From positions 3,927,501 through 3,991,500 of the forward strand of contig NZ_CP060296.1 in assembly GCF_014303735.1 (NCBI RefSeq): a DNA stretch of 64,000 bases, in the 5' to 3' direction. The notes beneath the pieces were generated by a model. That model was not told the DNA's origin. It was given only the letters and a program-made list of their open reading frames with translations, and made no database searches. Source of the stretch: Variovorax sp. PAMC28562. GTDB lineage: Bacteria > Pseudomonadota > Gammaproteobacteria > Burkholderiales > Burkholderiaceae_C. A program made the translations under genes and the position numbers. Below, one piece after another: positions 1 through 64,000 of this stretch (position 1 is the first letter of the stretch; each line of letters opens with the position of its first letter).

Positions 1-438
1 AACTGGCCGCGCGCATTCGCCAACGTCGCCTCATGGTTGAGGCCAGGCGGCCGCTTCTTCATGCACGTGTTCGCGCACCGCGACGCGCCCTATCCCTTCG
101 TCGAGCGCGATGCCAGCGACTGGATGAGCAAGCACTTTTTCTCTGGCGGCATGATGCCCAGCGACGACCTTGCATTGCACTGCCAGGACGACTTGCGCCT
201 GCTGCGACGCTGGCGCTGGAACGGCACGCACTACCAGCGCACGTCGGCAGCGTGGCTGCGCAACATGGACGCTCACCGCAGCGAACTGATGCCGCTGTTC
301 GAGAGCACCTATGGTGGTGAAGCCAACGTGTGGTGGACGCGGTGGCGCCTGTTCTTCATGTCGGTCGAAGAGCTGTTCGGTTACGACGACGGCCAGCGGT
401 GGTGGGTCAGCCACTATCTGTTCGAGAAGCGCGCGTGA
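1..438 (+). CDS. Cfa-family SAM-dependent methyltransferase, C-terminal part (5' end outside the window)
   Basis: The frame is open from base 1 and stops at 436-438, leaving 145 residues of a C-terminal domain. The fragment begins inside the methyltransferase core: LRPGGRFFMHVFAHRD at about residues 13-28 matches the strand where E. coli Cfa carries His266 (LLHTIG), so this His appears to be kept as His22. GGMMPSDDL follows at about residue 50, where Cfa has its NGCLPS loop. The family uses S-adenosylmethionine to modify acyl chains of membrane phospholipids or small amines. The next gene starts inside its stop codon (GTGA at 435-438), so it heads an operon with DUF2878, DUF1295 and DUF6134 genes. 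It is a different subfamily from the complete Cfa-like gene at 6763-8067. The exact substrate cannot be read from this fragment. Confidence 0.85.
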   Translation, partial: NWPRAFANVASWLRPGGRFFMHVFAHRDAPYPFVERDASDWMSKHFFSGGMMPSDDLALHCQDDLRLLRRWRWNGTHYQRTSAAWLRNMDAHRSELMPLFESTYGGEANVWWTRWRLFFMSVEELFGYDDGQRWWVSHYLFEKRA

Positions 439-1022
439 CAGTCGCTCCCGCGCAACCAACGCGCCTCATGCAACTCGCGAACGTGGTGTTGGCGCAGATC
501 GGCTGGTTCGCGGCAGTACTCGGTGCCGCGCACGACCGGCCGCTCTGGGGATTGGCATGCGGGCTCGCGGTGATCGCATGGCACATCGCTGTTTCCTCGC
601 GACCTGCGCAGGAGGCTGCACTCGTTGCGCTGGTTTGCCTGATCGGCTTTGCATCGGAGACGATTCATGTCGCGCTGGGCAACATCGGCTATCCGTCGGG
701 ACAACCGTTGGCCCATCTGCCGCCCTATTGGATGATCGGTCTTTGGGGCTTGTTCGCGATCCAGTTGAACGTGACGTTGCGCTGGCTGCGCCCGCGTTTG
801 TGGTTGGCCGCCGTGCTCGGCGCTATTGCCGGCCCAGCCTCTTTTGCGTCGGGCGTGCGGCTTGGCGGCGCATCGTTCATTCATGCCACGCCGGCCGTGG
901 CCGAACTGGTCATTGGCTGGGCCTTGCTGATGCCACTGCTGGTCTGGTTGTCGATGCGATTCGATGGCGTGATCGTCGAGGCCGTCGTACACACCGATAT
1001 TCCGGAGACTGCTCATGCGTGA
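435..1022 (+). CDS. DUF2878 family integral membrane protein
   Basis: This 195-residue hydrophobic protein has several predicted membrane segments and conserved motifs such as GFASETIHVALG (about residue 75) and PPYWMIGLWGLF (about residue 97). I recognise it as the DUF2878 family, which has no established activity. I chose the GTG at 435 because it overlaps the stop of the upstream methyltransferase (GTGA), the usual form of translational coupling; the frame stays open further upstream but there it overlaps the methyltransferase gene. Its own end overlaps the next ATG by 8 nt. The strict coupling with Cfa-like and DUF1295 genes suggests a role in membrane-lipid modification, but that is inference from context only. 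Confidence 0.8.
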   Translation: MTVAPAQPTRLMQLANVVLAQIGWFAAVLGAAHDRPLWGLACGLAVIAWHIAVSSRPAQEAALVALVCLIGFASETIHVALGNIGYPSGQPLAHLPPYWMIGLWGLFAIQLNVTLRWLRPRLWLAAVLGAIAGPASFASGVRLGGASFIHATPAVAELVIGWALLMPLLVWLSMRFDGVIVEAVVHTDIPETAHA

Positions 1023-1842
1023 TGTGATTGCAATGTGGCCGATAGCCTTGACTGGATTGGGCGTTACCGCCGTGCTGGCAGTGTTGACCTGGCTGGTGAG
1101 CCTGTCGCGCACCGACGTGAGTCTGGTCGACCGCATGTGGCCGATCTTGATCGCAGGCGCGGGGTGCGTTTACTTCGTGCTGACGCCGGCGCCGGGCGTT
1201 CGAAGCGTTTGCATGATCGCCGTCGCGGTCGCGTGGGCATTGCGCCTCAGTCTGTTCATCACGGTACGCAATTGGGGGCACGGGGAAGATCGCCGCTATC
1301 AGGAAATCCGCGCCCGCAACCAGCCGAACTTCGGGTTCAAAAGCCTGTACCTCATCTTCGCTTTGCAGGTGGTGCTCGCGTGGATCGTCTCGGCTCCGTT
1401 GTTCGTGGGCGTAGTCGCGGGAACGACCGTTGGCGTTGTTGCATCGAACCCGCTCGGCTTGCTCGATGGGGCGGGCATGGCGATCGCGATCTTCGGCGTC
1501 GTTTTCGAGGCCATCGGTGACCAGCAGATGGCCACGTTCAAGTCCGACCCCGCCCACAAAGGACAGGTCATGGACCGCGGCCTGTGGCGCTATACCAGAC
1601 ACCCCAACTACTTCGGCGAGGCATGCGTCTGGTGGGGACTGTGGCTGATGGCGCTGTCCGCTGCAGGTTGGGGCGGCGCGTGGAGCGTCGTTTCGCCGCT
1701 GCTCATGACGGTACTGCTGCTCAAGGTGTCCGGCGTGACGCTGCTCGAAAAAGACATTGCTGAGCGCCGACCTAAGTACCGTGAATACGTCGAGCGGACC
1801 AACGCATTCGTGCCGGGCCCGCCGCGCAAAGGTACGCCATGA
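1015..1842 (+). CDS. DUF1295 family membrane protein (steroid 5-alpha-reductase/isoprenylcysteine methyltransferase-like fold)
   Basis: The product has 275 residues and about six or seven hydrophobic segments. The C-terminal signature GLWRYTRHPNYFGE (about residues 190-204) is the diagnostic motif of the DUF1295 branch of the 5-alpha-reductase/ICMT-like superfamily; members bind NADPH or SAM near this motif and act on membrane lipids. The ATG at 1015 overlaps the end of the DUF2878 gene by 8 nt, and the stop overlaps the next start (ATGA at 1839-1842). DUF1295 genes recur in sigma-E/ChrR regulons of proteobacteria, which agrees with the sigma/anti-sigma pair 1.3 kb downstream. Reaction and substrate are unknown; reduction of an unsaturated or furan-type acyl chain is only one possibility. 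Confidence 0.88.
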   Translation: MRDVIAMWPIALTGLGVTAVLAVLTWLVSLSRTDVSLVDRMWPILIAGAGCVYFVLTPAPGVRSVCMIAVAVAWALRLSLFITVRNWGHGEDRRYQEIRARNQPNFGFKSLYLIFALQVVLAWIVSAPLFVGVVAGTTVGVVASNPLGLLDGAGMAIAIFGVVFEAIGDQQMATFKSDPAHKGQVMDRGLWRYTRHPNYFGEACVWWGLWLMALSAAGWGGAWSVVSPLLMTVLLLKVSGVTLLEKDIAERRPKYREYVERTNAFVPGPPRKGTP

Positions 1843-2525
1843 AAGCGCTGCATGCTGCCCATGCCGGCAAAACGCTGGCGCTGTCGCTGTCGTTCGGACT
1901 GCTGGCAACGGCACCGAGCCATGCGGCGACAGCACCGACCGGCGAATGGAATTTCGTTGCCTCGCTGAACGACAAACCCATTGGGGAACACCGCTTCAAT
2001 GTGACCGGTTCCGGCGATGAGCGGCGAGTTGTCGGAGAGGCGAACTTCGACGTCAGATTCATCGGCATATCGGCTTACCGCTACCAGCACAAAGTCGTCG
2101 AGAAATGGCGCGGCAACTGCTTGACCGACCTCGTCTCGAAGACCGATGACGATGGCAAGATCATGCGCGTGCGCACTCAAACCGAAGGGGATGGCAGCTC
2201 TGGAAGCGAAGGGCTCATGGTCTTCGCGGATAACGCGACGGGCCTGCCCGTGCCGGGCTGCGTGATGAGCTTCGCCTATTGGAATCCGGCCCTGCAGACG
2301 CAGACACGACTGCTCAACGCGCAGACCGGCAAGCCTGAAAAAGTGCAGATCACACGCGTCGGTAGCGGCGAGATCGATGTGCGCGGGCAATCGACCATGG
2401 CGACGCGGTGGCGCATCACGGGCGCAACGAATCCGATCGACGTCTGGTACTCAGCCGCCGGCGACTGGATCGGTCTCGACTCGACTGTCGACGGCGGCCG
2501 CAAGCTCAGCTACCGGCTGAAGTAA
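1839..2525 (+). CDS. DUF6134 family secreted protein
   Basis: This 228-residue protein has an N-terminal signal sequence: a basic start, a hydrophobic core LALSLSFGLLATAPS, and a likely cleavage after SHA near residue 29. The mature part is predicted to be mostly beta-strand (GEWNFVASLNDKPIGEHRF at its start), as in lipocalin-like or DUF3108-like periplasmic proteins; I recognise it as DUF6134. Two cysteines (in RGNCL and PGCVM) could form a disulfide. The start ATG lies in ATGA with the stop of the DUF1295 gene, so it ends the four-gene operon. A periplasmic lipid-binding or lipid-transfer role fits the fold and the neighbours, but no function is established. Confidence 0.75.
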   Translation: MKALHAAHAGKTLALSLSFGLLATAPSHAATAPTGEWNFVASLNDKPIGEHRFNVTGSGDERRVVGEANFDVRFIGISAYRYQHKVVEKWRGNCLTDLVSKTDDDGKIMRVRTQTEGDGSSGSEGLMVFADNATGLPVPGCVMSFAYWNPALQTQTRLLNAQTGKPEKVQITRVGSGEIDVRGQSTMATRWRITGATNPIDVWYSAAGDWIGLDSTVDGGRKLSYRLK

Positions 2526-2551
2526 AAGTGGCGCAAGCATTGCGTCTGGAG

Positions 2552-2579
2552 TGATCCATGGTCGGCCAGGCGTCGTAAC
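2552..2579 (+). promoter_or_regulatory. Predicted ECF sigma (RpoE/ChrR-type) promoter for the DUF2177 gene
   Basis: TGATCC at 2552-2557, then exactly 16 nt, then CGTAAC at 2574-2579. This is the same layout as the two sites between the sigma gene and the flavin oxidoreductase (4391-4418 and 4438-4465). The predicted transcription start, about 6-7 nt downstream, would leave a very short leader containing the ribosome-binding site gcaggag before the ATG at 2602. Confidence 0.7.
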
Positions 2580-2601
2580 GGTTGCAGGAGAACCACCCAC
2601 C

Positions 2602-3027
2602 ATGTCCATTCGAAACTTCCTCATCGCCTACCCCATCACGGCCATCATCTTTCTGGGGCTCGATGCCATCTGGCTCACCACCATGGCCGACCGGCTCTAT
2701 CGGCCGGCTCTCGGCAACATGATGCTGGAGCGCTTTTCACCGGCACCGGCGGTTGCGTTCTACCTGATCTACATCGTGGGTGTCGTGTTCTTCTGCGTGG
2801 CGCCATCGGTCAACGGCCGGGCTTGGCTGTCGGCGCTCGGCTCGGGCGCCTTGCTTGGGCTGGTGGCCTATGCGACCTACGACCTCACCAACCAGGCGAC
2901 GCTGAAAAACTGGCCCGTACAGGTCACCATGGCCGACCTGTGCTGGGGGACTTTCGTGACTGCCGTGTCGGCCGCAGCAGCCTGCTGGATTACCGGGTGG
3001 ATCAGCGATTTCATCGGCCGCCGCTGA
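2602..3027 (+). CDS. DUF2177 family membrane protein
   Basis: This 141-residue protein has four hydrophobic segments and the family signature LGLDAIWL near residue 17, followed by TYDLTNQATLKNWP near residue 93; this is the DUF2177 family. The ATG at 2602 follows a good ribosome-binding site (aggag, 2587-2591); an in-frame upstream ATG at 2551 would fall in the predicted promoter and is rejected. The family is a recurrent member of sigma-E/ChrR regulons in photosynthetic and other proteobacteria and is presumed to act in the membrane during oxidative stress. The gene stands alone between its own promoter-like site and a strong terminator. Confidence 0.88.
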   Translation: MSIRNFLIAYPITAIIFLGLDAIWLTTMADRLYRPALGNMMLERFSPAPAVAFYLIYIVGVVFFCVAPSVNGRAWLSALGSGALLGLVAYATYDLTNQATLKNWPVQVTMADLCWGTFVTAVSAAAACWITGWISDFIGRR

Positions 3028-3041
3028 TTTCGCTGGAGCTA

Positions 3042-3072
3042 AAAAAAACCGCTGCAACGCAGCGGTTTTTTT
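3042..3072. terminator. Bidirectional rho-independent terminator
   Basis: ACCGCTGC (3048-3055), loop AAC, GCAGCGGT (3059-3066), with a run of eight A before and seven T after. It serves the converging DUF2177 gene (+) and chrR (-); the chrR stop codon at 3071-3073 touches its edge. Confidence 0.9.
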
Positions 3073-3727
3073 ACATCCCGACCAGCCCGCCGAACCAGCG
3101 GGCGATCGCACCTTCGAACATCACCTTGCCGCGCACCGATGCCAGGCAGATGCACTCGCCATCGGCGAGAACCACCGGCTGATGAAGGATGGACCCATCG
3201 GCCTCGTCGAAATCACCCGGCCCGAACAGTGCCCGGCCATCATGGAAGGTGCCGTACAGCACCTGCGTCAATTCGACTTCACTGTGGCTGTGCATCGGCA
3301 GTTTTTTACCTGCGCCTATGCGCAACAAGAACACGTTGGCAGCCCGGTCGTAAGGCAGGGTCACGCGGCTCCAGCGCATGCCGGGGCCAAGCCAACGCCA
3401 GCGGGTGGTCGTGCAGCCGTGGAGTGACCGTGGCCACTTCATGCCAACTGGCAATTCGGCGCGAAGCCCCACCGCTGTCGGCGGTTGGAACGCCGGCGGC
3501 GATGGTGCGTCGATGGCAGCCAGGGCCTTCGTCAGCGCGTCGGTTGCAAGCACTGCAGGGTCAAGCGCCTCGAGCATGTCGCCGCCGATCGTTTCGAGCA
3601 CGCGAATGCGCTCCTGGCAGTGCACGCAGCCCTCGACGTGGCTGGACACGACCAGCGAAGGGCCGTTATCGAGATTGCCCGCCGCAAGGGCCAGCAAGAA
3701 GTCATCGTCCGGGTGGTGGTTCATCAT
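3071..3727 (-). CDS. chrR: ChrR-type zinc-binding anti-sigma factor with C-terminal cupin domain
   Basis: The 218-residue product has the two-domain layout of ChrR. The N-terminal zinc anti-sigma domain carries His4/His5 and the H-x3-C-x2-C motif at His30, Cys34, Cys37. The C-terminal cupin has HSHSEVE (His146, His148, Glu152) and a further His at about 182, matching the second zinc site of Rhodobacter sphaeroides ChrR (known there as His141, His143, Glu147, His177). ChrR holds the ECF sigma factor inactive until singlet oxygen or certain peroxides signal through the cupin domain. The start ATG overlaps the sigma stop codon (ATGA, 3727-3724), so the pair is translated together. All key ligands are visible, so it should be functional. 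Confidence 0.93.
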   Translation of the reverse strand: MMNHHPDDDFLLALAAGNLDNGPSLVVSSHVEGCVHCQERIRVLETIGGDMLEALDPAVLATDALTKALAAIDAPSPPAFQPPTAVGLRAELPVGMKWPRSLHGCTTTRWRWLGPGMRWSRVTLPYDRAANVFLLRIGAGKKLPMHSHSEVELTQVLYGTFHDGRALFGPGDFDEADGSILHQPVVLADGECICLASVRGKVMFEGAIARWFGGLVGM

Positions 3728-4383
3728 GGTTCGAGGCCGTCGAGCAATCGACGCAGGTGGTTGACGGCAAGCCGCACGCGCGACTTGACGGTGCCGAGTG
3801 GAATGCCCAGCTCGAGCGCAATGCGGGAATGAGGATGCTCTTCGTAGAACGACAGGCGCACGATTTGCGCCTGCTCTGGCGACAATTTGCACATCGCCTC
3901 GCGAACGCCCTTTTCGCGCCGGCCGGTCCGCACCTGGTCTTCAAGTGCGGGGGCCGTGTCGGGCATGTCGTCGGCTTCGGTGCCGTCGCCTTGCACCTCG
4001 CGCTGACCTTGGCGCCGGAAGTGGTCGACTCGCAGGTTGCGCGCTATGGTGAAGATCCAGGTCGACACCGCAGCCTGAGCCGGATTGAACATGGCGGCCT
4101 TGCGCCACACCGAAATCATGGTCTCCTGCACCAGCTCTTCTGCCAGACCCTCTGCCGTACCCGACCGCATCAGGAATGCCTTCACGCGCGGCGCGAAATG
4201 CTTGAACAGGGCAGCAAAAGCTTGCCGGTCGCCCGCGGCCGCTATGGCCTGCACCAGGGCGTTCAGTTCTTCGCTTGTCGGCATCGCTCCCCGTGGTTGT
4301 TTCAACGTAACGACCGACAGGCGGGCAGCCGTGGCTGGCTGGGCCAGCAAGGCGGCTGCCGTGGACTGTGGTGCGGGGCTCAT
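3724..4383 (-). CDS. rpoE: ECF RNA polymerase sigma factor, RpoE/ECF11-like
   Basis: A sigma-70 family protein with region 2 (AFAALFKHFAPRVKAFLMR; STWIFTIARNLRVDHFRR) and region 4 (LSPEQAQIVRLSFYEEH ... IPLGTVKSRVRLAV). The identity as the ChrR partner rests on similarity to Rhodobacter RpoE and on the overlapping chrR gene. The coordinates use the first ATG (219 aa). The predicted autoregulated promoter has its -10 only 7 nt before this ATG, so this start would be leaderless. The internal ATG at 4284 (residue 34), preceded by ggggag, gives a 186-residue protein, closer to the usual ECF size, and is a strong alternative. It should transcribe its own gene, the divergent flavin-oxidoreductase operon and the DUF2177 gene. 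Confidence 0.92.
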   Translation of the reverse strand: MSPAPQSTAAALLAQPATAARLSVVTLKQPRGAMPTSEELNALVQAIAAAGDRQAFAALFKHFAPRVKAFLMRSGTAEGLAEELVQETMISVWRKAAMFNPAQAAVSTWIFTIARNLRVDHFRRQGQREVQGDGTEADDMPDTAPALEDQVRTGRREKGVREAMCKLSPEQAQIVRLSFYEEHPHSRIALELGIPLGTVKSRVRLAVNHLRRLLDGLEP

Positions 4384-4390
4384 ATCACTC

Positions 4391-4418
4391 CATACGGCCC
4401 GGCCGGGGAATTAGATCA
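4391..4418 (-). promoter_or_regulatory. Predicted autoregulatory ECF sigma promoter of the sigma/chrR operon
   Basis: On the minus strand TGATCT (4418-4413), 16 nt, CGTATG (4396-4391). Same -35, spacing and -10 core as the sites at 4438-4465 and 2552-2579. Its -35 lies 19 nt from that of the divergent promoter, so the two polymerases would sit back to back. Confidence 0.7.
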
Positions 4419-4437
4419 CGTCGAATTACAAATGCCG

Positions 4438-4465
4438 TGATCCAAATGGCCAACTGCCGCGTATT
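4438..4465 (+). promoter_or_regulatory. Predicted ECF sigma promoter of the flavin oxidoreductase-DUF1365-Cfa operon
   Basis: TGATCC (4438-4443), 16 nt, CGTATT (4460-4465) on the plus strand. The predicted start site near 4472 leaves a leader of about 45 nt with the ribosome-binding site aggag at 4506-4510 before the ATG at 4518. Confidence 0.72.
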
Positions 4466-4517
4466 GCCTTCAAGCCCTGTCCTCAGACCTGGCCTCAGGC
4501 ATTCCAGGAGCCCCAGT

Positions 4518-5939
4518 ATGCAAACGATGTCGATCGCCGCTGCGCCTACGATGCGCGCGCCGCCCCCCGCCCACACAGGTGCGGCACTCGATATCGCTGT
4601 CATCGGCAGTGGCATCTCGGGTCTGTCCGCGGCGTGGCTGCTGTCGCAAAAGCACCGCGTGACCGTCTTCGAGGCCGACACCCGGCCCGGCGGGCACAGC
4701 AATACGGTCGATGTGCAATCCACGCAAGGTGGTGCTGGCGCGATGATCGCTGTCGACACGGGATTCATCGTCTACAACGAGCCGGCCTACCCCAACCTGA
4801 CGGCGCTGTTCGCGCACCTCGGCGTCGAGACCAAACCCTCAGAGATGTCTTTCGCGGTGAGCCTGGACGACGGTGCGCTCGAGTACTCGGGCACCGGCCT
4901 GGGCGGCGTGTTCGCGCAAAAGCGCAACCTGGTCAGCCTGCGCTTCTGGTCGATGCTGCGCGACCTGGTGCGGTTCTATCGTCAGGCACCGGCGCACGCC
5001 GCCAGCGCCGGTTTGATGCCGCTCGACCAGTACCTCGACATGCAGGGCTACGGCAGGGCGTTTCGCGACGACCATCTGTATCCGATGGCGGCCGCTATCT
5101 GGTCGACGTCGGCCGCACGCATCGGCGAATATCCGACCGAGGCTTTCGTGCGGTTCTGCGAAAACCATCATCTGCTCAAGCTCACCAACCGGCCGGCCTG
5201 GCGCACCGTAGAAGGCGGCAGCCGCCGCTACGTCGAGCAGCTCACCAAGGGAATGGGCGATCGTTTGCGACTGGACAACGCCGCCATCGAAATCCGGCGC
5301 AGCGCCGAGGGCGTGCATGTCTGCACCGAAGCCGGCTGGGCGCCCGAGCGTTTCGACCAGGTCGTGATCGCCACGCACGCCGACCAGGCGCTGCGACTGC
5401 TGCCGGATGCGCACGCCGAGGAATCGCGTGTACTCGGTGCTTTCGGCTACAGCCGCAACCGCGCCGTGTTGCACAGCGACCCAGCCCTGATGCCGCAACG
5501 CCGCGCAGTGTGGTCGAGCTGGAATTACGCGGCCGATCGCACCCGCCCCGATGCCTTGTGCGTGACCTACTGGATGAACCGGCTGCAGGGGATCCCAGAC
5601 CACACGCCGCTGTTCCTGACACTCAATCCCATGCAAGAGCCCCGCCCCGAACACCTGATTCGCAGCGAGACCTACGAGCATCCGATGTTCGATGCCGCCG
5701 CGATCCGCGCGCAAGACCAGCTGTGGTCGCTTCAGGGTCACAACCGCACCTGGTTCTGCGGTGCGTACTTTGGCTCGGGGTTCCACGAAGACGGGCTGCA
5801 GTCCGGCTTGGCGGTGGCCGAGGCGATAGGCGGCGTGCGTCGGCCATGGACGGTCGCCAACGAGTCCGATCGCATCCGGCTGAAGACTGTGCTTCGACCT
5901 GCGATGGCCGAAGCAGCAACGGATGGTCAAACCGCATGA
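4518..5939 (+). CDS. FAD-dependent amine-oxidase-like oxidoreductase (fatty-acid modification type)
   Basis: This 473-residue flavoprotein has a Rossmann FAD site near the N-terminus (IAVIGSGISGLSAAWLL, about residues 26-42; acidic end FEADTRPGGH at about 57) and a C-terminal FAD motif (FCGAYFGSGFHEDGLQSG, about residue 414). It belongs to the NAD(P)-binding/flavin amine-oxidoreductase family found next to DUF1365 and Cfa-like genes. In R. sphaeroides, members of the sigma-E regulon of this kind take part in furan fatty acid synthesis on phospholipid chains. The ATG at 4518 is chosen for its ribosome-binding site; longer upstream starts would overlap the promoter. It begins a three-gene operon with 4-nt overlaps. 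Desaturation or oxidation of a methylated acyl chain is inferred. Confidence 0.88.
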   Translation: MQTMSIAAAPTMRAPPPAHTGAALDIAVIGSGISGLSAAWLLSQKHRVTVFEADTRPGGHSNTVDVQSTQGGAGAMIAVDTGFIVYNEPAYPNLTALFAHLGVETKPSEMSFAVSLDDGALEYSGTGLGGVFAQKRNLVSLRFWSMLRDLVRFYRQAPAHAASAGLMPLDQYLDMQGYGRAFRDDHLYPMAAAIWSTSAARIGEYPTEAFVRFCENHHLLKLTNRPAWRTVEGGSRRYVEQLTKGMGDRLRLDNAAIEIRRSAEGVHVCTEAGWAPERFDQVVIATHADQALRLLPDAHAEESRVLGAFGYSRNRAVLHSDPALMPQRRAVWSSWNYAADRTRPDALCVTYWMNRLQGIPDHTPLFLTLNPMQEPRPEHLIRSETYEHPMFDAAAIRAQDQLWSLQGHNRTWFCGAYFGSGFHEDGLQSGLAVAEAIGGVRRPWTVANESDRIRLKTVLRPAMAEAATDGQTA

Positions 5940-6766
5940 ACACGACACTGCAGCAGTCCGCGCTCTACCCTGGACGCGTCATGCACCAACGGATGCGACC
6001 CGCGCGCCACCGGCTTGCCTACCGTGTTTTCTCGCTGTTGATCGACCTCGACGAACTGCCGGAGCTGGCGCAACGGCTGCGCTTTTTTTCCCTGAATCGT
6101 TTCAACCTGTTCAGCCTGCATGAAGCCGACTATGGCGCGCGCAAGGGCAAGGACGGCAACGGCCACAACCTGCGCCAGCGGGTCGATGAGCAGTTGACCG
6201 CCGCGGGCCTGCTCGCGGGTGGCCCCATCCGCCTTCTGAGCATGCCGCGCATCCTCGGGTACGCCTTCAACCCGCTCAGCGTTTACTTCTGCCACCTACC
6301 CGATGGCGAGTTGCAAGCGATCCTCTACGAAGTGAACAACACGTTCGGCGAACGCCACAGTTACCTGATCGAGGTGGACAAGGACCAGCGCGCCCTGAGC
6401 ACCCAGGGCGTGCCGATCGACCAGCACTGCGCCAAGGAGTTTCACGTCTCGCCCTTCCTCGGCTTGCAGATGGACTACGGCTTTCGCGTGCAAGCGCCTC
6501 ACGTCGACCAGCCTGAAATGCGCCTTGACATCACCGCGAGCGATGCCGACGGCCCGATGTTGTTCGCACGGCTCGACGCACATCGCCGCGTACTGAACGA
6601 TGCCGCCTTGTTGCTGGCATTCTTTTCGCATCCCTTGCTCACGCTGAAGGTCGTGGGCGCCATCCACTGGGAGGCATTGCGCCTCTGGGTCAAGGGCGTG
6701 CGGTTGCACGTTCGGCCGCCCGCACCGACCCGGTCGGTGACCGTTACCAAAGCCGAAGAATCATGA
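5936..6766 (+). CDS. DUF1365 family protein
   Basis: The 276-residue product shows typical DUF1365 blocks: YPGRVMHQRMRPARHRLAYR at the N-terminus, RFNLFSLHEADYG (about 56), LLSMPRILGYAFNPLSVYFC (about 100) and EVNNTFGERHSYL (about 132). The family has no demonstrated chemistry of its own, but it is nearly always found between a flavin amine-oxidase-like gene and a Cfa-like gene, and in R. sphaeroides the equivalent cluster is needed for furan fatty acid formation. Start and stop overlap both neighbours by ATGA. The frame is open far upstream through the flavoprotein gene; that extension is a shadow and is not part of this gene. Confidence 0.9.
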   Translation: MNTTLQQSALYPGRVMHQRMRPARHRLAYRVFSLLIDLDELPELAQRLRFFSLNRFNLFSLHEADYGARKGKDGNGHNLRQRVDEQLTAAGLLAGGPIRLLSMPRILGYAFNPLSVYFCHLPDGELQAILYEVNNTFGERHSYLIEVDKDQRALSTQGVPIDQHCAKEFHVSPFLGLQMDYGFRVQAPHVDQPEMRLDITASDADGPMLFARLDAHRRVLNDAALLLAFFSHPLLTLKVVGAIHWEALRLWVKGVRLHVRPPAPTRSVTVTKAEES

Positions 6767-8067
6767 GCACACCTTCTTCTCCGCCAAACAGCCTCCAAAC
6801 CGAAGAACCGCGCAGCGGCGTTGCCTCTACCCTGTCGTCGCTCGGAGGCTGGCCGATGCGCCGGCTGCTGACACGACTGTTGCGCGACGTGCGCTGTGGC
6901 ACGCTCAGCGTCGAGCTACCCGGTGGCGAGCGCATCGAAGGCCGGGGAACTGTGCCGGGCCCGCAAGCTTCGATACGACTGCATCGCTGGCGCCCACTGG
7001 TGCGTTTGCTGCTGCAGGGCGACCTGGGCCTGGCCGAGTCGTACCGCGATGGCGACTGGTCGACCACAGACCTCACCGCGCTGCTCGAATTCGGGATTTG
7101 CAACGAGGCAAATTGGGGTCGTGCGCTCGAGGCCTCGCTGCCGGCGCGTTGGCTCACGCGGCTGTTTCACCTGATGCACGCCAACTCGCGGCGGGGCAGC
7201 CGCCAAAACATCTCGTTCCACTACGACATGGGCAACGACTTTTACGCCCAGTGGCTCGATCCTGACATGCTCTATTCCAGCGCCCTGTACGCCACGGGCG
7301 ACGAATCGCTCGAAGAAGCGCAGGCTGCAAAGCTGGACCACATCGTGTCGCTGCTCGACGTGCCCGACGATGGCAAGGTGCTCGAAATCGGCTGCGGTTG
7401 GGGCGCGCTGGCTTTGGCGCTGGCCCGCAAGCATCGCGCCAGCGTGACCGGCCTGACCCTTTCCACCGAGCAACTGGCCCACGCCAACAAACGAGTCGCC
7501 GACGAAGGTTTGACGCAGGCCGTCGACCTGCGGCTGCAGGACTATCGCGATGTGCAAGGCGAATACGACCGCATCGTTTCCATCGAGATGCTCGAAGCCG
7601 TTGGCGAGCGTTACTGGCCTGTTTACTTCGAGACGCTGCGCCAGCGACTACGGCCCGCCGGTTCGGCAGTGCTGCAGGTCATCACCATTGCCGACGACTA
7701 CTTCGATCACTACCGGCGCGGTACCGATTTCATCCAGCGTTTCATCTTTCCAGGCGGCATGTTGCCCTCGGTCAGTGCCATGAAGACACAGGCGGCGCAA
7801 GTCGGCATGCGGCTTGAAACAGCAGTGTCTTTCGGCGCCAGCTACGGCACCACGCTGGCGGAGTGGCGCACCCGGTTCCTTCGGGCGTGGCCGTCGATCG
7901 AGGCGCTGGGCTTCGACGCCTCGTTCAAGCGCCTCTGGGAGTACTACCTGTGCTACTGCGAAGCCGGATTTAGAACCGGCCGCGTGGACGTGGGCCTGTT
8001 CACCGTGGTGCATGCCGATCACGGCGGCCAAACTGGGCACACTGGCATAAGCGCCGCCGCAGCATAA
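6763..8067 (+). CDS. Cfa-like phospholipid acyl-chain methyltransferase
   Basis: A full-length Cfa-family enzyme (434 aa). Visible are HYDMGNDFYAQWLDP (about 154), the SAM-binding VLEIGCGWGALALA (about 206-219) and the C-terminal IFPGGMLPS region. Compared with E. coli Cfa from memory, the bicarbonate-coordinating Cys139 is Ser173 (MLYSSALY), His266 is Gln305 (VLQVITI), and only Glu239 is kept (Glu278 in IEMLEAVG). These changes suggest that it may methylate the cis double bond to a methyl-branched unsaturated chain, as proposed for UfaM of R. sphaeroides, rather than close a cyclopropane ring. That is inference. It ends the operon driven by the ECF promoter at 4438. Plain cyclopropane synthase remains possible. 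Confidence 0.88.
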   Translation: MSTPSSPPNSLQTEEPRSGVASTLSSLGGWPMRRLLTRLLRDVRCGTLSVELPGGERIEGRGTVPGPQASIRLHRWRPLVRLLLQGDLGLAESYRDGDWSTTDLTALLEFGICNEANWGRALEASLPARWLTRLFHLMHANSRRGSRQNISFHYDMGNDFYAQWLDPDMLYSSALYATGDESLEEAQAAKLDHIVSLLDVPDDGKVLEIGCGWGALALALARKHRASVTGLTLSTEQLAHANKRVADEGLTQAVDLRLQDYRDVQGEYDRIVSIEMLEAVGERYWPVYFETLRQRLRPAGSAVLQVITIADDYFDHYRRGTDFIQRFIFPGGMLPSVSAMKTQAAQVGMRLETAVSFGASYGTTLAEWRTRFLRAWPSIEALGFDASFKRLWEYYLCYCEAGFRTGRVDVGLFTVVHADHGGQTGHTGISAAAA

Positions 8068-8152
8068 GCGACGCAACGACAAGCCTGACCCTGCCAACAA
8101 ACGACCGAGTGGCAGCGGTCTGGGGTCGACCGGGCGTTGGCTTGGCTCTTGC

Positions 8153-8181
8153 TTGACACCTGCTAAAAGAAGGGCGATCTT
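8153..8181 (+). promoter_or_regulatory. Possible sigma-70 promoter upstream of upp
   Basis: A perfect TTGACA at 8153-8158 followed at 17 nt by GATCTT, a poor -10. It lies in the 162-nt gap between the Cfa-like gene and upp, in the right place for upp. Only the -35 is convincing. Confidence 0.35.
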
Positions 8182-8229
8182 CAGCCCTCTCTTTTGCAAC
8201 GCAAGAACACGGAAAGCCTCCGCCCCTCC

Positions 8230-8859
8230 ATGAGCAACGTTCACCTCGTCGACCATCCCCTCGTCCAGCACAAGCTCTCTTTGATGCGTCGCAAAGACGC
8301 TTCGACCAACAGCTTTCGCCGCCTGCTCAACGAGCTGAGCATGCTGATGGCCTACGAGGTGACGCGCGACATGCCGATGCAGGACATCGAGATCGAGACG
8401 CCGCTCGAAACCATGACGACCAAGGTCATCGACGGCAAGAAGCTCGTGCTGGTGTCGATCCTGCGAGCCGGAAACGGCATCCTCGAAGGCATGCTCACCG
8501 TGGTGCCTGGCGCACGTGTCGGCCACATCGGCTTGTACCGCGACCCCAAGACACTGACCGCCGTCGAGTACTACTTCAAGATGCCGAGCGAAATGCAGGA
8601 CCGCGACATCATCGTGGTCGACCCGATGCTGGCCACCGGCAACTCCGCGATCGCCGCCGTCGATCGACTGAAGGAACTGAGCCCGAAGTCGATCAAATTT
8701 GTTTGCCTGCTGACTTGCCCGGAAGGCGTCAAGGCGCTGCAGACCGCACACCCTGACGTGCCGATCTACACCGCAGCGATCGACCGCGAGCTCAACGACC
8801 ACGGCTACATCCTGCCGGGCCTGGGTGACGCGGGCGACAGAATTTTTGGCACGAAATAA
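8230..8859 (+). CDS. upp: Uracil phosphoribosyltransferase
   Basis: The 209-residue enzyme converts uracil and PRPP to UMP, the key step of uracil salvage in the cytoplasm. The PRPP-binding loop [11 protein letters not shown] is at about residues 130-140, and the C-terminal uracil-binding end [19 protein letters not shown] is intact. The length equals the family norm (E. coli 208). The ATG at 8230 starts [16 protein letters not shown], the standard N-terminus; an earlier in-frame ATG at 8194 adds a non-conserved stretch and is rejected. It is followed after 33 nt by codA, so cytosine can be deaminated and then salvaged by the products of neighbouring genes. Confidence 0.97.
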
Positions 8860-8892
8860 GGCTCGCCCCTCGACTCAGCGGGTTCGCCGACC

Positions 8893-10176
8893 ATGCTCGA
8901 CCTTATCGTCACCCACGCCACCCTGCCCGACGGTCGCACCGACATGTCGATCGCCGTGCAGCACGGCCGCATCGTTGAAGTGACTAAGGGGTTCGATGCG
9001 CCTGCGCACGAAACCATAGACGCCCAGGGGATGCTCGTCGCACCGCACTTCGTCGATCCGCACTTCCATATGGATGCCACGCTCAGCTACGGCTTGCCGC
9101 GCGTCAACGAAAGCGGCATGCTGCTTGAAGGTATCGCGTTGTGGGGTGAGCTCAAGCCGTTGCTCAAGGCCGAAGCCTTGATCGAACGTGCCCTCGCCTA
9201 TTGCGACTGGGCCATCGCCAAGGGCTTGCTCGCGATTCGTACGCATGTCGACACGAGCGACCCGAGCCTGCTCGCAGTCGACGCGCTGCTCGAAGTGAAG
9301 CGCCTGGTCGCGCCGTACATCGACTTGCAGCTCGTGGCGTTCCCGCAGGACGGTGTGCTGCGTGCGGCCGGCGGCGTCGACAGCCTGAAGCGTGCGCTCG
9401 ACAAGGGCGTCGACGTGGTCGGCGGCATTCCGCATTTCGAGCGAACGATGGCCGAAGGCGCTGCGAGCGTGAAGCTGCTGTGCGAGATCGCAGCCGAGCG
9501 CGGCAAGCTGGTCGACATGCATTGCGACGAATCGGACGACCCGCTGTCGCGCCATATCGAGACGCTAGCGTATGAGGCGCAACGACTGGGCCTGCAAGGC
9601 CGCGTCAACGGATCGCACTGCACGTCGATGCACAGCATGGACAACTACTACGTCAGCAAGCTGCTCCCGTTGATCGCCGGGAGCGGCGTCAGCGTGATCG
9701 CCAACCCGCTCATCAACATCACGCTCCAGGGCCGCCACGACACCTACCCCAAGCGCCGCGGCATGACACGCGTGCCGGAGCTGATGGCTGCGGGCGTCAA
9801 CGTCGCCTTCGGCCACGACTGCGTGATGGACCCGTGGTACGGCATGGGCTCGGGCGACATGCTCGAGGTCGCGCACATGGGCCTGCACGTGGCGCAGATG
9901 ACGAGCCAGGCCGGCATTCGCGCGTGCTTCGAAGCGGTGACCACCAACGCTGCGAAGGTGATGCACCTCGACGGCTACGGGCTCGATGCCGGTTGCGATG
10001 CCAGCTTCGTGTTGCTGCAGGCCCGAGATGCTGTCGAAGCGATAAGGCTGCGCGCCACGCGGCTCAAAGTGTTCAAGAAAGGCAAGCTGCTGGCGGAGAC
10101 GCCAGCATCGACTGCACGTCTGCATGTGAAAGGTCGCGCGGAGGCGACATCTTTCATGCCGTCGCGCGGTGCCTGA
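8893..10176 (+). CDS. codA: Cytosine deaminase (amidohydrolase family)
   Basis: 427 residues, the same length as E. coli CodA. Metal-site motifs of the amidohydrolase barrel are present: VDPHFHMD (His57, His59), DMHCDESDDP at about 208-217 with the metal-binding His and catalytic Glu, and GHDCVMDPWY at about 307-316 with the Asp ligand. The GHD-x3-DPWY block is typical of CodA rather than of other members. It hydrolyses cytosine to uracil and ammonia. The position directly after upp makes a cytosine-to-UMP salvage pair; no codB-type permease is adjacent. The last 23 nt overlap the end of the convergent sirtuin gene. Confidence 0.92.
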   Translation: MLDLIVTHATLPDGRTDMSIAVQHGRIVEVTKGFDAPAHETIDAQGMLVAPHFVDPHFHMDATLSYGLPRVNESGMLLEGIALWGELKPLLKAEALIERALAYCDWAIAKGLLAIRTHVDTSDPSLLAVDALLEVKRLVAPYIDLQLVAFPQDGVLRAAGGVDSLKRALDKGVDVVGGIPHFERTMAEGAASVKLLCEIAAERGKLVDMHCDESDDPLSRHIETLAYEAQRLGLQGRVNGSHCTSMHSMDNYYVSKLLPLIAGSGVSVIANPLINITLQGRHDTYPKRRGMTRVPELMAAGVNVAFGHDCVMDPWYGMGSGDMLEVAHMGLHVAQMTSQAGIRACFEAVTTNAAKVMHLDGYGLDAGCDASFVLLQARDAVEAIRLRATRLKVFKKGKLLAETPASTARLHVKGRAEATSFMPSRGA

Positions 10177-11017
10177 GTGCCTGAACCAGTGCCGAAAGCG
10201 TTTCCCCGACCGGTAACTCGACCTTCAGCGTAAAAAAATCGTCCGCGCGGGTACGACCAAGATTGACCGCTGCTACCGGCTTGCCGGCAGCCACCGCCGC
10301 CTGCACGAACCTGAAGCCCGAATACACCATCAGCGACGATCCGGTGACGAGCATGGCGTCGGCTTTGCTTAGGGCTGCGAAAGCCGCGGTGACACGATCG
10401 CGAGGGACGCCCTCACCGAAGAACACCACATCGGGTTTGAGCATGCCGCCGCAGACGGAACACGGCGGCACGTCGAACGATGAGAAGTCGTGGCCTTCGA
10501 TGTCGGCGTCGCCATCGGGTGCGGCGCGCGCTTCGAGCGTTGCCCATGCAGGGTTGCGACGGCGTAGTTCGATCTGGAGTTCGGAGCGTGGCGAGCGCGT
10601 CTCGCAAGCCATGCAGCGAACGGTGTCGATACGGCCGTGCAGGTCAATGATGTTGCGGGTGCCCGCCGCGTCGTGCAGCCCATCGACGTTTTGCGTGAGG
10701 AGGAGTTCGACGCGACCGGATGCTTCGAGTTGCGCCAGTGCACGATGGGCTGGTCCAGGCGTGGCCAGCGCCATGGTTGGCCAGCCGATCAAGCTGCGCG
10801 CCCAGTAGCGTTTGCGCGTCGCCTCTTCGCCCATGAAGGCCTGATAGGTGACGGGCGAGGGCCGCTTCCAGTCGCCCTTCTCGTCGCGGTAGTCGGGAAT
10901 GCCCGATTCGGTGCTGCAACCGGCGCCGCTCAACACGAAGAGCCGACGGTGACGCGTGGCGAAATCAGCAAGTGCGGCAAGTGCAGATACCGGGGCTGCG
11001 GCGGCGATGTCATCCAT
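10154..11017 (-). CDS. Sir2-family NAD-dependent protein deacylase, SIRT4-like (class II)
   Basis: A 287-residue sirtuin with the NAD motif GAGCSTESGIPDYR (about 31-44), TQNVDGLH (about 108), the catalytic His in DLHG (about 124), and two Cys pairs for structural zinc (CMAC and CSVCGG). The blocks RYWARSLIGWP and PPCSVCGGMLKPDVVFFGE resemble human SIRT4, so this is class II rather than the CobB type. Members remove acyl groups such as lipoyl or branched acyl from lysines; the substrate here is unknown. The ATG at 11017 is used; one at 11029 is also possible. The gene converges on codA with a 23-nt overlap. Confidence 0.92.
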   Translation of the reverse strand: MDDIAAAAPVSALAALADFATRHRRLFVLSGAGCSTESGIPDYRDEKGDWKRPSPVTYQAFMGEEATRKRYWARSLIGWPTMALATPGPAHRALAQLEASGRVELLLTQNVDGLHDAAGTRNIIDLHGRIDTVRCMACETRSPRSELQIELRRRNPAWATLEARAAPDGDADIEGHDFSSFDVPPCSVCGGMLKPDVVFFGEGVPRDRVTAAFAALSKADAMLVTGSSLMVYSGFRFVQAAVAAGKPVAAVNLGRTRADDFFTLKVELPVGETLSALVQALRHRATA

Positions 11018-11097
11018 GCGGCGGAGCATACGAGGACGCGCAAGTGCTCACAGCGGCGGGGCTGTTCAGCGACCGCCCCGCGAACCTCGGTGAACCC

Positions 11098-11817
11098 TCA
11101 GTGGGCAGCTGTTCTTTGCGGCGCTCGACCTTGCCCGGAGGTCAGCACATAGCCCGATCGCAAAAGACTCTGCAGGTTGAAGCCGTGCCGGCCATCGAGT
11201 TCGAGATGCTTGCGCAGGTGATCCGTCATGGTCTCGGGCGGGCCACCCATCAGCGCAGGGATTTCATCCCAGGAAGACATGTCGAGACGCGCCTCGGACA
11301 ACGGGGTGTTCTGGTTGCGAAAGAACGTGAGCGCGACGCTGAAGGCGCTGTCGCTCAGGGACTTCAATTCGTTCTCGACGAAGACCTGACCGGGCGGCCG
11401 AAACTCGTAGTTGCCGAACGACAGCGGCGAGGGAGCGATGCTGCCGCCTGCCCTGACCTTGGCCAGCACTTGCTTGACCTTGGCCTGAATGGCTTTTTCA
11501 TCCAGCACGCGCAATGCCGGGTTTTGCGCGAACCCGCCCGAGGGCAAATAACTCGCCTTGTTGACCACCATCAACGCTGTCCGCGGATTGACGAGTAGCC
11601 GGATGCGATCGGCGCTTTCAGACGCACCGGCAAGGGTTTCCCCGATGACAATCATCGACAACGCCTTGCCGCTCGCAAGCAATTTCAGGAGGCCCGCCGC
11701 CGAGTCGTAGGCCAGCGATGCACAGCAATTTGCTGCAAGCAAGCGTCGCAGCCGGGCGCGTTCCAATGCGTTTTCACTCCATACTGCCGCCACCGGGCCA
11801 GCGCCTTTTTCAATCAT
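11098..11817 (-). CDS. OmpR-like winged-helix regulator with a degenerate receiver domain (paralogue of the upstream gene)
   Basis: The 239-residue protein looks like an OmpR-type response regulator in outline. Residues 1-110 form a receiver-like domain (VAAVWSENALERARLRRLL) and residues 135-230 a winged-helix domain ending in HGFNLQSLLRSGYVL. The acidic pocket and the phospho-acceptor Asp are absent: the strand reads MIVIGETL, with Gly where the Asp should be. The upstream gene shows the same replacement, and the two overlap by ATGA (11817-11814), so they look like an old tandem duplication. Phosphorylation-independent DNA binding is inferred; no target is suggested by the context. Confidence 0.65.
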   Translation of the reverse strand: MIEKGAGPVAAVWSENALERARLRRLLAANCCASLAYDSAAGLLKLLASGKALSMIVIGETLAGASESADRIRLLVNPRTALMVVNKASYLPSGGFAQNPALRVLDEKAIQAKVKQVLAKVRAGGSIAPSPLSFGNYEFRPPGQVFVENELKSLSDSAFSVALTFFRNQNTPLSEARLDMSSWDEIPALMGGPPETMTDHLRKHLELDGRHGFNLQSLLRSGYVLTSGQGRAPQRTAAH

Positions 11818-12575
11818 TGTGCAGCCTCCGCATAGGACGTGCCAATCAACGGCTGGACGTATATTCTGTCGCTCGCGGGTGGTTTCCAGAGTTGTGTTTT
11901 ATCGATCAGGCAATAGCCTGTTCCGTGTACCGATCGAAGAACGAAACCATGCTCGCCTTTGAGTTCCAGTGCGCTACGCAATTGAGCAATGGCTGTATCG
12001 ACCACACGTGAATTGGTCATTCGTGGCCATATCGCCTCGTAAATTTCACGACGCGATACCGTGCGGCCAATTCGACTGAACAACAGACGCGCTAGCCGAA
12101 ATCGCTTTGGTTGGAGATGAACTTCGTGGTGGCCCATATGAATGGTGAACACCGAAGCATCGAATCGGTAGGGCCCGACTTCCAGTGCATCTTCTATTTC
12201 GTCGCCTTTGCGACTAAAGACCAACCTGCTGTAAAGCAATTGAATACGGGCCACCAATTCCTCATCGGAAAAAGGTCGCACCAGAAAATCGAAGAACTCT
12301 TTGTGGTCGCTTCGTTGTATGTCGTTTATTGCGTTGGGCATGACCACTGCAAGCAGTGGAATGCTGGCGCCGAGGCTGTCGTGCGCCATTTCGACTTCCT
12401 CAATCGACGTAGCCTGCTCGCCAAGGCCTAGTACGACGAGGTCGACCACGGCGCCCCACTTCATGGCTTTCGACAGATCTGCGAGCGAAGAAAAAATCTC
12501 GGCTTCGCTTGATACTTTCGACAACATTTCTTGAATGATTGCTGAAGGGCGGGGTCCAACGATAGCGATGTTCAT
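11814..12575 (-). CDS. Atypical OmpR-family response regulator lacking the phosphorylation site
   Basis: 253 residues: an N-terminal receiver-like domain (MNIAIVGPRPSAIIQEML ... VRPFSDEELVARI) and a C-terminal winged helix with the typical end HGFVLRSVHGTGYCLID. In the receiver the N-terminal acidic pair is GPRPS, the Asp position is Gly (DLVVLGLGEQ) and the invariant Lys is Arg (VRPF). The domain can therefore not be phosphorylated in the usual way. ATG 12575 fits the fold; an ATG 12 codons earlier lacks a binding site. It is divergent from the canonical regulator at 12774 across an AT-rich gap of about 200 nt. No histidine kinase gene lies nearby. Confidence 0.8.
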   Translation of the reverse strand: MNIAIVGPRPSAIIQEMLSKVSSEAEIFSSLADLSKAMKWGAVVDLVVLGLGEQATSIEEVEMAHDSLGASIPLLAVVMPNAINDIQRSDHKEFFDFLVRPFSDEELVARIQLLYSRLVFSRKGDEIEDALEVGPYRFDASVFTIHMGHHEVHLQPKRFRLARLLFSRIGRTVSRREIYEAIWPRMTNSRVVDTAIAQLRSALELKGEHGFVLRSVHGTGYCLIDKTQLWKPPASDRIYVQPLIGTSYAEAAQ

Positions 12576-12773
12576 GCACCGGATGATTCCTTTGGTTTGC
12601 TTTTTCCGCATTGCAAACGCGAGGATTCGAAAGTATTGAACAGTTGTTTTTTACATTTTGTTTAAAAGGTCACAGATCATGAACAGGCTTACCAGAACTC
12701 TTACCGCGTTGGGAGATTTTGGTAGATTTGGATGTTGCAATTCGACAAGAATCTAGAGAGAAACTTGGGAGAA

Positions 12774-13505
12774 ATGATGCGTATCGCCTTGCTTGAAGAT
12801 GAATTGCCGCAAATGCAATTGCTGGTCGCCACCCTGGAGACGATGACTGTGGCCGGTTACGAAAACACGAGCTGCGAGCAGTTCACCGACGGCGAGATGC
12901 TCCGGACGGCGCTGCGAACCGATTCGTTCGACCTGCTGATCCTCGACTGGAACGTGCCGGGGCTGGATGGGCTGGAACTCTTGCGATGGCTGCGCGACTA
13001 CCGCCGATTGACCGTACCGGTCATCATGCTCAGCGCCCGCGGTGCCGAGCGGGATGTGGCCGAGGCACTCAGCGCAGGCGCCAATGACTATGTGATCAAA
13101 CCTTTCAGGCCGATCGAGTTGGTCGCGCGCGTCAAACGTTTTCGCACGCCGCAGGAAACCGCAAAAGGCTGGGTGGAAACGATCGGCGAATGGAAGTTTT
13201 TCCACGAGAGCGCTACCGTAATCCGTGCCGGTTTGCCTCCGCAGCTTTTTACGTTGAGCGAACGTGAATTCAGTTTGGCGATCGCCCTGTTTCGCAACCT
13301 GGGACGGGTCGTCTCGCGCTTCTATTTGCTGGAGGCGACCAACCAGGACGCGCGCTCCAGCAGCACGCGAATTCTGGACAATCAGATCTTCAAGGTGCGC
13401 CGCAAACTTTCGCTGGAAACCAACGGGTTGCAGCTCCAGACCATCTATGGGCAGGGTTACCGGCTGGCGCCCAGCCATGCGGCCGAGCCCGATGCGGACA
13501 GCTGA
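12774..13505 (+). CDS. OmpR-family response regulator with intact receiver
   Basis: 243 residues with a canonical receiver: acidic pocket LLEDE (about 5-9), phospho-acceptor Asp in LILDWNVPGLDG (about 58), Ser in MLSARG, and Lys in VIKPF (about 110). The C-terminal winged helix ends IYGQGYRLAPS. It should be switched by a histidine kinase, but none is in the window, so it is an orphan or is paired at a distance. Two adjacent ATGs (12774, 12777) follow gggaga; either may be used. The gene faces away from the two degenerate regulators, so it may control them from the shared upstream region. Confidence 0.9.
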   Translation: MMRIALLEDELPQMQLLVATLETMTVAGYENTSCEQFTDGEMLRTALRTDSFDLLILDWNVPGLDGLELLRWLRDYRRLTVPVIMLSARGAERDVAEALSAGANDYVIKPFRPIELVARVKRFRTPQETAKGWVETIGEWKFFHESATVIRAGLPPQLFTLSEREFSLAIALFRNLGRVVSRFYLLEATNQDARSSSTRILDNQIFKVRRKLSLETNGLQLQTIYGQGYRLAPSHAAEPDADS

Positions 13506-13552
13506 AAGAGAGACGCCAAGGCCATCCCGCAGATCACTCCGGCAAGTGATCG

Positions 13553-13885
13553 TCAGGTGCTTTGCATCAACGCCAGCGCGGAGTCTGGTCCGACCGGCGC
13601 AGTCTCGAAGAACCTGAAGCGCGTGTTGCCAATCCGGATGACATCGAGATGCCGCAGCTGACCGGCCTTGACCTTGAAGCCGTTCACGTACAAGCCGTTG
13701 CGGCTCGACAGATCGAGGATGCCGGACGTGTACCGCGACATGGCGATGCGCACATGCTGACGACTGACGCGCTCGTCGTACACGACCACGTCACACACAG
13801 AGTCGCGGCCGATCACCACGTTATTGGATGGAAGTATGGTCAGCTTGGAAAGACCGTGGTCGAGTTGAATCAGGCTGCGTTTCAT
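13553..13885 (-). CDS. Single-domain FHA protein
   Basis: The 110-residue protein consists almost entirely of a forkhead-associated domain: IGRDSVCDVVVYDERVSRQH (about 26-45) and DLSSRNGLYVNG (about 58-69), with the GR, SRQH and NG residues that bind phosphothreonine. There is no second domain, membrane segment or signal peptide. FHA-only proteins act as phospho-dependent adaptors in Ser/Thr kinase signalling or in type VI secretion control; neither a kinase nor secretion genes are nearby. The ATG follows gaggtg at good spacing. It converges on the OmpR-type regulator, leaving 47 nt between the two stops. Confidence 0.9.
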   Translation of the reverse strand: MKRSLIQLDHGLSKLTILPSNNVVIGRDSVCDVVVYDERVSRQHVRIAMSRYTSGILDLSSRNGLYVNGFKVKAGQLRHLDVIRIGNTRFRFFETAPVGPDSALALMQST

Positions 13886-14233
13886 GGAGCACCTCTGGAG
13901 ATGGAGACAGGCACGGACGTCAGGCGACCATCACGCACAACGTGAAAGTCATCGCGACGAGCAGCAGAACGATGTGGACTAAGGTTGTCATGCCGCCATC
14001 GTCGAACGCCGGGCCGAAATCAGAGATGCGAAAAAAAGGTTCCGATAGGTTTCAAGTAACACAAAGGCACGCGTCGCGCAGAATGTCACGCAGCCAAATG
14101 CTCTACTTCTGAAGCGGGGCCCAAAGGTCTAGCCACATGTGAATCTTCGACACAAACGTGCAGACTGGTAGTGAAGGCGTCGGACTGCTGCGTGTAGCGG
14201 GCGACGGATCGACACCACTACGTTCCCTGTTGA
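13886..14233. other. Intergenic stretch, possibly holding a 23-codon hydrophobic ORF
   Basis: 348 nt between the FHA gene and sbcB. I see no RNA gene, terminator or repeat. The only item of note is a minus-strand ORF at 13991-13920, MTTLVHIVLLLVAMTFTLC and four more residues, a single hydrophobic helix just upstream of the FHA gene. It has no convincing ribosome-binding site, so it is listed as possible only. Confidence 0.35.
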
Positions 14234-15673
14234 CTAACGCTCCGGCACGATCGCCTCGGCGTACTCGTACAACGCACCGAGCAGTTCTTCGCCACGCTCG
14301 TCTGCACTTTCCGACAAGGCATCGATCTCGGTAAAGAGCATGTCGACGCTGCGGGCGCCGCCCTCGCCTTCGAGCAACCGCGCCGCGCGATGCGCTTCCC
14401 AACGCTCGGTTTCTTCGGCTGTCAGTGTCTCGGGCCAGTTGCGCGCGCGGTAGCGGAACACGATCTCTTCGAGCCGCGCGTCGTCGAAGCCGACGCGCTC
14501 GCGCGCGAGGTCGGCCGGAGACAGGCCGCGCACGCGCAGCAAACGACGACGGTCCGCATCGCCAACAAAGCCGCCGTACAGGTCTTCATCGACGTCAGGA
14601 GTCGCCTCTTTGGGCCGCGCATAGACCTGTGGCCAGATCGCGCTCATGTCGGGCAAGCCGCGTGCGATCTCGGCGTTGCGCGAAGCCGCTTCGAGGTCGA
14701 TGCCCCAGCGTTCGGCCATCGCAGGTGACAGTGTGCGAATCGCGCCCACGACCATCGGCGACTTGTTGAGATGGATGCCCTTGACCGGCAGTCTCACCAC
14801 GCCTTCCGGCAAGTCTGCAGTGCGCGTGAACAGGCGCAATCGCAACGTTTCGACATCCAGATCGCGCAACTCGGCAGGATCGTATGCAAGATCCCAGGCG
14901 ATCAGTTCGTTCTTGTTCGTCGGATGGCTCGCGAGCGGCCACATGACGGCCAGGCATCCGCGCTCGGTTGGGAACATGCCCGACACGTGCAGGAAGGGCT
15001 TTGCCGTATCACGCGTAGACGGCAGGCCGAGCTCACGCGCGACGCGGTCCTTCTTGTGCAGGCTGAAGGCGAACTCGAAGAGCTTGGGCTGCTTGTCGCG
15101 AATCAGGCGCGCCAGCGCGATGGTCGCCCGCACGTCGGACAGCGCATCGTGCGCAGCCTCGTGCAGCAGCCCGTTAGCGCGTGCCAGGTCGCCCAGCTTG
15201 AAGCTGGGCTTGCCGTCTTCTTTCTTCGGCCACTCGATGCCGTCCGGGCGCAACGCCCAGGTAAGGCGAACCACGTCGAGCAAATCCCATCTGCCGCAGT
15301 CGTTTTGCCACTCGCGGGCGTACGGATCGATCAGGTTCCGCCAGAACATGAAGCGGGTGACTTCGTCGTCGAAGCGGATGGTGTTGTAGCCGACGCCAAC
15401 GGTACCGGGTTGCGCAAAGGCACGTTCGATCTGCGCCGCAAATTCGTGCTCGGCAATGCCGCGCTCGAGGCACAACTGCGGCGTGATGCCGGTGATCAGG
15501 CAGGCCTCGGGACTCGGCAAATAGTCGGGCGCCGGCTTGCAATAGATCATGAGCGGCTCGCCAATTTCATTCAGCTCCGCGTCGGTGCGAATCGCTGCAA
15601 ACTGCGATGGCCGGTCGCGCCGTGGTACGGCACCGAAAGTTTCGTAGTCGTGCCAAAGAAAGGTGTGGGACAT
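14234..15673 (-). CDS. sbcB: Exodeoxyribonuclease I
   Basis: The 479-residue enzyme (E. coli 475) is the 3'-5' single-strand DNA exonuclease of recombination and mismatch repair. The DEDDh exonuclease motifs are present: WHDYETFG at residues 7-14, GYNTIRFDDEVTRFMFWRN (about 100-118) and HDALSDVRAT (about 176-185). The C-terminal SH3-like and helical parts are complete. The ATG at 15673 starts MSHTFLWHDYETFG; an in-frame extension upstream runs into the cardiolipin synthase gene and is a shadow. It lies 1 nt after the cls stop, so both are probably cotranscribed. Confidence 0.96.
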   Translation of the reverse strand: MSHTFLWHDYETFGAVPRRDRPSQFAAIRTDAELNEIGEPLMIYCKPAPDYLPSPEACLITGITPQLCLERGIAEHEFAAQIERAFAQPGTVGVGYNTIRFDDEVTRFMFWRNLIDPYAREWQNDCGRWDLLDVVRLTWALRPDGIEWPKKEDGKPSFKLGDLARANGLLHEAAHDALSDVRATIALARLIRDKQPKLFEFAFSLHKKDRVARELGLPSTRDTAKPFLHVSGMFPTERGCLAVMWPLASHPTNKNELIAWDLAYDPAELRDLDVETLRLRLFTRTADLPEGVVRLPVKGIHLNKSPMVVGAIRTLSPAMAERWGIDLEAASRNAEIARGLPDMSAIWPQVYARPKEATPDVDEDLYGGFVGDADRRRLLRVRGLSPADLARERVGFDDARLEEIVFRYRARNWPETLTAEETERWEAHRAARLLEGEGGARSVDMLFTEIDALSESADERGEELLGALYEYAEAIVPER

Positions 15674-15674
15674 G

Positions 15675-17120
15675 TCAGAGCAACGGTGAAAAAAGACGAG
15701 CGACAGCTTCCCAGAGGCGGCCATGGAAAGTCTGATGGCGGCGGGCACGCACCGCAGCAGAACTGTGCAGATCGGTTTCGAACTGCGCAGCCAGCGGCTT
15801 GGCGAGCGCCGGGCCATAGACCACGGCCATCACTTCGAAGTTGAGGCGAAAGCTGCGATTGTCGAAGTTGGCGGTGCCGATCATCGCGCAGTTGTCGTCG
15901 ACCAGAAGGGTCTTCGAGTGCAGCATGCGCGCCTTGTACTCCCACACCTTGACGCCGGCGGCGATCAACTCGTCGAAGTACGAGCGCGCCGCCGCGCTGA
16001 CCACCAAACTATCGCTGCGCCGAGGCACCAGCAGGCGCACATCGACACCGCGCAGCGCAGCGCTCGTCAACGCCATGAGCGCCGGCTCGCCCGGCACGAA
16101 GTACGGCGTCGTAAGCCATGCGCGCTCGTTTGCCGAATTAATCGCAGACACATGCATGCGATGGATCGCCTCCAATGGGCTGTCGGGCCCACTGGTCACG
16201 ATTTGCACCGGAATATCGCCTGCCTCGGCGCGCGGTAGCAAGTGCGGCAGGGTGTCGTCCATGTCACGCGGATCTTCGCCGGTCGCGTAGGTCCAGTCTT
16301 CGAGAAACGTGGTTTGCAGCCAGCGCACCGCACTGCCCTCGATACGCAAATGCACGTCGTGGTATGCGTCTGCGCGGGTACGCTTGTCTTCCTCGTCGGT
16401 GATATTCACGCCGCCGGTGAAACCGGTAAAGCCGTCGCAGACGACGATTTTGCGGTGGGTGCGGTAGTTGATTACCGGACGCAAACGTCGGCCGATGCGC
16501 GTGTCATGAAAGAGCGCGACCTTGACGCCCGCCGCGTGCATCGGTGCCATGAACTTGTGGCCGATGCGCTTGGAGCCCAAAGCGTCGAGCAACAGCCGCA
16601 CCACGACACCTTGCTGCGCCTTGTGCACGAGGAGATCGCGCAGGGCGGTGCCGATGGTGTCGGGCTCGAAGATGTAGTACTCGAGGTGCACATGATCGCG
16701 CGCGTTGCGAATGGCTTCGAAGATGGCATCGAAGGTGCGCGCACCGCCAGACAGCAACTCGACATCGGTGGCGCTCGACACCGGCAGGCCGCATGTCGCC
16801 GTGCCCAGTCCGGCCATTTGCCGTAACGCAGGCGGGGCGTGCTGGCGTGCTTCGCGAAGCAAGGCGAGGTCGGCCGTGGCGTTGGCACTGGCACGGATTC
16901 GCAGACGCTTGAGGCGTTGCTTCTTGAGCCGCTGCGGCCCGAGAAAGTAATAGATGACGAAGCCCGCGAACGGCAGCAGTGCGAGCGACAGTATCCAGCT
17001 CATCGTCGACACCGGCGCGCGCTTTTGCATCACGATCCAGATCGACAACACCGCGATGTAGCCGCTCCATGCGAAAGAGAGGCCGGTTTTCCATTCCTGG
17101 CTGAGTTCGGGGAGGATCAA
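15675..17120 (-). CDS. cls: Cardiolipin synthase
   Basis: 481 residues with two N-terminal membrane helices (about 14-32 and 41-60), a basic linker and two phospholipase-D domains. The HKD motifs are THRKIVVCDGFTGFTGGVN (about 221-239) and MLHSKTLLVDDNCAMIGTAN (about 398-417). The enzyme joins two phosphatidylglycerol molecules into cardiolipin at the inner membrane. The GGVN and GTAN/FDNRS segments after each HKD are typical of the ClsA type. It precedes sbcB with a 1-nt gap. The length is normal (E. coli ClsA 486). Confidence 0.95.
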   Translation of the reverse strand: MILPELSQEWKTGLSFAWSGYIAVLSIWIVMQKRAPVSTMSWILSLALLPFAGFVIYYFLGPQRLKKQRLKRLRIRASANATADLALLREARQHAPPALRQMAGLGTATCGLPVSSATDVELLSGGARTFDAIFEAIRNARDHVHLEYYIFEPDTIGTALRDLLVHKAQQGVVVRLLLDALGSKRIGHKFMAPMHAAGVKVALFHDTRIGRRLRPVINYRTHRKIVVCDGFTGFTGGVNITDEEDKRTRADAYHDVHLRIEGSAVRWLQTTFLEDWTYATGEDPRDMDDTLPHLLPRAEAGDIPVQIVTSGPDSPLEAIHRMHVSAINSANERAWLTTPYFVPGEPALMALTSAALRGVDVRLLVPRRSDSLVVSAAARSYFDELIAAGVKVWEYKARMLHSKTLLVDDNCAMIGTANFDNRSFRLNFEVMAVVYGPALAKPLAAQFETDLHSSAAVRARRHQTFHGRLWEAVARLFSPLL

Positions 17121-17213
17121 AAGATGCGGGCCAAGAACGAGCGGTCAAAAAATGGAGCCGGAAGAACACAAACGAAGAAGGGACCAAGGCAGAAACCGCA
17201 AAGGCAGAAACGA

Positions 17214-17245
17214 CAAAGGCCGGGAGCGCATGCTACCGGCCTTTG
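17214..17245. other. Perfect 10-bp inverted repeat between clpA and cls
   Basis: CAAAGGCCGG (17214-17223), 12-nt loop, CCGGCCTTTG (17236-17245). No T run follows on either strand, so it is a strong hairpin but not a classical intrinsic terminator; it may mark the 3' end of the clpA transcript. Confidence 0.5.
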
Positions 17246-17297
17246 GAGGCGACGCGACCACGAGGGCCGCGTACAACGTCAAGTCAACGTGTCAGAG

Positions 17298-19619
17298 TCA
17301 ACCCGCTGCAGTCTCTTCCGCTTCGGGCTTGGATTTGCCTTCCTTCTTCGACAACGGCTGAATGTCGAGCAGCACTTCGCCCTTGTCATCGACGTCGACC
17401 GACAGACGGCCGCCGTCGATCAGGCGTCCGAAGAGCAATTCGTCGGCCAGCGCGCGACGGATCGTGTCCTGGATCAAGCGCTGCATGGGGCGAGCGCCCA
17501 TCAACGGATCGAAGCCCTTCTTCGCGAGGTGCTTGCGCAACGCATCGCTGAAAGTGACGTCGACCTTCTTCTCGGTCAGCTGCTGCTCGAGTTGCAGCAA
17601 GAACTTGTCCACTACGCGCAGGATGACGATTTCATCCAGGGCCTTGAAGCTGACGGTCGCATCCAGACGATTGCGGAACTCCGGCGTGAACAGTCGCTTG
17701 ATGTCGGCCATCTCATCTCCCGCTTGACGCGGGTTGGTGAAGCCGATGGTCGCCTTGTTCATGGTCTCTGCGCCCGCATTGGTGGTCATCACGATGATCA
17801 CGTTGCGGAAGTCGGCCTTGCGCCCGTTGTTGTCGGTCAGCGTGCCATGGTCCATGACCTGCAGCAGCACGTTGTAGATGTCCGGATGGGCTTTCTCGAT
17901 TTCGTCGAGCAACAGCACAGAGTGCGGCTTCTTGGTAACAGCTTCGGTCAGCAGACCGCCTTGGTCGAACCCGACATAGCCCGGAGGCGCACCGATCAGG
18001 CGGCTCACCGCATGACGTTCCATGTACTCCGACATGTCGAAGCGAATCAGCTCGATGCCCATGATGTAGGCGAGCTGCTTGGCGGCTTCGGTTTTGCCGA
18101 CGCCGGTGGGACCGCTGAACAGGAACGAGCCGATCGGCTTGTCTGCACGGCCGAGGCCGGAGCGCGCCATCTTGACCGCGGATGCCAGCACTTCTAGTGC
18201 CTTGTCCTGACCGAACACGACACTCTTCAGGTCGCGCTCGATGGTCTGCAGCTTGCCGCGATCGTCATTGCTGACATTGGCAGGCGGAATGCGCGCAATC
18301 TTCGCGACGATGTCTTCGACTTCGGTCTTGGTGATGGTCTTCTTGCGCTTGCTCGGCGGCAAGATGCGCTGGGCCGCGCCCGCTTCATCGATGACGTCGA
18401 TCGCCTTGTCAGGCAAATGACGGTCGTTGATGTACTTCGCGCTCAATTCAGCCGCAGCTTGCAGAGCCGCCACCGCGTACTTGACGCCGTGATGCTCTTC
18501 GAAGCGAGATTTCAAGCCCTTCAGGATGTCGACTGTTTCCTGCACGGTCGGCTCGACCACGTCGACCTTCTGGAAGCGCCGCGACAGGGCCGCGTCCTTC
18601 TCGAAGATGCCACGGTATTCGGTGAAGGTGGTTGCACCAATGCACTTCAGCTGGCCGCTCGAAAGCGCCGGCTTCAGCAGGTTGGAGGCATCAAGCGTGC
18701 CGCCCGACGCAGCGCCTGCACCGATGAGGGTGTGGATCTCGTCGATGAAGAGAATCGCATTTGGCTTGTCCTTGAGCGACTTGAGCACGCCCTTCAGGCG
18801 TTGCTCGAAGTCACCGCGGTACTTGGTGCCCGCCAACAATGCACCCATGTCGAGCGAATAAACCTGAGCTTCGGCCAGGATCTCTGGCACTTCGTTCTGG
18901 GTAATGCGCCAGGCGAGGCCTTCGGCAATCGCGGTCTTGCCGACGCCGGCTTCACCGACCAACAGCGGATTGTTCTTGCGCCGGCGGCACAGGATCTGGA
19001 TCACGCGCTCGACCTCGTACTCGCGGCCGATCAGCGGATCGATCTTGCCTTCCTTGGCCAACTGATTCAGATTCTGAGTGAACTGTTCGAGTGGCGAAGC
19101 CTTCTCGTTCTTTTCACTCCCGCCCTCTTCGCTCTCGCTCGAAGACGATTCGCCCGCGCCCTTGGCGGCTTCCGGCGGATCGCTCTTTTTAATGCCATGA
19201 GCGATGAAATTCACGACGTCGAGGCGCGTGACGCCTTGCTGGTGCAAGTAGTACACGGCGTGCGAATCCTTCTCGCCGAAGATCGCAACCAGCACGTTGG
19301 CGCCGGTGACTTCCTTCTTGCCGTTGCCGGTGGATTGCACGTGCATGATCGCGCGCTGAATCACGCGTTGGAAACCCAGTGTGGGCTGCGTGTCGACATC
19401 GTCGGTACCAGCCACCTGCGGGGTGTTGTCCTTGATGAAGTTGGTGAGCGACGCGCGCAGGTCGTCGACGTTTGCCGAGCAGGCTCGCAAAACTTCTGCG
19501 GCGCTCGGGTTGTCCAGCAAAGCGAGCAACAAGTGCTCTACGGTGATGAACTCGTGGCGCTGCTGCCGTGCCTCGACAAAGGCCATGTGCAAGCTGACTT
19601 CCAGTTCCTGGGCAATCAT
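17298..19619 (-). CDS. clpA: ATP-dependent Clp protease, ATP-binding subunit ClpA
   Basis: 773 residues: an N-terminal Clp-N double repeat (about 1-140), an acidic/serine-rich linker ([19 protein letters not shown], about 150-170) and two AAA+ modules with Walker A motifs GEAGVGKT and GPTGVGKT. It lacks the middle coiled-coil of ClpB, and the IGF-type loop for ClpP binding is visible as TIGFTN. ClpA unfolds proteins for ClpP and takes N-end-rule substrates from ClpS, whose gene lies 76 nt upstream. The ATG at 19619 begins [14 protein letters not shown], the standard ClpA N-terminus. Confidence 0.97.
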
Positions 19620-19695
19620 GTGATTTCCTTTTGCCTTGCTGTAAATAAAAACTCAGATGGGTTGGAGCGTACCGAAATCAACAGGTTCATTGCGT

Positions 19696-20055
19696 TCATT
19701 CGATAGGCTCACTCACACATTGCAACGGATGGCCGGCCTGATGGGCCGCCTCCATTACCTGATTTACTTTGGTGGCCGCCATGTCGCGGGAATAAACCCC
19801 GCAAACGCCGCGGCCGTCCAAATGGATCTTCAGCATGATCTGGGTGGCCGTTTCGCGGTCCTTGCTGAAGAACTCCTGAATCACGACGATGACGAACTCC
19901 ATCGGGGTGTAGTCGTCGTTCAGCATGACCACCTGGTACATCTGAGGAGGTGCTGTTTTCTGCGGTCGACGCTCGAGGACGACCGAGTCGCCATCGTCCC
20001 GCCGCGGCTTCTGGGCCGGCGGTGTCTTGGGGGTCGAGGGAATTCTGGTTGCCAT
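19696..20055 (-). CDS. clpS: ATP-dependent Clp protease adapter ClpS
   Basis: 119 residues; the flexible N-terminus is followed by the conserved core [20 protein letters not shown] (about 39-58), which contains the N-degron pocket residues ([11 protein letters not shown]), then [11 protein letters not shown]. ClpS delivers proteins with N-terminal Leu, Phe, Tyr or Trp to ClpAP. The ATG at 20055 fits the family length; longer in-frame starts add an unconserved stretch. The clpS-clpA order is universal in proteobacteria. Confidence 0.96.
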
Positions 20056-20420
20056 GAAAAATGATTCTATAGAGCGTGCAAGCGGCGTGCCGGGGTGAGA
20101 GGAATTGGTGGCAGCTTGCCGACAAATCAAGGCTTCGGTAGCGTGAACGCTTCAGGGTCACTACAAAAAAGCCCGGAGCCATACGCCGAGACGGTGTCGC
20201 GAAGGTGAGAGTTGGATGAAGGCGCACTACACGGTGACCTTTCGGCAAGAAGTGGCGACGTAGCGACAGTGCGTTTTCGGCCGGCTGAATAGCCTTAGAA
20301 TTTTAGATGCAACCGGAGGAGGCGCGGGTCGCTGTCAACCGCATGCCCAACGGCATCGTTGTTGACTGACCTTCTGCTGGCCGGGAGGCGTTTTAAAATC
20401 AATCCACTGAGGAATCCGTA
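20056..20420. other. Divergent intergenic region between clpS and a small secreted-protein gene
   Basis: 365 nt. It should hold the clpS promoter (-) and the promoter of the gene at 20421 (+). A 6-bp inverted repeat, GTCAAC/GTTGAC, encloses 20335-20365, and an AT-rich TTTTAAAAT lies at 20391-20399, a candidate -10 region. I see no coding gene or known RNA. Confidence 0.4.
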
Positions 20421-20738
20421 ATGAGCAAAGTTCTCGCAGTCATGATCGCCGGCCTGTTCGCAGCCGGTGCCTACGCCCAAGCCACGAAGCCAGGCGAACT
20501 CGACCCCACGGCCCAGGGCAAGTCTGCTGCCAAAGCAGAAGCCAAGGTCGCTGCGCGTCCTGCTGGCATGGTCAAGGCGCCAGGCGGCGACGAACCCAAG
20601 ACGGCCGAAGGCGGCGCCATCGGTACCGGCAAGGCAGCCGCTGCAGGTGAAGCCCGCGCCGAAACGCGCGATGCACGTCGTCGCAACAAGGACGGCAGCC
20701 TGAAGCGCCGCAGCACGCAGGGCGGCACGCCCAACTAA
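20421..20738 (+). CDS. Small secreted Ala/Lys-rich protein
   Basis: 105 residues beginning with a signal peptide, MSKVLAVMIAGLFAAGAYAQ, with likely cleavage after AYA. The mature part is low complexity, rich in Ala, Lys, Gly and Glu, and has no cysteine; it ends in a basic stretch (DARRRNKDGSLKRRS). I do not recognise a domain. The signal peptide is nearly the same as that of the gene at 20894, so the two are probable paralogues that have diverged in the mature part. A ribosome-binding site (gagga) precedes the ATG, and a terminator follows directly. Similar small proteins are common in Variovorax-like genomes, with no known function. Confidence 0.75.
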   Translation: MSKVLAVMIAGLFAAGAYAQATKPGELDPTAQGKSAAKAEAKVAARPAGMVKAPGGDEPKTAEGGAIGTGKAAAAGEARAETRDARRRNKDGSLKRRSTQGGTPN

Positions 20739-20762
20739 TTCGGCACCCCGCCGGATTGAAAG

Positions 20763-20787
20763 AAGCGCTCCTAGGGCGCTTTTTTTT
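20763..20787 (+). terminator. Rho-independent terminator
   Basis: AAGCGC (20763-20768), loop TCCTAGG, GCGCTT (20776-20781), followed by a run of T to 20787. It ends the gene at 20421-20738. Confidence 0.85.
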
Positions 20788-20893
20788 CGCGTGGGCTGTG
20801 AGCAAACGTGTCAACCGCTACGCATGGCATTCGTTGAACGTGGGTCCTTCCACAGGGGGAGGGTTCTTAAATCAACGATTCACAGGATTTCTC

Positions 20894-21088
20894 ATGAACA
20901 AGCTGCTTGCCGTTCTCGTCGCCGGTCTCTTTTCTGCTGGCGCATTTGCCCAGGCTCCCGCTCACGTCACCGTTCCGATGGCGCATGTCCACACAGTGGC
21001 GCACGCGCCGGTGCATCACATGAAGAAGCACAAGGTGATGGCTCGTCATTACCACCACCGCAAGGCCGTTCGCCGCCACGCGATGTAA
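20894..21088 (+). CDS. Small secreted histidine-rich protein
   Basis: 64 residues: signal peptide MNKLLAVLVAGLFSAGAFAQ, then a mature part of about 44 residues with 11 His plus many Lys and Arg (HHMKKHK, RHYHHRK) and several Met. No domain is recognised. The composition suggests binding of copper, nickel or another transition metal in the periplasm, which is inference from composition only. The start at 20894 is set by the signal peptide; the frame is open upstream but without conservation. It sits between two terminators, so it is a single-gene unit. Confidence 0.72.
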   Translation: MNKLLAVLVAGLFSAGAFAQAPAHVTVPMAHVHTVAHAPVHHMKKHKVMARHYHHRKAVRRHAM

Positions 21089-21107
21089 GCCTCACCGCTT
21101 GCCGACG

Positions 21108-21131
21108 ATGCCCGCGCCTGCGGGCATTTTT
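21108..21131 (+). terminator. Rho-independent terminator
   Basis: ATGCCCGC (21108-21115), loop GCCT, GCGGGCAT (21120-21127), then TTTT. It ends the His-rich protein gene. Confidence 0.88.
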
Positions 21132-21176
21132 GTTTGCGCCGAGAATTGCGCCTTCGCGTTTTGAAAGTCCCTGTTC

Positions 21177-21641
21177 ATGTTCCAGCGTTTCGTCGCCTTG
21201 CCCGCGCTGTCTGCCTTCATGGCGCTGTTCTTTGCTCTGCCTGCCCAGGCACAAGAGCCGCAACTGGACCTCCGGCGCGTCAAGCTCACGGCCGGCATGT
21301 ACCAGATAGACACACAGTTGGCGATGACGCCTCAACAGCGCGAGGTCGGCCTGATGTTCCGCAAGGAAATGCCCCAGGCGGAAGGCATGCTGTTCATTTT
21401 CGAGCAACCAGCGACGCAGTGCTTCTGGATGAAGAACACGATCTTGCCGCTGACCGCGGCATTCGTTGCCGATGACGGGCGCATCGTCAACCTGGCGGAC
21501 ATGAAGCCGCAGACCGAAGACTCGCATTGCTCAGAAGAACCGGTCCGATACGTTCTTGAGATGAACCAAGGCTGGTTCGTCAAAAAGAACCTGAAGAAAG
21601 GAAACAAGCTCGCTGGAGCACCGTTCGAAATGCAGCGTTGA
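21177..21641 (+). CDS. DUF192 family secreted protein
   Basis: 154 residues with a signal peptide (ALPALSAFMALFFALPAQAQ, likely cleaved after AQA near residue 25). The DUF192 core follows: DTQLAMTPQQREVGLMFR (about 45-62), MPQAEGMLFIFEQP and CFWMKNTILPL (about 82-92), then VLEMNQGWFVKKNLKKGN. The family is exported or membrane-associated and structurally known, but its function is undefined. It lies between the small secreted-protein genes and the convergent sodB, from which it is separated by a shared terminator. Confidence 0.92.
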   Translation: MFQRFVALPALSAFMALFFALPAQAQEPQLDLRRVKLTAGMYQIDTQLAMTPQQREVGLMFRKEMPQAEGMLFIFEQPATQCFWMKNTILPLTAAFVADDGRIVNLADMKPQTEDSHCSEEPVRYVLEMNQGWFVKKNLKKGNKLAGAPFEMQR

Positions 21642-21669
21642 TCGGCGGTGCCACCAACTCGACGCCCAA

Positions 21670-21700
21670 AAAAAAAGCCGACCCGCGAGTCGGCTTTTTA
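21670..21700. terminator. Bidirectional rho-independent terminator
   Basis: AAAAAGCCGAC (21672-21682), loop CCGCGA, GTCGGCTTTTT (21689-21699), with an A tract on the left and a T tract on the right. It serves the DUF192 gene (+) and sodB (-). Confidence 0.92.
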
Positions 21701-21721
21701 CTGTCTCCGCAGAGTACCGGC

Positions 21722-22303
21722 TTAGCCGAAGTTCTTTGCTGCGAAGTCCCAGTTCGCCAGCTTTGCCAGGAACGTCTCGACGAATTTTGGGCGCAGGTTG
21801 CGGTAGTCGATGTAATAGGCATGTTCCCATACATCGACCGTCAGAAGAGCCGTGTCCGCAGTGGTCAGCGGTGTGCCGGCAGCGCCGGTATTGACGATGT
21901 CGACCGAGCCATCAGGCTTTTTCACAAGCCACGTCCAGCCTGAACCGAAGTTGCCGACAGCTGACTTCACGAAGGCTTCCTTGAAAGCGTCGTAGCCGCC
22001 CCACTTGGCATCGATGGCTTTTGCCAAAGCGCCGGTGGGGGTGCCGCCGCCCTGTGGCTTCATGCAGCTCCAGAAAAACGTGTGGTTCCAGACCTGGGCC
22101 GAGTTGTTGTAGACGCCGCCGCTCGACTTCTTGATGATCTCTTCGAGCGTCATGCTCTCGAATTCGGTGCCCTTTTGCAGGTTGTTCAGGTTCACGACGT
22201 AGGCGTTGTGATGCTTGCCGTAGTGATACTCGAACGTTTCTTTTGAGTATTCCGGAGCCAATGCGTCCATTGGGTACGGCAGGGGTGGCAGAACGTGTTC
22301 CAT
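21722..22303 (-). CDS. sodB: Superoxide dismutase, Fe type
   Basis: 193 residues, the usual size of cytoplasmic Fe-SOD. The metal ligands are visible in HHNAYV (His near residue 27), WNHTFFW (His near 74) and DVWEHAYY (Asp and His near 157 and 161). [10 protein letters not shown] with Gln at the active site, and the lack of Mn-type signatures, favour iron. It removes superoxide in the cytoplasm. ATG 22303 starts [15 protein letters not shown]; 12 upstream codons in frame are not conserved. It is monocistronic, between a terminator and its own upstream gap before xseA. Confidence 0.96.
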
Positions 22304-22351
22304 GTTTTTTTCTCGCGGGTTGGTTGTGGGATAAAGCATTCTAGAAAGGAA

Positions 22352-23668
22352 TTACAACGGTGGTGTCGGACGCGTTCCCGTTGCCCGCACGCCCGTCACG
22401 GCAAGGTCGACGGCGCCATCGGCAAGTCGTGCCTCAACCGCGTCCTCCACGTGGAGCTGCGAGACGCTCGTGACGGCGCGGCCATCCGTGTCGGTGAGCC
22501 ATGCATAGCCGCGCTGCAGCACCAGCGCCGGGTCCAGCAGGCGCAACCGTGAGGCCACGCGCTCCAGCCGCTCACGCCGCTGCGCCTGACTGCGCTTGAG
22601 CTGTTGCGGGAAATCCGCCCGCAGCCGAGTTTGAGCCTCTCCCGCCCGCTGCGTTTTAGACAGCACCGCATAGTGCAAACGCTGCGCCTGGTAAGTCAGC
22701 CGCAACCTTTGCCGAGCGACAAGGGTCGAAGGACGTGCGAGACGACCGGCCGCCAAATCGAGACGCTGGCTCAAGACATCGATGCGACTGCCCAGCGCAC
22801 CGACGAGCCGCTCCTCGATCAACCCGAGCGCACCGAGCCACAGCTCCTGCGATGCGGCGACGAGTTCTGCGGCGGCAGTAGGTGTCGGCGCACGAAGGTC
22901 GGCACAAAAGTCCGCAATGGTGAAATCGGTTTCATGACCGACGCCGCAGATGATCGGCACCGGGCTTTGCACGATGGTGCGCGCCAGCGTTTCATCGTTG
23001 AAGGCCCACAGATCTTCGATCGAACCGCCACCTCGCACCATCAGGATGACATCGACCGGCGGCTGCATTGCGTAGAGCGCCTGCAACGCGCGAACCAGTT
23101 CGGCGGGCGCATTCGCTCCCTGCACTGCGGCTGGCGACAGCACGACCGGTATGTGCGGTACCCGACGGCGCAGTGCGGTCACGACATCGTGCAAGGCCGC
23201 AGCGCCCGTCGACGTAACCAACCCGATGGCGCGGGGCATCGATGGCAGCGGTCGTTTGCGCGCCGGATCGAAAAGGCCTTCATGTTCGAGCTTGGCTTTG
23301 CGCTGCAAAAATTGCTCAAAGAGCGCACCCTGCCCCGCACGCCGCAGACTTTCGACCACCAGTTGAAGGTCGCCGCGCGGTTCGTAAACGGTAAGCCGGC
23401 CGCGCACTTCGACCTGATCACCGTCGCGCGGCACGAAGTCGAGCAGGCTCGCAGCGCGGCGGAACATGGCGCTGCGCAGTTGCCCAGATTCGTCCTTCAA
23501 GGAAAAATAGCAGTGACCGCTCGACGCCTTGGAGAAACCGGAAATTTCACCGCGCACGGTCACCGGGTTGAAGCGCGCTTCGAGCGCGTCGCCCACGGCG
23601 TGGCACAGCGCGCCAACGGCCCATACCCGACCGCTTGGTGCCGAAAAAAGTCCGCTGTCACTCATCAC
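22352..23668 (-). CDS. xseA: Exodeoxyribonuclease VII large subunit
   Basis: 438 residues. An N-terminal OB-fold (VRGEISGFSKASSGHCYFSL, about 38-57) is followed by the catalytic domain (GRLTVYEPRGDLQLVVE; DVILMVRGGGSIEDLWAFND, about 203-222; PIICGVGHETDFTIADFCAD) and a long helical coiled-coil C-terminus. With XseB it degrades single-stranded DNA to oligonucleotides. xseB is not adjacent. Two Met codons head the protein (23668 and 23665). It is read away from the exbB operon. Confidence 0.96.
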   Translation of the reverse strand: MMSDSGLFSAPSGRVWAVGALCHAVGDALEARFNPVTVRGEISGFSKASSGHCYFSLKDESGQLRSAMFRRAASLLDFVPRDGDQVEVRGRLTVYEPRGDLQLVVESLRRAGQGALFEQFLQRKAKLEHEGLFDPARKRPLPSMPRAIGLVTSTGAAALHDVVTALRRRVPHIPVVLSPAAVQGANAPAELVRALQALYAMQPPVDVILMVRGGGSIEDLWAFNDETLARTIVQSPVPIICGVGHETDFTIADFCADLRAPTPTAAAELVAASQELWLGALGLIEERLVGALGSRIDVLSQRLDLAAGRLARPSTLVARQRLRLTYQAQRLHYAVLSKTQRAGEAQTRLRADFPQQLKRSQAQRRERLERVASRLRLLDPALVLQRGYAWLTDTDGRAVTSVSQLHVEDAVEARLADGAVDLAVTGVRATGTRPTPPL

Positions 23669-23975
23669 TGTTCACCGTGCCGCTTGTCGACTCGTCCACA
23701 TTCCACATTGCGATCAACAAACGGGCCTGACAGGCCAGCAAGCCGCCCGAGTTGCGGTGCAACTCGTTGATTCGATTGGAAAAACAGCTGCTCAAAATTC
23801 AATCGATCCAGTGGAAGCCACGGCGGGCGTGGTTTCGCATCGGTTGCTCATGGTGTTACTCACAAAGTTATCCACAGAATCTGTGCGTCGGCGCCTACAG
23901 CAGGACATTGCACTTTGTGAAGCGGGCTCGGTGGATAATCGCCGCGCATTTGCAATCCACGGGCCGGAGGGTTCT
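23669..23975. other. Divergent intergenic region with a DnaA-box-like site and palindrome
   Basis: 307 nt between xseA (-) and exbB (+). It contains TTATCCACA at 23868-23876, a perfect match to the DnaA 9-mer, which overlaps the perfect 13-nt palindrome CACAGA-A-TCTGTG at 23873-23885. A GATAAT at 23934-23939 is a plausible -10 for the exbB operon. No coding gene is seen here. Confidence 0.5.
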
Positions 23976-24608
23976 TTGTTTTCGATCATAGTTGCTGCGG
24001 GCTGGCCAATCTGGCCGCTGCTCGCCTGTTCAATACTGGCGCTCGCGCTTGTCATTGAACGATTCACCAGCCTGAAAACCGCCCGTGTGCTGCCCCCAAA
24101 GCTGCTCGACGAAGCCATTACCGTGTCGCAGACCTCGATCCCGGGGCCCGACGTGGTGACAAAGCTGGAGAACAATTCGTTCCTCGGCCAGGTACTGGCT
24201 GCCGGCTTTCGTGCGCTGAACGCGAATCCACGTTGTACTGAAGACGATCTTCGGGGAGCGATGGAGGCGTCCGGTCGCACGGTTGCTCACAAGCTCGAAC
24301 GCTGGTTGCCGGCACTGGCGACAATCGCTTCGGCAGCGCCGCTGCTCGGGCTGCTCGGTACGGTCATCGGCATGATCGAAATCTTCGGCTCGCAATCGCC
24401 GGCCGGCGGGGCGGTCGGGGCGGGCAATCCGGCACAGCTGGCCCACGGCATCTCGATCGCTCTGTACAACACTGCCTTCGGTCTGATCGTGGCCATTCCG
24501 ACACTGATTTTCTGGCGCTACTTTCGCACCCGGGTCGACGAGTATTTGCTGAATCTCGAACTTGCCGGCGAGCGTTTTGCGCGGCACCTCAACGCGCTGC
24601 GCAAGTAA
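23976..24608 (+). CDS. exbB: MotA/TolQ/ExbB proton channel family protein
   Basis: 210 residues with three membrane segments (WPIWPLLACSILALALVIE near the N-terminus; LATIASAAPLLGLLGTVIGM, about 110-129; AFGLIVAIPTLIFW, about 167-180). GLLGTVIGMIEIF and ISIALYNTAFGL are the family signature. With the TolR/ExbD-like partner next to it, it uses the proton gradient to energise outer-membrane transport or envelope integrity. I chose TTG at 23976 because ggaggg precedes it and the product then starts FSIIVAAGWPIWPL, as expected. The open frame further upstream runs through the intergenic region and xseA and is not coding. The gene heads exbB-exbD-lpxK-Trm112-kdsB. Confidence 0.88.
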   Translation: MFSIIVAAGWPIWPLLACSILALALVIERFTSLKTARVLPPKLLDEAITVSQTSIPGPDVVTKLENNSFLGQVLAAGFRALNANPRCTEDDLRGAMEASGRTVAHKLERWLPALATIASAAPLLGLLGTVIGMIEIFGSQSPAGGAVGAGNPAQLAHGISIALYNTAFGLIVAIPTLIFWRYFRTRVDEYLLNLELAGERFARHLNALRK

Positions 24609-24611
24609 GCG

Positions 24612-25052
24612 ATGAAGCCCGGACGCATGCACTTTCGACACGGCGCGCGCGACGAGCCGGAGATCAACCTGATTCCGTTCATCGACGTATTGCTGGTGGT
24701 GCTGATTTTTCTGATGCTGTCGACCACGTACAGCAAGTTCACCGAGATGCAACTCAAGTTGCCGGTGGCGGATGCGGATGCGCAACGCGACTATCCAAAA
24801 GAAGTGATCGTTGCGGTGTCGGCCGATGGTCGCTATTCGATCAACAAGAATGTCCTGCCCGACCGCAGCGTGGAAAGCGTAGCGGCTGCGCTGGCTGCTG
24901 CGAGTAACGGAGCCAAGGACAACGTCATCATCATCAGCGCGGACGCGATGTCGCCGCACCAGGCGGTCATCACTGTCATGGAAGCAGCACGGCGCGTTGG
25001 CCTTATGCAGATCACCTTCGCAACCCAATCGGCCGCGCAGGCGGGGCGCTAG
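24612..25052 (+). CDS. exbD: Biopolymer transporter ExbD/TolR family protein
   Basis: 146 residues: one N-terminal membrane helix ([19 protein letters not shown], about 18-36) with the functional Asp in FIDVLLV, then a periplasmic domain ending in a helix ([20 protein letters not shown]). It partners the ExbB-like protein 3 nt upstream in a proton-driven motor. No TonB or TolA gene is adjacent, so ExbD versus TolR cannot be settled from the window. A second in-frame ATG at 24627 is a possible start. Confidence 0.93.
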
Positions 25053-25054
25053 CC

Positions 25055-26047
25055 TTGCAGACTGGCCTGCAGCTGCAGCGCGAGTGGCTGCGACGCGGCG
25101 CATTGGTGCGGCTGCTGCTCCCGCTGGCCGCGCTTTACGGTTTACTCACCGGCTTTCGGTGCCTGCTCTTTCGCTTCGGGATTTTGAAGACCACGCGCGT
25201 TGGCGTTCCGGTGATCGTTGTCGGTAACGTGATCGCCGGCGGCTCGGGCAAAACGCCTGTTGTGATGGCAATCGTCAGACATCTGCAAAGCCAGGGCTTG
25301 TGCGTCGGCGTGGTGTCGCGCGGCTACGGTCGGACTACGACCGATTGCCTCGAAGTCTCGAACGACTCCGATCCTGCCGAAGTGGGCGACGAACCCGCGT
25401 TAATACGGCGTTCGACCGGCGCGCCAGTGGTCGTGGCAACACGACGCGTCGTAGCGGCACAGACGCTGCTGGCGCGCCATCCCGACATACAGGTGATCGT
25501 CAGCGACGATGGCCTGCAGCATTTGGCGCTCGCACGCGACATCGAAATCTGCGTGTTCGACGATCGCGGTGTGGGCAACGGCTGGCTGCTGCCCGCAGGC
25601 CCACTGCGGGAAACGTGGCCGCGGCGATGCGACCTGGTGCTGCATACGGGAACGCGTCCTGCATTTGCCGGCTTCACGGCCACCCGCGAATTGGGAGGCG
25701 ACGTAGTGCAGGGCAACGAAATGCGCACGCCGCTCGCCGACCTCGCCGGTCCGGAGGTCGATGCCGTAGCGGCCATCGCCCGCCCCGACGCGTTCTTCGA
25801 CATGCTGGCAGCCCGTGGCGTGCGGATCGCGCGGCGGATCGCGCTGCCCGACCATCACGACTTCAATGGCTGGGTCTGGCCGCAGCCGCGTGCAACCCGG
25901 CTCCTTTGCACGGAAAAAGACGCATTGAAACTTTGGCGCTCAACGCCGGAAGCGGTTGCCGTGCCGCTGGTCTTCACGCCTGAACCCGGCTTCTTCGCAG
26001 CGCTCGATGCAAAGCTATCATCGGTCGATGGATACCAAGCTGCTTGA
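25055..26047 (+). CDS. lpxK: Tetraacyldisaccharide 4'-kinase (lipid A kinase)
   Basis: 330 residues. An N-terminal hydrophobic helix (about 16-34) anchors it to the inner membrane. The P-loop is [19 protein letters not shown] (about 53-71), and the second conserved block is [21 protein letters not shown] (about 150), containing the catalytic Asp of the DDGLQH motif. It phosphorylates the 4' position of the lipid A precursor. The start is TTG, 2 nt after the exbD stop; no ATG fits. The 3' end overlaps the Trm112 gene by 20 nt. The lpxK-Trm112-kdsB order is the same as E. coli lpxK-ycaR-kdsB. Confidence 0.95.
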
Positions 26048-26210
26048 ATTGCTCGTTTGCCCCGTGACCAAGGGCCCGCTGACATGGAACGCCGACAAGC
26101 AGGAGCTTTCGTCGCGCAGCGCGCGTCTGGCCTACCCTGTGCGCGACGGGATTCCCGTGCTGCTCGAAGACGAAGCCAGAACCTTGTCGGATGAAGAGCT
26201 TGGGCTTTGA
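26028..26210 (+). CDS. Trm112 family protein (YcaR-like)
   Basis: A 60-residue protein of the Trm112/YcaR family: [14 protein letters not shown] at the N-terminus and [18 protein letters not shown] near residue 34. Of the usual zinc cysteines only one (LVCPVTKG) is present, as in other bacterial members. Eukaryotic Trm112 activates methyltransferases; the bacterial role is unclear. It overlaps the lpxK end by 20 nt and the kdsB start (TTGA) by 4 nt, so it is translationally coupled to both. Confidence 0.92.
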
Positions 26211-27091
26211 TTCATCCGGCCGATCAGTCGCCTCTTGAGCCTGTTATTGCGCCTGTTATTGCGCCGGTGATTGAGCCCGTTGCTGAGCCGGTGCCCGCGC
26301 CAACGCCCAACGCCGCTTTCATAGTCTTGATCCCGGCGCGCCTTGGCTCCAGCCGCCTGCCAGACAAACCCCTGGCCGACATCGCCGGTTTGCCGATGGT
26401 CGTGCGGGTCGCGCAGCAAGCGCGATCGTCGCGCGCCGATCGCGTGGTGGTCGCAGCCGATCATCCGAGCATCGTGGCCGCCTGCAAAGCCCACGGCATC
26501 CACGCGCTGCTGACGCGCGCCGACCACCCCAGCGGAAGCGACCGGCTGGCCGAGGCCTGCATTCAACTCGGGCTCGCAGACGACGCGATCGTGGTCAACG
26601 TGCAAGGTGACGAACCGCTAATCGATCCATCGTTGATCGATGCGGTGGCAGAAACGCTCGCCGCCAACCCTGATGCGCCGATGAGCACTGCGGTGCACGC
26701 GATTGATGACCCTGCAGATTTCGTGAATCCCAACGTCGTGAAGGCGGTGCTCGACGCCAAGGGGTTCGCGATGTACTTCAGCCGCGCGCCGATTCCTTGG
26801 TGGCGAGACGGCGCCGGCCAGGGCGGCCAAAAAAGCCAGGTCACCACCCCTGCGTTGCCGACGCCACCGCCTCTGCGGCACATCGGCATCTATGGCTACC
26901 GGGCCGGTTTCGTGAAACGCTTTCCAAGCCTGCCTCCAGCGCCGATCGAGGCCATCGAGGCACTCGAACAACTGCGCGTTCTGTGGCACGGGTACCGGAT
27001 CGCCGTTCATGTCTCGCAGCACGCGCCGGGTCCCGGCGTCGACACGCCTGAAGACCTGCAGCGCGTACGCGCGATCTTCGAAAAAGCCTGA
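26207..27091 (+). CDS. kdsB: 3-deoxy-manno-octulosonate cytidylyltransferase (CMP-Kdo synthetase)
   Basis: 294 residues. The catalytic core starts at [20 protein letters not shown] (about residue 39), with [11 protein letters not shown] (about 128-138), [11 protein letters not shown] (about 187) and HIGIYGYR (about 225). It activates Kdo with CTP for lipopolysaccharide inner-core synthesis. Unusual is the N-terminal extension of about 38 residues made of [12 protein letters not shown] repeats, coded by a 12-nt tandem repeat (26240-26299). The start is TTG in TTGA with the Trm112 stop; in-frame GTG codons at 26267 and 26291 would give a protein nearer the usual length (E. coli 248). Confidence 0.94.
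26240..26299 (+). repeat. 12-nt tandem repeat, five units, in the 5' part of kdsB
   Basis: Units of 12 nt: two identical copies of cctgttattgcg, then three diverged copies (ccggtgattgag, cccgttgctgag, ccggtgcccgcg). They encode [20 protein letters not shown]. The copy number could vary between strains without changing the frame. Confidence 0.85.
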
Positions 27092-27182
27092 TCGCGACCG
27101 CGACCGCAAGCGGGATTTGCCGGCATTTCAGCACGAAGTCGCATGCTATCCTCGATGCGACTCCGCCCGGCATTGCCCGTAG

Positions 27183-27896
<714 letters not shown>

Positions 27897-27919
27897 GGTG
27901 GCCTTCGGGGCGAACGAAG

Positions 27920-27942
27920 AAGTCGCTGCGGCGGCTTTTTTT
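27920..27942 (+). terminator. Rho-independent terminator of adk
   Basis: AGTCGC (27921-27926), loop TGCG, GCGGCT (27931-27936) with one T-G pair, followed by seven T. It lies 24 nt after the adk stop. Confidence 0.75.
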
Positions 27943-27973
27943 GCGCCTTCGATGGCTTGAAGCCCAGGCCACC

Positions 27974-28993
27974 TCAGGCCGAGACAGGCGGCGAAGCCAA
28001 CATCAACTCAAGCATCAACGCGATGCGTGCTTTGACCGGGGACAAGCCGCCGGCGTCGGGCCACGTGTCGTCACCGCGCGGCAGGATGCGGCCGTTGACG
28101 CAGCGTGTTGCACGGCGAATTTCGATGCCGGCCGCGTGCGCTCGAGCCGCGGCCGCTTCGATCGCGTGGTGAAGCGTACCGTTGCCCGTCGCAGCGAGGA
28201 TGAGGCCGCGGACCGGACCGGCCGTCTCCTCCGCGCCATACGCCATCAGCGCATCGATGACTGCACCGGTCGCACCCGCGTGGCTCATGATGATCTCCAC
28301 GCGCGGCCATTCGACGTCCGCGCTGATCACTTTGAGTTCGATTGCTGCGTCGAGGCCGGCAGCGCTGACATTGGCGGCAGGGGCGGCAGGCCAGTCACGG
28401 ACGCGGCGCACCGCCCCTTCTTCCACATAGCCAAGCGGCCCGGCATCCCCGGACGCGAAGGCATCGAGCCGGTAGGTATGAACCTTCTGGACATCGATGG
28501 CGCTGTGAATGGTGCCTGCACACACCACGGTCACGCCGTGGGCGCCCGCGGTCGCTGCTACGGCAATCGCATCGCGCACGTTTTGCGGACCATCGGGTGC
28601 GAGTGCGGAGGCCGGGCGCATGGCGCAAGTCAGCACTACGGGCTTCTCCGCAGGCAACACAGAGTGCAAGAAAAACGCTGTCTCTTCAAGCGTGTCGGTG
28701 CCGTGCGTGATGACGATGCCGATCACATCGGGCACGTTCGACCAATGCATGCATCGTTCCGCCAGCTGGCGCCACAGATCGAAGCTCATGTCCTTGCTGT
28801 CGAGCTGCGCGACCTGTTCGGCAACTAGCGTCACGCCAGATGGCGCTCCAATCCCAGCGAGCAGATCTGCGACGCCCACCTCGCCCGCGGTGTAGCCGAC
28901 GTTGTCTCCAGCCGATGCCGCACGGCCGGCGATCGTGCCCCCGGTGCCCAGCACCACAAGGCGACGCACTTCCGATTGCTCTGACTTCATCAT
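27974..28993 (-). CDS. Asparaginase family protein
   Basis: About 339 residues with both catalytic signatures of the asparaginase family: [13 protein letters not shown] (first Thr near residue 18) and [16 protein letters not shown] (second Thr-Asp near residue 95). The second Lys/Tyr-containing regions and the C-terminal domain ([12 protein letters not shown]) are present. There is no clear signal peptide, so it is probably cytoplasmic and hydrolyses L-asparagine to aspartate and ammonia. Start codons at 29002, 28993 and 28990 are all possible and none has a good ribosome-binding site. Its promoter region is shared with the divergent lexA. Confidence 0.92.
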
Positions 28994-29013
28994 CGCTTGC
29001 AAACTTTGAAAAA

Positions 29014-29029
29014 CTGTTTAAAAATACAG
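29014..29029 (+). promoter_or_regulatory. LexA operator (SOS box) 1 of lexA
   Basis: CTGT-TTAAAAAT-ACAG, a perfect CTGT-N8-ACAG dyad with an AT-rich centre, 37 nt before the lexA ATG. It overlaps a plausible -10 (TAAAAA) and so should autoregulate lexA; it also lies 12-21 nt upstream of the divergent asparaginase start. Confidence 0.9.
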
Positions 29030-29032
29030 CTA

Positions 29033-29048
29033 CTGGATATTCAACCAG
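29033..29048 (+). promoter_or_regulatory. Probable second, weaker LexA operator of lexA
   Basis: CTGG-ATATTCAA-CCAG, a perfect dyad with one G/C change per half-site from CTGT-N8-ACAG, placed 19 nt centre to centre after box 1. E. coli lexA also has a double operator. Confidence 0.65.
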
Positions 29049-29065
29049 TGCCGCAAGGAGTTCCC

Positions 29066-29740
29066 ATGCAATTCGCAGTGAAGCTTACCGCCCGCCAGCA
29101 ACAAATTCTGGACCTTATCCAGAGCGCCATCGCGAGCACTGGTGCGCCGCCCACCCGTGCAGAAATAGCCACCGAACTCGGCTTTAAATCGGCCAATGCG
29201 GCAGAAGAACATTTACAGGCCTTGGCACGCAAGGGCGTCATCGACCTCATCAGTGGCACGTCGCGCGGCATCCGGCTTCGGGGCGATGCGCTCCGTTCGC
29301 TCAACGAGTCGCGCAACAACCAGTTTTCGCTTTCACTGCCGGGCATGGCTCAACTGGCGCTGCCGCTGATTGGTCGCGTAGCGGCCGGTTCGCCCATCCT
29401 CGCGCAAGAGCATGTCGATCGAACCTACTACGTCGAAAACACGCTGTTCCAGCGGCAGCCCGACTATTTGCTCAAGGTCCGCGGCATGTCTATGCGCGAC
29501 GCCGGGATCATGGATGGCGACCTGCTGGCTGTGCAGTCCACCAAGGAGGCGCGCAACGGGCAGATCGTGGTGGCGCGACTGGGTGATGAAGTGACCGTCA
29601 AGCGTTTGCGCCGAAACAAACAAGTCATCGAGCTGCACGCCGAGAATCCGGACTATCCGTCCATCATCGTGCAGCCTGGCGAACCTTTCGAAATCGAAGG
29701 TCTCGCCGTTGGCCTCATCCGCAACACGATGCTGATGTGA
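29066..29740 (+). CDS. lexA: LexA repressor
   Basis: 224 residues. The N-terminal winged helix ([39 protein letters not shown]) is followed by the self-cleavage domain: the Ala-Gly cleavage site in GRVAAGSP (Ala107-Gly108), the nucleophile Ser142 in [10 protein letters not shown] and the general base Lys179 in VTVKRL. It represses the SOS regulon until RecA filaments trigger self-cleavage. The ATG at 29066 follows aaggag at 5 nt. Two SOS boxes lie directly upstream, so it is autoregulated. Confidence 0.98.
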
Positions 29741-29753
29741 GGTAGCACCTTTC

Positions 29754-29774
29754 TTGCGCGCACTCAGCGCGCAA
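29754..29774. other. Perfect 8-bp inverted repeat after lexA
   Basis: TTGCGCGC (29754-29761), loop ACTCA, GCGCGCAA (29767-29774), 14 nt after the lexA stop. It is followed by A, not T, on the plus strand, so it is not a classical terminator; a transcript-end or processing hairpin is possible. Confidence 0.5.
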
Positions 29775-29880
29775 AAACCGGCTGCGACAGGTGGCGGGCG
29801 TATGGCGAAGAGCCATCACCCTGGCACAGCCGTTCAAGCAATCCTGCCTGTGTTCAACCTCTGACCTATTTGGAGATCGC

Positions 29881-30246
29881 ATGGGACTCGCTTCGCTTAC
29901 TTTTTCAGACCTCTTCGCCGACCTATGGATGCCGATGCAATTGTTGGCCGATCGCTGGTTGCCCAACAGAGGGCTCGCCGCATCGCCGCGCAGAAACGCG
30001 ACCGGCTTGCGCTATGTCGCGGTCAGACCGCCATGTGGTTTGCGGTTATCGGAGCCGGGTTGCGCAAGCGCCGTTTCGCCGTCGCGTCCGCTGCGCGTGG
30101 TGCGTGTCGTTGACCCGCAGGAGCCCGGTCGTCGCACGGGCCGCGTGGTGATTTCGGGTCGCATAGCGGACGTGTGCGCCGAACTCGATCGATTGGCCGC
30201 ACTCGAGGCTGCCGAGACACTCGACGGTCGCCATCGATTTCACTGA
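29881..30246 (+). CDS. Conserved hypothetical protein
   Basis: 121 residues, no signal peptide or clear membrane helix. The N-terminus is hydrophobic (LTFSDLFADLWMPMQLLADR); the C-terminus has RVVISGRIADVCAELDRLAALEA, a block I associate with small hypothetical proteins of Comamonadaceae. No domain of known function is recognised. A gga(g)-type ribosome-binding site precedes the ATG at 29881. It lies 140 nt after lexA on the same strand, but no second SOS box is visible, so SOS control is uncertain. Confidence 0.6.
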   Translation: MGLASLTFSDLFADLWMPMQLLADRWLPNRGLAASPRRNATGLRYVAVRPPCGLRLSEPGCASAVSPSRPLRVVRVVDPQEPGRRTGRVVISGRIADVCAELDRLAALEAAETLDGRHRFH

Positions 30247-30329
30247 CGAACATTTCGTTGCCGCCTTCCGTGGCGACAACGACGTCGACTGCCTGTTAAG
30301 GCCAATGACGCGAGGCACAATGGCACGCC

Positions 30330-31337
30330 ATGAACATTGTGATCCTCGACGACTACCAGGACGCGGTGCGCAAGCTGCGCTGCGCCGCCAAACTCGACGC
30401 CTATGCAGCCAAGGTTTATACAAACACCGTCAAAGGTATCGGACAACTTTCGGTGCGCTTGAAAGACGCCGATGTGATCGTGCTCATTCGCGAGCGGACG
30501 CAGATATCGCGGCAGTTGGTCGAGAAGCTTCCCAAGCTCAAACTGATTTCGCAAACCGGCCGCGTCGGCAGTCACATTGACGTCACCGCGTGCAGTGAGC
30601 AAGGTATTGCGGTGGCAGAAGGTTCCGGCTCGCCACAGGCCCCAGCCGAGCTGACGTGGGCGCTCATCATGTCGGCGATGCGCCGTCTGCCACAGTACAT
30701 CAGCAATCTGAAGCACGGCGCGTGGCAGCAGTCAGGCCTTAAATCGGCGTCGATGCCGGCCAATTTCGGCCTCGGCTCGGTGTTGAAGGGCAAGACGCTC
30801 GGCATCTGGGGCTACGGCCGTATCGGTCAACTGGTCGCGCGCTACGGCCAGGCATTCGGTATGCAGGTGGTGATTTGGGGCCGTGAGGCCAGCTGCGCCA
30901 AGGCGCGCTCCGATGGCTTTCAGGTCGCGCCGAGCCGGGAGGCCTTCTTCATGGCCGCAGACGTGCTGTCGGTCCACCTTCGGCTCAACGAAGAGACGCG
31001 CGGCGCCGTCAAGCTGGAGGACTTGTCTCGCATGAAGCCGACCGCCCTCTTCGTCAACACCTCGCGCGCTGAACTGGTCGAGCCCGACGCCTTGCTGGCT
31101 GCGCTCAATCGCGGTCGTCCCGGGCTTGCCGCTATCGACGTTTTCGAGAGCGAGCCACCGCTGCAAGGACATGCTCTGCTGCGACTCGAGAACTGCATCT
31201 GCACGCCGCACATCGGATATGTCGAGCAAGACAGCTACGAGCTCTATTTCGGTCAGGCTTTCGACAACGTTGTGAGCTTTATCAAGGGCAATCCGACCAA
31301 CATCGTCAATCCGGGCGCGCTACAGGTTCGACGTTGA
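30330..31337 (+). CDS. D-2-hydroxyacid dehydrogenase family protein
   Basis: 335 residues of the NAD(P)-dependent 2-hydroxyacid dehydrogenase fold. The catalytic-domain Arg is in SQTGRVGSH (about 74), the nucleotide motif is IWGYGRIGQLVARYG (about 159-173), Glu lies in DVFESEPP (about 270) and the acid/base His in CTPHIGYVEQ (about 293). It interconverts 2-keto and D-2-hydroxy acids; the substrate is unknown. The stop overlaps the next start (TTGA), so it is coupled to the MFS transporter, which may export or import the same acid. Confidence 0.92.
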   Translation: MNIVILDDYQDAVRKLRCAAKLDAYAAKVYTNTVKGIGQLSVRLKDADVIVLIRERTQISRQLVEKLPKLKLISQTGRVGSHIDVTACSEQGIAVAEGSGSPQAPAELTWALIMSAMRRLPQYISNLKHGAWQQSGLKSASMPANFGLGSVLKGKTLGIWGYGRIGQLVARYGQAFGMQVVIWGREASCAKARSDGFQVAPSREAFFMAADVLSVHLRLNEETRGAVKLEDLSRMKPTALFVNTSRAELVEPDALLAALNRGRPGLAAIDVFESEPPLQGHALLRLENCICTPHIGYVEQDSYELYFGQAFDNVVSFIKGNPTNIVNPGALQVRR

Positions 31338-32509
31338 CATCGGCGGTGCGCCCGCCGCTTCCAGGCGCACTGTGGGCTCTGCTTGCCGGTAACTTCGTCA
31401 TCGGCACCGGGGTCATGGTGGTGCCCGGCACGCTCAACGAGATCAGCGCGTCGCTGGCGGTTAGCGCAGCGACGGCCGGGCAGCTCATCACGGTGGCGGC
31501 CATCGTGATGTGCCTCGGCGCACCGTTGCTGGCAGCCGTGTTCGCCGGGTGGGACCGCCGCGTGCTCCTCGCCTGCACCATGCTCTGGTATGCGGCTGGC
31601 CATGCCGTCGGCGCGCTGACGAGCGACCTCGGTGGTTTGTTGCTGGTGCGCACACTGACGGTGATCGCGCCTGCGATTTTCACTGCGCAGTCGGCTGCCT
31701 GCGCTGGGCTGCTCGTGCAGCCCGAACAGCGCGGCAGGGCCGTCACCTTCGTTTTTCTCGGCTGGTCGATGGCGTCCGTGCTGGGCCTTCCCATCGGCGC
31801 GCTCATTGGAGGTCACTTTGGTTGGCGCAGCGCCTTCATGGTCATCTCGGCACTCTCGGTCGCAAGCGCGATCGGCATCTGGTTCACTCTGCCGGCCCAC
31901 ATTCGTCCGGCTGCCTTGTCACGCGCAGCCTGGGGGCGCGTCTTGAAGAGTCCGATCCTCATGGGCGTGGTGTCGGTCACCGCATTGCAGGGCGTCGGGC
32001 AATTCGTGTTGTCGAGCTACTTCGCCCCGATCTTGAAGCAGATGCTGAACGCGGACTCGACATCGCTCAGCCTGATGTGGGCATGGTTCGGCGCGTGCGG
32101 TCTCATCGGCAACGTGTTGGTCAGCCGGAACATCGATCGGATGGGCGCGGGGCGCATGGTCATGCTCACCACAGCCATGATCGCTGTGAGCATGCTGCTC
32201 TGGCCGCTCGGGATGACCATGGCATCGATGGCCCTGGTTCTGGTGCCTTGGGGTCTGGGCTGCTTTGCTGCCAACTCAGCGCAGCAAGCGCGCTTGGTAG
32301 GCTTGGCACCGACACTCGCGTCCGGTTCTGTCGCCCTCAACAGCTCCGGCATCTACATCGGTCAGGCAGTGGGTGCTGGCGCTGGCGGCTGGATGCTTGC
32401 ACATGACGCGATTGGTGCCATGCATTGGGTGGGCCTCGCGACGGTGCTGGCCGCGATGCTACTGAGCTTTTTGGTCGATCGCGCTCAGAGGGCTGTCGTC
32501 ACGGCGTAA
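31334..32509 (+). CDS. Major facilitator superfamily transporter
   Basis: 391 residues with about 12 membrane segments, for example ALLAGNFVIGTGVMVVPGTL (first helix) and SGIYIGQAVGAGAGGWML (about 330). FAGWDRRVLL is the loop 2-3 motif A, and LGWSMASVLGLPIGALIGG matches motif C of drug/H+ antiporters, as in arabinose-efflux-like exporters. The substrate is unknown. The TTG at 31334 overlaps the preceding stop; a GTG at 31346 is an alternative start. Coupling to the 2-hydroxyacid dehydrogenase suggests a linked metabolite. Confidence 0.9.
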   Translation: MTSAVRPPLPGALWALLAGNFVIGTGVMVVPGTLNEISASLAVSAATAGQLITVAAIVMCLGAPLLAAVFAGWDRRVLLACTMLWYAAGHAVGALTSDLGGLLLVRTLTVIAPAIFTAQSAACAGLLVQPEQRGRAVTFVFLGWSMASVLGLPIGALIGGHFGWRSAFMVISALSVASAIGIWFTLPAHIRPAALSRAAWGRVLKSPILMGVVSVTALQGVGQFVLSSYFAPILKQMLNADSTSLSLMWAWFGACGLIGNVLVSRNIDRMGAGRMVMLTTAMIAVSMLLWPLGMTMASMALVLVPWGLGCFAANSAQQARLVGLAPTLASGSVALNSSGIYIGQAVGAGAGGWMLAHDAIGAMHWVGLATVLAAMLLSFLVDRAQRAVVTA

Positions 32510-32533
32510 AACGCCGACGCCTCGAGCCTGACC

Positions 32534-34855
32534 TCAGCGTTTCGTGTCTGGGGACTTCTTCGGCGCGATTTCGGCTTCGGTTACCGGATCGAAAAGATCA
32601 AAGTCGATGATGTGCGGATCTTTCTCGCGCTCCGCCGTGGGAGCGAGTGCCTCGATGGGTGCCGGCATCGTTTCGTAGGCCGTCTTGTCGAACTCGGCCA
32701 GGTCCAGATCGACACCCGGTCGATGCGGAGCGCGTGGACGCGCCGCTGGCGGAACGGCAGCAGGGGGCAAAGTGGTGGGCGCCTGAACATACGCCGTGTT
32801 GTGCTGCAACCCGTCGTCGATGTCGCCATAGATCGAATCCGGCAACGTCGGCGCACCCTCGATAGCATCGGGTGGCGGCCCCGATTCGAGAGTCTCGAGT
32901 GGCATCTCGCGGGTTGGAATTTCGCGATCGATCGGTGCCGGCATCGTCGGCTCGAGCTCGTGGCCGAAGGTATCGACGAACGACAGCGGAGTGACGGGCG
33001 CTGGCGGCGCGCTGTCAGGGTCGATAACTTCCTTTGCCACCGAATACAGCAACAGAAGCTCTTGATAGGCGGCCAGGTCGAATGCTTCGTCGCCGTGCGT
33101 TCCGGGTTTGCGGAACACGAGCTCTTCGATCAATGCCAGCGTACCAGGTGCCGGCCACTGCGACTCGATGCGTGCCAGCGTGCTGCGATAGTGTTCGAGG
33201 CCGCGTCCCGCTTCCGAGAATTTGTCGAATTCCGGCACGTCGGCATTGAAAGCGCGCTCAAACTCGTGGCGCAGGCGCGCGTAGTCATCGCGCCGTCCGA
33301 GCGAGTGGAAGATGCGCAGCAAATCGAGGTACGCCAATGCGCTGGTGCCCGGGTTGTCGGCGATGTGTTCGCTCAATACGGCGATGGCTTGGTCGTGCTG
33401 CCCTAATGACAAAAAGAAGTCCGACTGCTGCTGCACGTCGAACAACTCCTCGGTGTTGACTGGGCGGACTGGCGCACCATCAGGCGTGCGAACCACTGTG
33501 TTTTCCAGCGAGCCGTAGCCGCTGAGATAGGCGGGCTCGATGTCGTCGAGCGGCGCGGGGCGTGACACCGCGGCAACCTGACGCGTCGGAAATGCGCGTG
33601 GCTCTGGCAACCGACCAGCGCTGCGAGGCATGCCGCCTGCACCCGGTTCGTCGGGTGCGCGTCCGCCAGCGGCCGGCGCTTCGCCCCACCATGCAGGCGC
33701 TGCGGCTCGTTTGGCTAGGCGCCACAGCAACAACATGCCGATCAGTGCCAGCAGCAACAAAGCGATCAACGCGTAGACAAGCGGGTTGCGGTAGCGGCTG
33801 TCGCGGGCAGCCGCAAGCTCCTGGCGCATTTCGAGCAGCGTGCGCTGGTTTTGAGCGGTCTGCTCGCGCAAGGCAGCCAACGTCGCTTCGAGCGTTTGCA
33901 TGCGCTGAGCATCGCGTTGGGCATCTTCGGAAGGCGTACCAACGGCCTTCCAAAGCGCGGCAGCTTCGGCACGCTTGGCAGTATCTTCAACGGGCGCTGC
34001 CATCAGTTCGGGAGAAGCCTTCAGGCCCGGGTCGCGTGCCGCTGTCGGCTCCATCGCGTCGAGTTGCAGGCGCGGGCCAACGCTCGCGGCAGGTCTTGCA
34101 TCAGCAGCAGCAGCGGTTGCGGCTGCTGCAGGCGTGCGAGGCGCGACGGGTGATGCCGCGGGGGGTGCAACAGGTGCGGCAGCGACCACGACGCGACGTG
34201 AAGGCGCCGGCGGTTTGGCCGGTGCGGGCCGACGCGGTGCTGCAGCCACGGCGTCAGGATCGCGAGGACGGACGACGCGTGGCGCGGCACTGCGGCGCGC
34301 TGTTGCTGCACCGGATGTCGCCCCGTTGAACGATCCATTCGAGTCGCCGCCGAATCTGCTGTCCGAGGAGGAGAACGCTGGACTTCCGGTCGAGCCATCG
34401 CTCGACGAGCGCCCGCCGGGTGAAGTCGTTACGCCAGGCACCGCGATATCCGCAGGCACATCGGCAAGCAGCACGTAGCGGCGCGTGGAGCGGGTGGCGC
34501 ACCCTGCGCTCACTGCAACCGTCACGACCGGCTCGTCGACGATCACCGTCGATCTGACATGCATACGAGGCGTAGCGGCGCTGCTGCCCGGTTCGAGGGA
34601 TACAGTTACGCGTTTGTCGTCTATCCGCGTGTCGCCTTGCAGAACCTCTGCTCCCAGGCACAGCGAATCCCCGCCATCGCCCTCTTCGAGGGTGAGCGGA
34701 ATGACGAGATCTACGGGCTTGCCGATCCAGGTCGACCCTTGCGGACGACCGATCGTCAAAGCGAATGATGGGAGCGCAACCCCGATAGAGATCAGAGCGG
34801 CTGCGATGCGTCGGAGTTGCAAAATGAGCCCAAAAGCAATCGAAAGTAGACACAT
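32534..34855 (-). CDS. FimV-like inner-membrane protein
   Basis: 773 residues. A signal-like N-terminus (IAAALISIGVALPSFA, about 17-32) leads into a FimV N-domain-like block (LTIGRPQGSTWIGKPVDLVI). Then come a long Ala/Pro-rich low-complexity linker (about 150-270), a coiled-coil stretch (TLEATLAALREQTAQNQRTL) before one membrane helix (LVYALIALLLLALIGMLLLW, about 360-380), and a cytoplasmic part with TPR-like helices (FFLSLGQHDQAIAVLSEHI, about 487) and an acidic C-terminus. This is the layout of FimV/HubP polar proteins that organise type IV pili, but I see no LysM domain. The gene is monocistronic, and its ATG is only 49 nt from the divergent operon. Confidence 0.75.
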   Translation of the reverse strand: MCLLSIAFGLILQLRRIAAALISIGVALPSFALTIGRPQGSTWIGKPVDLVIPLTLEEGDGGDSLCLGAEVLQGDTRIDDKRVTVSLEPGSSAATPRMHVRSTVIVDEPVVTVAVSAGCATRSTRRYVLLADVPADIAVPGVTTSPGGRSSSDGSTGSPAFSSSDSRFGGDSNGSFNGATSGAATARRSAAPRVVRPRDPDAVAAAPRRPAPAKPPAPSRRVVVAAAPVAPPAASPVAPRTPAAAATAAAADARPAASVGPRLQLDAMEPTAARDPGLKASPELMAAPVEDTAKRAEAAALWKAVGTPSEDAQRDAQRMQTLEATLAALREQTAQNQRTLLEMRQELAAARDSRYRNPLVYALIALLLLALIGMLLLWRLAKRAAAPAWWGEAPAAGGRAPDEPGAGGMPRSAGRLPEPRAFPTRQVAAVSRPAPLDDIEPAYLSGYGSLENTVVRTPDGAPVRPVNTEELFDVQQQSDFFLSLGQHDQAIAVLSEHIADNPGTSALAYLDLLRIFHSLGRRDDYARLRHEFERAFNADVPEFDKFSEAGRGLEHYRSTLARIESQWPAPGTLALIEELVFRKPGTHGDEAFDLAAYQELLLLYSVAKEVIDPDSAPPAPVTPLSFVDTFGHELEPTMPAPIDREIPTREMPLETLESGPPPDAIEGAPTLPDSIYGDIDDGLQHNTAYVQAPTTLPPAAVPPAARPRAPHRPGVDLDLAEFDKTAYETMPAPIEALAPTAEREKDPHIIDFDLFDPVTEAEIAPKKSPDTKR

Positions 34856-34904
34856 TCTGACACGTGCGTCAGAGTCGAAAATTCCCTATGGAGACAATTA
34901 TCAA

Positions 34905-36425
34905 ATGAGCGTGAATTTTTCCAAGATCGGCGTGGTCGGCGCCGGCGCGATGGGCCGGGGCATTGCACAAATCGCGGCGCAAGCCGGAAGCCAAGTGCTC
35001 GTGCTGGACAGTTTCGATGGCGCAGCAGCGCGCGCGAAGGAGGCGCTTGTCGCCCAATGGCAAAAATTGCACGAAAAAGGGAAACTCGACGAAGCCACAC
35101 GCGATGCCCTCATCGCAAGGGTTCATCCTGTGTCGTCGATGCAACAACTTGCCGATTGCGACCTGGTGATTGAAGCCATCGTCGAAGACCTGGGCCTCAA
35201 GCGAGCGCTCTTCAAGGATCTCGAAGCGGTGGTGGCACCTGGCGCAACGCTGGCGACCAACACCTCGTCGTTGTCGGTGACGGCTATCGCTGCGGTGATG
35301 GCACACCCGCAGCGCATGGCGGGCTTCCACTTTTTCAATCCGGTGCCACTGATGAAGGTGGTCGAAGTCATTGCAGGCTTCAAGACCGACCCCGCAATTT
35401 GCGATCGCCTGGCCGGTTATGCCGTGCAGATGGGCCACAGCGCGGTGCGGGCGAACGACACGCCGGGCTTTATCGTCAACCATGCCGGCCGCGGTTTCGG
35501 CACCGAGGCCCTGCGCATCGCCGGGGAAGGCGTCACCGATTTCGCGACCATCGACCGGATCCTGAAAGACCAGGCTGGATTTCGTCTCGGGCCGTTCGAA
35601 CTGATGGATTTGACCGCGCTCGACGTCTCGCATCCGGTCATGGAATCGATCTACCGCCAGTACTACGAGGAGCCGCGCTTTCGCCCGAGCGTGATCACTG
35701 CGCAGCGTCTTGCGGCCGGCGCGCTCGGCCGCAAGACCGGCGAGGGCTTCTATCGCTATGTCGATGGCGTCATGCAGCAAGCAGCGGAACCGCCCGTACC
35801 GGTGATCGATGCGACGCCGGCCGTCTGGGTGTCGCCCCGCGCCGCACGCCGCGCCGACCTGCTCAAGCTCATTCATGCGCTCGGCGCCCAACTCGAAAGC
35901 GGTGCGACGCCTTCCTCAGCAGCGCTCATCGTGGTCGCGCCGCTGGGCTTCGACGTGACCACCGTCGCAGCGGTGGAACGCCTCGACGCCACCCGCACCA
36001 TCGGCATCGACCTGATGATCGAAGACGCTGCCACCAAGCGTCGCGTGATTGCGACCAACCCCGCCACGCGGCGCGACATGCGCGACACGGCGCACGCGCT
36101 CTTCTCACGCGATAGCAAGCCGGTGAGCGTGATCCGCGACAGCGGCGGCTTCGTGACGCAACGCGTGATCGGCACCATCGTCAACATCGCTGCAGACATG
36201 TGCCAGCAGCGCGTCTGCTCGCCAACCGATCTTGAGACAGCGGTGAAGCTCGGTCTGGGCTATCCGCAAGGTCCCCTGGCCATGGGCAATCTGTACGGCC
36301 CGACGAACATGCTCGAAGTGCTGTTCAACCTGCAGACGGTCTACGGCGATCCGCGTTATCGACCGAGCCCGTGGCTGCGTCGCCGCGGCGCACTCGGCCT
36401 AAGCCTGCTCCATGAAGAAGAGTGA
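34905..36425 (+). CDS. 3-hydroxyacyl-CoA dehydrogenase (PaaH-like, two C-terminal domains)
   Basis: 506 residues. The NAD-binding motif VGAGAMGRGIAQIAAQAG is near residue 10. The catalytic region reads TNTSSLSVTAIAAV (about 119), GFHFFNPVPLMKVVEV (about 139; catalytic His) and NDTPGFIVN (about 186). Two consecutive C-terminal dimerisation domains are present, as in the long PaaH/PaaC type of phenylacetate catabolism. It oxidises 3-hydroxyacyl-CoA to 3-ketoacyl-CoA. ATG 34905 follows a gga(g)a site. The next gene, an enoyl-CoA hydratase, starts at or just after its stop, so the two act in sequence. Confidence 0.93.
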   Translation: MSVNFSKIGVVGAGAMGRGIAQIAAQAGSQVLVLDSFDGAAARAKEALVAQWQKLHEKGKLDEATRDALIARVHPVSSMQQLADCDLVIEAIVEDLGLKRALFKDLEAVVAPGATLATNTSSLSVTAIAAVMAHPQRMAGFHFFNPVPLMKVVEVIAGFKTDPAICDRLAGYAVQMGHSAVRANDTPGFIVNHAGRGFGTEALRIAGEGVTDFATIDRILKDQAGFRLGPFELMDLTALDVSHPVMESIYRQYYEEPRFRPSVITAQRLAAGALGRKTGEGFYRYVDGVMQQAAEPPVPVIDATPAVWVSPRAARRADLLKLIHALGAQLESGATPSSAALIVVAPLGFDVTTVAAVERLDATRTIGIDLMIEDAATKRRVIATNPATRRDMRDTAHALFSRDSKPVSVIRDSGGFVTQRVIGTIVNIAADMCQQRVCSPTDLETAVKLGLGYPQGPLAMGNLYGPTNMLEVLFNLQTVYGDPRYRPSPWLRRRGALGLSLLHEEE

Positions 36426-36436
36426 GAACTGACCCG

Positions 36437-37216
36437 ATGACCGCTGAACTCAAGAGCACGAGCGAAGGCCGCACCATGGTGCTGACGCTCTCGAATCCGT
36501 CGCAACGCAACGCGCTCGGTCCGGAGATCTATGCCGCAGGTATCGAAGCACTCAACGGCGCCGAAAGCAGCGATGAAATCCGCAGCGTCGTGATCGTCGG
36601 CGAGGGCGCATGGTTCTGCGCCGGCGGCTCGCTGCAGCGCCTGTCTGCCAACCGCGATCGAGAACCTTCGGTGCAGGCGGAAAGCATAGAAGGCTTGCAC
36701 AACTGGATCGACTCGATCCGCACGTTTCCCAAGCCGGTGATCGCCGCGGTGGAAGGCGCGGCCGCCGGAGCCGGGTTCTCGCTGGCGCTGGCATGCGACT
36801 TCGTCGTCGCTGCACGCGACGCGGTGTTCGCAGCGTCGTACAGCAACATCGGCTTGTCTCCCGACGGCGGCTTGAGCTGGCATCTTGCCCAACTGTTGCC
36901 TCGGCAATTGGCGAGCGAATGGTTGATGGGTGGCCAACGCATCGCAGCCGAACGCCTCCACGAACTCGGCCTGGTGAACGAACTCGCTGGAAGCGGCCAG
37001 GCGTTGGCTGCGGCCCTGGCGCTAGCAGAACGTTTGAACTCGCGGGCGCCAAATGCGTTGGCCAGCATCAAGGAGCTGCTCAGCGATGGACGCGGAGCGA
37101 CTTTGTCGTCACAGCTTTCTGCCGAGCGCGATCAGTTCGTGCGCAACCTGCATCATCCGAACGCCGGCATCGGCATCGCCGCCTTCCTTGCCAAAGAGAC
37201 GCCGCAGTACCCTTGA
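36437..37216 (+). CDS. Enoyl-CoA hydratase/isomerase family protein (possible oxepin-CoA hydrolase, alternative type)
   Basis: 259 residues of the crotonase fold: LTLSNPSQRNALGPEIY (about 18-34), the oxyanion-hole segments GEGAWFCAGGSLQRL (about 56-70) and AAVEGAAAGAGFSLALACDF (about 98-117), and NIGLSPDGGLSWHLAQLLPR with the catalytic-loop region. It hydrates enoyl-CoA in beta-oxidation. The detailed sequence resembles Comamonadaceae proteins named oxepin-CoA hydrolase, alternative type, which would fit a PaaH-like partner, but this is not proven. A GTG at 36422, overlapping the previous stop, is an alternative start. Confidence 0.88.
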   Translation: MTAELKSTSEGRTMVLTLSNPSQRNALGPEIYAAGIEALNGAESSDEIRSVVIVGEGAWFCAGGSLQRLSANRDREPSVQAESIEGLHNWIDSIRTFPKPVIAAVEGAAAGAGFSLALACDFVVAARDAVFAASYSNIGLSPDGGLSWHLAQLLPRQLASEWLMGGQRIAAERLHELGLVNELAGSGQALAAALALAERLNSRAPNALASIKELLSDGRGATLSSQLSAERDQFVRNLHHPNAGIGIAAFLAKETPQYP

Positions 37217-37275
37217 TCGGGTCCGGTCACTCCCGTGACAACCCTCAGCCTTTCAGTCGCCGACAGGACAGACCA

Positions 37276-37995
37276 ATGGACGACCCCATTCTTACCATCG
37301 AAGAACGTGAAGCGATCAACAACGGTCGCTGGTTCTCCTCCCTTTCCCCCTCTCTACGCCACGACATCCTCCGATGCGCTTTCGTCAAACGCTACAAAGA
37401 CGGCGAACTGCTTGCTGCACGCGGGGATCCGCCAGAGCAGTGGATCGCCTGCGCCAAGGGCGCGGTGCGCGTCAGCTCGACAGCGGTGTCTGGCAAGCAA
37501 GTCACGCTGACCTACGTCGAGCCGGGCATCTGGTTCGGCGACGTGGCGATGTTCGACGGGGACCGGCGCACGCACGATGCGTACGCGCATGGCGACACCA
37601 CGACGCTCAATGTTGCGCGCGCCGACTTCCAGAAGATCCTCGCGGCGCACGTCGAGCTGTACGAAGCCTTGATGCGGCTGCAGGCGCGGCGCATTCGCCA
37701 GCTGTTCGGCCTGGTGGAAGACCTGAACACCCTGCCCTTGCGTGCGCGGCTGGCCAAGCAGCTCATTCACCTCGTGCGCAGCTATGGGGTCGCAAGCTTG
37801 TCGGACGGCAACCAGATGCGCATCGGTCTTCACCTCGCACAGGAAGAGCTCGCGCAATTGCTCGGTGCATCGCGTCAGCGCGTCAATCAGGAGCTGAAGG
37901 CGATGGAGCGCGAGGACGTCATCCGGATCGAGCCCGGTGGCCTCGTGGTGCTCGACCGTCCCGCGCTAATGCGCATTTCCGAAGCCGACGTTTGA
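37276..37995 (+). CDS. Crp/Fnr family transcriptional regulator
   Basis: 239 residues: an N-terminal cyclic-nucleotide-binding-like beta-roll (YKDGELLAARGDPPEQW, about 40-56; GIWFGDVAMFDG, about 84), a long dimer helix and a C-terminal helix-turn-helix (LAQEELAQLLGASRQRVNQE, about 186-205). No Fnr-type cysteine cluster is visible. It sits between the hydroxyacyl-CoA dehydrogenase/hydratase genes and the kinase/acyl-CoA dehydrogenase pair, all on one strand with short gaps, so it is probably the local regulator of this catabolic block; the ligand is unknown. Confidence 0.93.
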   Translation: MDDPILTIEEREAINNGRWFSSLSPSLRHDILRCAFVKRYKDGELLAARGDPPEQWIACAKGAVRVSSTAVSGKQVTLTYVEPGIWFGDVAMFDGDRRTHDAYAHGDTTTLNVARADFQKILAAHVELYEALMRLQARRIRQLFGLVEDLNTLPLRARLAKQLIHLVRSYGVASLSDGNQMRIGLHLAQEELAQLLGASRQRVNQELKAMEREDVIRIEPGGLVVLDRPALMRISEADV

Positions 37996-38002
37996 GTGCG
38001 CC

Positions 38003-39109
38003 ATGACCCAGGACTTCAGTAACTTCATCGGCACCCGCGCGGTGTCCTCACAACATGCCCTCGACATCGATGCACTTTCTGCATGGCTCGAGAAGAACCT
38101 CGACGGCTTCAAAGGCCCACTGACCATCGAGATGTTCAAGGGCGGGCAGTCCAACCCGACGTACAAACTATTGACGCCGTCCCAGAGCTACGTGATGCGC
38201 GCCAAGCCGGGCCCGGTCGCCAAGTTGCTGCCTTCGGCGCACGCGGTCGAACGCGAATACAAAGTCATGAGCGGTTTGCAAGGCACCGATGTGCCGGTGC
38301 CACGCATGTACTGCCTGTGCGAAGACGAAGGCGTGATCGGTCGCGCTTTCTATGTCATGGAGTTCATGGCCGGACGCGTGCTGTGGGATCAATCTTTGCC
38401 CGGTATGAGCAACGCCGATCGCAGCGCAATCTACGACGAGATGAACCGCGTGATCTCCGCTTTGCACACCGTCAACTTCGCCGAGCGTGGGCTGGCTGGC
38501 TACGGCAAGCCAGGCAATTACTTCGAGCGTCAGATCGGCCGCTGGAGCAAGCAGTACGTGGCTTCCGCTGATGGCAAGGGCGAGATGTCGCAACCTATCG
38601 ATGCCATGGCGCGCCTGATGGATTGGCTCCCGACGCATATCCCCGCAAGCGCGCGCGACGAAAAGATGATCTCGATCGTGCATGGCGACTACCGGCTCGA
38701 CAACCTCATGTTCGACGCCAAGGAGCCCCGCGCCATTGCCGTGCTCGATTGGGAGCTTTCGACGCTGGGCCATCCTCTTGCCGACTTCAGCTACCACTGC
38801 ATGTCCTGGCATATTTCGCCGGGCTCGTTCCGCGGTATCGGCGGGCTGGACCATAAGAGCATGGGCATTCCGACCGAGGAAGAGTACATCGCGAGTTATT
38901 GCAAGCGCACGCGGTTCACTACACCCGAGGCGCTCGCAGAGGACTGGAACTTCTACCAGGCCTACAACCTGTTCCGCATGGCGGCCATTCTGCAAGGCAT
39001 CGCCAAGCGGGTCGAGGCCGGCACCGCGTCGAGCGAGCAGGCCGTAGCGTCTGCCCGCGGCGCCCGCCCCATGGCCGAGATGGCCTGGGACTTCGCACAG
39101 CGCGCCTGA
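38003..39109 (+). CDS. APH-type phosphotransferase, ACAD11 N-domain/LvaA-like
   Basis: 368 residues of the aminoglycoside-phosphotransferase/choline-kinase fold: [12 protein letters not shown] (about 45), the catalytic loop [14 protein letters not shown] (about 226-239) and the metal-binding [20 protein letters not shown] (about 247-266). The resemblance is strongest to the kinase half of human ACAD11 and to LvaA of Pseudomonas putida, which phosphorylates a 4-hydroxyacyl-CoA. It is followed after 28 nt by an acyl-CoA dehydrogenase resembling the other half of ACAD11. Phosphorylation of a 4-hydroxyacyl-CoA is inferred from this pairing. The gene starts 7 nt after the Crp-type regulator. Confidence 0.9.
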
Positions 39110-39137
39110 CCACCCTATTTACCCAAGGAGACAAAAG

Positions 39138-40409
39138 ATGGACTTCGAGTATTCCTCCAAAACCAAGGAACTGCAAAAGCGCGTCAGCGCGTTCATGCAG
39201 GAACACATCTACCCTGCCGAGTCCGAGTACACCGCCGAACTGGCCGCTAACACCGCAGCCGGCAAGCGATGGACGGCTCTCAAAACGGTGGAAAAGGTGA
39301 AGGAAAAAGCCAAGGCCCAAGGCCTTTGGAACCTGTTCCTGCCAGTCGACAGCGCGTCGGCTTCTGGCTATGACGGCGCGGGCCTGACCAATCAGGAATA
39401 CGCACCGCTGGCCGAAATAATGGGCGCGGTGCCATGGGCGAGCGAAGCTTTCAATTGCTCGGCACCCGACACCGGCAACATGGAAACCATTGCGCGCTAC
39501 GGCTCGACAGATATCAAGGCACGCTGGCTCAAGCCACTGCTCGAAGGTCAGATCCGTTCGGCCTTTGCAATGACCGAACCCGACGTCGCGTCAAGCGATG
39601 CCACGAACATCGCAACCCGCATCGAGCGCGATGGCAATGACTACGTCATCAACGGCCGCAAGTGGTGGATTTCCGGCGCGGCCGATCCGCGCTGCGCCGT
39701 GTTCATCACCATGGGCAAAACCGATCCCGAAGCCGCGAAGCATTCGCAGCAGAGCATGGTGATCGTGCCGGCCGACGCCAAGGGCATCAAGATCGTTCGA
39801 CCGCTCAACGTGATGGGTTACGACGATGCGCCACACGGCCACGTCGAGATGACGTTCGAGAACGTGCGTGTTCCGATCGACAATATTCTGCTCGGTGAAG
39901 GCCGAGGCTTCGAGATCGCCCAGGGTCGCCTTGGCCCCGGACGCATTCACCACTGCATGCGGCTGATCGGCCTGGCGGAACGCGCGCTCGAGCTGATGTG
40001 CAAGCGCGCTTCTTCGCGTGTGGCTTTTGGCAAGACCGTTGCGTCGCAAACCGTCACGCAGGAACGCATCGCCGAAGCGCGTTGCAAGATCGACATGGCC
40101 CGGCTGCTCACGCTGAAGGCCGCCTGGCTGATGGACACGGCAGGCAACAAGGTCGCCCGCAACGAGATCGCGATGATCAAGGTCGTGGCACCGACGATGG
40201 CGTGCCAAGTCATCGACTGGGCCATGCAGGTTCATGGCGGCGGCGGCATGAGCGACGACTTTCCTCTCGCCTACGCCTATGCTGGCGCGCGTACGCTGCG
40301 CTTTGCGGACGGTCCGGACGAAGTGCACCGCAATGCAATCGCGAAGTGGGAGTTGGGCAAGTACGCGGTGGAAAAGCGCGACATCGAAGCGCCGGTCACG
40401 CGCTTCTAA
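39138..40409 (+). CDS. Acyl-CoA dehydrogenase family protein, ACAD10/11 type
   Basis: 423 residues. FAD/acyl-CoA dehydrogenase motifs are [15 protein letters not shown] (about 144), [14 protein letters not shown] (about 170) and the C-terminal [14 protein letters not shown] region (about 361). The block [20 protein letters not shown] (about 265-284) and EIAMIKV are hallmarks of the ACAD10/ACAD11/LvaC branch. In P. putida, LvaC acts on the phosphorylated 4-hydroxyacyl-CoA to give an enoyl-CoA. Together with the kinase, the hydratase and the hydroxyacyl-CoA dehydrogenase this would complete beta-oxidation of 4-hydroxy acids; that role is inferred. A ribosome-binding site (aaggag) precedes the ATG. 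Confidence 0.92.
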
Positions 40410-40440
40410 CCTTGAGTTCTGAATCGATACCGCTTTAATT

Positions 40441-40501
40441 TTCGGTACGACGAGCGGCCACTTTTTTACAGCTTCTTTTGTAGAAAAAGTGCCGTACCGA
40501 A
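40441..40501. other. Long two-part inverted repeat between convergent genes
   Basis: TTCGGTACG (40441-40449) pairs with CGTACCGAA (40493-40501), and inside it CACTTTTT (40459-40466) pairs with AAAAAGTG (40484-40491). The right half lies within the 3' end of the GNAT gene, whose stop codon is at 40466-40468. It probably forms the transcript end for the acyl-CoA dehydrogenase operon (+) and/or the GNAT operon (-); there is no simple T run outside the stem. Confidence 0.5.
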
Positions 40502-40945
40502 GGACGGATCGAGCTGAAACGCAGCAAAGCCCTCACGCTCGTACGCGCGCAGGGCTGGCCGGTTGCCCGATAGCACCTCGAGCGTGAGTTTGCAGGCGCC
40601 ACGCGTGCGCGCCTCGGCCTCTACGCAAGCGAACATGCGATGCACGAGGTGGTGTCCGCGATGGCTCTCCAACACGACGACGTCGTGAACGTTGACCAAT
40701 GGTTTGCATGCAAAGGTTGAGAAACCTTCGATGCAGTTGACCAGCCCGATCGGTTCACCGTCGGCAAAAGCCAGCACATTGAACATCTGCGGCCGCTCGG
40801 CCAAGGCTGCAGGAAGGTCCTGCTTGATGTCTTCGGCTAATCCAACGCTACCTCCCGCAGGATCGCGTGCGTAGCTGTCCAACAGGCTGACGACTGCGGC
40901 GATCTGCGCCGGAATGCGGTAGTCCGCAATGAAAACTTCGATCAC
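40466..40945 (-). CDS. GNAT family N-acetyltransferase
   Basis: 159 residues of the GCN5-related acetyltransferase fold: central strand VHDVVVLESHRGHHLVHRMF (about 85-104), which contains the acetyl-CoA pyrophosphate loop (RGHHLVHRM), then LEVLSGNRPALRAYEREGF (about 121-139). The substrate is unknown. It overlaps the MOSC-domain gene by 4 nt (ATGA) and is the last gene of the glmM-MOSC-GNAT run. Confidence 0.9.
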   Translation of the reverse strand: MIEVFIADYRIPAQIAAVVSLLDSYARDPAGGSVGLAEDIKQDLPAALAERPQMFNVLAFADGEPIGLVNCIEGFSTFACKPLVNVHDVVVLESHRGHHLVHRMFACVEAEARTRGACKLTLEVLSGNRPALRAYEREGFAAFQLDPSFGTALFLQKKL

Positions 40946-41496
40946 ACCGGCTCCATTCGTTTCAGTTTGCCTGCGGGCAGCTCGATGCCGATCGGATCGC
41001 CTGCGCGCACTTCGCCGCCCGCCACGACGATCGACATCACACCCGCCTTGCGGACCAGACGACCGTCGGCATCCTTGCCCAACGTCGCAGTCATGAGCCC
41101 CGGCTGAAATCGATTAAGTTGACTGCATGGATTGCGCAGCCCGGTGACTTGAACCACCGCGCTGCGCCCGATCGCCAGGCGTGCGCCGGTCGGCAGTGCC
41201 AGCAGATCGATCCCGCGCGTCGTGATGTTCTCTCCGAGGTCGCCCGGAAACACCGCGAATCCCGCTTCGATCAACTCATCGAACAACTCGGCGTGCAGCA
41301 GATGAACCTGCCGCAAGTTGACCGCATGTGGATCTCTGGCAACGCGCGAGCGATGCTTGACGGTCAGGCCGGCATGCGCATCTCCGGCCACTCCGATTCC
41401 CGCTATGAGCGTGATCGACGGCTCTGTAAATTTGGAGAAGCTGTGCCCGTCACTTGCGTGCACGGCATTCACCAACGGCACGATCTGCGTGCTCAA
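40942..41496 (-). CDS. MOSC domain-containing protein
   Basis: 184 residues. The MOSC (molybdenum-cofactor sulfurase C-terminal) domain shows [14 protein letters not shown] (about 32), [20 protein letters not shown] (about 78) and [18 protein letters not shown] (about 112), with the conserved Cys of the NPC motif. Stand-alone MOSC proteins (YiiM/YuaD-like) bind molybdenum cofactor and take part in sulfur transfer or reduction of N-hydroxylated compounds. It overlaps both neighbours by 4 nt. There are no molybdoenzyme genes nearby. Confidence 0.92.
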
Positions 41497-42830
41497 TCGG
41501 CCGTTTCCAGTGTGGCGGCAATGCGCCGCGCAAAGCCCTCGGCGTCTTGCGCGTTGCGCGCCTCGACCATCACGCGCACGACGGGCTCGGTACCACTGGC
41601 GCGAATCAGTACACGACCGGCGTCGCCCAACTTCGCTTCAGCGCGTTCGCTTTCTTTCGCGAGCGCCGCATTGGTCTGCCAGTCCTGCCCGGGAGCGACC
41701 CGCACGTTGATCAGCGTCTGCGGAAAGAGCGTCACACCCTCCAGCAACTGTGCGACCGTCTTTCCGCTACGCACGCAGGCTTGCAGCACCTGCAGCGCGC
41801 TGACGATGCCGTCGCCTGTCGTATGCCGATCGAGGGCGAGCAAATGGCCCGAGCCTTCCCCACCCAGCAACCAGCCGCGCTTTTCGAGTTCTTCCAGCAC
41901 ATAGCGATCGCCGACCTTGGCGCGCACGAATTCGACGCCAAGTTTGCGCAGGGCGACTTCGACGGCTTTGTTGGTCATGAGCGTGCCGACTACCCCCACT
42001 GGTTTCTCGCCCCGTCCGATGCGTTCCGCCACCATCAGATACAGCAGTTCGTCGCCGTTGAAAAGACGACCGGTCGAGTCGACGAGTTGCAGTCGGTCGG
42101 CGTCACCGTCGAGCGCAATACCGTAATCGGCGCCACGGTCCTTCACCGCCTGGATCAGCGCTTGCGGGTGCGTCGCACCGACGTCCTTGTTGATGTTGAG
42201 CCCATCGGGCGCGCAGCCGATGCTGGTGACATCGGCGCCCAACTCATGGAAGACCTGAGGTGCGACTTGATATGCAGCGCCGTGGGCGCCATCGACCACG
42301 AGCTTCATGTTGCGCAGCGTCAGGTCATAGGCGAAAGTGCTCTTGCAAAACTCGGTGTACCGCCCCGCCGCATCGCCGAGACGCCGGGCCTTGCCAAGTT
42401 GCGCCGAGTCGGCCCACACGGGCGCTTCTTCGAGCGCGGCCTCGACCGCCAGCTCCCACTCATCGTCCAGCTTTGTGCCCTGTGCGCTGAAAAACTTGAT
42501 GCCGTTGTCGGGAAAAGCATTGTGGCTGGCGCTAATCACCACGCCCAGGCTGGCGCGCTGGGCGCGTGTCAGGTAAGCCACGCCAGGCGTTGGCAACGGC
42601 CCTAAAAGCACCACATCGACGCCTGCCGAATTGAAACCCGACTCGAGTGCCGACTCGAGCATGTAACCCGAGATTCGCGTGTCTTTGCCGATAAGCACTC
42701 GCGGACGCGATTCGGTTTTCTTAAGCACGCGGCCGACGGCGTGCGCAAGACGCAAGACGAAATCCGGCGTGATCGGCGGCTGGCCGACCGTACCGCGAAT
42801 GCCATCGGTTCCGAAGTATTTTCTGGTCAT
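41493..42830 (-). CDS. glmM: Phosphoglucosamine mutase
   Basis: 445 residues, the usual length. The phospho-serine loop is [19 protein letters not shown] (about 95-113), the metal-binding loop is [13 protein letters not shown] (about 240-252), the sugar-binding loop GGEGSGHL (about 325) and the phosphate-binding [12 protein letters not shown] (about 405). It converts glucosamine-6-phosphate to glucosamine-1-phosphate for peptidoglycan and LPS. The ATG at 42830 gives [13 protein letters not shown]; the in-frame upstream extension lies inside folP and is rejected. It overlaps folP by 4 nt, in the conserved ftsH-folP-glmM order. Confidence 0.98.
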
Positions 42831-43720
42831 GTCGACTGCTCCTGTACTGGTTGTTTTTCTGCTTTCATCGCGCGCCAGACGGCGAGTGCCGCGACGGTTT
42901 CGCGCACATCGTGCACGCGCAGGACCGAAGCGCCACGCTCGGCCGCCAGTACCGCCGCAGCGACGCTCGGCACCATGCGCGCCACTGCCGATTCGATGCC
43001 CGCTACTGCGCCGAGCGAAGATTTGCGCGACCAACCAACGAGCAGCGGACGACCCACCGCAATCAACTCGCGCTGACGCGCAAGCAATGAAAAATTCTGC
43101 GCAACGGTCTTGCCGAAACCGATGCCTGGATCCAGCACGATACGCTCCGCTGCGACCCCCAGCGCCCGAAGCGCCGCTGTCTGCTGCGCCCAAAACGACA
43201 GTACCGGCGCGACAACGTCGCCCTCCATCGGCAATGCCTGCATCGTCTGCGGATCGCGGTGCATGTGCATCAGGCAAACACCGCACGACGGATGCGCAGC
43301 GATCACTTCCAGCGCACCAGGCTGTCGCAGAGCCCACACGTCGTTGACGATGTCGACGCCCAGATCGAGCGCGGCGCGCATCACTTCGGGCTTGTACGTA
43401 TCGATCGACACCGGTAGTCCTAACTTCAGCGCCTCGCGCAGCACAGGAAGCACGCGATTAAGCTCTTCTTGCAGCCCAATCGCGGGACTGCCGGGCCGTG
43501 TCGACTCGCCGCCAATGTCGAGAATGTCCACGCCCTCTTCGATCAAGTGCTCGCAGTGCCGCAACGCCGCTTCGGTCGAAGCGTGTTGTCCGCCATCGGA
43601 AAACGAATCGGGAGTCACGTTGACGATGCCCATCACGCGCGGCTGCCTGAGGTCGACCTTGAAGCGCGTGGTCTGCCAATACGGCCTCGACGACAACGGC
43701 TGTTCAGCGAGCGCCGTCAT
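42827..43720 (-). CDS. folP: Dihydropteroate synthase
   Basis: 297 residues of the TIM-barrel pterin-binding family: [15 protein letters not shown] (about 30-44), [11 protein letters not shown] (about 68-78) and the C-terminal [11 protein letters not shown] and [11 protein letters not shown] blocks. It condenses p-aminobenzoate with the pterin pyrophosphate in folate synthesis and is the sulfonamide target. I use the ATG at 43720; a TTG five codons earlier is also in frame. It lies between ftsH and glmM. Confidence 0.97.
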
Positions 43721-43748
43721 TGGGTCGCCACCCAATGCTTCGCCCCAT

Positions 43749-43772
43749 AAAAAACGGGGCCAGAGGCCCCGT
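43749..43772 (-). terminator. Rho-independent terminator after ftsH
   Basis: Read on the minus strand: ACGGGGCC, loop TCT, GGCCCCGT, then TTTTT. On the plus strand the stems are 43754-43761 and 43765-43772, with the A tract at 43749-43753. It lies between ftsH and folP, so folP-glmM expression needs readthrough or its own promoter. Confidence 0.85.
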
Positions 43773-43795
43773 TCATCGCTGCTGCGAATTTCACC

Positions 43796-45715
43796 TCAGG
43801 CCGCGGTCGGCGCCGGATCGGGTTGAACCGTCGGCGCGCCGCCGCTGCCACCACCGCTGCCTGAAGGTGGTACGCGTGGCGTCCAGTCTTTCGGTGGGCG
43901 CGGTGCCTTACCGGCCATGATGTCGTCCAGTTGCTCCGTGTCGATGGTTTCCCATTCGAGCAAGGCCTTTGCCATCGCATGCATCTTGTCGCTGTTATCT
44001 TCGATCAGCCGGCGCGCCATGGCGTACTGGTCGTCGATGATGCGGCGAACCTCGGCGTCGACCTTTTCCATGGTCTGCTCGCTCATGGTAGTCGTCTTGG
44101 TAACCGAGCGGCCCAGGAACACTTCGCCTTCGTTCTCGGCATAGACCATCGGGCCAAGCGACTCGGTCATACCGTAGCGGGTGACCATGTCACGCGCGAT
44201 TTGAGTCGCGCGTTCGAAGTCGTTGCTCGCCCCAGTTGTCATCTGGTGCATGAACACCTCTTCAGCAATGCGGCCACCAAATAGCATGCTGATCTGATTC
44301 AGCATGTACTCACGGTCATAGCTATAGCGGTCTTGGGCGGGCAGGCTCATCGTCACGCCCAGGGCACGGCCCCGCGGAATGATGGTGACTTTGTGCACCG
44401 GGTCGCACTTGGGAAGGAGCTTGCCGAGAAGCGCATGACCCGACTCGTGGTACGCCGTGTTGCGACGTTCTTCTTCGGGCATGACCATGCTCTTGCGCTC
44501 GGGGCCCATGAAGATCTTGTCTTTGGCCTTCTCGAAGTCCTGCATTTCGACTACGCGCGCATTGCGGCGGGCAGCCATCAAGGCGGCTTCGTTGCAGAGA
44601 TTAGCCAAGTCGGCGCCAGACATGCCGGGCGTGCCACGTGCAATAACGTTAGGGTTCACGTCCTGGCCGAGAGGCACTTTGCGCATGTGCACGGCAAGAA
44701 TCTGCTCGCGGCCGCGGATGTCCGGCAGCGTCACATACACCTGACGGTCGAAACGACCCGGGCGGAGCAAAGCAGCGTCCAGAATGTCCGGGCGGTTCGT
44801 CGCCGCCACGACAATCACGCCGAGGTTGGTTTCAAAACCGTCCATCTCGACCAACATCTGATTCAAGGTCTGTTCGCGCTCGTCGTTGCCACCCCCAAGA
44901 CCGGCGCCACGCTGGCGACCAACCGCGTCGATTTCATCGATGAAGATGATACAAGGCGCGTTCTTTTTGGCGTTCTCGAACATATCGCGCACCCGTGCTG
45001 CGCCCACACCGACAAACATTTCAACGAAGTCGGAACCGGAAATGGAGAAGAACGGAACCTTCGCTTCGCCAGCGATCGACTTGGCAAGCAGTGTCTTGCC
45101 AGTGCCCGGAGGGCCGACCAGCAACAAGCCGCGCGGAATGCGGCCACCGAGTTTCTGGAATCGTGCGGGGTCTTTCAGGAAGTCGACGACTTCCTTCACT
45201 TCTTCCTTGGCTTCGTCGCAACCCGCGACGTCGGCGAAGGTAACCGTGTTGGTGTTCTCGTCCAGCATGCGAGCCTTGCTCTTGCCGAAGCTGAATGCAC
45301 CCCCCTTGCCGCCGCCCTGCATCTGTCGCATGAAATAGACCCATACGCCGATCAGCAGAAGCATGGGCCCCCAGCTGACCAGCAGAGTCATGAGAAGCGA
45401 GCCTTCTTCACGCGGCTTGACGTCGAACTTGACGTTGTTGGCGATCAAGTCGCCGACCAAACCACGATCTAGGTAGGTCGCGGTGGTGCGGATCTTTCGG
45501 TCATCGTTGGTGACCGCCACGATCTCGCTGCCGCCCTGTCCTTCTTGAATGGTTGCGCTCTTGATGCGGTTACCGCGTACTTCTTCCAGGAAGTCCGAAT
45601 AACCGACATTGTTGGCGCCTGCCGCGCCGCGTGTGTCGAACTGTTTGAAAACAGTGAACAGCACCATCGCAATGACGAGCCAGACGGCAACTTTTGAAAA
45701 CCACTGATTGTTCAA
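43796..45715 (-). CDS. ftsH: ATP-dependent zinc metalloprotease FtsH
   Basis: 639 residues. There are two membrane helices (about 7-22 and 104-124) around a periplasmic loop, then an AAA+ module with Walker A GPPGTGKT (about 200), Walker B IIFIDEID and the SRH block, and the M41 protease with HESGH (about 420). A Gly/Pro-rich tail ends the protein. It degrades misfolded membrane proteins and regulators such as LpxC and sigma-32 at the inner membrane. It is preceded by rlmE, the universal rlmE-ftsH order. Confidence 0.98.
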
Positions 45716-45891
45716 ACAAAACTCCAGTCAGAAGCGCGTGACAGAAAAATGAAAACGCGCGGTAGACAACGCAATTGCAGCTTATTTTAGGCTTTTCAAG
45801 CTGCGAAACCTCGGAAATTACCTATAGCAGCCATAGGGCCGGCACGGGTTTGAGGCAAATTCAAGGGCAATGCCCGAAACAGTGCGCGCCA

Positions 45892-46560
45892 TCACTCCGT
45901 ACGTGCGCCCAGCAAACCCATGCCGACCAAAAACGTCTCGGAAGATTTGTCCCTCGACGCCTTGGGTTTGATGGGCTTGACCGTTCTGAAGTTCGCTTTA
46001 AACAGCTTGACCAGCGTGTCGTAACCTCCGCTGTGAAATACCTTGGCGACCAAGACCCCTTCCGGCTTCATGTGGTGCTGTGCAAACTCGATTGCAAGCT
46101 CGACCAGGTGCTCGATTCGAGCGGTGTCGGCCGAAGCAATGCCGGACAGGTTGGGCGCCATATCGGACACGACCACATCTGCCAGTCGCCCGCCCATGGC
46201 GATTTTCAATTGGTCGACCACCGCATCTTCCCGAAAATCACCGAGAAGAAAAGTGACGCCCTCGATCGGCTCCATCGGCAGCAAGTCGAGCGCGATGATC
46301 GTGCCCTGCAACGCCCCGGCCGCTGCGCCGCCCGGAGACATGCGCCGCCGGACATACTGGCTCCAAGCGCCCGGCGTGGAACCGAGGTCGACCACCAACT
46401 GCCCCGCTTTGATCAGCCCCAGCGTCTCGTCAATCTCCTTGAGCTTGTACGCCGCCCGGGCACGATAGCCCTCCCGGGTTGCGAGCTTGACGTACGGATC
46501 GTTGATGTGATCGTGCAGCCAAGCCTTGTTGACCTTCTTGCCCGTGGTTTTGGTATTCAT
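45892..46560 (-). CDS. rlmE: 23S rRNA (uridine-2552-2'-O) methyltransferase RlmE (FtsJ)
   Basis: 222 residues. The SAM motif is [15 protein letters not shown] (about 56-70). The K-D-K catalytic set is recognisable in [22 protein letters not shown] (about 131) and [11 protein letters not shown] (about 171). It 2'-O-methylates U2552 of 23S rRNA in the large-subunit A loop. It is read leftward toward ftsH with a 176-nt gap, and is divergent from yhbY, from which it is separated by 20 nt, the arrangement seen in many proteobacteria. Confidence 0.97.
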
Positions 46561-46580
46561 CTACGCTCGATAATACGAGG

Positions 46581-47060
46581 ATGCCTGCCATTCAACTTTC
46601 CCCCGCACAACGCAAGGTGCATCGCGCCGAAGCGCATCACCTCGATCCGATCGTCATGGTCGGTGGCGACGGGCTCACCCCTGCCGTCTTAAAGGAGGCC
46701 GACGCCGCCCTGAAAGCGCACGGCCTTATCAAAGTGCGTGTTTTCTCGGACGACCGCGTCGCTCGCGAAGCCATGATGCAAACGCTGGCCGACGAGCTCA
46801 GCGCCGCGCCTATCCAGCACATCGGCAAGCTGCTGGTGCTCTGGCGCCCCAAGGTCGAGAAAGAACGTGAAGTCGACGAAGACCGCATGCCCGGCCCGAG
46901 GGACGTCAAGATCGTCAAGTACAGCAAGCGTTTCGGTCAGCGCCCCGAGATCAAGACGCTTCGCGTGCTCGGCAACCAGCGCCTGACCCCCGGCGGCACC
47001 ATCAAGCGGGCCAAGGCCAAGCGGCCACTGTCCGCCAAGAAGCGCCGCCAGGCAGACTGA
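46581..47060 (+). CDS. yhbY: CRS1/YhbY-type RNA-binding protein
   Basis: 159 residues. The N-terminal KH-like CRM domain (about 1-95) shows HRAEAHHLDPIVMVGGDGLT, HGLIKVRVFSDDR and IQHIGKLLVLWRPK. A lysine/arginine-rich C-terminal tail of about 60 residues (IKRAKAKRPLSAKKRRQ) is an addition not found in the roughly 97-residue E. coli YhbY but common in betaproteobacteria. It associates with pre-50S ribosomal particles. It is divergent from rlmE and shares the 20-nt gap. Confidence 0.94.
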   Translation: MPAIQLSPAQRKVHRAEAHHLDPIVMVGGDGLTPAVLKEADAALKAHGLIKVRVFSDDRVAREAMMQTLADELSAAPIQHIGKLLVLWRPKVEKEREVDEDRMPGPRDVKIVKYSKRFGQRPEIKTLRVLGNQRLTPGGTIKRAKAKRPLSAKKRRQAD

Positions 47061-47062
47061 GC

Positions 47063-47842
47063 GTGCTCGCGAGCCCGTCGCTGTCGCCTGCGAAGTCGGG
47101 TGGCCAGCGCCACATCCTCTGCATGAAGTGGGGAACGAAGTACGGCCCTGAATACGTCAACCGGCTCTATGCGATGGTGCGGCGCCACCTGAGCGGCGAC
47201 TTCAAATTTGTCTGTTTGACGGACGATGGCGCCGGCATACGGCCCGAAGTCTTGTGCCTGCCGATCCCTCCGTTGGACCTGAGCCTCGCGCCCGGCCAGC
47301 GTGATGGCGCCTGGAAAAAGCTGACCACCTTCTCTGCCGACCTGCACGGTCTGAGCGGTACGGCGCTTTTTCTGGATGTCGACGTGGTCGTCGTGGGCGG
47401 TCTCGATGCGTTCTTCGAGCAGCCCGGTGAATTCCTGATCATTCATGACTACGCGCGACCCTGGCGGCGCGAGCGCATCACCGGCAATTCGTCGGTGTAT
47501 AGATTCGAGTTGGGTGCCCACGCCGATGTGCTCGACTACTTTCGTGCCAATACAGAGAAGGTTCAGGCCGAGTTTCGAAACGAACAGCGCTATCTGTCGG
47601 ATTTTTTGTACCGACAGCACAAGCTCAACTACTGGCCGACGCAGTGGTGCCCTAGCTTCAAGTACCACGGGATCCCGCCATTCCCGGCCAACTTGTGGCG
47701 TGAACCCTTCGTGCCCGACGGCTCGCGGATCATGATTTTTCATGGTGAATGCAATCCGCCCGATGCGCTTGCGGGACGACGCAACCGGCTGTTTCGCTAC
47801 ATCCGGCCCGCGAACTGGGTTGCGCGTTACTGGAAAGAGTAG
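47063..47842 (+). CDS. Putative glycosyltransferase-like protein
   Basis: 259 residues. KFVCLTDDG (about 51) and a DxD motif in ALFLDVDVVVVGGLDAFF (about 93-110) suggest a GT-A type nucleotide-sugar-dependent transferase; IMIFHGECNPPDAL (about 222) is a second conserved-looking block. There is no membrane segment or signal peptide. I cannot name the acceptor; LPS or surface-glycan sugars are plausible. The start is GTG, 2 nt after the yhbY stop, so the gene is likely cotranscribed with yhbY. An 18-nt perfect palindrome overlaps its stop codon. Confidence 0.7.
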   Translation: MLASPSLSPAKSGGQRHILCMKWGTKYGPEYVNRLYAMVRRHLSGDFKFVCLTDDGAGIRPEVLCLPIPPLDLSLAPGQRDGAWKKLTTFSADLHGLSGTALFLDVDVVVVGGLDAFFEQPGEFLIIHDYARPWRRERITGNSSVYRFELGAHADVLDYFRANTEKVQAEFRNEQRYLSDFLYRQHKLNYWPTQWCPSFKYHGIPPFPANLWREPFVPDGSRIMIFHGECNPPDALAGRRNRLFRYIRPANWVARYWKE

Positions 47843-47858
47843 CGGCTGCGCAGCCGCT
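47841..47858. other. Perfect 18-nt palindrome at the end of the glycosyltransferase-like gene
   Basis: AGCGGCTGC/GCAGCCGCT, starting within the stop codon (TAG at 47840-47842). It could form a hairpin at the end of the transcript, but no T run follows. Confidence 0.5.
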
Positions 47859-47901
47859 CGCGGTCGCTCGGGCTGCAATGGCTCAGCAATGACCCAGCTT
47901 T

Positions 47902-48327
47902 TCAGGCAGCGCGTTTTTGAGCTGAGGGCGCCATACGCCAGAGCAGGACTGCTGTAAGAGCCCATTGCGCCAGATACATGCCGCTGCCGACGGCGTGCCA
48001 GAGCTTGAGGTTGTTGCGCGCCAGGATGCGGGGCGAAACGGCGTACTCCTGCATCAGGGCAAGCAAGAGCGCAACAACGATCAAAGAGATCGCGATTCGA
48101 ACTGCCGGCGCCACGCCATCGACCATCTTCGAACGAAAGTAAGTCAGCAGTGCAATGCCGCAACCCAACGCTACCCAAGTCTGCGCAGCAAACAACTGAC
48201 CTGCAAAATTGCCGGCGACCACCGGGCTGCCAAGCTTGGCGAATGCCATCGGCACCACCAGAAAGCCAGTCGTCGTCAGGCTACCCCACCAGAAGGAGGC
48301 GAGCAGCAGTGCGAAGCGGTCTTTCAT
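47902..48327 (-). CDS. DUF4149 domain-containing membrane protein
   Basis: 141 residues with four hydrophobic helices: FALLLASFWWGSLTTTGFLV (5-24), AQTWVALGCGIALLTYF (about 48), VRIAISLIVVALLLALM (about 76) and MYLAQWALTAVLLW (about 117). The sequence matches the DUF4149 type, which is often next to greA and yhbY in betaproteobacteria, as here. Its function is unknown. It lies 35 nt after greA on the same strand. Confidence 0.85.
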   Translation of the reverse strand: MKDRFALLLASFWWGSLTTTGFLVVPMAFAKLGSPVVAGNFAGQLFAAQTWVALGCGIALLTYFRSKMVDGVAPAVRIAISLIVVALLLALMQEYAVSPRILARNNLKLWHAVGSGMYLAQWALTAVLLWRMAPSAQKRAA

Positions 48328-48362
48328 TGCGGCAAAAGCCTCGGTTCTCGGAGTCTTCAGAA

Positions 48363-48851
48363 TCAGACGTAGCTGACGCCCATGATCTCGTAGCGCTTCA
48401 GCCCGCCAGGCGCTTGCACCTCCGCAGTGTCGCCCTCTTCCTTGCCGATAAGCGCACGCGCAATCGGGCTGGAGATGTTGATGAGCCCGAGCTTCAGGTC
48501 GGCTTCGTCTTCGCCAACGATCTGGTACTTGACGACTTCGCCGGATGTTTCTTCTTCTAACTCGACCGTCGAGCCAAAGACGACTTTCCCACCAGCATCG
48601 ACCTCGGTCGGATCGATGATCTGTGCAGCCGACAGCTTGCCTTCGACCTCCTGGATGCGGCCTTCGATAAAGCCCTGGCGGTCTTTGGCGACTTCGTATT
48701 CGGCGTTCTCGCTGAGATCGCCTTGCGCACGCGCCTCCGAGATCGCGTTGATGACCCAAGGCCGTTCAACCGTCTTCAGGCGATGCAGTTCTTCGCGCAG
48801 CTTCTCGGCGCCGCGCTTGGTGATGGGGATGGTTGTCGAAAGAGTAGCCAC
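48363..48851 (-). CDS. greA: Transcription elongation factor GreA
   Basis: 162 residues, normal length. The N-terminal coiled-coil ([20 protein letters not shown]) carries the acidic tip [10 protein letters not shown] (about 44-53) that stimulates RNA polymerase transcript cleavage; the C-terminal FKBP-like domain follows ([27 protein letters not shown]). The start is GTG at 48851 with a gga(g) site 9 nt upstream; no ATG fits. It is read in the same direction as carA, carB and the Kdo hydroxylase gene upstream. Confidence 0.98.
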
Positions 48852-48913
48852 GTTTGTTGCTCCAGAAAACGAAACCGCCGAACGATGCCGTTCGGCGGTC
48901 GGTTGGGGACAGG

Positions 48914-49783
48914 TCAGACGAGATTGCGTCCGGTCAGCCGGCTCAGTATGGCGAGCGGGCTCGAGTTTGGATTGTATTGCTTGGCTGCGGCAAGGTGCAG
49001 CGTCTGCTCCAACATGTACTGGCCTGACATGACCGCATGAGATGTCTGGTCCGAAAAGCAGACCCATACCGACCCCGCAGGGAACGACACGGTTTGCTGC
49101 GGCGAGGTCTTCTGGTATTCCAGATCGGACTTCATGCCGTCGTGCAACTGCAGCATCAGGTGGTCATATTCGCTGCGCAGCGACTTGGTCACGCGCAAAG
49201 CCCGCATCAGCTTGGCCTGCCATCCCACATAGGGCTTGGCCCGCGGCAAGAAGCGGGCAGCCACTGCCTCGAATGGTTCACCCACCCGCCAGACCCGCGG
49301 CAGTCCGTCTGGGTTGGCGTTGGTGAACACACGCAGGATGCGCTCGCCATAGTTGGGCCGAGAGGGAAACGAATCGACGTGCAGCCGCTTGTCGTCGGCG
49401 CGCCAGGACTGCACTCGCGTCTCCACCTGCGCTGGCCGGTAGCTCGTGGGCGCGAGTCGCAGCGCGGGCGTGTAATGGGGCAACAGCCCGTTGATGAGCT
49501 GCTGCGCCTGCTCACGAAATCGCGACACCATAGCGGCGACGGCGCGTTGTACCGCATCGTCGCCGGCTGCGCCCTTGAGCTTGCCATCGGCATTCAGGCT
49601 GATATTGCGCACATCGGGCGAAAGAACGGCCGGCGTCAACAAGCCCCGCTCTTCCGGTAGTAACTCGAATGCGAGGCGCGGAAAATAAAGCACCTTGCCC
49701 GCTTCCAACGCCGCGATCCACGCACCGTTCGCCTTGGCCGCAGTCCAGTCGGCTAGATCGAGCTCTACGAGCTGCGTGTCCAT
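48914..49783 (-). CDS. kdoO: Kdo hydroxylase family protein (Fe(II)/2-oxoglutarate dioxygenase)
   Basis: 289 residues. The signature [17 protein letters not shown] (about 137-153) contains the HxD iron-binding pair, and [19 protein letters not shown] (about 246-264) contains the distal His; [10 protein letters not shown] is the 2-oxoglutarate region. It matches the Kdo 3-hydroxylase described in Burkholderia and Yersinia, which converts the outer Kdo of LPS to Ko. The ATG at 49783 follows gggag. It lies between carB and greA, away from the other LPS genes of the window (lpxK-kdsB and lpxD-lpxA-lpxB). Confidence 0.85.
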
Positions 49784-49812
49784 GGCGCACTCCCTTCGCT
49801 CTGCTACAGGCA

Positions 49813-53032
<3,220 letters not shown>

Positions 53033-53040
<8 letters not shown>

Positions 53041-54217
53041 TGCTGTTCCCTGCTTTGTGCTTTTCCATCAATGCCGTGAAGCGATCGAACAAATAGCCGA
53101 TGTCGTGCGGACCCGGCGACGCTTCCGGATGACCCTGGAAACAAAACGCGGGCTTGTCGGTACGCGCCAGGCCTTGCAGCGTGTTGTCGAACAGGCTGAT
53201 GTGCGTCGGTCGCAAGGTGGGTGGCAACGATTTCTCGTCCACCGCGAAGCCATGGTTCTGACTCGTGATGCTCACGCGGCCGTTATCGAGGTCTTTCACC
53301 GGATGGTTCGCGCCATGATGGCCGAACTTCATCTTGAAGGTCTTGGCACCGGAGGCCAGCGCCATGATCTGGTGGCCGAGGCAAATACCGAAAACCGGAA
53401 TACCGGTGTCGATCAACGCACGTGTCGATTCGATCGCGTAGTCGCAGGGCTCCGGGTCGCCCGGGCCATTGGCCAAAAAGATGCCGTCCGGCTTGAGCTT
53501 GAGCACGTCGGCCGCCGGGGTTTGCGCCGGCACGACGGTGATGCGCGCACCACGTTGCGCGATCATGCGCAGGATGTTTTTCTTGACGCCGTAGTCGTAG
53601 GCGACGACATGGAATTTCGGCGTGATCTGCACGCCGTAGCCGGAGCCGAGCTTCCACTCGGTCTGGTTCCACTCGTAGGCATGCTGCACCGACACCACCT
53701 TGGCCAGATCGAGCCCGGCCATATTGGGGGCGCCCTTCGCGGCGGCGATCGCCTTGTCAATGAGCGCCTGCGTCACGGCTTCTCCTTCGGCCAAACCCAG
53801 GATGCAGCCGTTTTGCGCGCCGTGGGTCCGCAGATGGCGGGTGAGCTTGCGCGTGTCGATGTTGGCAATGGCGACGGTCTTGCCCGCCACGAGGTATTCG
53901 CTCAGCGTAGCGGTCTTGCGGAAGTTGGACGCGATGAGCGGCAAGTCTTTGATGATCAAGCCTGCCGCATGAATCTTGTCGGCCTCGACGTCTTCCTCAT
54001 TGACACCGTAGTTGCCGATGTGCGGATACGTGAGCGTCACGATCTGCTGGCAATAGCTGGGATCGGTCAGGATTTCCTGATAGCCGGACATGGCGGTGTT
54101 GAACACCACTTCGCCGGTCGTGGCGCCGGCGGCGCCAATCGAGTTGCCTTGAAAGACTGTGCCGTCTGCAAGCGCCAGGATGGCGGGTGGGAAAGCTCCC
54201 TTTAGAGACAAAAGCAC
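53033..54217 (-). CDS. carA: Carbamoyl-phosphate synthase, small subunit (glutaminase)
   Basis: 394 residues. The class I glutamine amidotransferase triad is visible: Cys in [12 protein letters not shown] (about 275) and His-Glu in [13 protein letters not shown] (about 359). The N-terminal domain [14 protein letters not shown] is typical. It hydrolyses glutamine and passes ammonia to CarB. The start is GTG at 54217 with ggaga 7 nt upstream; the protein then begins [18 protein letters not shown] as in relatives. No attenuator-like hairpin with a T run is visible in the 148-nt region upstream. Confidence 0.98.
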
Positions 54218-54365
54218 TGGGGTTCTCCGGATGGATGACGCCCAAAACGAACCCTGATTTGACTCGAAGGGTCGCGACTTTCGTCGAGGAGTTGGCTAGC
54301 GTTCGCTGTGGGCGGGGTGTGAGCGGGAAAGCCTTTGATTATAGCCGCGAGCTGCTGCCTCGAAC

Positions 54366-55145
54366 TTACAAAACGGACGTCGCAGCGCTCGCATGAAGGC
54401 AAATTGCGGCGGCCGCGGCCACGTTCAACGACTCTTCGCCACCCGGTTGCGCGATGCGCACGTGCGTTGTTGCGCGCGCAGCGAGTGCGGCGGACACGCC
54501 CTGCCCCTCGTGGCCCATCAGCCAGGCACAGGGATTCGGCAAGCGGAGCTGGTGCAGCCATTCGCCTTGGTGCGAGCTGGTGGCGATGAGCGGCACCTTT
54601 AGGGTGTCGAGAACGTCGACCTCGGCGCCTTCGATCAGACGCAAGCCGAAGTGCGCACCCATCCCCGCACGCAGCACCTTCGGCGCCCAAAGCGCCGCAG
54701 TGCCCTTGAGCGCTATCACTTGCGTGAAGCCGAAGGCCGATGCGCTGCGCAAAATCGAGCCCACATTGCCCGCGTCCTGCAAACGATCGAGGATGACGGT
54801 GGGCGCGTTCGGCAAGAGTACGAGCGGCTCGGGCAGATCGATCACGAAACCCATCGGCGTCGGCGACTCGAGCGCGCTCACTGCGGCCAGCAACGCATCC
54901 TCGATCACGATTGTTTTGACTGCCGCGCCGGACCATTCCACCTTGGCCTGCGGCCAGTACGTTTCAGAAAACACGGCGATGGCCGGCCGCACACCACGTT
55001 CCAACGCCGCTCGGCAAAGATGATCGCCCTCCAGCCAGAGGCGGCCGAGTCTGCGATAGGCGCCTGCGTCGTGCGACAGCTTGCGCAGGTCTTTCAGGAG
55101 CGGGTTGTCGCGCGAGCTGACATGGCTGACGTCGGGCGACGTCAC
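54366..55145 (-). CDS. SpoU-family rRNA/tRNA 2'-O-methyltransferase (TrmH-like)
   Basis: 259 residues. The N-terminal substrate-binding part ([17 protein letters not shown]) is followed by a SPOUT domain: [20 protein letters not shown] (motif 1, about 134-153), [14 protein letters not shown] (motif 2, about 211) and [20 protein letters not shown] (motif 3, about 232-251). It methylates a ribose 2'-OH in rRNA or tRNA; the exact position is unknown. The GTG at 55145 overlaps the rnhB stop (GTGA), so it is the last gene of the dxr-to-rnhB cluster. Confidence 0.93.
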
Positions 55146-55861
55146 TGCCCGAATCCGAGCATCGAAGGCGTTGTGGGTAAGACGCGCAATTCGATTTGTG
55201 TCGGCGTCGTTTCGACCCGAACGCCGATAGCGACAGCGCCCATCCGCACCAACGCCGCCGCGACAGGACTGAATGAACGCCGGTGGTGAATGCATGCACC
55301 GTGACGCAGCAATGCCTCTAGGTGTTCGGGCGTGCCGTAGCCCTTGTGGCCGGCAAAGCCGTACTGCGGAAACTCATCGTGCAACTGTTGACAAAGCTTA
55401 TCGCGATGCACCTTGGCAATGATCGATGCGGCCGAGATCGACTTGATGAATGCATCGCCCTGAATGACCGCTTCGGCCAGCACATCGAGCGTCGGCAACC
55501 GGTTGCCGTCGACCAGCACCTTGGCAGGCTTCAGGCGCAGCCCCTCGACGGCGCGACGCATGGCGATCATCGTCGCCTGAAGGATGTTGTGAGTGTCGAT
55601 CTCTTCGACAGTTGCGTGCGCGATGGAGCAACACAACGCCTTCGCCAGAATCTGCTCGTTGAGCCGCTCCCGCTGCAACGCCGTCAGCGTCTTGGAATCG
55701 GCCAGGCCGCGAATGGGTCGCGAATCGTCGAGGATGACCGCGGCAGCGACGACAGGGCCAGCGAGGGGACCACGGCCGGCCTCGTCCACGCCCGCAAGCA
55801 GACCTGGCGCGTCCCACACCAGGCGCGCCTGTTCAGCCTTCAAGAACTTTTTGGATCGCAT
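55142..55861 (-). CDS. rnhB: Ribonuclease HII
   Basis: 239 residues. The catalytic carboxylates are in [16 protein letters not shown] (DEAGRG, about 23-28) and [20 protein letters not shown] (about 121-140); the C-terminal [14 protein letters not shown] is typical. It removes ribonucleotides and RNA primers from RNA-DNA hybrids. The ATG at 55861 overlaps the lpxB end by 29 nt; an upstream in-frame extension lies inside lpxB and is rejected. The last 30 or so residues (after [14 protein letters not shown]) extend beyond the E. coli length. Confidence 0.96.
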
Positions 55862-56984
55862 CGGCACACAGTGTCGGCGTATCTCGCTGCAGTTGCTGAT
55901 GCAGCGTCGTAAAACGTTGTTCGAGCGTACGCACCTTGTCGGGGGCTTGCAGCCATGCCAGCGTAGCCTCGGCCAGAGCCTCGGGTGTGGCAGCGTCTTG
56001 CAGCAACTCGGGTACGACGAACTCACCGCAAAGGATGTTCGGCAATCCGACCCAAGGTTGCAACTGCTTCTTTTGCATGATGCGCCACGAGATGCCGTTC
56101 ATGTTGTACGCGATGACCATCGGACGCTTGAAAAGCGCGGCCTCGAGCGTGGCAGTGCCGCTGGCGATCAAGGTCGCATCGCAGGCAGCGAGTGCCGCAT
56201 GAGATCGGCCATCGAGCAGCGTTATCTGGTCGGCCATGCCGCTGGCTTGAAGCGCGGCAGCGACATCGGAGCGCAGGCTGGGAATGACCGGCACCACAAA
56301 TTGCATGTTCGGTTTTGCGCGCTTCATGAGCGCCGCCGCTGCGAAGAATCGTGATGCCAGGTAACGCACTTCGGAGCGGCGACTGCCCGGCAGCAGCGCG
56401 ACGACCGGCGCATTCGCATCTAGGCCCAACGCCACGCGGGCTGCGGCGCGATCGGGCTTCATCGGAATGACATCGGCCAACGGATGACCCACGTAGCTTG
56501 CCGACACGCCGTGCTCGGCCAACAGCGCGGGTTCGAACGGAAAGATGCACAGCACATGATCGGCTGCTGCGCGGATCTTTTCGACGCGGTCTGCACGCCA
56601 CGCCCAGATCGACGGACAAACGAAGTGCACGGTCTTGATGCCGCGACCTCGCAGGCTTGCCTCGAGGTCGAGATTGAAATCAGGCGCATCGACGCCGATG
56701 AAAAGATCGGGCCATTCGCGCAGCAGGCGGGCCTTCAGCTGTCGGCGAATGCCGGAGATCTCAGCGTAGTGGCGCAGTACTTCCACATAGCCGCGCACCG
56801 CCAGTTTCTCTTGCGGCCACCAGGTCTCGAAGCCGCGGGCAAGCATGCGGGGACCGCCGATGCCGACCATCTTGAGAGCAGGCCAGCGAGCCCGCAACCC
56901 GTCGAGCAGCAGTCCGGACAGCAGGTCGCCAGATGGCTCGCCCGCCACCATCGCGAATTGCCGCGGACCGACCTTGCTGTCCAT
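55833..56984 (-). CDS. lpxB: Lipid-A-disaccharide synthase
   Basis: 383 residues (E. coli 382). Family blocks are [20 protein letters not shown] (about 10-29), [32 protein letters not shown] (about 126) and [20 protein letters not shown] (about 279-298). It joins UDP-2,3-diacylglucosamine with lipid X at the inner membrane. I use the ATG at 56984; a TTG at 57029, overlapping the lpxA stop, is the alternative. It lies between lpxA and rnhB, as in E. coli. Confidence 0.96.
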
Positions 56985-57025
56985 GCCCGCTTCAGCGGTT
57001 CGGGTTTCTGAATGCCTCACCCGGC

Positions 57026-57814
57026 TCAACGCGCGATACCGCGCGTGACGCTGGACAGAAAGTCGCTCATGAGCGCGGCCTCGGCCGCCGCTTCGGGCAG
57101 CTCGGCCGTCAACTCGCTGATGCCGGCACGCGCCTCGTCGAGCGTCTTACCTTGCCGATACAGCAGACGATGCATCTGCTTGACCGCGGCGAGTCGCTCC
57201 GGCGAGAAACCGCGCCTCCGCAGGCCCACCAGGTTGAAGCCGCGCACCGCCATCGGATTGCCATCGACCAGCATGAAAGGCGGTACGTCCTGCGACACGG
57301 CGGTGGCGAAACCGACCATCGCATGTGCACCGATCTTCACGAACTGGTGGATGCCGACGAGCCCGCCGATCGTCACCCAGTCGCCGAGCTCGACATGGCC
57401 CGCGAGCGTCGTGTTGTTCGCCAACGTGGTGTGGTCGCCGACCAAGCAGTCGTGCGCGATGTGGGTGTAGGCCATGATCCAGTTGTCATGGCCCACGCGC
57501 GTAACGCCGCCCGCGCCGGGCACACCAAGGTTGAAGGTGCAAAACTCGCGGATCGTGTTGCGATCACCGATGACCAATTTGGTCGGCTCGCCCGCGTACT
57601 TTTTGTCTTGCGGCACTGCACCGAGCGACGAGAACTGAAAAATGCGGTTGTCCTGGCCGATCGTCGTGCAGCCCTCGATCACGCAGTGCGCACCGACCGT
57701 GGTGTTCGCGCCGATCTTCACGTGAGGGCCGATGACCGTGTAAGGGCCGACCGCGACGGAACCGTCGAGTTCGGCTTTGGGGTCGACGATCGCCGTCGAA
57801 TGAACCTGCGTCAT
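57026..57814 (-). CDS. lpxA: UDP-N-acetylglucosamine acyltransferase
   Basis: 262 residues, the normal size. It is a left-handed beta-helix of hexapeptide repeats ([20 protein letters not shown] and onward), with the catalytic His in [15 protein letters not shown] (about 126) and the C-terminal helical bundle ([20 protein letters not shown]). It catalyses the first step of lipid A synthesis, using a hydroxyacyl-ACP. It starts 14 nt after the fabZ stop. Confidence 0.97.
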
Positions 57815-57827
57815 GCGCCGTTCAGGA

Positions 57828-58310
57828 TCAGTTGATCTGGCGCATGGCGCACATCAGGGTCGCTTCGCATGCGAGTTCGGAGCCTACGAGCGCACGACCC
57901 TTGAACTTGGAAATGCCAGCCTTCATGCGCTCGATTTCAACTTCGAGCGTGAGTTGATCGCCGGGCTCCACAGGCCGCTTGAAACGCGCGCCATCGATCG
58001 CGGCAAAGTAATAGATGGTGTTCTCGTCCGGCACCATGTCTAGCGAACGGAACGACAGCAACGCGGCGGCCTGCGCCATGGCTTCGAGCATCAGCACACC
58101 CGGCATCACCGGCCGGTGCGGAAAGTGTCCGTTGAAAAAGGGCTCGTTCATCGTCACGTTCTTGATCGCCGTGATCCGCTTGCCTTTTTCCATCGACAGC
58201 ACGCGGTCTACCAGCAAAAACGGGTAGCGATGCGGCAGCAGCTTGAGGATTTGATGGATGTCGAGCGATGTGTCGAGCGCTGAATCGAGCGTGGAGTCGG
58301 GCGTTGTCAT
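57828..58310 (-). CDS. fabZ: 3-hydroxyacyl-ACP dehydratase FabZ
   Basis: 160 residues of the hot-dog fold: [18 protein letters not shown] (about 24-41), [20 protein letters not shown] (about 55-74) with the catalytic His of GHFPH, and [13 protein letters not shown] with the catalytic Glu. It dehydrates 3-hydroxyacyl-ACP in fatty-acid elongation and competes with LpxA/LpxD for substrate. Its ATG overlaps the lpxD stop by 4 nt. Confidence 0.97.
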
Positions 58311-59296
58311 GGTGCTTTATGGTCTTGCGTAGCCGCTTTTTCAAGCGCCCTGAGTCGATCGCGCAGAGTGTGTAGCTGCCTGACCGTCGCGGCGTTTTTC
58401 TGCCAGGAAGCATTGTCGTCGATGGGGAACACACCAGTGTAGTGGCCCGGCTTGAGGATCGACCCCATGACCGTTGTGCCCGCCGAGATATGCACCCCGT
58501 CGGCGATGGTCACGTGTCCGATGATGATCCCCTGCCCGCCGATGGTGCAATGCGCGCCGATGCTGGTGCTGCCCGCGACGCCGGTGCAACCGGCCATCGC
58601 CGTATGCTTGCCGATTCGGACGTTGTGACCGATCTGGATAAGGTTGTCGAGCTTGACGCCGTCTTCGATCACGGTGTCATCGAGCGCTCCACGATCAATG
58701 CACGTATTGGCGCCGATGTCGACATCGTCGCCAATGCGTACCGCGCCAAGCTGCTCGATCTTGACCCACTTCCCTTCGTGCAGTGCATTTCCGAAGCCAT
58801 CGGCACCGATCACCACGCCCGGATAGAGGTTGCAACGCGCACCAATGATGCAGTCTTCGCTCACCGTCACGTTCGACTTGAGGACAGTGTCTGCGCCGAT
58901 CCGCACGCCACGCTCGATCACGCAGAGCGCGCCGATACGGGCCGTCGAGTCGATGTCTGCACCGGGATCGATGATGGCGCTGGGGTGGATGCGCGGCGTG
59001 TCAGGTCGTGCAAGGTGTGCCTTCCACAACTGCGTGAGCAGTGCGAAGTAATAGTGCGGGTCACTTGCAACGATAAAGGCGCCGCGTGCTGCGGCGAGTT
59101 CGCGCATGGCGGGAGCAACGATCACGCAAGCCGCCTTCGATACGACGAGGTCGTCGTTGAATTTGGAGCTGCTGAGAAAAGTGAGCGCGTCTGCCTGCGC
59201 GCTTTTCAATGGCGCGAGCCGCTCGATCGAAACCGCGCGGTCGCCATGGAGTTCGCCACCCAGGGCGTCGACGATGGCGCCAAGCGACAGTGACAC
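58307..59296 (-). CDS. lpxD: UDP-3-O-(3-hydroxyacyl)glucosamine N-acyltransferase
   Basis: 329 residues. An N-terminal uridine-binding domain ([20 protein letters not shown]) is followed by a long hexapeptide beta-helix ([39 protein letters not shown], about 229-247, with the catalytic His) and a C-terminal helix. It catalyses the third step of lipid A synthesis. It lies between skp and fabZ in the standard bamA-skp-lpxD-fabZ-lpxA-lpxB order. Confidence 0.97.
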
Positions 59297-59309
59297 GGCG
59301 CTCGTCCTC

Positions 59310-59852
59310 TTATTTGCTGGCGGCCGGCGAAAGCGCCGACGAAGGAGCGTTCAACGCCTTGATCACCTTGTCGGTGATGTCGTGCTTGGGGTTGATGTAG
59401 ATCGCTTCCTGCAGGATCGCGTCGTACTTCTCCGCCTCGGCAACTTGCTTCACGACGCGGTTGGCGCGCTCGTAGACCTGTTGCAGCTCTTCGTTCTTCC
59501 GGGCATTCAGGTCTTCCTGAAACTCGCGTCGCTTGCGCTGAAAGTCGCGGTCCTGGTCGACCAGCGTGCGCTGTCGCGACACACGCTGGGCTTCAGACAA
59601 TGTCGGCGCTTCCCGCTCGAACTTTTCAGAGGCGCTTTTCAAGGCATCGCCCTGCCCCGCCAGGTCTTTTTCACGCTTCGAGAACTCTGCTTCGAGTTTG
59701 GCCTGCGCTGCCTTGGCAGGTTGTGCCTCGCGCAGCACACGATCCGGGTTGACGAAGCCGACGCGGAACGTTTCCTGCGCTTGCGACGGCGCACAAACAA
59801 GTGCCAGTAAAGAGATCAGCAGCGTACCGGCCGCACGAACCAAATTGCTCAT
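59310..59852 (-). CDS. skp: OmpH/Skp family periplasmic chaperone
   Basis: 180 residues: signal peptide ([18 protein letters not shown], cleavage near residue 26), then [20 protein letters not shown] and long charged coiled-coil helices ([20 protein letters not shown]), ending with [16 protein letters not shown]. Skp traps unfolded outer-membrane proteins for BamA. The start overlaps the bamA stop codon by 1 nt (59852), so bamA and skp are translationally coupled. Confidence 0.95.
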
Positions 59853-62290
59853 CAGAACGAAGTTCCAATCTGAAATTGCAGGCGTTGAACGCGATCGGCA
59901 GGCACCAATTCGATCAGCGCATTATTCGGATCAACGACCTGCTTCTGCTGACGAATCGGGAACGCATAGGCAAGACGCAGCGGTCCGAGCGGCGAAACCC
60001 AACTGATGCCCAAACCAACCGAGGCGCGGATCTTTTGCTGGGCTTTCCATTGCGCATCGGTAATGCCGGAAGCGCGACTGGCGAACACATTGCCGGCGTC
60101 GAAGAACGAGTACAGACGCAGCGTCCGGTCGTTGCCTGCGCCGGGGAACGGCGTGCTCAACTCGGCGTTGAAGATTGCCTTTTTCGTGCCGCCGAGCGAA
60201 GCGCCCGTAACGAAGTCGCGCGGGCCCAAAGAGTTTTGCTCGAAGCCTCGCACCGAACCCAGGCCACCGGCATAGAAATTCTTGAAGATCGGGTACGCCT
60301 TGTCGCCATAAGGCCGGGCGTAGCCCAGTTCTCCGTTGACCGAGAAGGTGTACTGCTTGGTGATCGGGAAAAACTGCTGGTACTGGTAGCTCGATTTGAG
60401 GTACTTCATGTCGCCGCCAACGCCGACTTCCAGGTTGGCGCGTTGCAGGCGACCACGGGTCGGAACCAGAGCACTGTCGCGATCATCACGCGACCAGCCG
60501 ATGGTCAAAGGGATGCCGAACACGGATGAATTGGTGCAACTCGTGACGATGCCAGCAGCGCCCGTGGCGCATTTGAAGTAGTCGCGGTACGCCTGCGGCG
60601 ATGCGCTGTACACATACTGCCCGTTGACCAGGGTGTAGGTGCCGTTCGAGCCCGGATCGAAACGATAGCGCTCGAGCCCGATGCCGAAGAACACCGTGTC
60701 GACTTCACTGAACGGCACGCCAAAACTGATCGAGCCTCCTTCGTGCACGAGTTTGTAGTCACCGTCCGCCGCATAGTAGGGACGCGTCGTGGCGGAATAC
60801 AGGCTGAAGGTCCGAGAGATGCCGTCTGCCGTGAAGTACGGGTCGGTCGCCGTGATGGATACCGTGCGGTTGTACTTACTGGTGTTGACCTGCAAGCCTA
60901 AGTAGTTGCCCGAACCGAAAACATTTTCTTGCGTGATGCCGAACGTGAGGGACACCTTCTCTGCGCTAGAGAACCCGGCACCCAGTTGCAGCGTACCCGT
61001 CGGTTTTTCAACAACGCTCACCGTCAGGTCGACCTGATCGGGTGTGCCGGGGATTTCGACCGTGTCGACATTAACCTCGGTGAAAAAGCCGAGACGGTCC
61101 ACGCGATCGCGCGACAGCTTGATCTTGTCGCCGTCGTACCACGACGCCTCGTATTGACGGAACTCGCGACGGACGACTTCGTCACGCGTGCGATTGTTGC
61201 CGCCGATGTTCACGCGGCGAACATACACGCGACGCGAAGGTTCGGCCTGCAGCGTCAGGTTGACGCGGTTGTTGACGCGGTCGACTTCGGGCTGTGCCTG
61301 CACGCGTGCAAAGGCATAGCCGAAGGTACCGAAATAGTCTGTGAAAGCCTTGGTGGTAGCCGTGACGTCTTCGCCGTTGTAGGCCTCGCCCGGCTTGATG
61401 GTGACGAGCGACTTGAACTCTTCATCACGGCCAAGATAGTTACCCGCGAGCTTGACGCCAGCCACGACAAACTTCTCGCCTTCTGTCACGTTGACGGTGA
61501 CCGACAGATCCTGCCGGTCGGGCGAAATGGCGACCTGGGTCGAGTCGATGCGGAACTCGAGGTAGCCGCGCGTGAGATAGTACGAGCGCAGCGTCTCGAG
61601 GTCGGCATTGAGCTTGGCGCGCGAATACTGGTTGGACTTGGTGTACCAGCTCATGAAGCCGCCGCTGTCCTGATCGAACAAGTCGAGCAAGGTCGACTCG
61701 CTAAAGGCCTTGTTGCCGACGACCCGGATTTCGCGGATGCGGGCGGAATCGCCTTCGTTCACCGTGAAGGTCAGGTTGACGCGATTACGTTCCGTCGGCG
61801 TCACGGTGGTCACGACGGTGGCGTTGTACAGGCTCTTGCTGATGTACTGGCGCTTGAGTTCTTGCTCGGCCTTGTCGGCCAGTGCTTTGTCGTAGGGGCG
61901 CCCTTCGGCCAGCCCGACTTCGCGCAGCGCCTTTTGCAGAACGGCTTTGTCGAACTCCTTGGTGCCGGCGAAATCGACATCGGCAATCGTCGGACGCTCT
62001 TCGACGATGACTACCAGCACGTTGCCGCTCACGTCGATTCGAACGTCCTTGAACAGCCCCAGATCGAACAGTGCTCGAATCGCAGCAGAGCCACGATCGT
62101 CGCTGTAGGTGTCGCCGACACGGAGCGGCAACGACGCGAAGATCGTTCCAGGCTCCACGCGTTGCAGGCCTTCGACCCGGATGTCGCGAACCGTGAATGG
62201 CTCGACAGCCCATGCGGCTGTTGCAGCCAGTGCACCGGCGACTACCGCTGCCACGCTACGCAAGCGAAAGCGACTGAAGTGTTTGTTCAT
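59852..62290 (-). CDS. bamA: Outer membrane protein assembly factor BamA
   Basis: 812 residues: signal peptide (residues 1-28, cut after AWA), five POTRA domains (first PFTVRDIRVEGLQRVEPGTI, about 31-50) and a C-terminal 16-strand barrel ending in RVQRLQFQIGTSF with the terminal Phe of outer-membrane proteins. The GLGSVRGFEQNSLGPRD block (about 685) contains the VRGF motif of the barrel lid loop. It inserts beta-barrel proteins into the outer membrane. ATG 62290 begins MNKHFSRFRLR; the longer open frame upstream overlaps rseP and is rejected. Confidence 0.98.
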   Translation of the reverse strand: MNKHFSRFRLRSVAAVVAGALAATAAWAVEPFTVRDIRVEGLQRVEPGTIFASLPLRVGDTYSDDRGSAAIRALFDLGLFKDVRIDVSGNVLVVIVEERPTIADVDFAGTKEFDKAVLQKALREVGLAEGRPYDKALADKAEQELKRQYISKSLYNATVVTTVTPTERNRVNLTFTVNEGDSARIREIRVVGNKAFSESTLLDLFDQDSGGFMSWYTKSNQYSRAKLNADLETLRSYYLTRGYLEFRIDSTQVAISPDRQDLSVTVNVTEGEKFVVAGVKLAGNYLGRDEEFKSLVTIKPGEAYNGEDVTATTKAFTDYFGTFGYAFARVQAQPEVDRVNNRVNLTLQAEPSRRVYVRRVNIGGNNRTRDEVVRREFRQYEASWYDGDKIKLSRDRVDRLGFFTEVNVDTVEIPGTPDQVDLTVSVVEKPTGTLQLGAGFSSAEKVSLTFGITQENVFGSGNYLGLQVNTSKYNRTVSITATDPYFTADGISRTFSLYSATTRPYYAADGDYKLVHEGGSISFGVPFSEVDTVFFGIGLERYRFDPGSNGTYTLVNGQYVYSASPQAYRDYFKCATGAAGIVTSCTNSSVFGIPLTIGWSRDDRDSALVPTRGRLQRANLEVGVGGDMKYLKSSYQYQQFFPITKQYTFSVNGELGYARPYGDKAYPIFKNFYAGGLGSVRGFEQNSLGPRDFVTGASLGGTKKAIFNAELSTPFPGAGNDRTLRLYSFFDAGNVFASRASGITDAQWKAQQKIRASVGLGISWVSPLGPLRLAYAFPIRQQKQVVDPNNALIELVPADRVQRLQFQIGTSF

Positions 62291-62328
62291 CTGTGAAATG
62301 GGCCGGCTCGGAAAGAGACGACCGAAAG

Positions 62329-63699
62329 TTAACCAAGGAGCCGATTTACGTCGTTGAACAGTGCGATCGACATCATGACGAGAAGCAACGCGACGCCGCC
62401 GCGCTGAAAGCGTTCCATCCATGCGTCGGATACGCTTTTGCCTGTCAGGCCCTCCCAAAGATAATACATCAGGTGCCCCCCGTCGAGGACAGGCAAAGGC
62501 ATGAGATTCAGCACCCCCAAACTAACGCTGATAAGCGCCAGAAATATGAGGTATTGGGTGAGCCCCATGCTCGCTGATTTGCCTGCGTAGTCAGCGATGG
62601 TGAGAGGTCCGCTGAGATTCTTGAGCGACGCCTCACCGATAACCATCTTGCCCATCATGCGCACCGTCAGAGCAGACACTTCCCATGTGCGAACGACGCC
62701 GCGCCAGAGGCCCGTGACCGGACCTTGGCGCACAGTCACCATCTCCGGCGGCGCGCCAACGTAGGCGCCGATGCGACCTACTTTGGCGGTGCCTTCGTCG
62801 CGAACGTCGGGAACGACATCGATGCTTATCGAGCGCCCGCCGCGCTCGATTGCCCAAACCTGCATTTTCGGCTTGCCGTCATCCACCGAAGAGCGGATGA
62901 CCTCGCGCAGTTGCTGCCCGTCCACGATGACCGCCGCACCGATAGATCGCACGAGGTCGCCTTTCTTCAAGCCGGCGCGGTCGCCTGCGCTGCCCACAAC
63001 GACATCACCGATCTCAGGGCGGGTCAGCGGTGCGATGACGCCTATCTTGCGAAACATCTGCGCGTCGGCATCCTTGGCCTCGACGCGGCTGAGTGGCAGC
63101 ACCAGCTCGCGCGCAGGCTTACCACCCTCGTCTGCGATTTCGAGCGTCAAGTCGCGACGATCGAGCGCTGCCCGTGTCATGCGCCAGCGCAAGTCTTCGA
63201 ACGAATCGACCGTGTCGAGCTCGCCGTCGAAGCCGGCACGCGTGATGTGCTCGCCGCCGCGCAGGCCGGCCTGTTCAGCTAAAGATGCTGGCACCGGCCG
63301 TGCCAGCGTCGCCACCGGCTCCTGCACGCCGATCCAGTTAACGACGGTATACAGCGCGACCGCCAGAAGCAAATTTGCAATCGGACCCGCCGCCACGATG
63401 GCCGCGCGCGAACGGAGCGGCTGGACGTTGAAAGCGCGATGCCGCTCTTCAGGCGCCACCACACCTTCGCGCTCGTCCAGCATCTTCACGTAGCCGCCGA
63501 GCGGAAACATACCGATGACGAACTCGGTTTGCTGACCCGGGCGCTGGCTCTTCGGCTGCCACCGGTAGAGCGTCTTTCCAAACCCGACCGAGAAGCGCAA
63601 CACCTTGACGCCGCAGGCCACCGCGACGCGATAGTGGCCGTACTCATGAACAGCGATGAGTACACCCAGCGCGACGATAAAAGCAACGACTGTGAGCAT
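62329..63699 (-). CDS. rseP: RIP zinc metalloprotease RseP
   Basis: 456 residues, an inner-membrane site-2 protease. The zinc motif HEYGH is in the first helix (His18, Glu19, His22), there are two PDZ domains in the middle (about 120-300), and the C-terminal membrane helices carry LMPLPVLDGGHLMYYLWE (about 395-412) with the LDG motif. It cleaves the anti-sigma factor RseA and leftover signal peptides in the membrane. It lies between dxr and bamA, the standard order. Whether it acts on the local ChrR system is unknown; ChrR is soluble, so that is unlikely. Confidence 0.97.
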   Translation of the reverse strand: MLTVVAFIVALGVLIAVHEYGHYRVAVACGVKVLRFSVGFGKTLYRWQPKSQRPGQQTEFVIGMFPLGGYVKMLDEREGVVAPEERHRAFNVQPLRSRAAIVAAGPIANLLLAVALYTVVNWIGVQEPVATLARPVPASLAEQAGLRGGEHITRAGFDGELDTVDSFEDLRWRMTRAALDRRDLTLEIADEGGKPARELVLPLSRVEAKDADAQMFRKIGVIAPLTRPEIGDVVVGSAGDRAGLKKGDLVRSIGAAVIVDGQQLREVIRSSVDDGKPKMQVWAIERGGRSISIDVVPDVRDEGTAKVGRIGAYVGAPPEMVTVRQGPVTGLWRGVVRTWEVSALTVRMMGKMVIGEASLKNLSGPLTIADYAGKSASMGLTQYLIFLALISVSLGVLNLMPLPVLDGGHLMYYLWEGLTGKSVSDAWMERFQRGGVALLLVMMSIALFNDVNRLLG

Positions 63700-63722
63700 C
63701 GGAATTCTCTCTGTTTGAAACG

Positions 63723-64000
63723 TCAGGCCGCGGCGAATCGTAGCGCGGCGGCGTTGGCAGCCCGTCGCGCTACCGCGTCGAGCGCCAGCAGATCGGCGAG
63801 CGACGACGGTTTGGAGGAAGCAACCACCTCCAAAGTTTCCACGTTCACTGCGTGTATGAGGTCGAAGCGCAGACGTCGATCCAGGAAAGCTTGAACGGCA
63901 ACTTCATTGGCCGCGTTCAGTACGGCCGTCGTGCCCGGCGCAGCGCGCAATGCCTGCCATGCCAGATCGAGACCTGGGAAAAGCGCCGCATCAGGCGTCT
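63723..64000 (-). CDS. dxr: 1-deoxy-D-xylulose 5-phosphate reductoisomerase, C-terminal part (5' end outside the window)
   Basis: The frame runs leftward from the window edge to the stop at 63723-63725, giving the last 91 or so residues. The block GTTAVLNAANEVAVQAFLDR is the characteristic end of the DXR catalytic domain, followed by RFDLIHAVNVETLEVV of the C-terminal helical domain. DXR makes methylerythritol phosphate in non-mevalonate isoprenoid synthesis. The position before rseP agrees with the usual dxr-rseP-bamA order. Confidence 0.95.
   Translation of the reverse strand, partial: TPDAALFPGLDLAWQALRAAPGTTAVLNAANEVAVQAFLDRRLRFDLIHAVNVETLEVVASSKPSSLADLLALDAVARRAANAAALRFAAA

Follow-up and report, generated by a model that had tools for sequence, protein, structure and literature searches.

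This locus raises the question of whether the ECF-type promoter motifs around a sigma/chrR gene pair are read by the adjacent sigma factor, and what the genes behind these motifs would do together. The window analyzed is the whole stretch of 64,000 nucleotides taken from Variovorax sp. PAMC28562. According to our explanation, which is very probably correct, the neighboring ECF11-type sigma factor uses these sites as its promoters, and they would connect four linked units in the remodeling of membrane acyl chains. Features of the locus are collected in Table 1.

Table 1. Genes and predicted promoters at the sigma-chrR locus (positions refer to the window)
Feature	Position	Strand	Basis and remarks
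CMAS2, second CMAS-family methyltransferase, 3' part	1..438	+	PF02353; gene and promoter begin before the window
DUF2878 protein	435..1022	+	PF11086, 4.8e-35 (match to the longer frame, 330-1022)
DUF1295 protein	1015..1842	+	PF06966, 4.4e-70
DUF6134 protein	1839..2525	+	PF19630, 3.7e-43
Predicted ECF11-type promoter TGATCC-N16-CGTAAC	2552..2579	+	Exact match; before DUF2177, inside the CMAS2-DUF2878-DUF1295-DUF6134-DUF2177 operon
DUF2177 membrane protein	2602..3027	+	PF09945, 2.6e-46
ChrR-type zinc anti-sigma factor	3071..3727	-	Cupin_7; TIGR02451, 181.2 bits (cut-off 124.5)
ECF sigma factor	3724..4383	-	Sigma70_r2/r4; start codon 35 nt after the promoter's first base
Predicted ECF11-type promoter TGATCT-N16-CGTATG	4391..4418	-	Exact match; sigma-chrR operon (autoregulation)
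Predicted ECF11-type promoter TGATCC-N16-CGTATT	4438..4465	+	Exact match; ufaD-ufaO-ufaM operon
UfaD-like flavin amine-oxidase-family protein	4518..5939	+	PF01593, 2.2e-21
UfaO-like DUF1365 protein	5936..6766	+	PF07103, 3.3e-81
UfaM-like CMAS-family methyltransferase	6763..8067	+	PF02353, 6.3e-81

The first-pass annotation had placed sites at 2552 (+), 4418 (-), and 4438 (+), in front of the DUF2177 gene, the sigma-chrR operon, and an operon for a flavin oxidoreductase, a DUF1365 protein, and Cfa. All three sites were found there, and the coordinates of sites and genes bear out their placement. The common design attributed to them holds for the 16-nt spacer and the CGTA core but not for an identical -35 element, which reads TGATCC, TGATCT, and TGATCC, respectively. 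Judged from the sequence, a promoter of the form TGATCC-N16-CGTA precedes the sigma operon and the target genes, the sigma site here being the TGATCT variant. The promoters of sigma and ufaD stand back to back with their -35 elements 19 bp apart; a fixed gap was rejected, as 38 such pairs show distances between 7 and 47 bp.

The exact motif TGATCY-N16-CGTA occurs three times in the window against a mean of 0.11 expected, and none of 100 dinucleotide shuffles reached three. Allowing one mismatch raises the count to seven, with 3.87 expected and seven attained in 10 of the 100 shuffles, so that only the exact form is informative. The whole 4.69-Mb one-contig genome holds seven exact matches (none for a reversed-pattern control), three of which cluster within 1.9 kb at the sigma-chrR locus. 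A chance origin of the local sites is rejected by the shuffle count, by this clustering, and by the conservation in relatives described below.

The closest named relative of the sigma factor comes from a Variovorax metagenome-assembled genome (93% identity), and its best solved relative is RpoE of Rhodobacter sphaeroides (2q1z_A, 6.1e-40). The end of the sigma gene and the beginning of chrR overlap in the sequence ATGA, which holds the stop codon of the one and the start codon of the other. Zinc ligands of ChrR have been reported as His-6, His-31, Cys-35, and Cys-38, together with His-141, His-143, Glu-147, and His-177 (PMC6852236). All eight are conserved here, as His-5, His-30, Cys-34, Cys-37, and the cupin residues His, His, Glu, and His, in an alignment with R. 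sphaeroides ChrR (2z2s_B). With a sigma factor comprising regions 2 and 4, an adjoining ChrR, the zinc ligands, and the promoter motif all present, the pair is, at the level of sequence, probably an RpoE-ChrR system of the ECF11 type. Systems of this kind are known; the additions made here are the leaderless spacing, the overlap with algal gene families, and the overlapping motifs at msrP.

The divergent operon holds one protein each of the UfaM, UfaD, and UfaO families (PF02353, PF01593, and PF07103), and the order UfaD-UfaO-UfaM recurs in Rhodopseudomonas palustris under the locus tags RPA2571-2570-2569 (PMC7380195). Matched by family and gene order to characterized enzymes, the predicted products are those of the furan-fatty-acid families.

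To follow the sites through related loci, we compiled 65 loci (23 plus 41 fetched, and the locus itself), which collapsed to 55 by near-identity. One of these (L082) is without a sigma gene, and the upstream counts cover only loci with at least 250 nt of sequence before the gene. Within 260 nt upstream, the relaxed motif NRATCY-N16-CGTA was found before sigma in 46/54 loci, CMAS2 in 36/38, ufaD in 38/44, DUF2177 in 11/42, DUF1295 in 5/42, and DUF6134 in 1/29. The strict form NGATCY gave 46, 31, 16, 11, 3, and 1 sites in the same order and none before internal genes. Spacers other than 16 nt, over the range of 12 to 20, gave at most three matches per gene (three for ufaD at 17 and three for chrR at 14), and the reversed pattern had no match in the upstream regions of the 55 loci. 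One locus has a 15-nt spacer before sigma, and an exact site before sigma was not found in six distant relatives (L116-L118 and L121-L123); the three Enterovibrio loci among these carry TGATCC with CGTT.

The claim that the sites are read by the adjoining sigma factor is supported by the published motif of the family, by the conserved place and 16-nt spacer, and by the operon-internal genes ufaO, ufaM, chrR, and DUF2878, before which the relaxed motif was found in 0/154 cases (260 nt upstream, 55 loci). The published motif is the ChIP-Seq consensus TGATCC-N16-CGTA of PSPTO_1043 from Pseudomonas syringae (PMC5507510). The sixth position of the -35 element is T in 31 of the 46 strict sites before sigma and in none of the 51 before ufaD, CMAS2, DUF1295, and DUF6134 (Fisher 2e-14, a value inflated by shared ancestry); before DUF2177, it is T in 5/11 sites. 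As a guess, this final T tunes autoregulation.

ECF promoters usually begin transcription ∼34-37 nt past the first base of the -35 element. Each of the 47 related loci that carry a sigma site has an open, in-frame start codon (45 ATG and 2 GTG) 34-37 nt past this base, as compared with 12 of 91 target genes (ufaD 6/38, CMAS2 3/36, DUF2177 0/11, DUF1295 2/5, and DUF6134 1/1). The phylum sample behaves similarly: 21/29 ChrR loci have a strict site (8 are without) and 19 of the 21 fit the spacing, the exceptions being L271 and L272 (L270 was dropped from this count because it repeats G031). With a looser motif (15-17-nt spacer), a site is present in 29/30 loci, 21 of which fit. Because the start codon thus falls at the expected transcription start, a leaderless sigma mRNA is predicted, and transcription probably begins at the start codon itself. 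Measured from the site, the conserved body of the sigma gene lies at a variable 173 to 208 nt, whereas the start codon keeps its place.

Alternatively, the sigma mRNA may not be leaderless, either because the real start is an internal, Shine-Dalgarno-led ATG at 4284 or because transcription begins a few bases upstream and leaves a short leader. This is a serious contender, although short of an even chance. The ATG at 4284 is preceded by GGGGAG and was picked by the gene caller, and substitutions at codon positions 1/2/3 show a weak bias in the N-terminal extension (175/146/228) compared with the body (564/446/1483; 32 overlapping pairs). In addition, the ATG at 4383 is preceded by GGAG at a distance of 4 nt, and a Shine-Dalgarno-like stretch accompanies the early start in 5/47 loci. 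Against this stand the in-frame early codon in 47/47 and 19/21 loci despite the varying distance to the body and a recurring P-[WY]-L-S-I-V-T-like stretch held by many of the extensions. In a structure model, residues 1-31 of the sigma factor have pLDDT values below 50 and are disordered, and therefore no function was assigned to this N terminus.

If the leaderless start is correct, only transcripts made by the sigma factor would be translated well from the early codon, which would lock positive autoregulation at both levels, transcription and translation. The early start would also give the Comamonadaceae protein an extension with the recurring LSIVT-like stretch, which would be missing from a shorter form begun at the internal codon. 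The spacing would then be a simple rule for the control that this class of sigma factors exerts over its own production. Taken jointly, the reading that the sigma genes in systems of this type from alpha- and betaproteobacteria are leaderless with such a lock, that Comamonadaceae carry the N-terminal extension, and that a singlet-oxygen membrane module is common with green algae is held tentatively, as close to an even call. In the one literature collection searched, leaderless transcripts and ChrR came up together only in work on fish larvae and otherwise nowhere among the matches listed.

The list of local sites in the first-pass annotation was accurate for the three named but incomplete, as it missed AGATCC-N16-CGTAAC before CMAS2. 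This fourth site lies at genome position 3926822 (L008:8822 in the extended locus), 679 bp before the first base of the window. The CMAS2 reading frame starts at L008:8871 (GTG) or L008:8895 (ATG), and the window opens inside the gene. CMAS2 is followed by DUF2878 (its start at 435 was picked for the overlap with the CMAS2 stop), DUF1295, DUF6134, the 2552 site, and DUF2177. Because the head of this five-gene run has its own site, the 2552 site would be an internal promoter.

The 2552 site could instead be a chance match or a relic, with DUF2177 transcribed from the promoter before CMAS2, and its rarity directly before DUF2177 (11/42) and its profile score of 16.7, below the 25.2 and 25.9 of the two divergent sites, point in this direction. 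We consider this unlikely, as the site retains the exact core and spacer, and in the phylum sample, three distant genomes (G151, G245, and G354) likewise carry a site 66-73 nt ahead of DUF2177.

In the mechanism that we propose, ChrR would keep the sigma factor inactive and would release it under oxidative stress at the membrane, for example from singlet oxygen, both steps being modeled on R. sphaeroides. Free sigma factor would then fire four linked promoters: those of sigma-chrR, ufaD-ufaO-ufaM, and CMAS2-DUF2878-DUF1295-DUF6134-DUF2177, and the internal booster before DUF2177. The products would remodel the acyl chains of the membrane, with methylated or furan fatty acids as the probable outcome, and the sigma promoter would be placed so that transcription begins at the sigma start codon, yielding a leaderless mRNA, as its spacing suggests. 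The known range of the sigmaE-ChrR regulon would thereby come to include soil Comamonadaceae, and the uncharacterized DUF2177, DUF2878, DUF1295, and DUF6134 proteins would be tied to a furan-fatty-acid response, giving them testable functions.

The association of these families with ChrR extends across genomes. Within the genus, ChrR was matched in 21/37 genomes, and close UfaO homologues (E-value of 1e-60 or better) occur in 20/37, all of which have ChrR; a single genome (G014) has ChrR without a close UfaO homologue. Among 398 Pseudomonadota genomes, DUF2177 is present in 64, ChrR over the cut-off in 103, and both in 34 (odds ratio 4.4, p 3e-7); genomes whose ChrR match falls short of the cut-off, such as G432 (123 bits), were counted as lacking it. 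The 64 DUF2177 genes were examined in addition to that of the window. NRATCY-N16-CGTA lies within 3 kb upstream of 11/34 DUF2177 genes in ChrR genomes (7 strict) versus 0/30 in the others (p 0.0005); the remaining 23/34 in ChrR genomes have no motif within this distance. Control spacers of 18 nt gave 2 matches in ChrR genomes and 0 in the others, and those of 14 nt gave 0 and 1.

A search of the whole genome had been named as a check in the first-pass annotation; beyond the locus, three of the matches lie inside called ORFs and one, at 2330891, precedes a 94-amino acid protein with a DUF3606 match. For the three in-ORF matches, a chance origin was retained. The DUF3606 gene was rejected as a conserved distant target, its homologues elsewhere being weakly similar (best 6.1e-9). 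Variovorax genomes contain on average 7.0 exact matches with ChrR (n = 21) versus 4.4 without it (n = 16; p 0.015), and because genomes without ChrR hold so many matches, the exact motif stands near background at the genome scale and genome-wide motif counting is a weak test of the regulon.

In ChrR-bearing relatives, we picked by eye 20 distant matches among the matches listed. Thirteen are intergenic, eight of them having a called gene no more than 350 nt away and five having none, and seven lie inside called ORFs. The genes after the eight, named by reading their sequences, are four msrP-like genes, two for alpha/beta-hydrolase-like lipoproteins, one lipocalin-like, and one DUF1295-like. 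These matches before other genes suggest that the regulon may extend beyond the locus.

At msrP, a motif reported for Caulobacter SigF, GTAACC-N16-CGAA (PMC3511200), is present in 32/33 genus genomes (four of the 37, G012, G018, G022, and G028, were left out, with msrP absent or partial). An ECF11-like -35 element, 16 nt before a CGTA that overlaps this SigF-type motif, was found in 7/21 ChrR genomes versus 0/12 others (p 0.03). It reads TGATCC in four, GGATCC in one, and GAATCC in two, including the genome studied here, whereas at least 9 of the 12 genomes without ChrR have GAAACC at this position. In these small numbers of related genomes, it looks like a second sigma input was gained at msrP by a few substitutions. 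The msrP gene of the present genome was rejected as a target, as its GAATCC variant has a low profile score (1.3, compared with 13.8 for the lowest training site).

That a different ECF sigma factor of the same genome, with overlapping specificity, shares or takes over the reading of some of these promoters is very unlikely: ECF motifs do share elements, as the CGTA overlapping the SigF-type -35 at msrP illustrates, and at least one further putative ECF-like sigma factor is encoded nearby (ORF L008:5276-5872, minus strand), but the local motif is that published for this sigma family (PMC5507510 and PMC4336711), and it occurs near DUF2177 only in genomes with ChrR (11/34 versus 0/30).

Compared with known systems, the locus resembles PSPTO_1043/1042 of P. 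syringae in motif and autoregulation, and the phrB-cfa operon described there also includes a flavin amine oxidase and an RSP_1090 homologue (PMC5507510). The phrB promoter has the variant aGATCC, shows a 14-fold increase when the sigma factor is overexpressed (Table 3 of PMC5507510), and resembles our AGATCC fourth site. Unlike here, P. syringae has 21 motif peaks at promoter-like places, with the sigma and cfa operons at separate loci (PMC5507510). Shewanella oneidensis RpoE2-ChrR shares the TGATCC and CGTATT elements, the transcription starts of rpoE2 and pgpD having been mapped there, and a cfa operon in its regulon, but it has other predicted targets, namely glutathione peroxidase, a Lon-domain protein, and photolyases (PMC4336711). 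The sigmaE-ChrR system (ECF11) of R. sphaeroides has the same combination of sigma and zinc-/cupin-type ChrR, and its core regulon is described as ∼8 genes, including rpoE-chrR and furan-fatty-acid genes (PMC6852236 and PMC7380195). In a comparison of proteins and gene content with R. sphaeroides, the Variovorax locus differs in that the ufa and CMAS2-DUF operons are grouped with the sigma genes, and the sigma factor of Comamonadaceae in its predicted N-terminal extension.

A further parallel is found in Chlamydomonas, where 104 genes need SAK1 for induction by singlet oxygen, including CFA1, CFA2, DUF1365, DUF2177, and DUF1295 (Table 5 of PMC4067076). CMAS, DUF1365, DUF1295, and DUF2177 are four families all present in the Variovorax locus, a likeness of family names alone; the algal regulator, unlike here, is eukaryotic (PMC4067076). 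The overlap would point to a common membrane-protection module. A possible link of the CFA genes to furan fatty acids in Chlamydomonas has already been published (PMC8491031). DUF1365 is also listed in a table of PMC11313482, and DUF2177 in a list of virus proteins (PMC6163359); DUF2177 genes are, in addition, reported as neighbors of heliorhodopsin genes (PMC11109279).

Upstream of msrP, a SigF-type motif (GTAACC-N16-CGAA) is found in 32 of 33 Variovorax-genus genomes. This motif is overlapped by an ECF11-like site in 7 of the 21 genomes that possess ChrR, whereas none of the 12 genomes without ChrR exhibits such an overlap. A possible distant target, judged from its upstream sequence, is the gene for a 94-amino acid DUF3606 protein, which is preceded at ∼56 nucleotides by an exact TGATCC-N16-CGTA.

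Between the convergent DUF2177 and chrR genes, AACCGCTGC-AAC-GCAGCGGTT forms a perfect inverted repeat bordered by runs of A and T. Spotted and judged by eye, this repeat looks like a two-way terminator.

Coordinates of the features in the PAMC28562 genome
Feature	Position	Region
Inverted repeat	window 3043-3072	
msrP upstream region	genome 2114745	L368
Site upstream of DUF3606 gene	genome 2330891	L012:3392

Genus member G014 carries two ChrR copies (L079 and L080; 54–56% identity to the ChrR of the window), despite which the homologue search of the Variovorax-genus genomes found no close UfaO (E 1e-60 or better) in it. The MAG contig JAFEEG010000018.1 contains the cluster of sigma-chrR and lipid genes twice (L107 and L112). 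In a MAG and Acidocella facilis (L119 and L120), the gene order is rearranged: back-to-back ECF11-type sites divide DUF2177-UfaM-UfaO from sigma-chrR-CMAS2-DUF1295.
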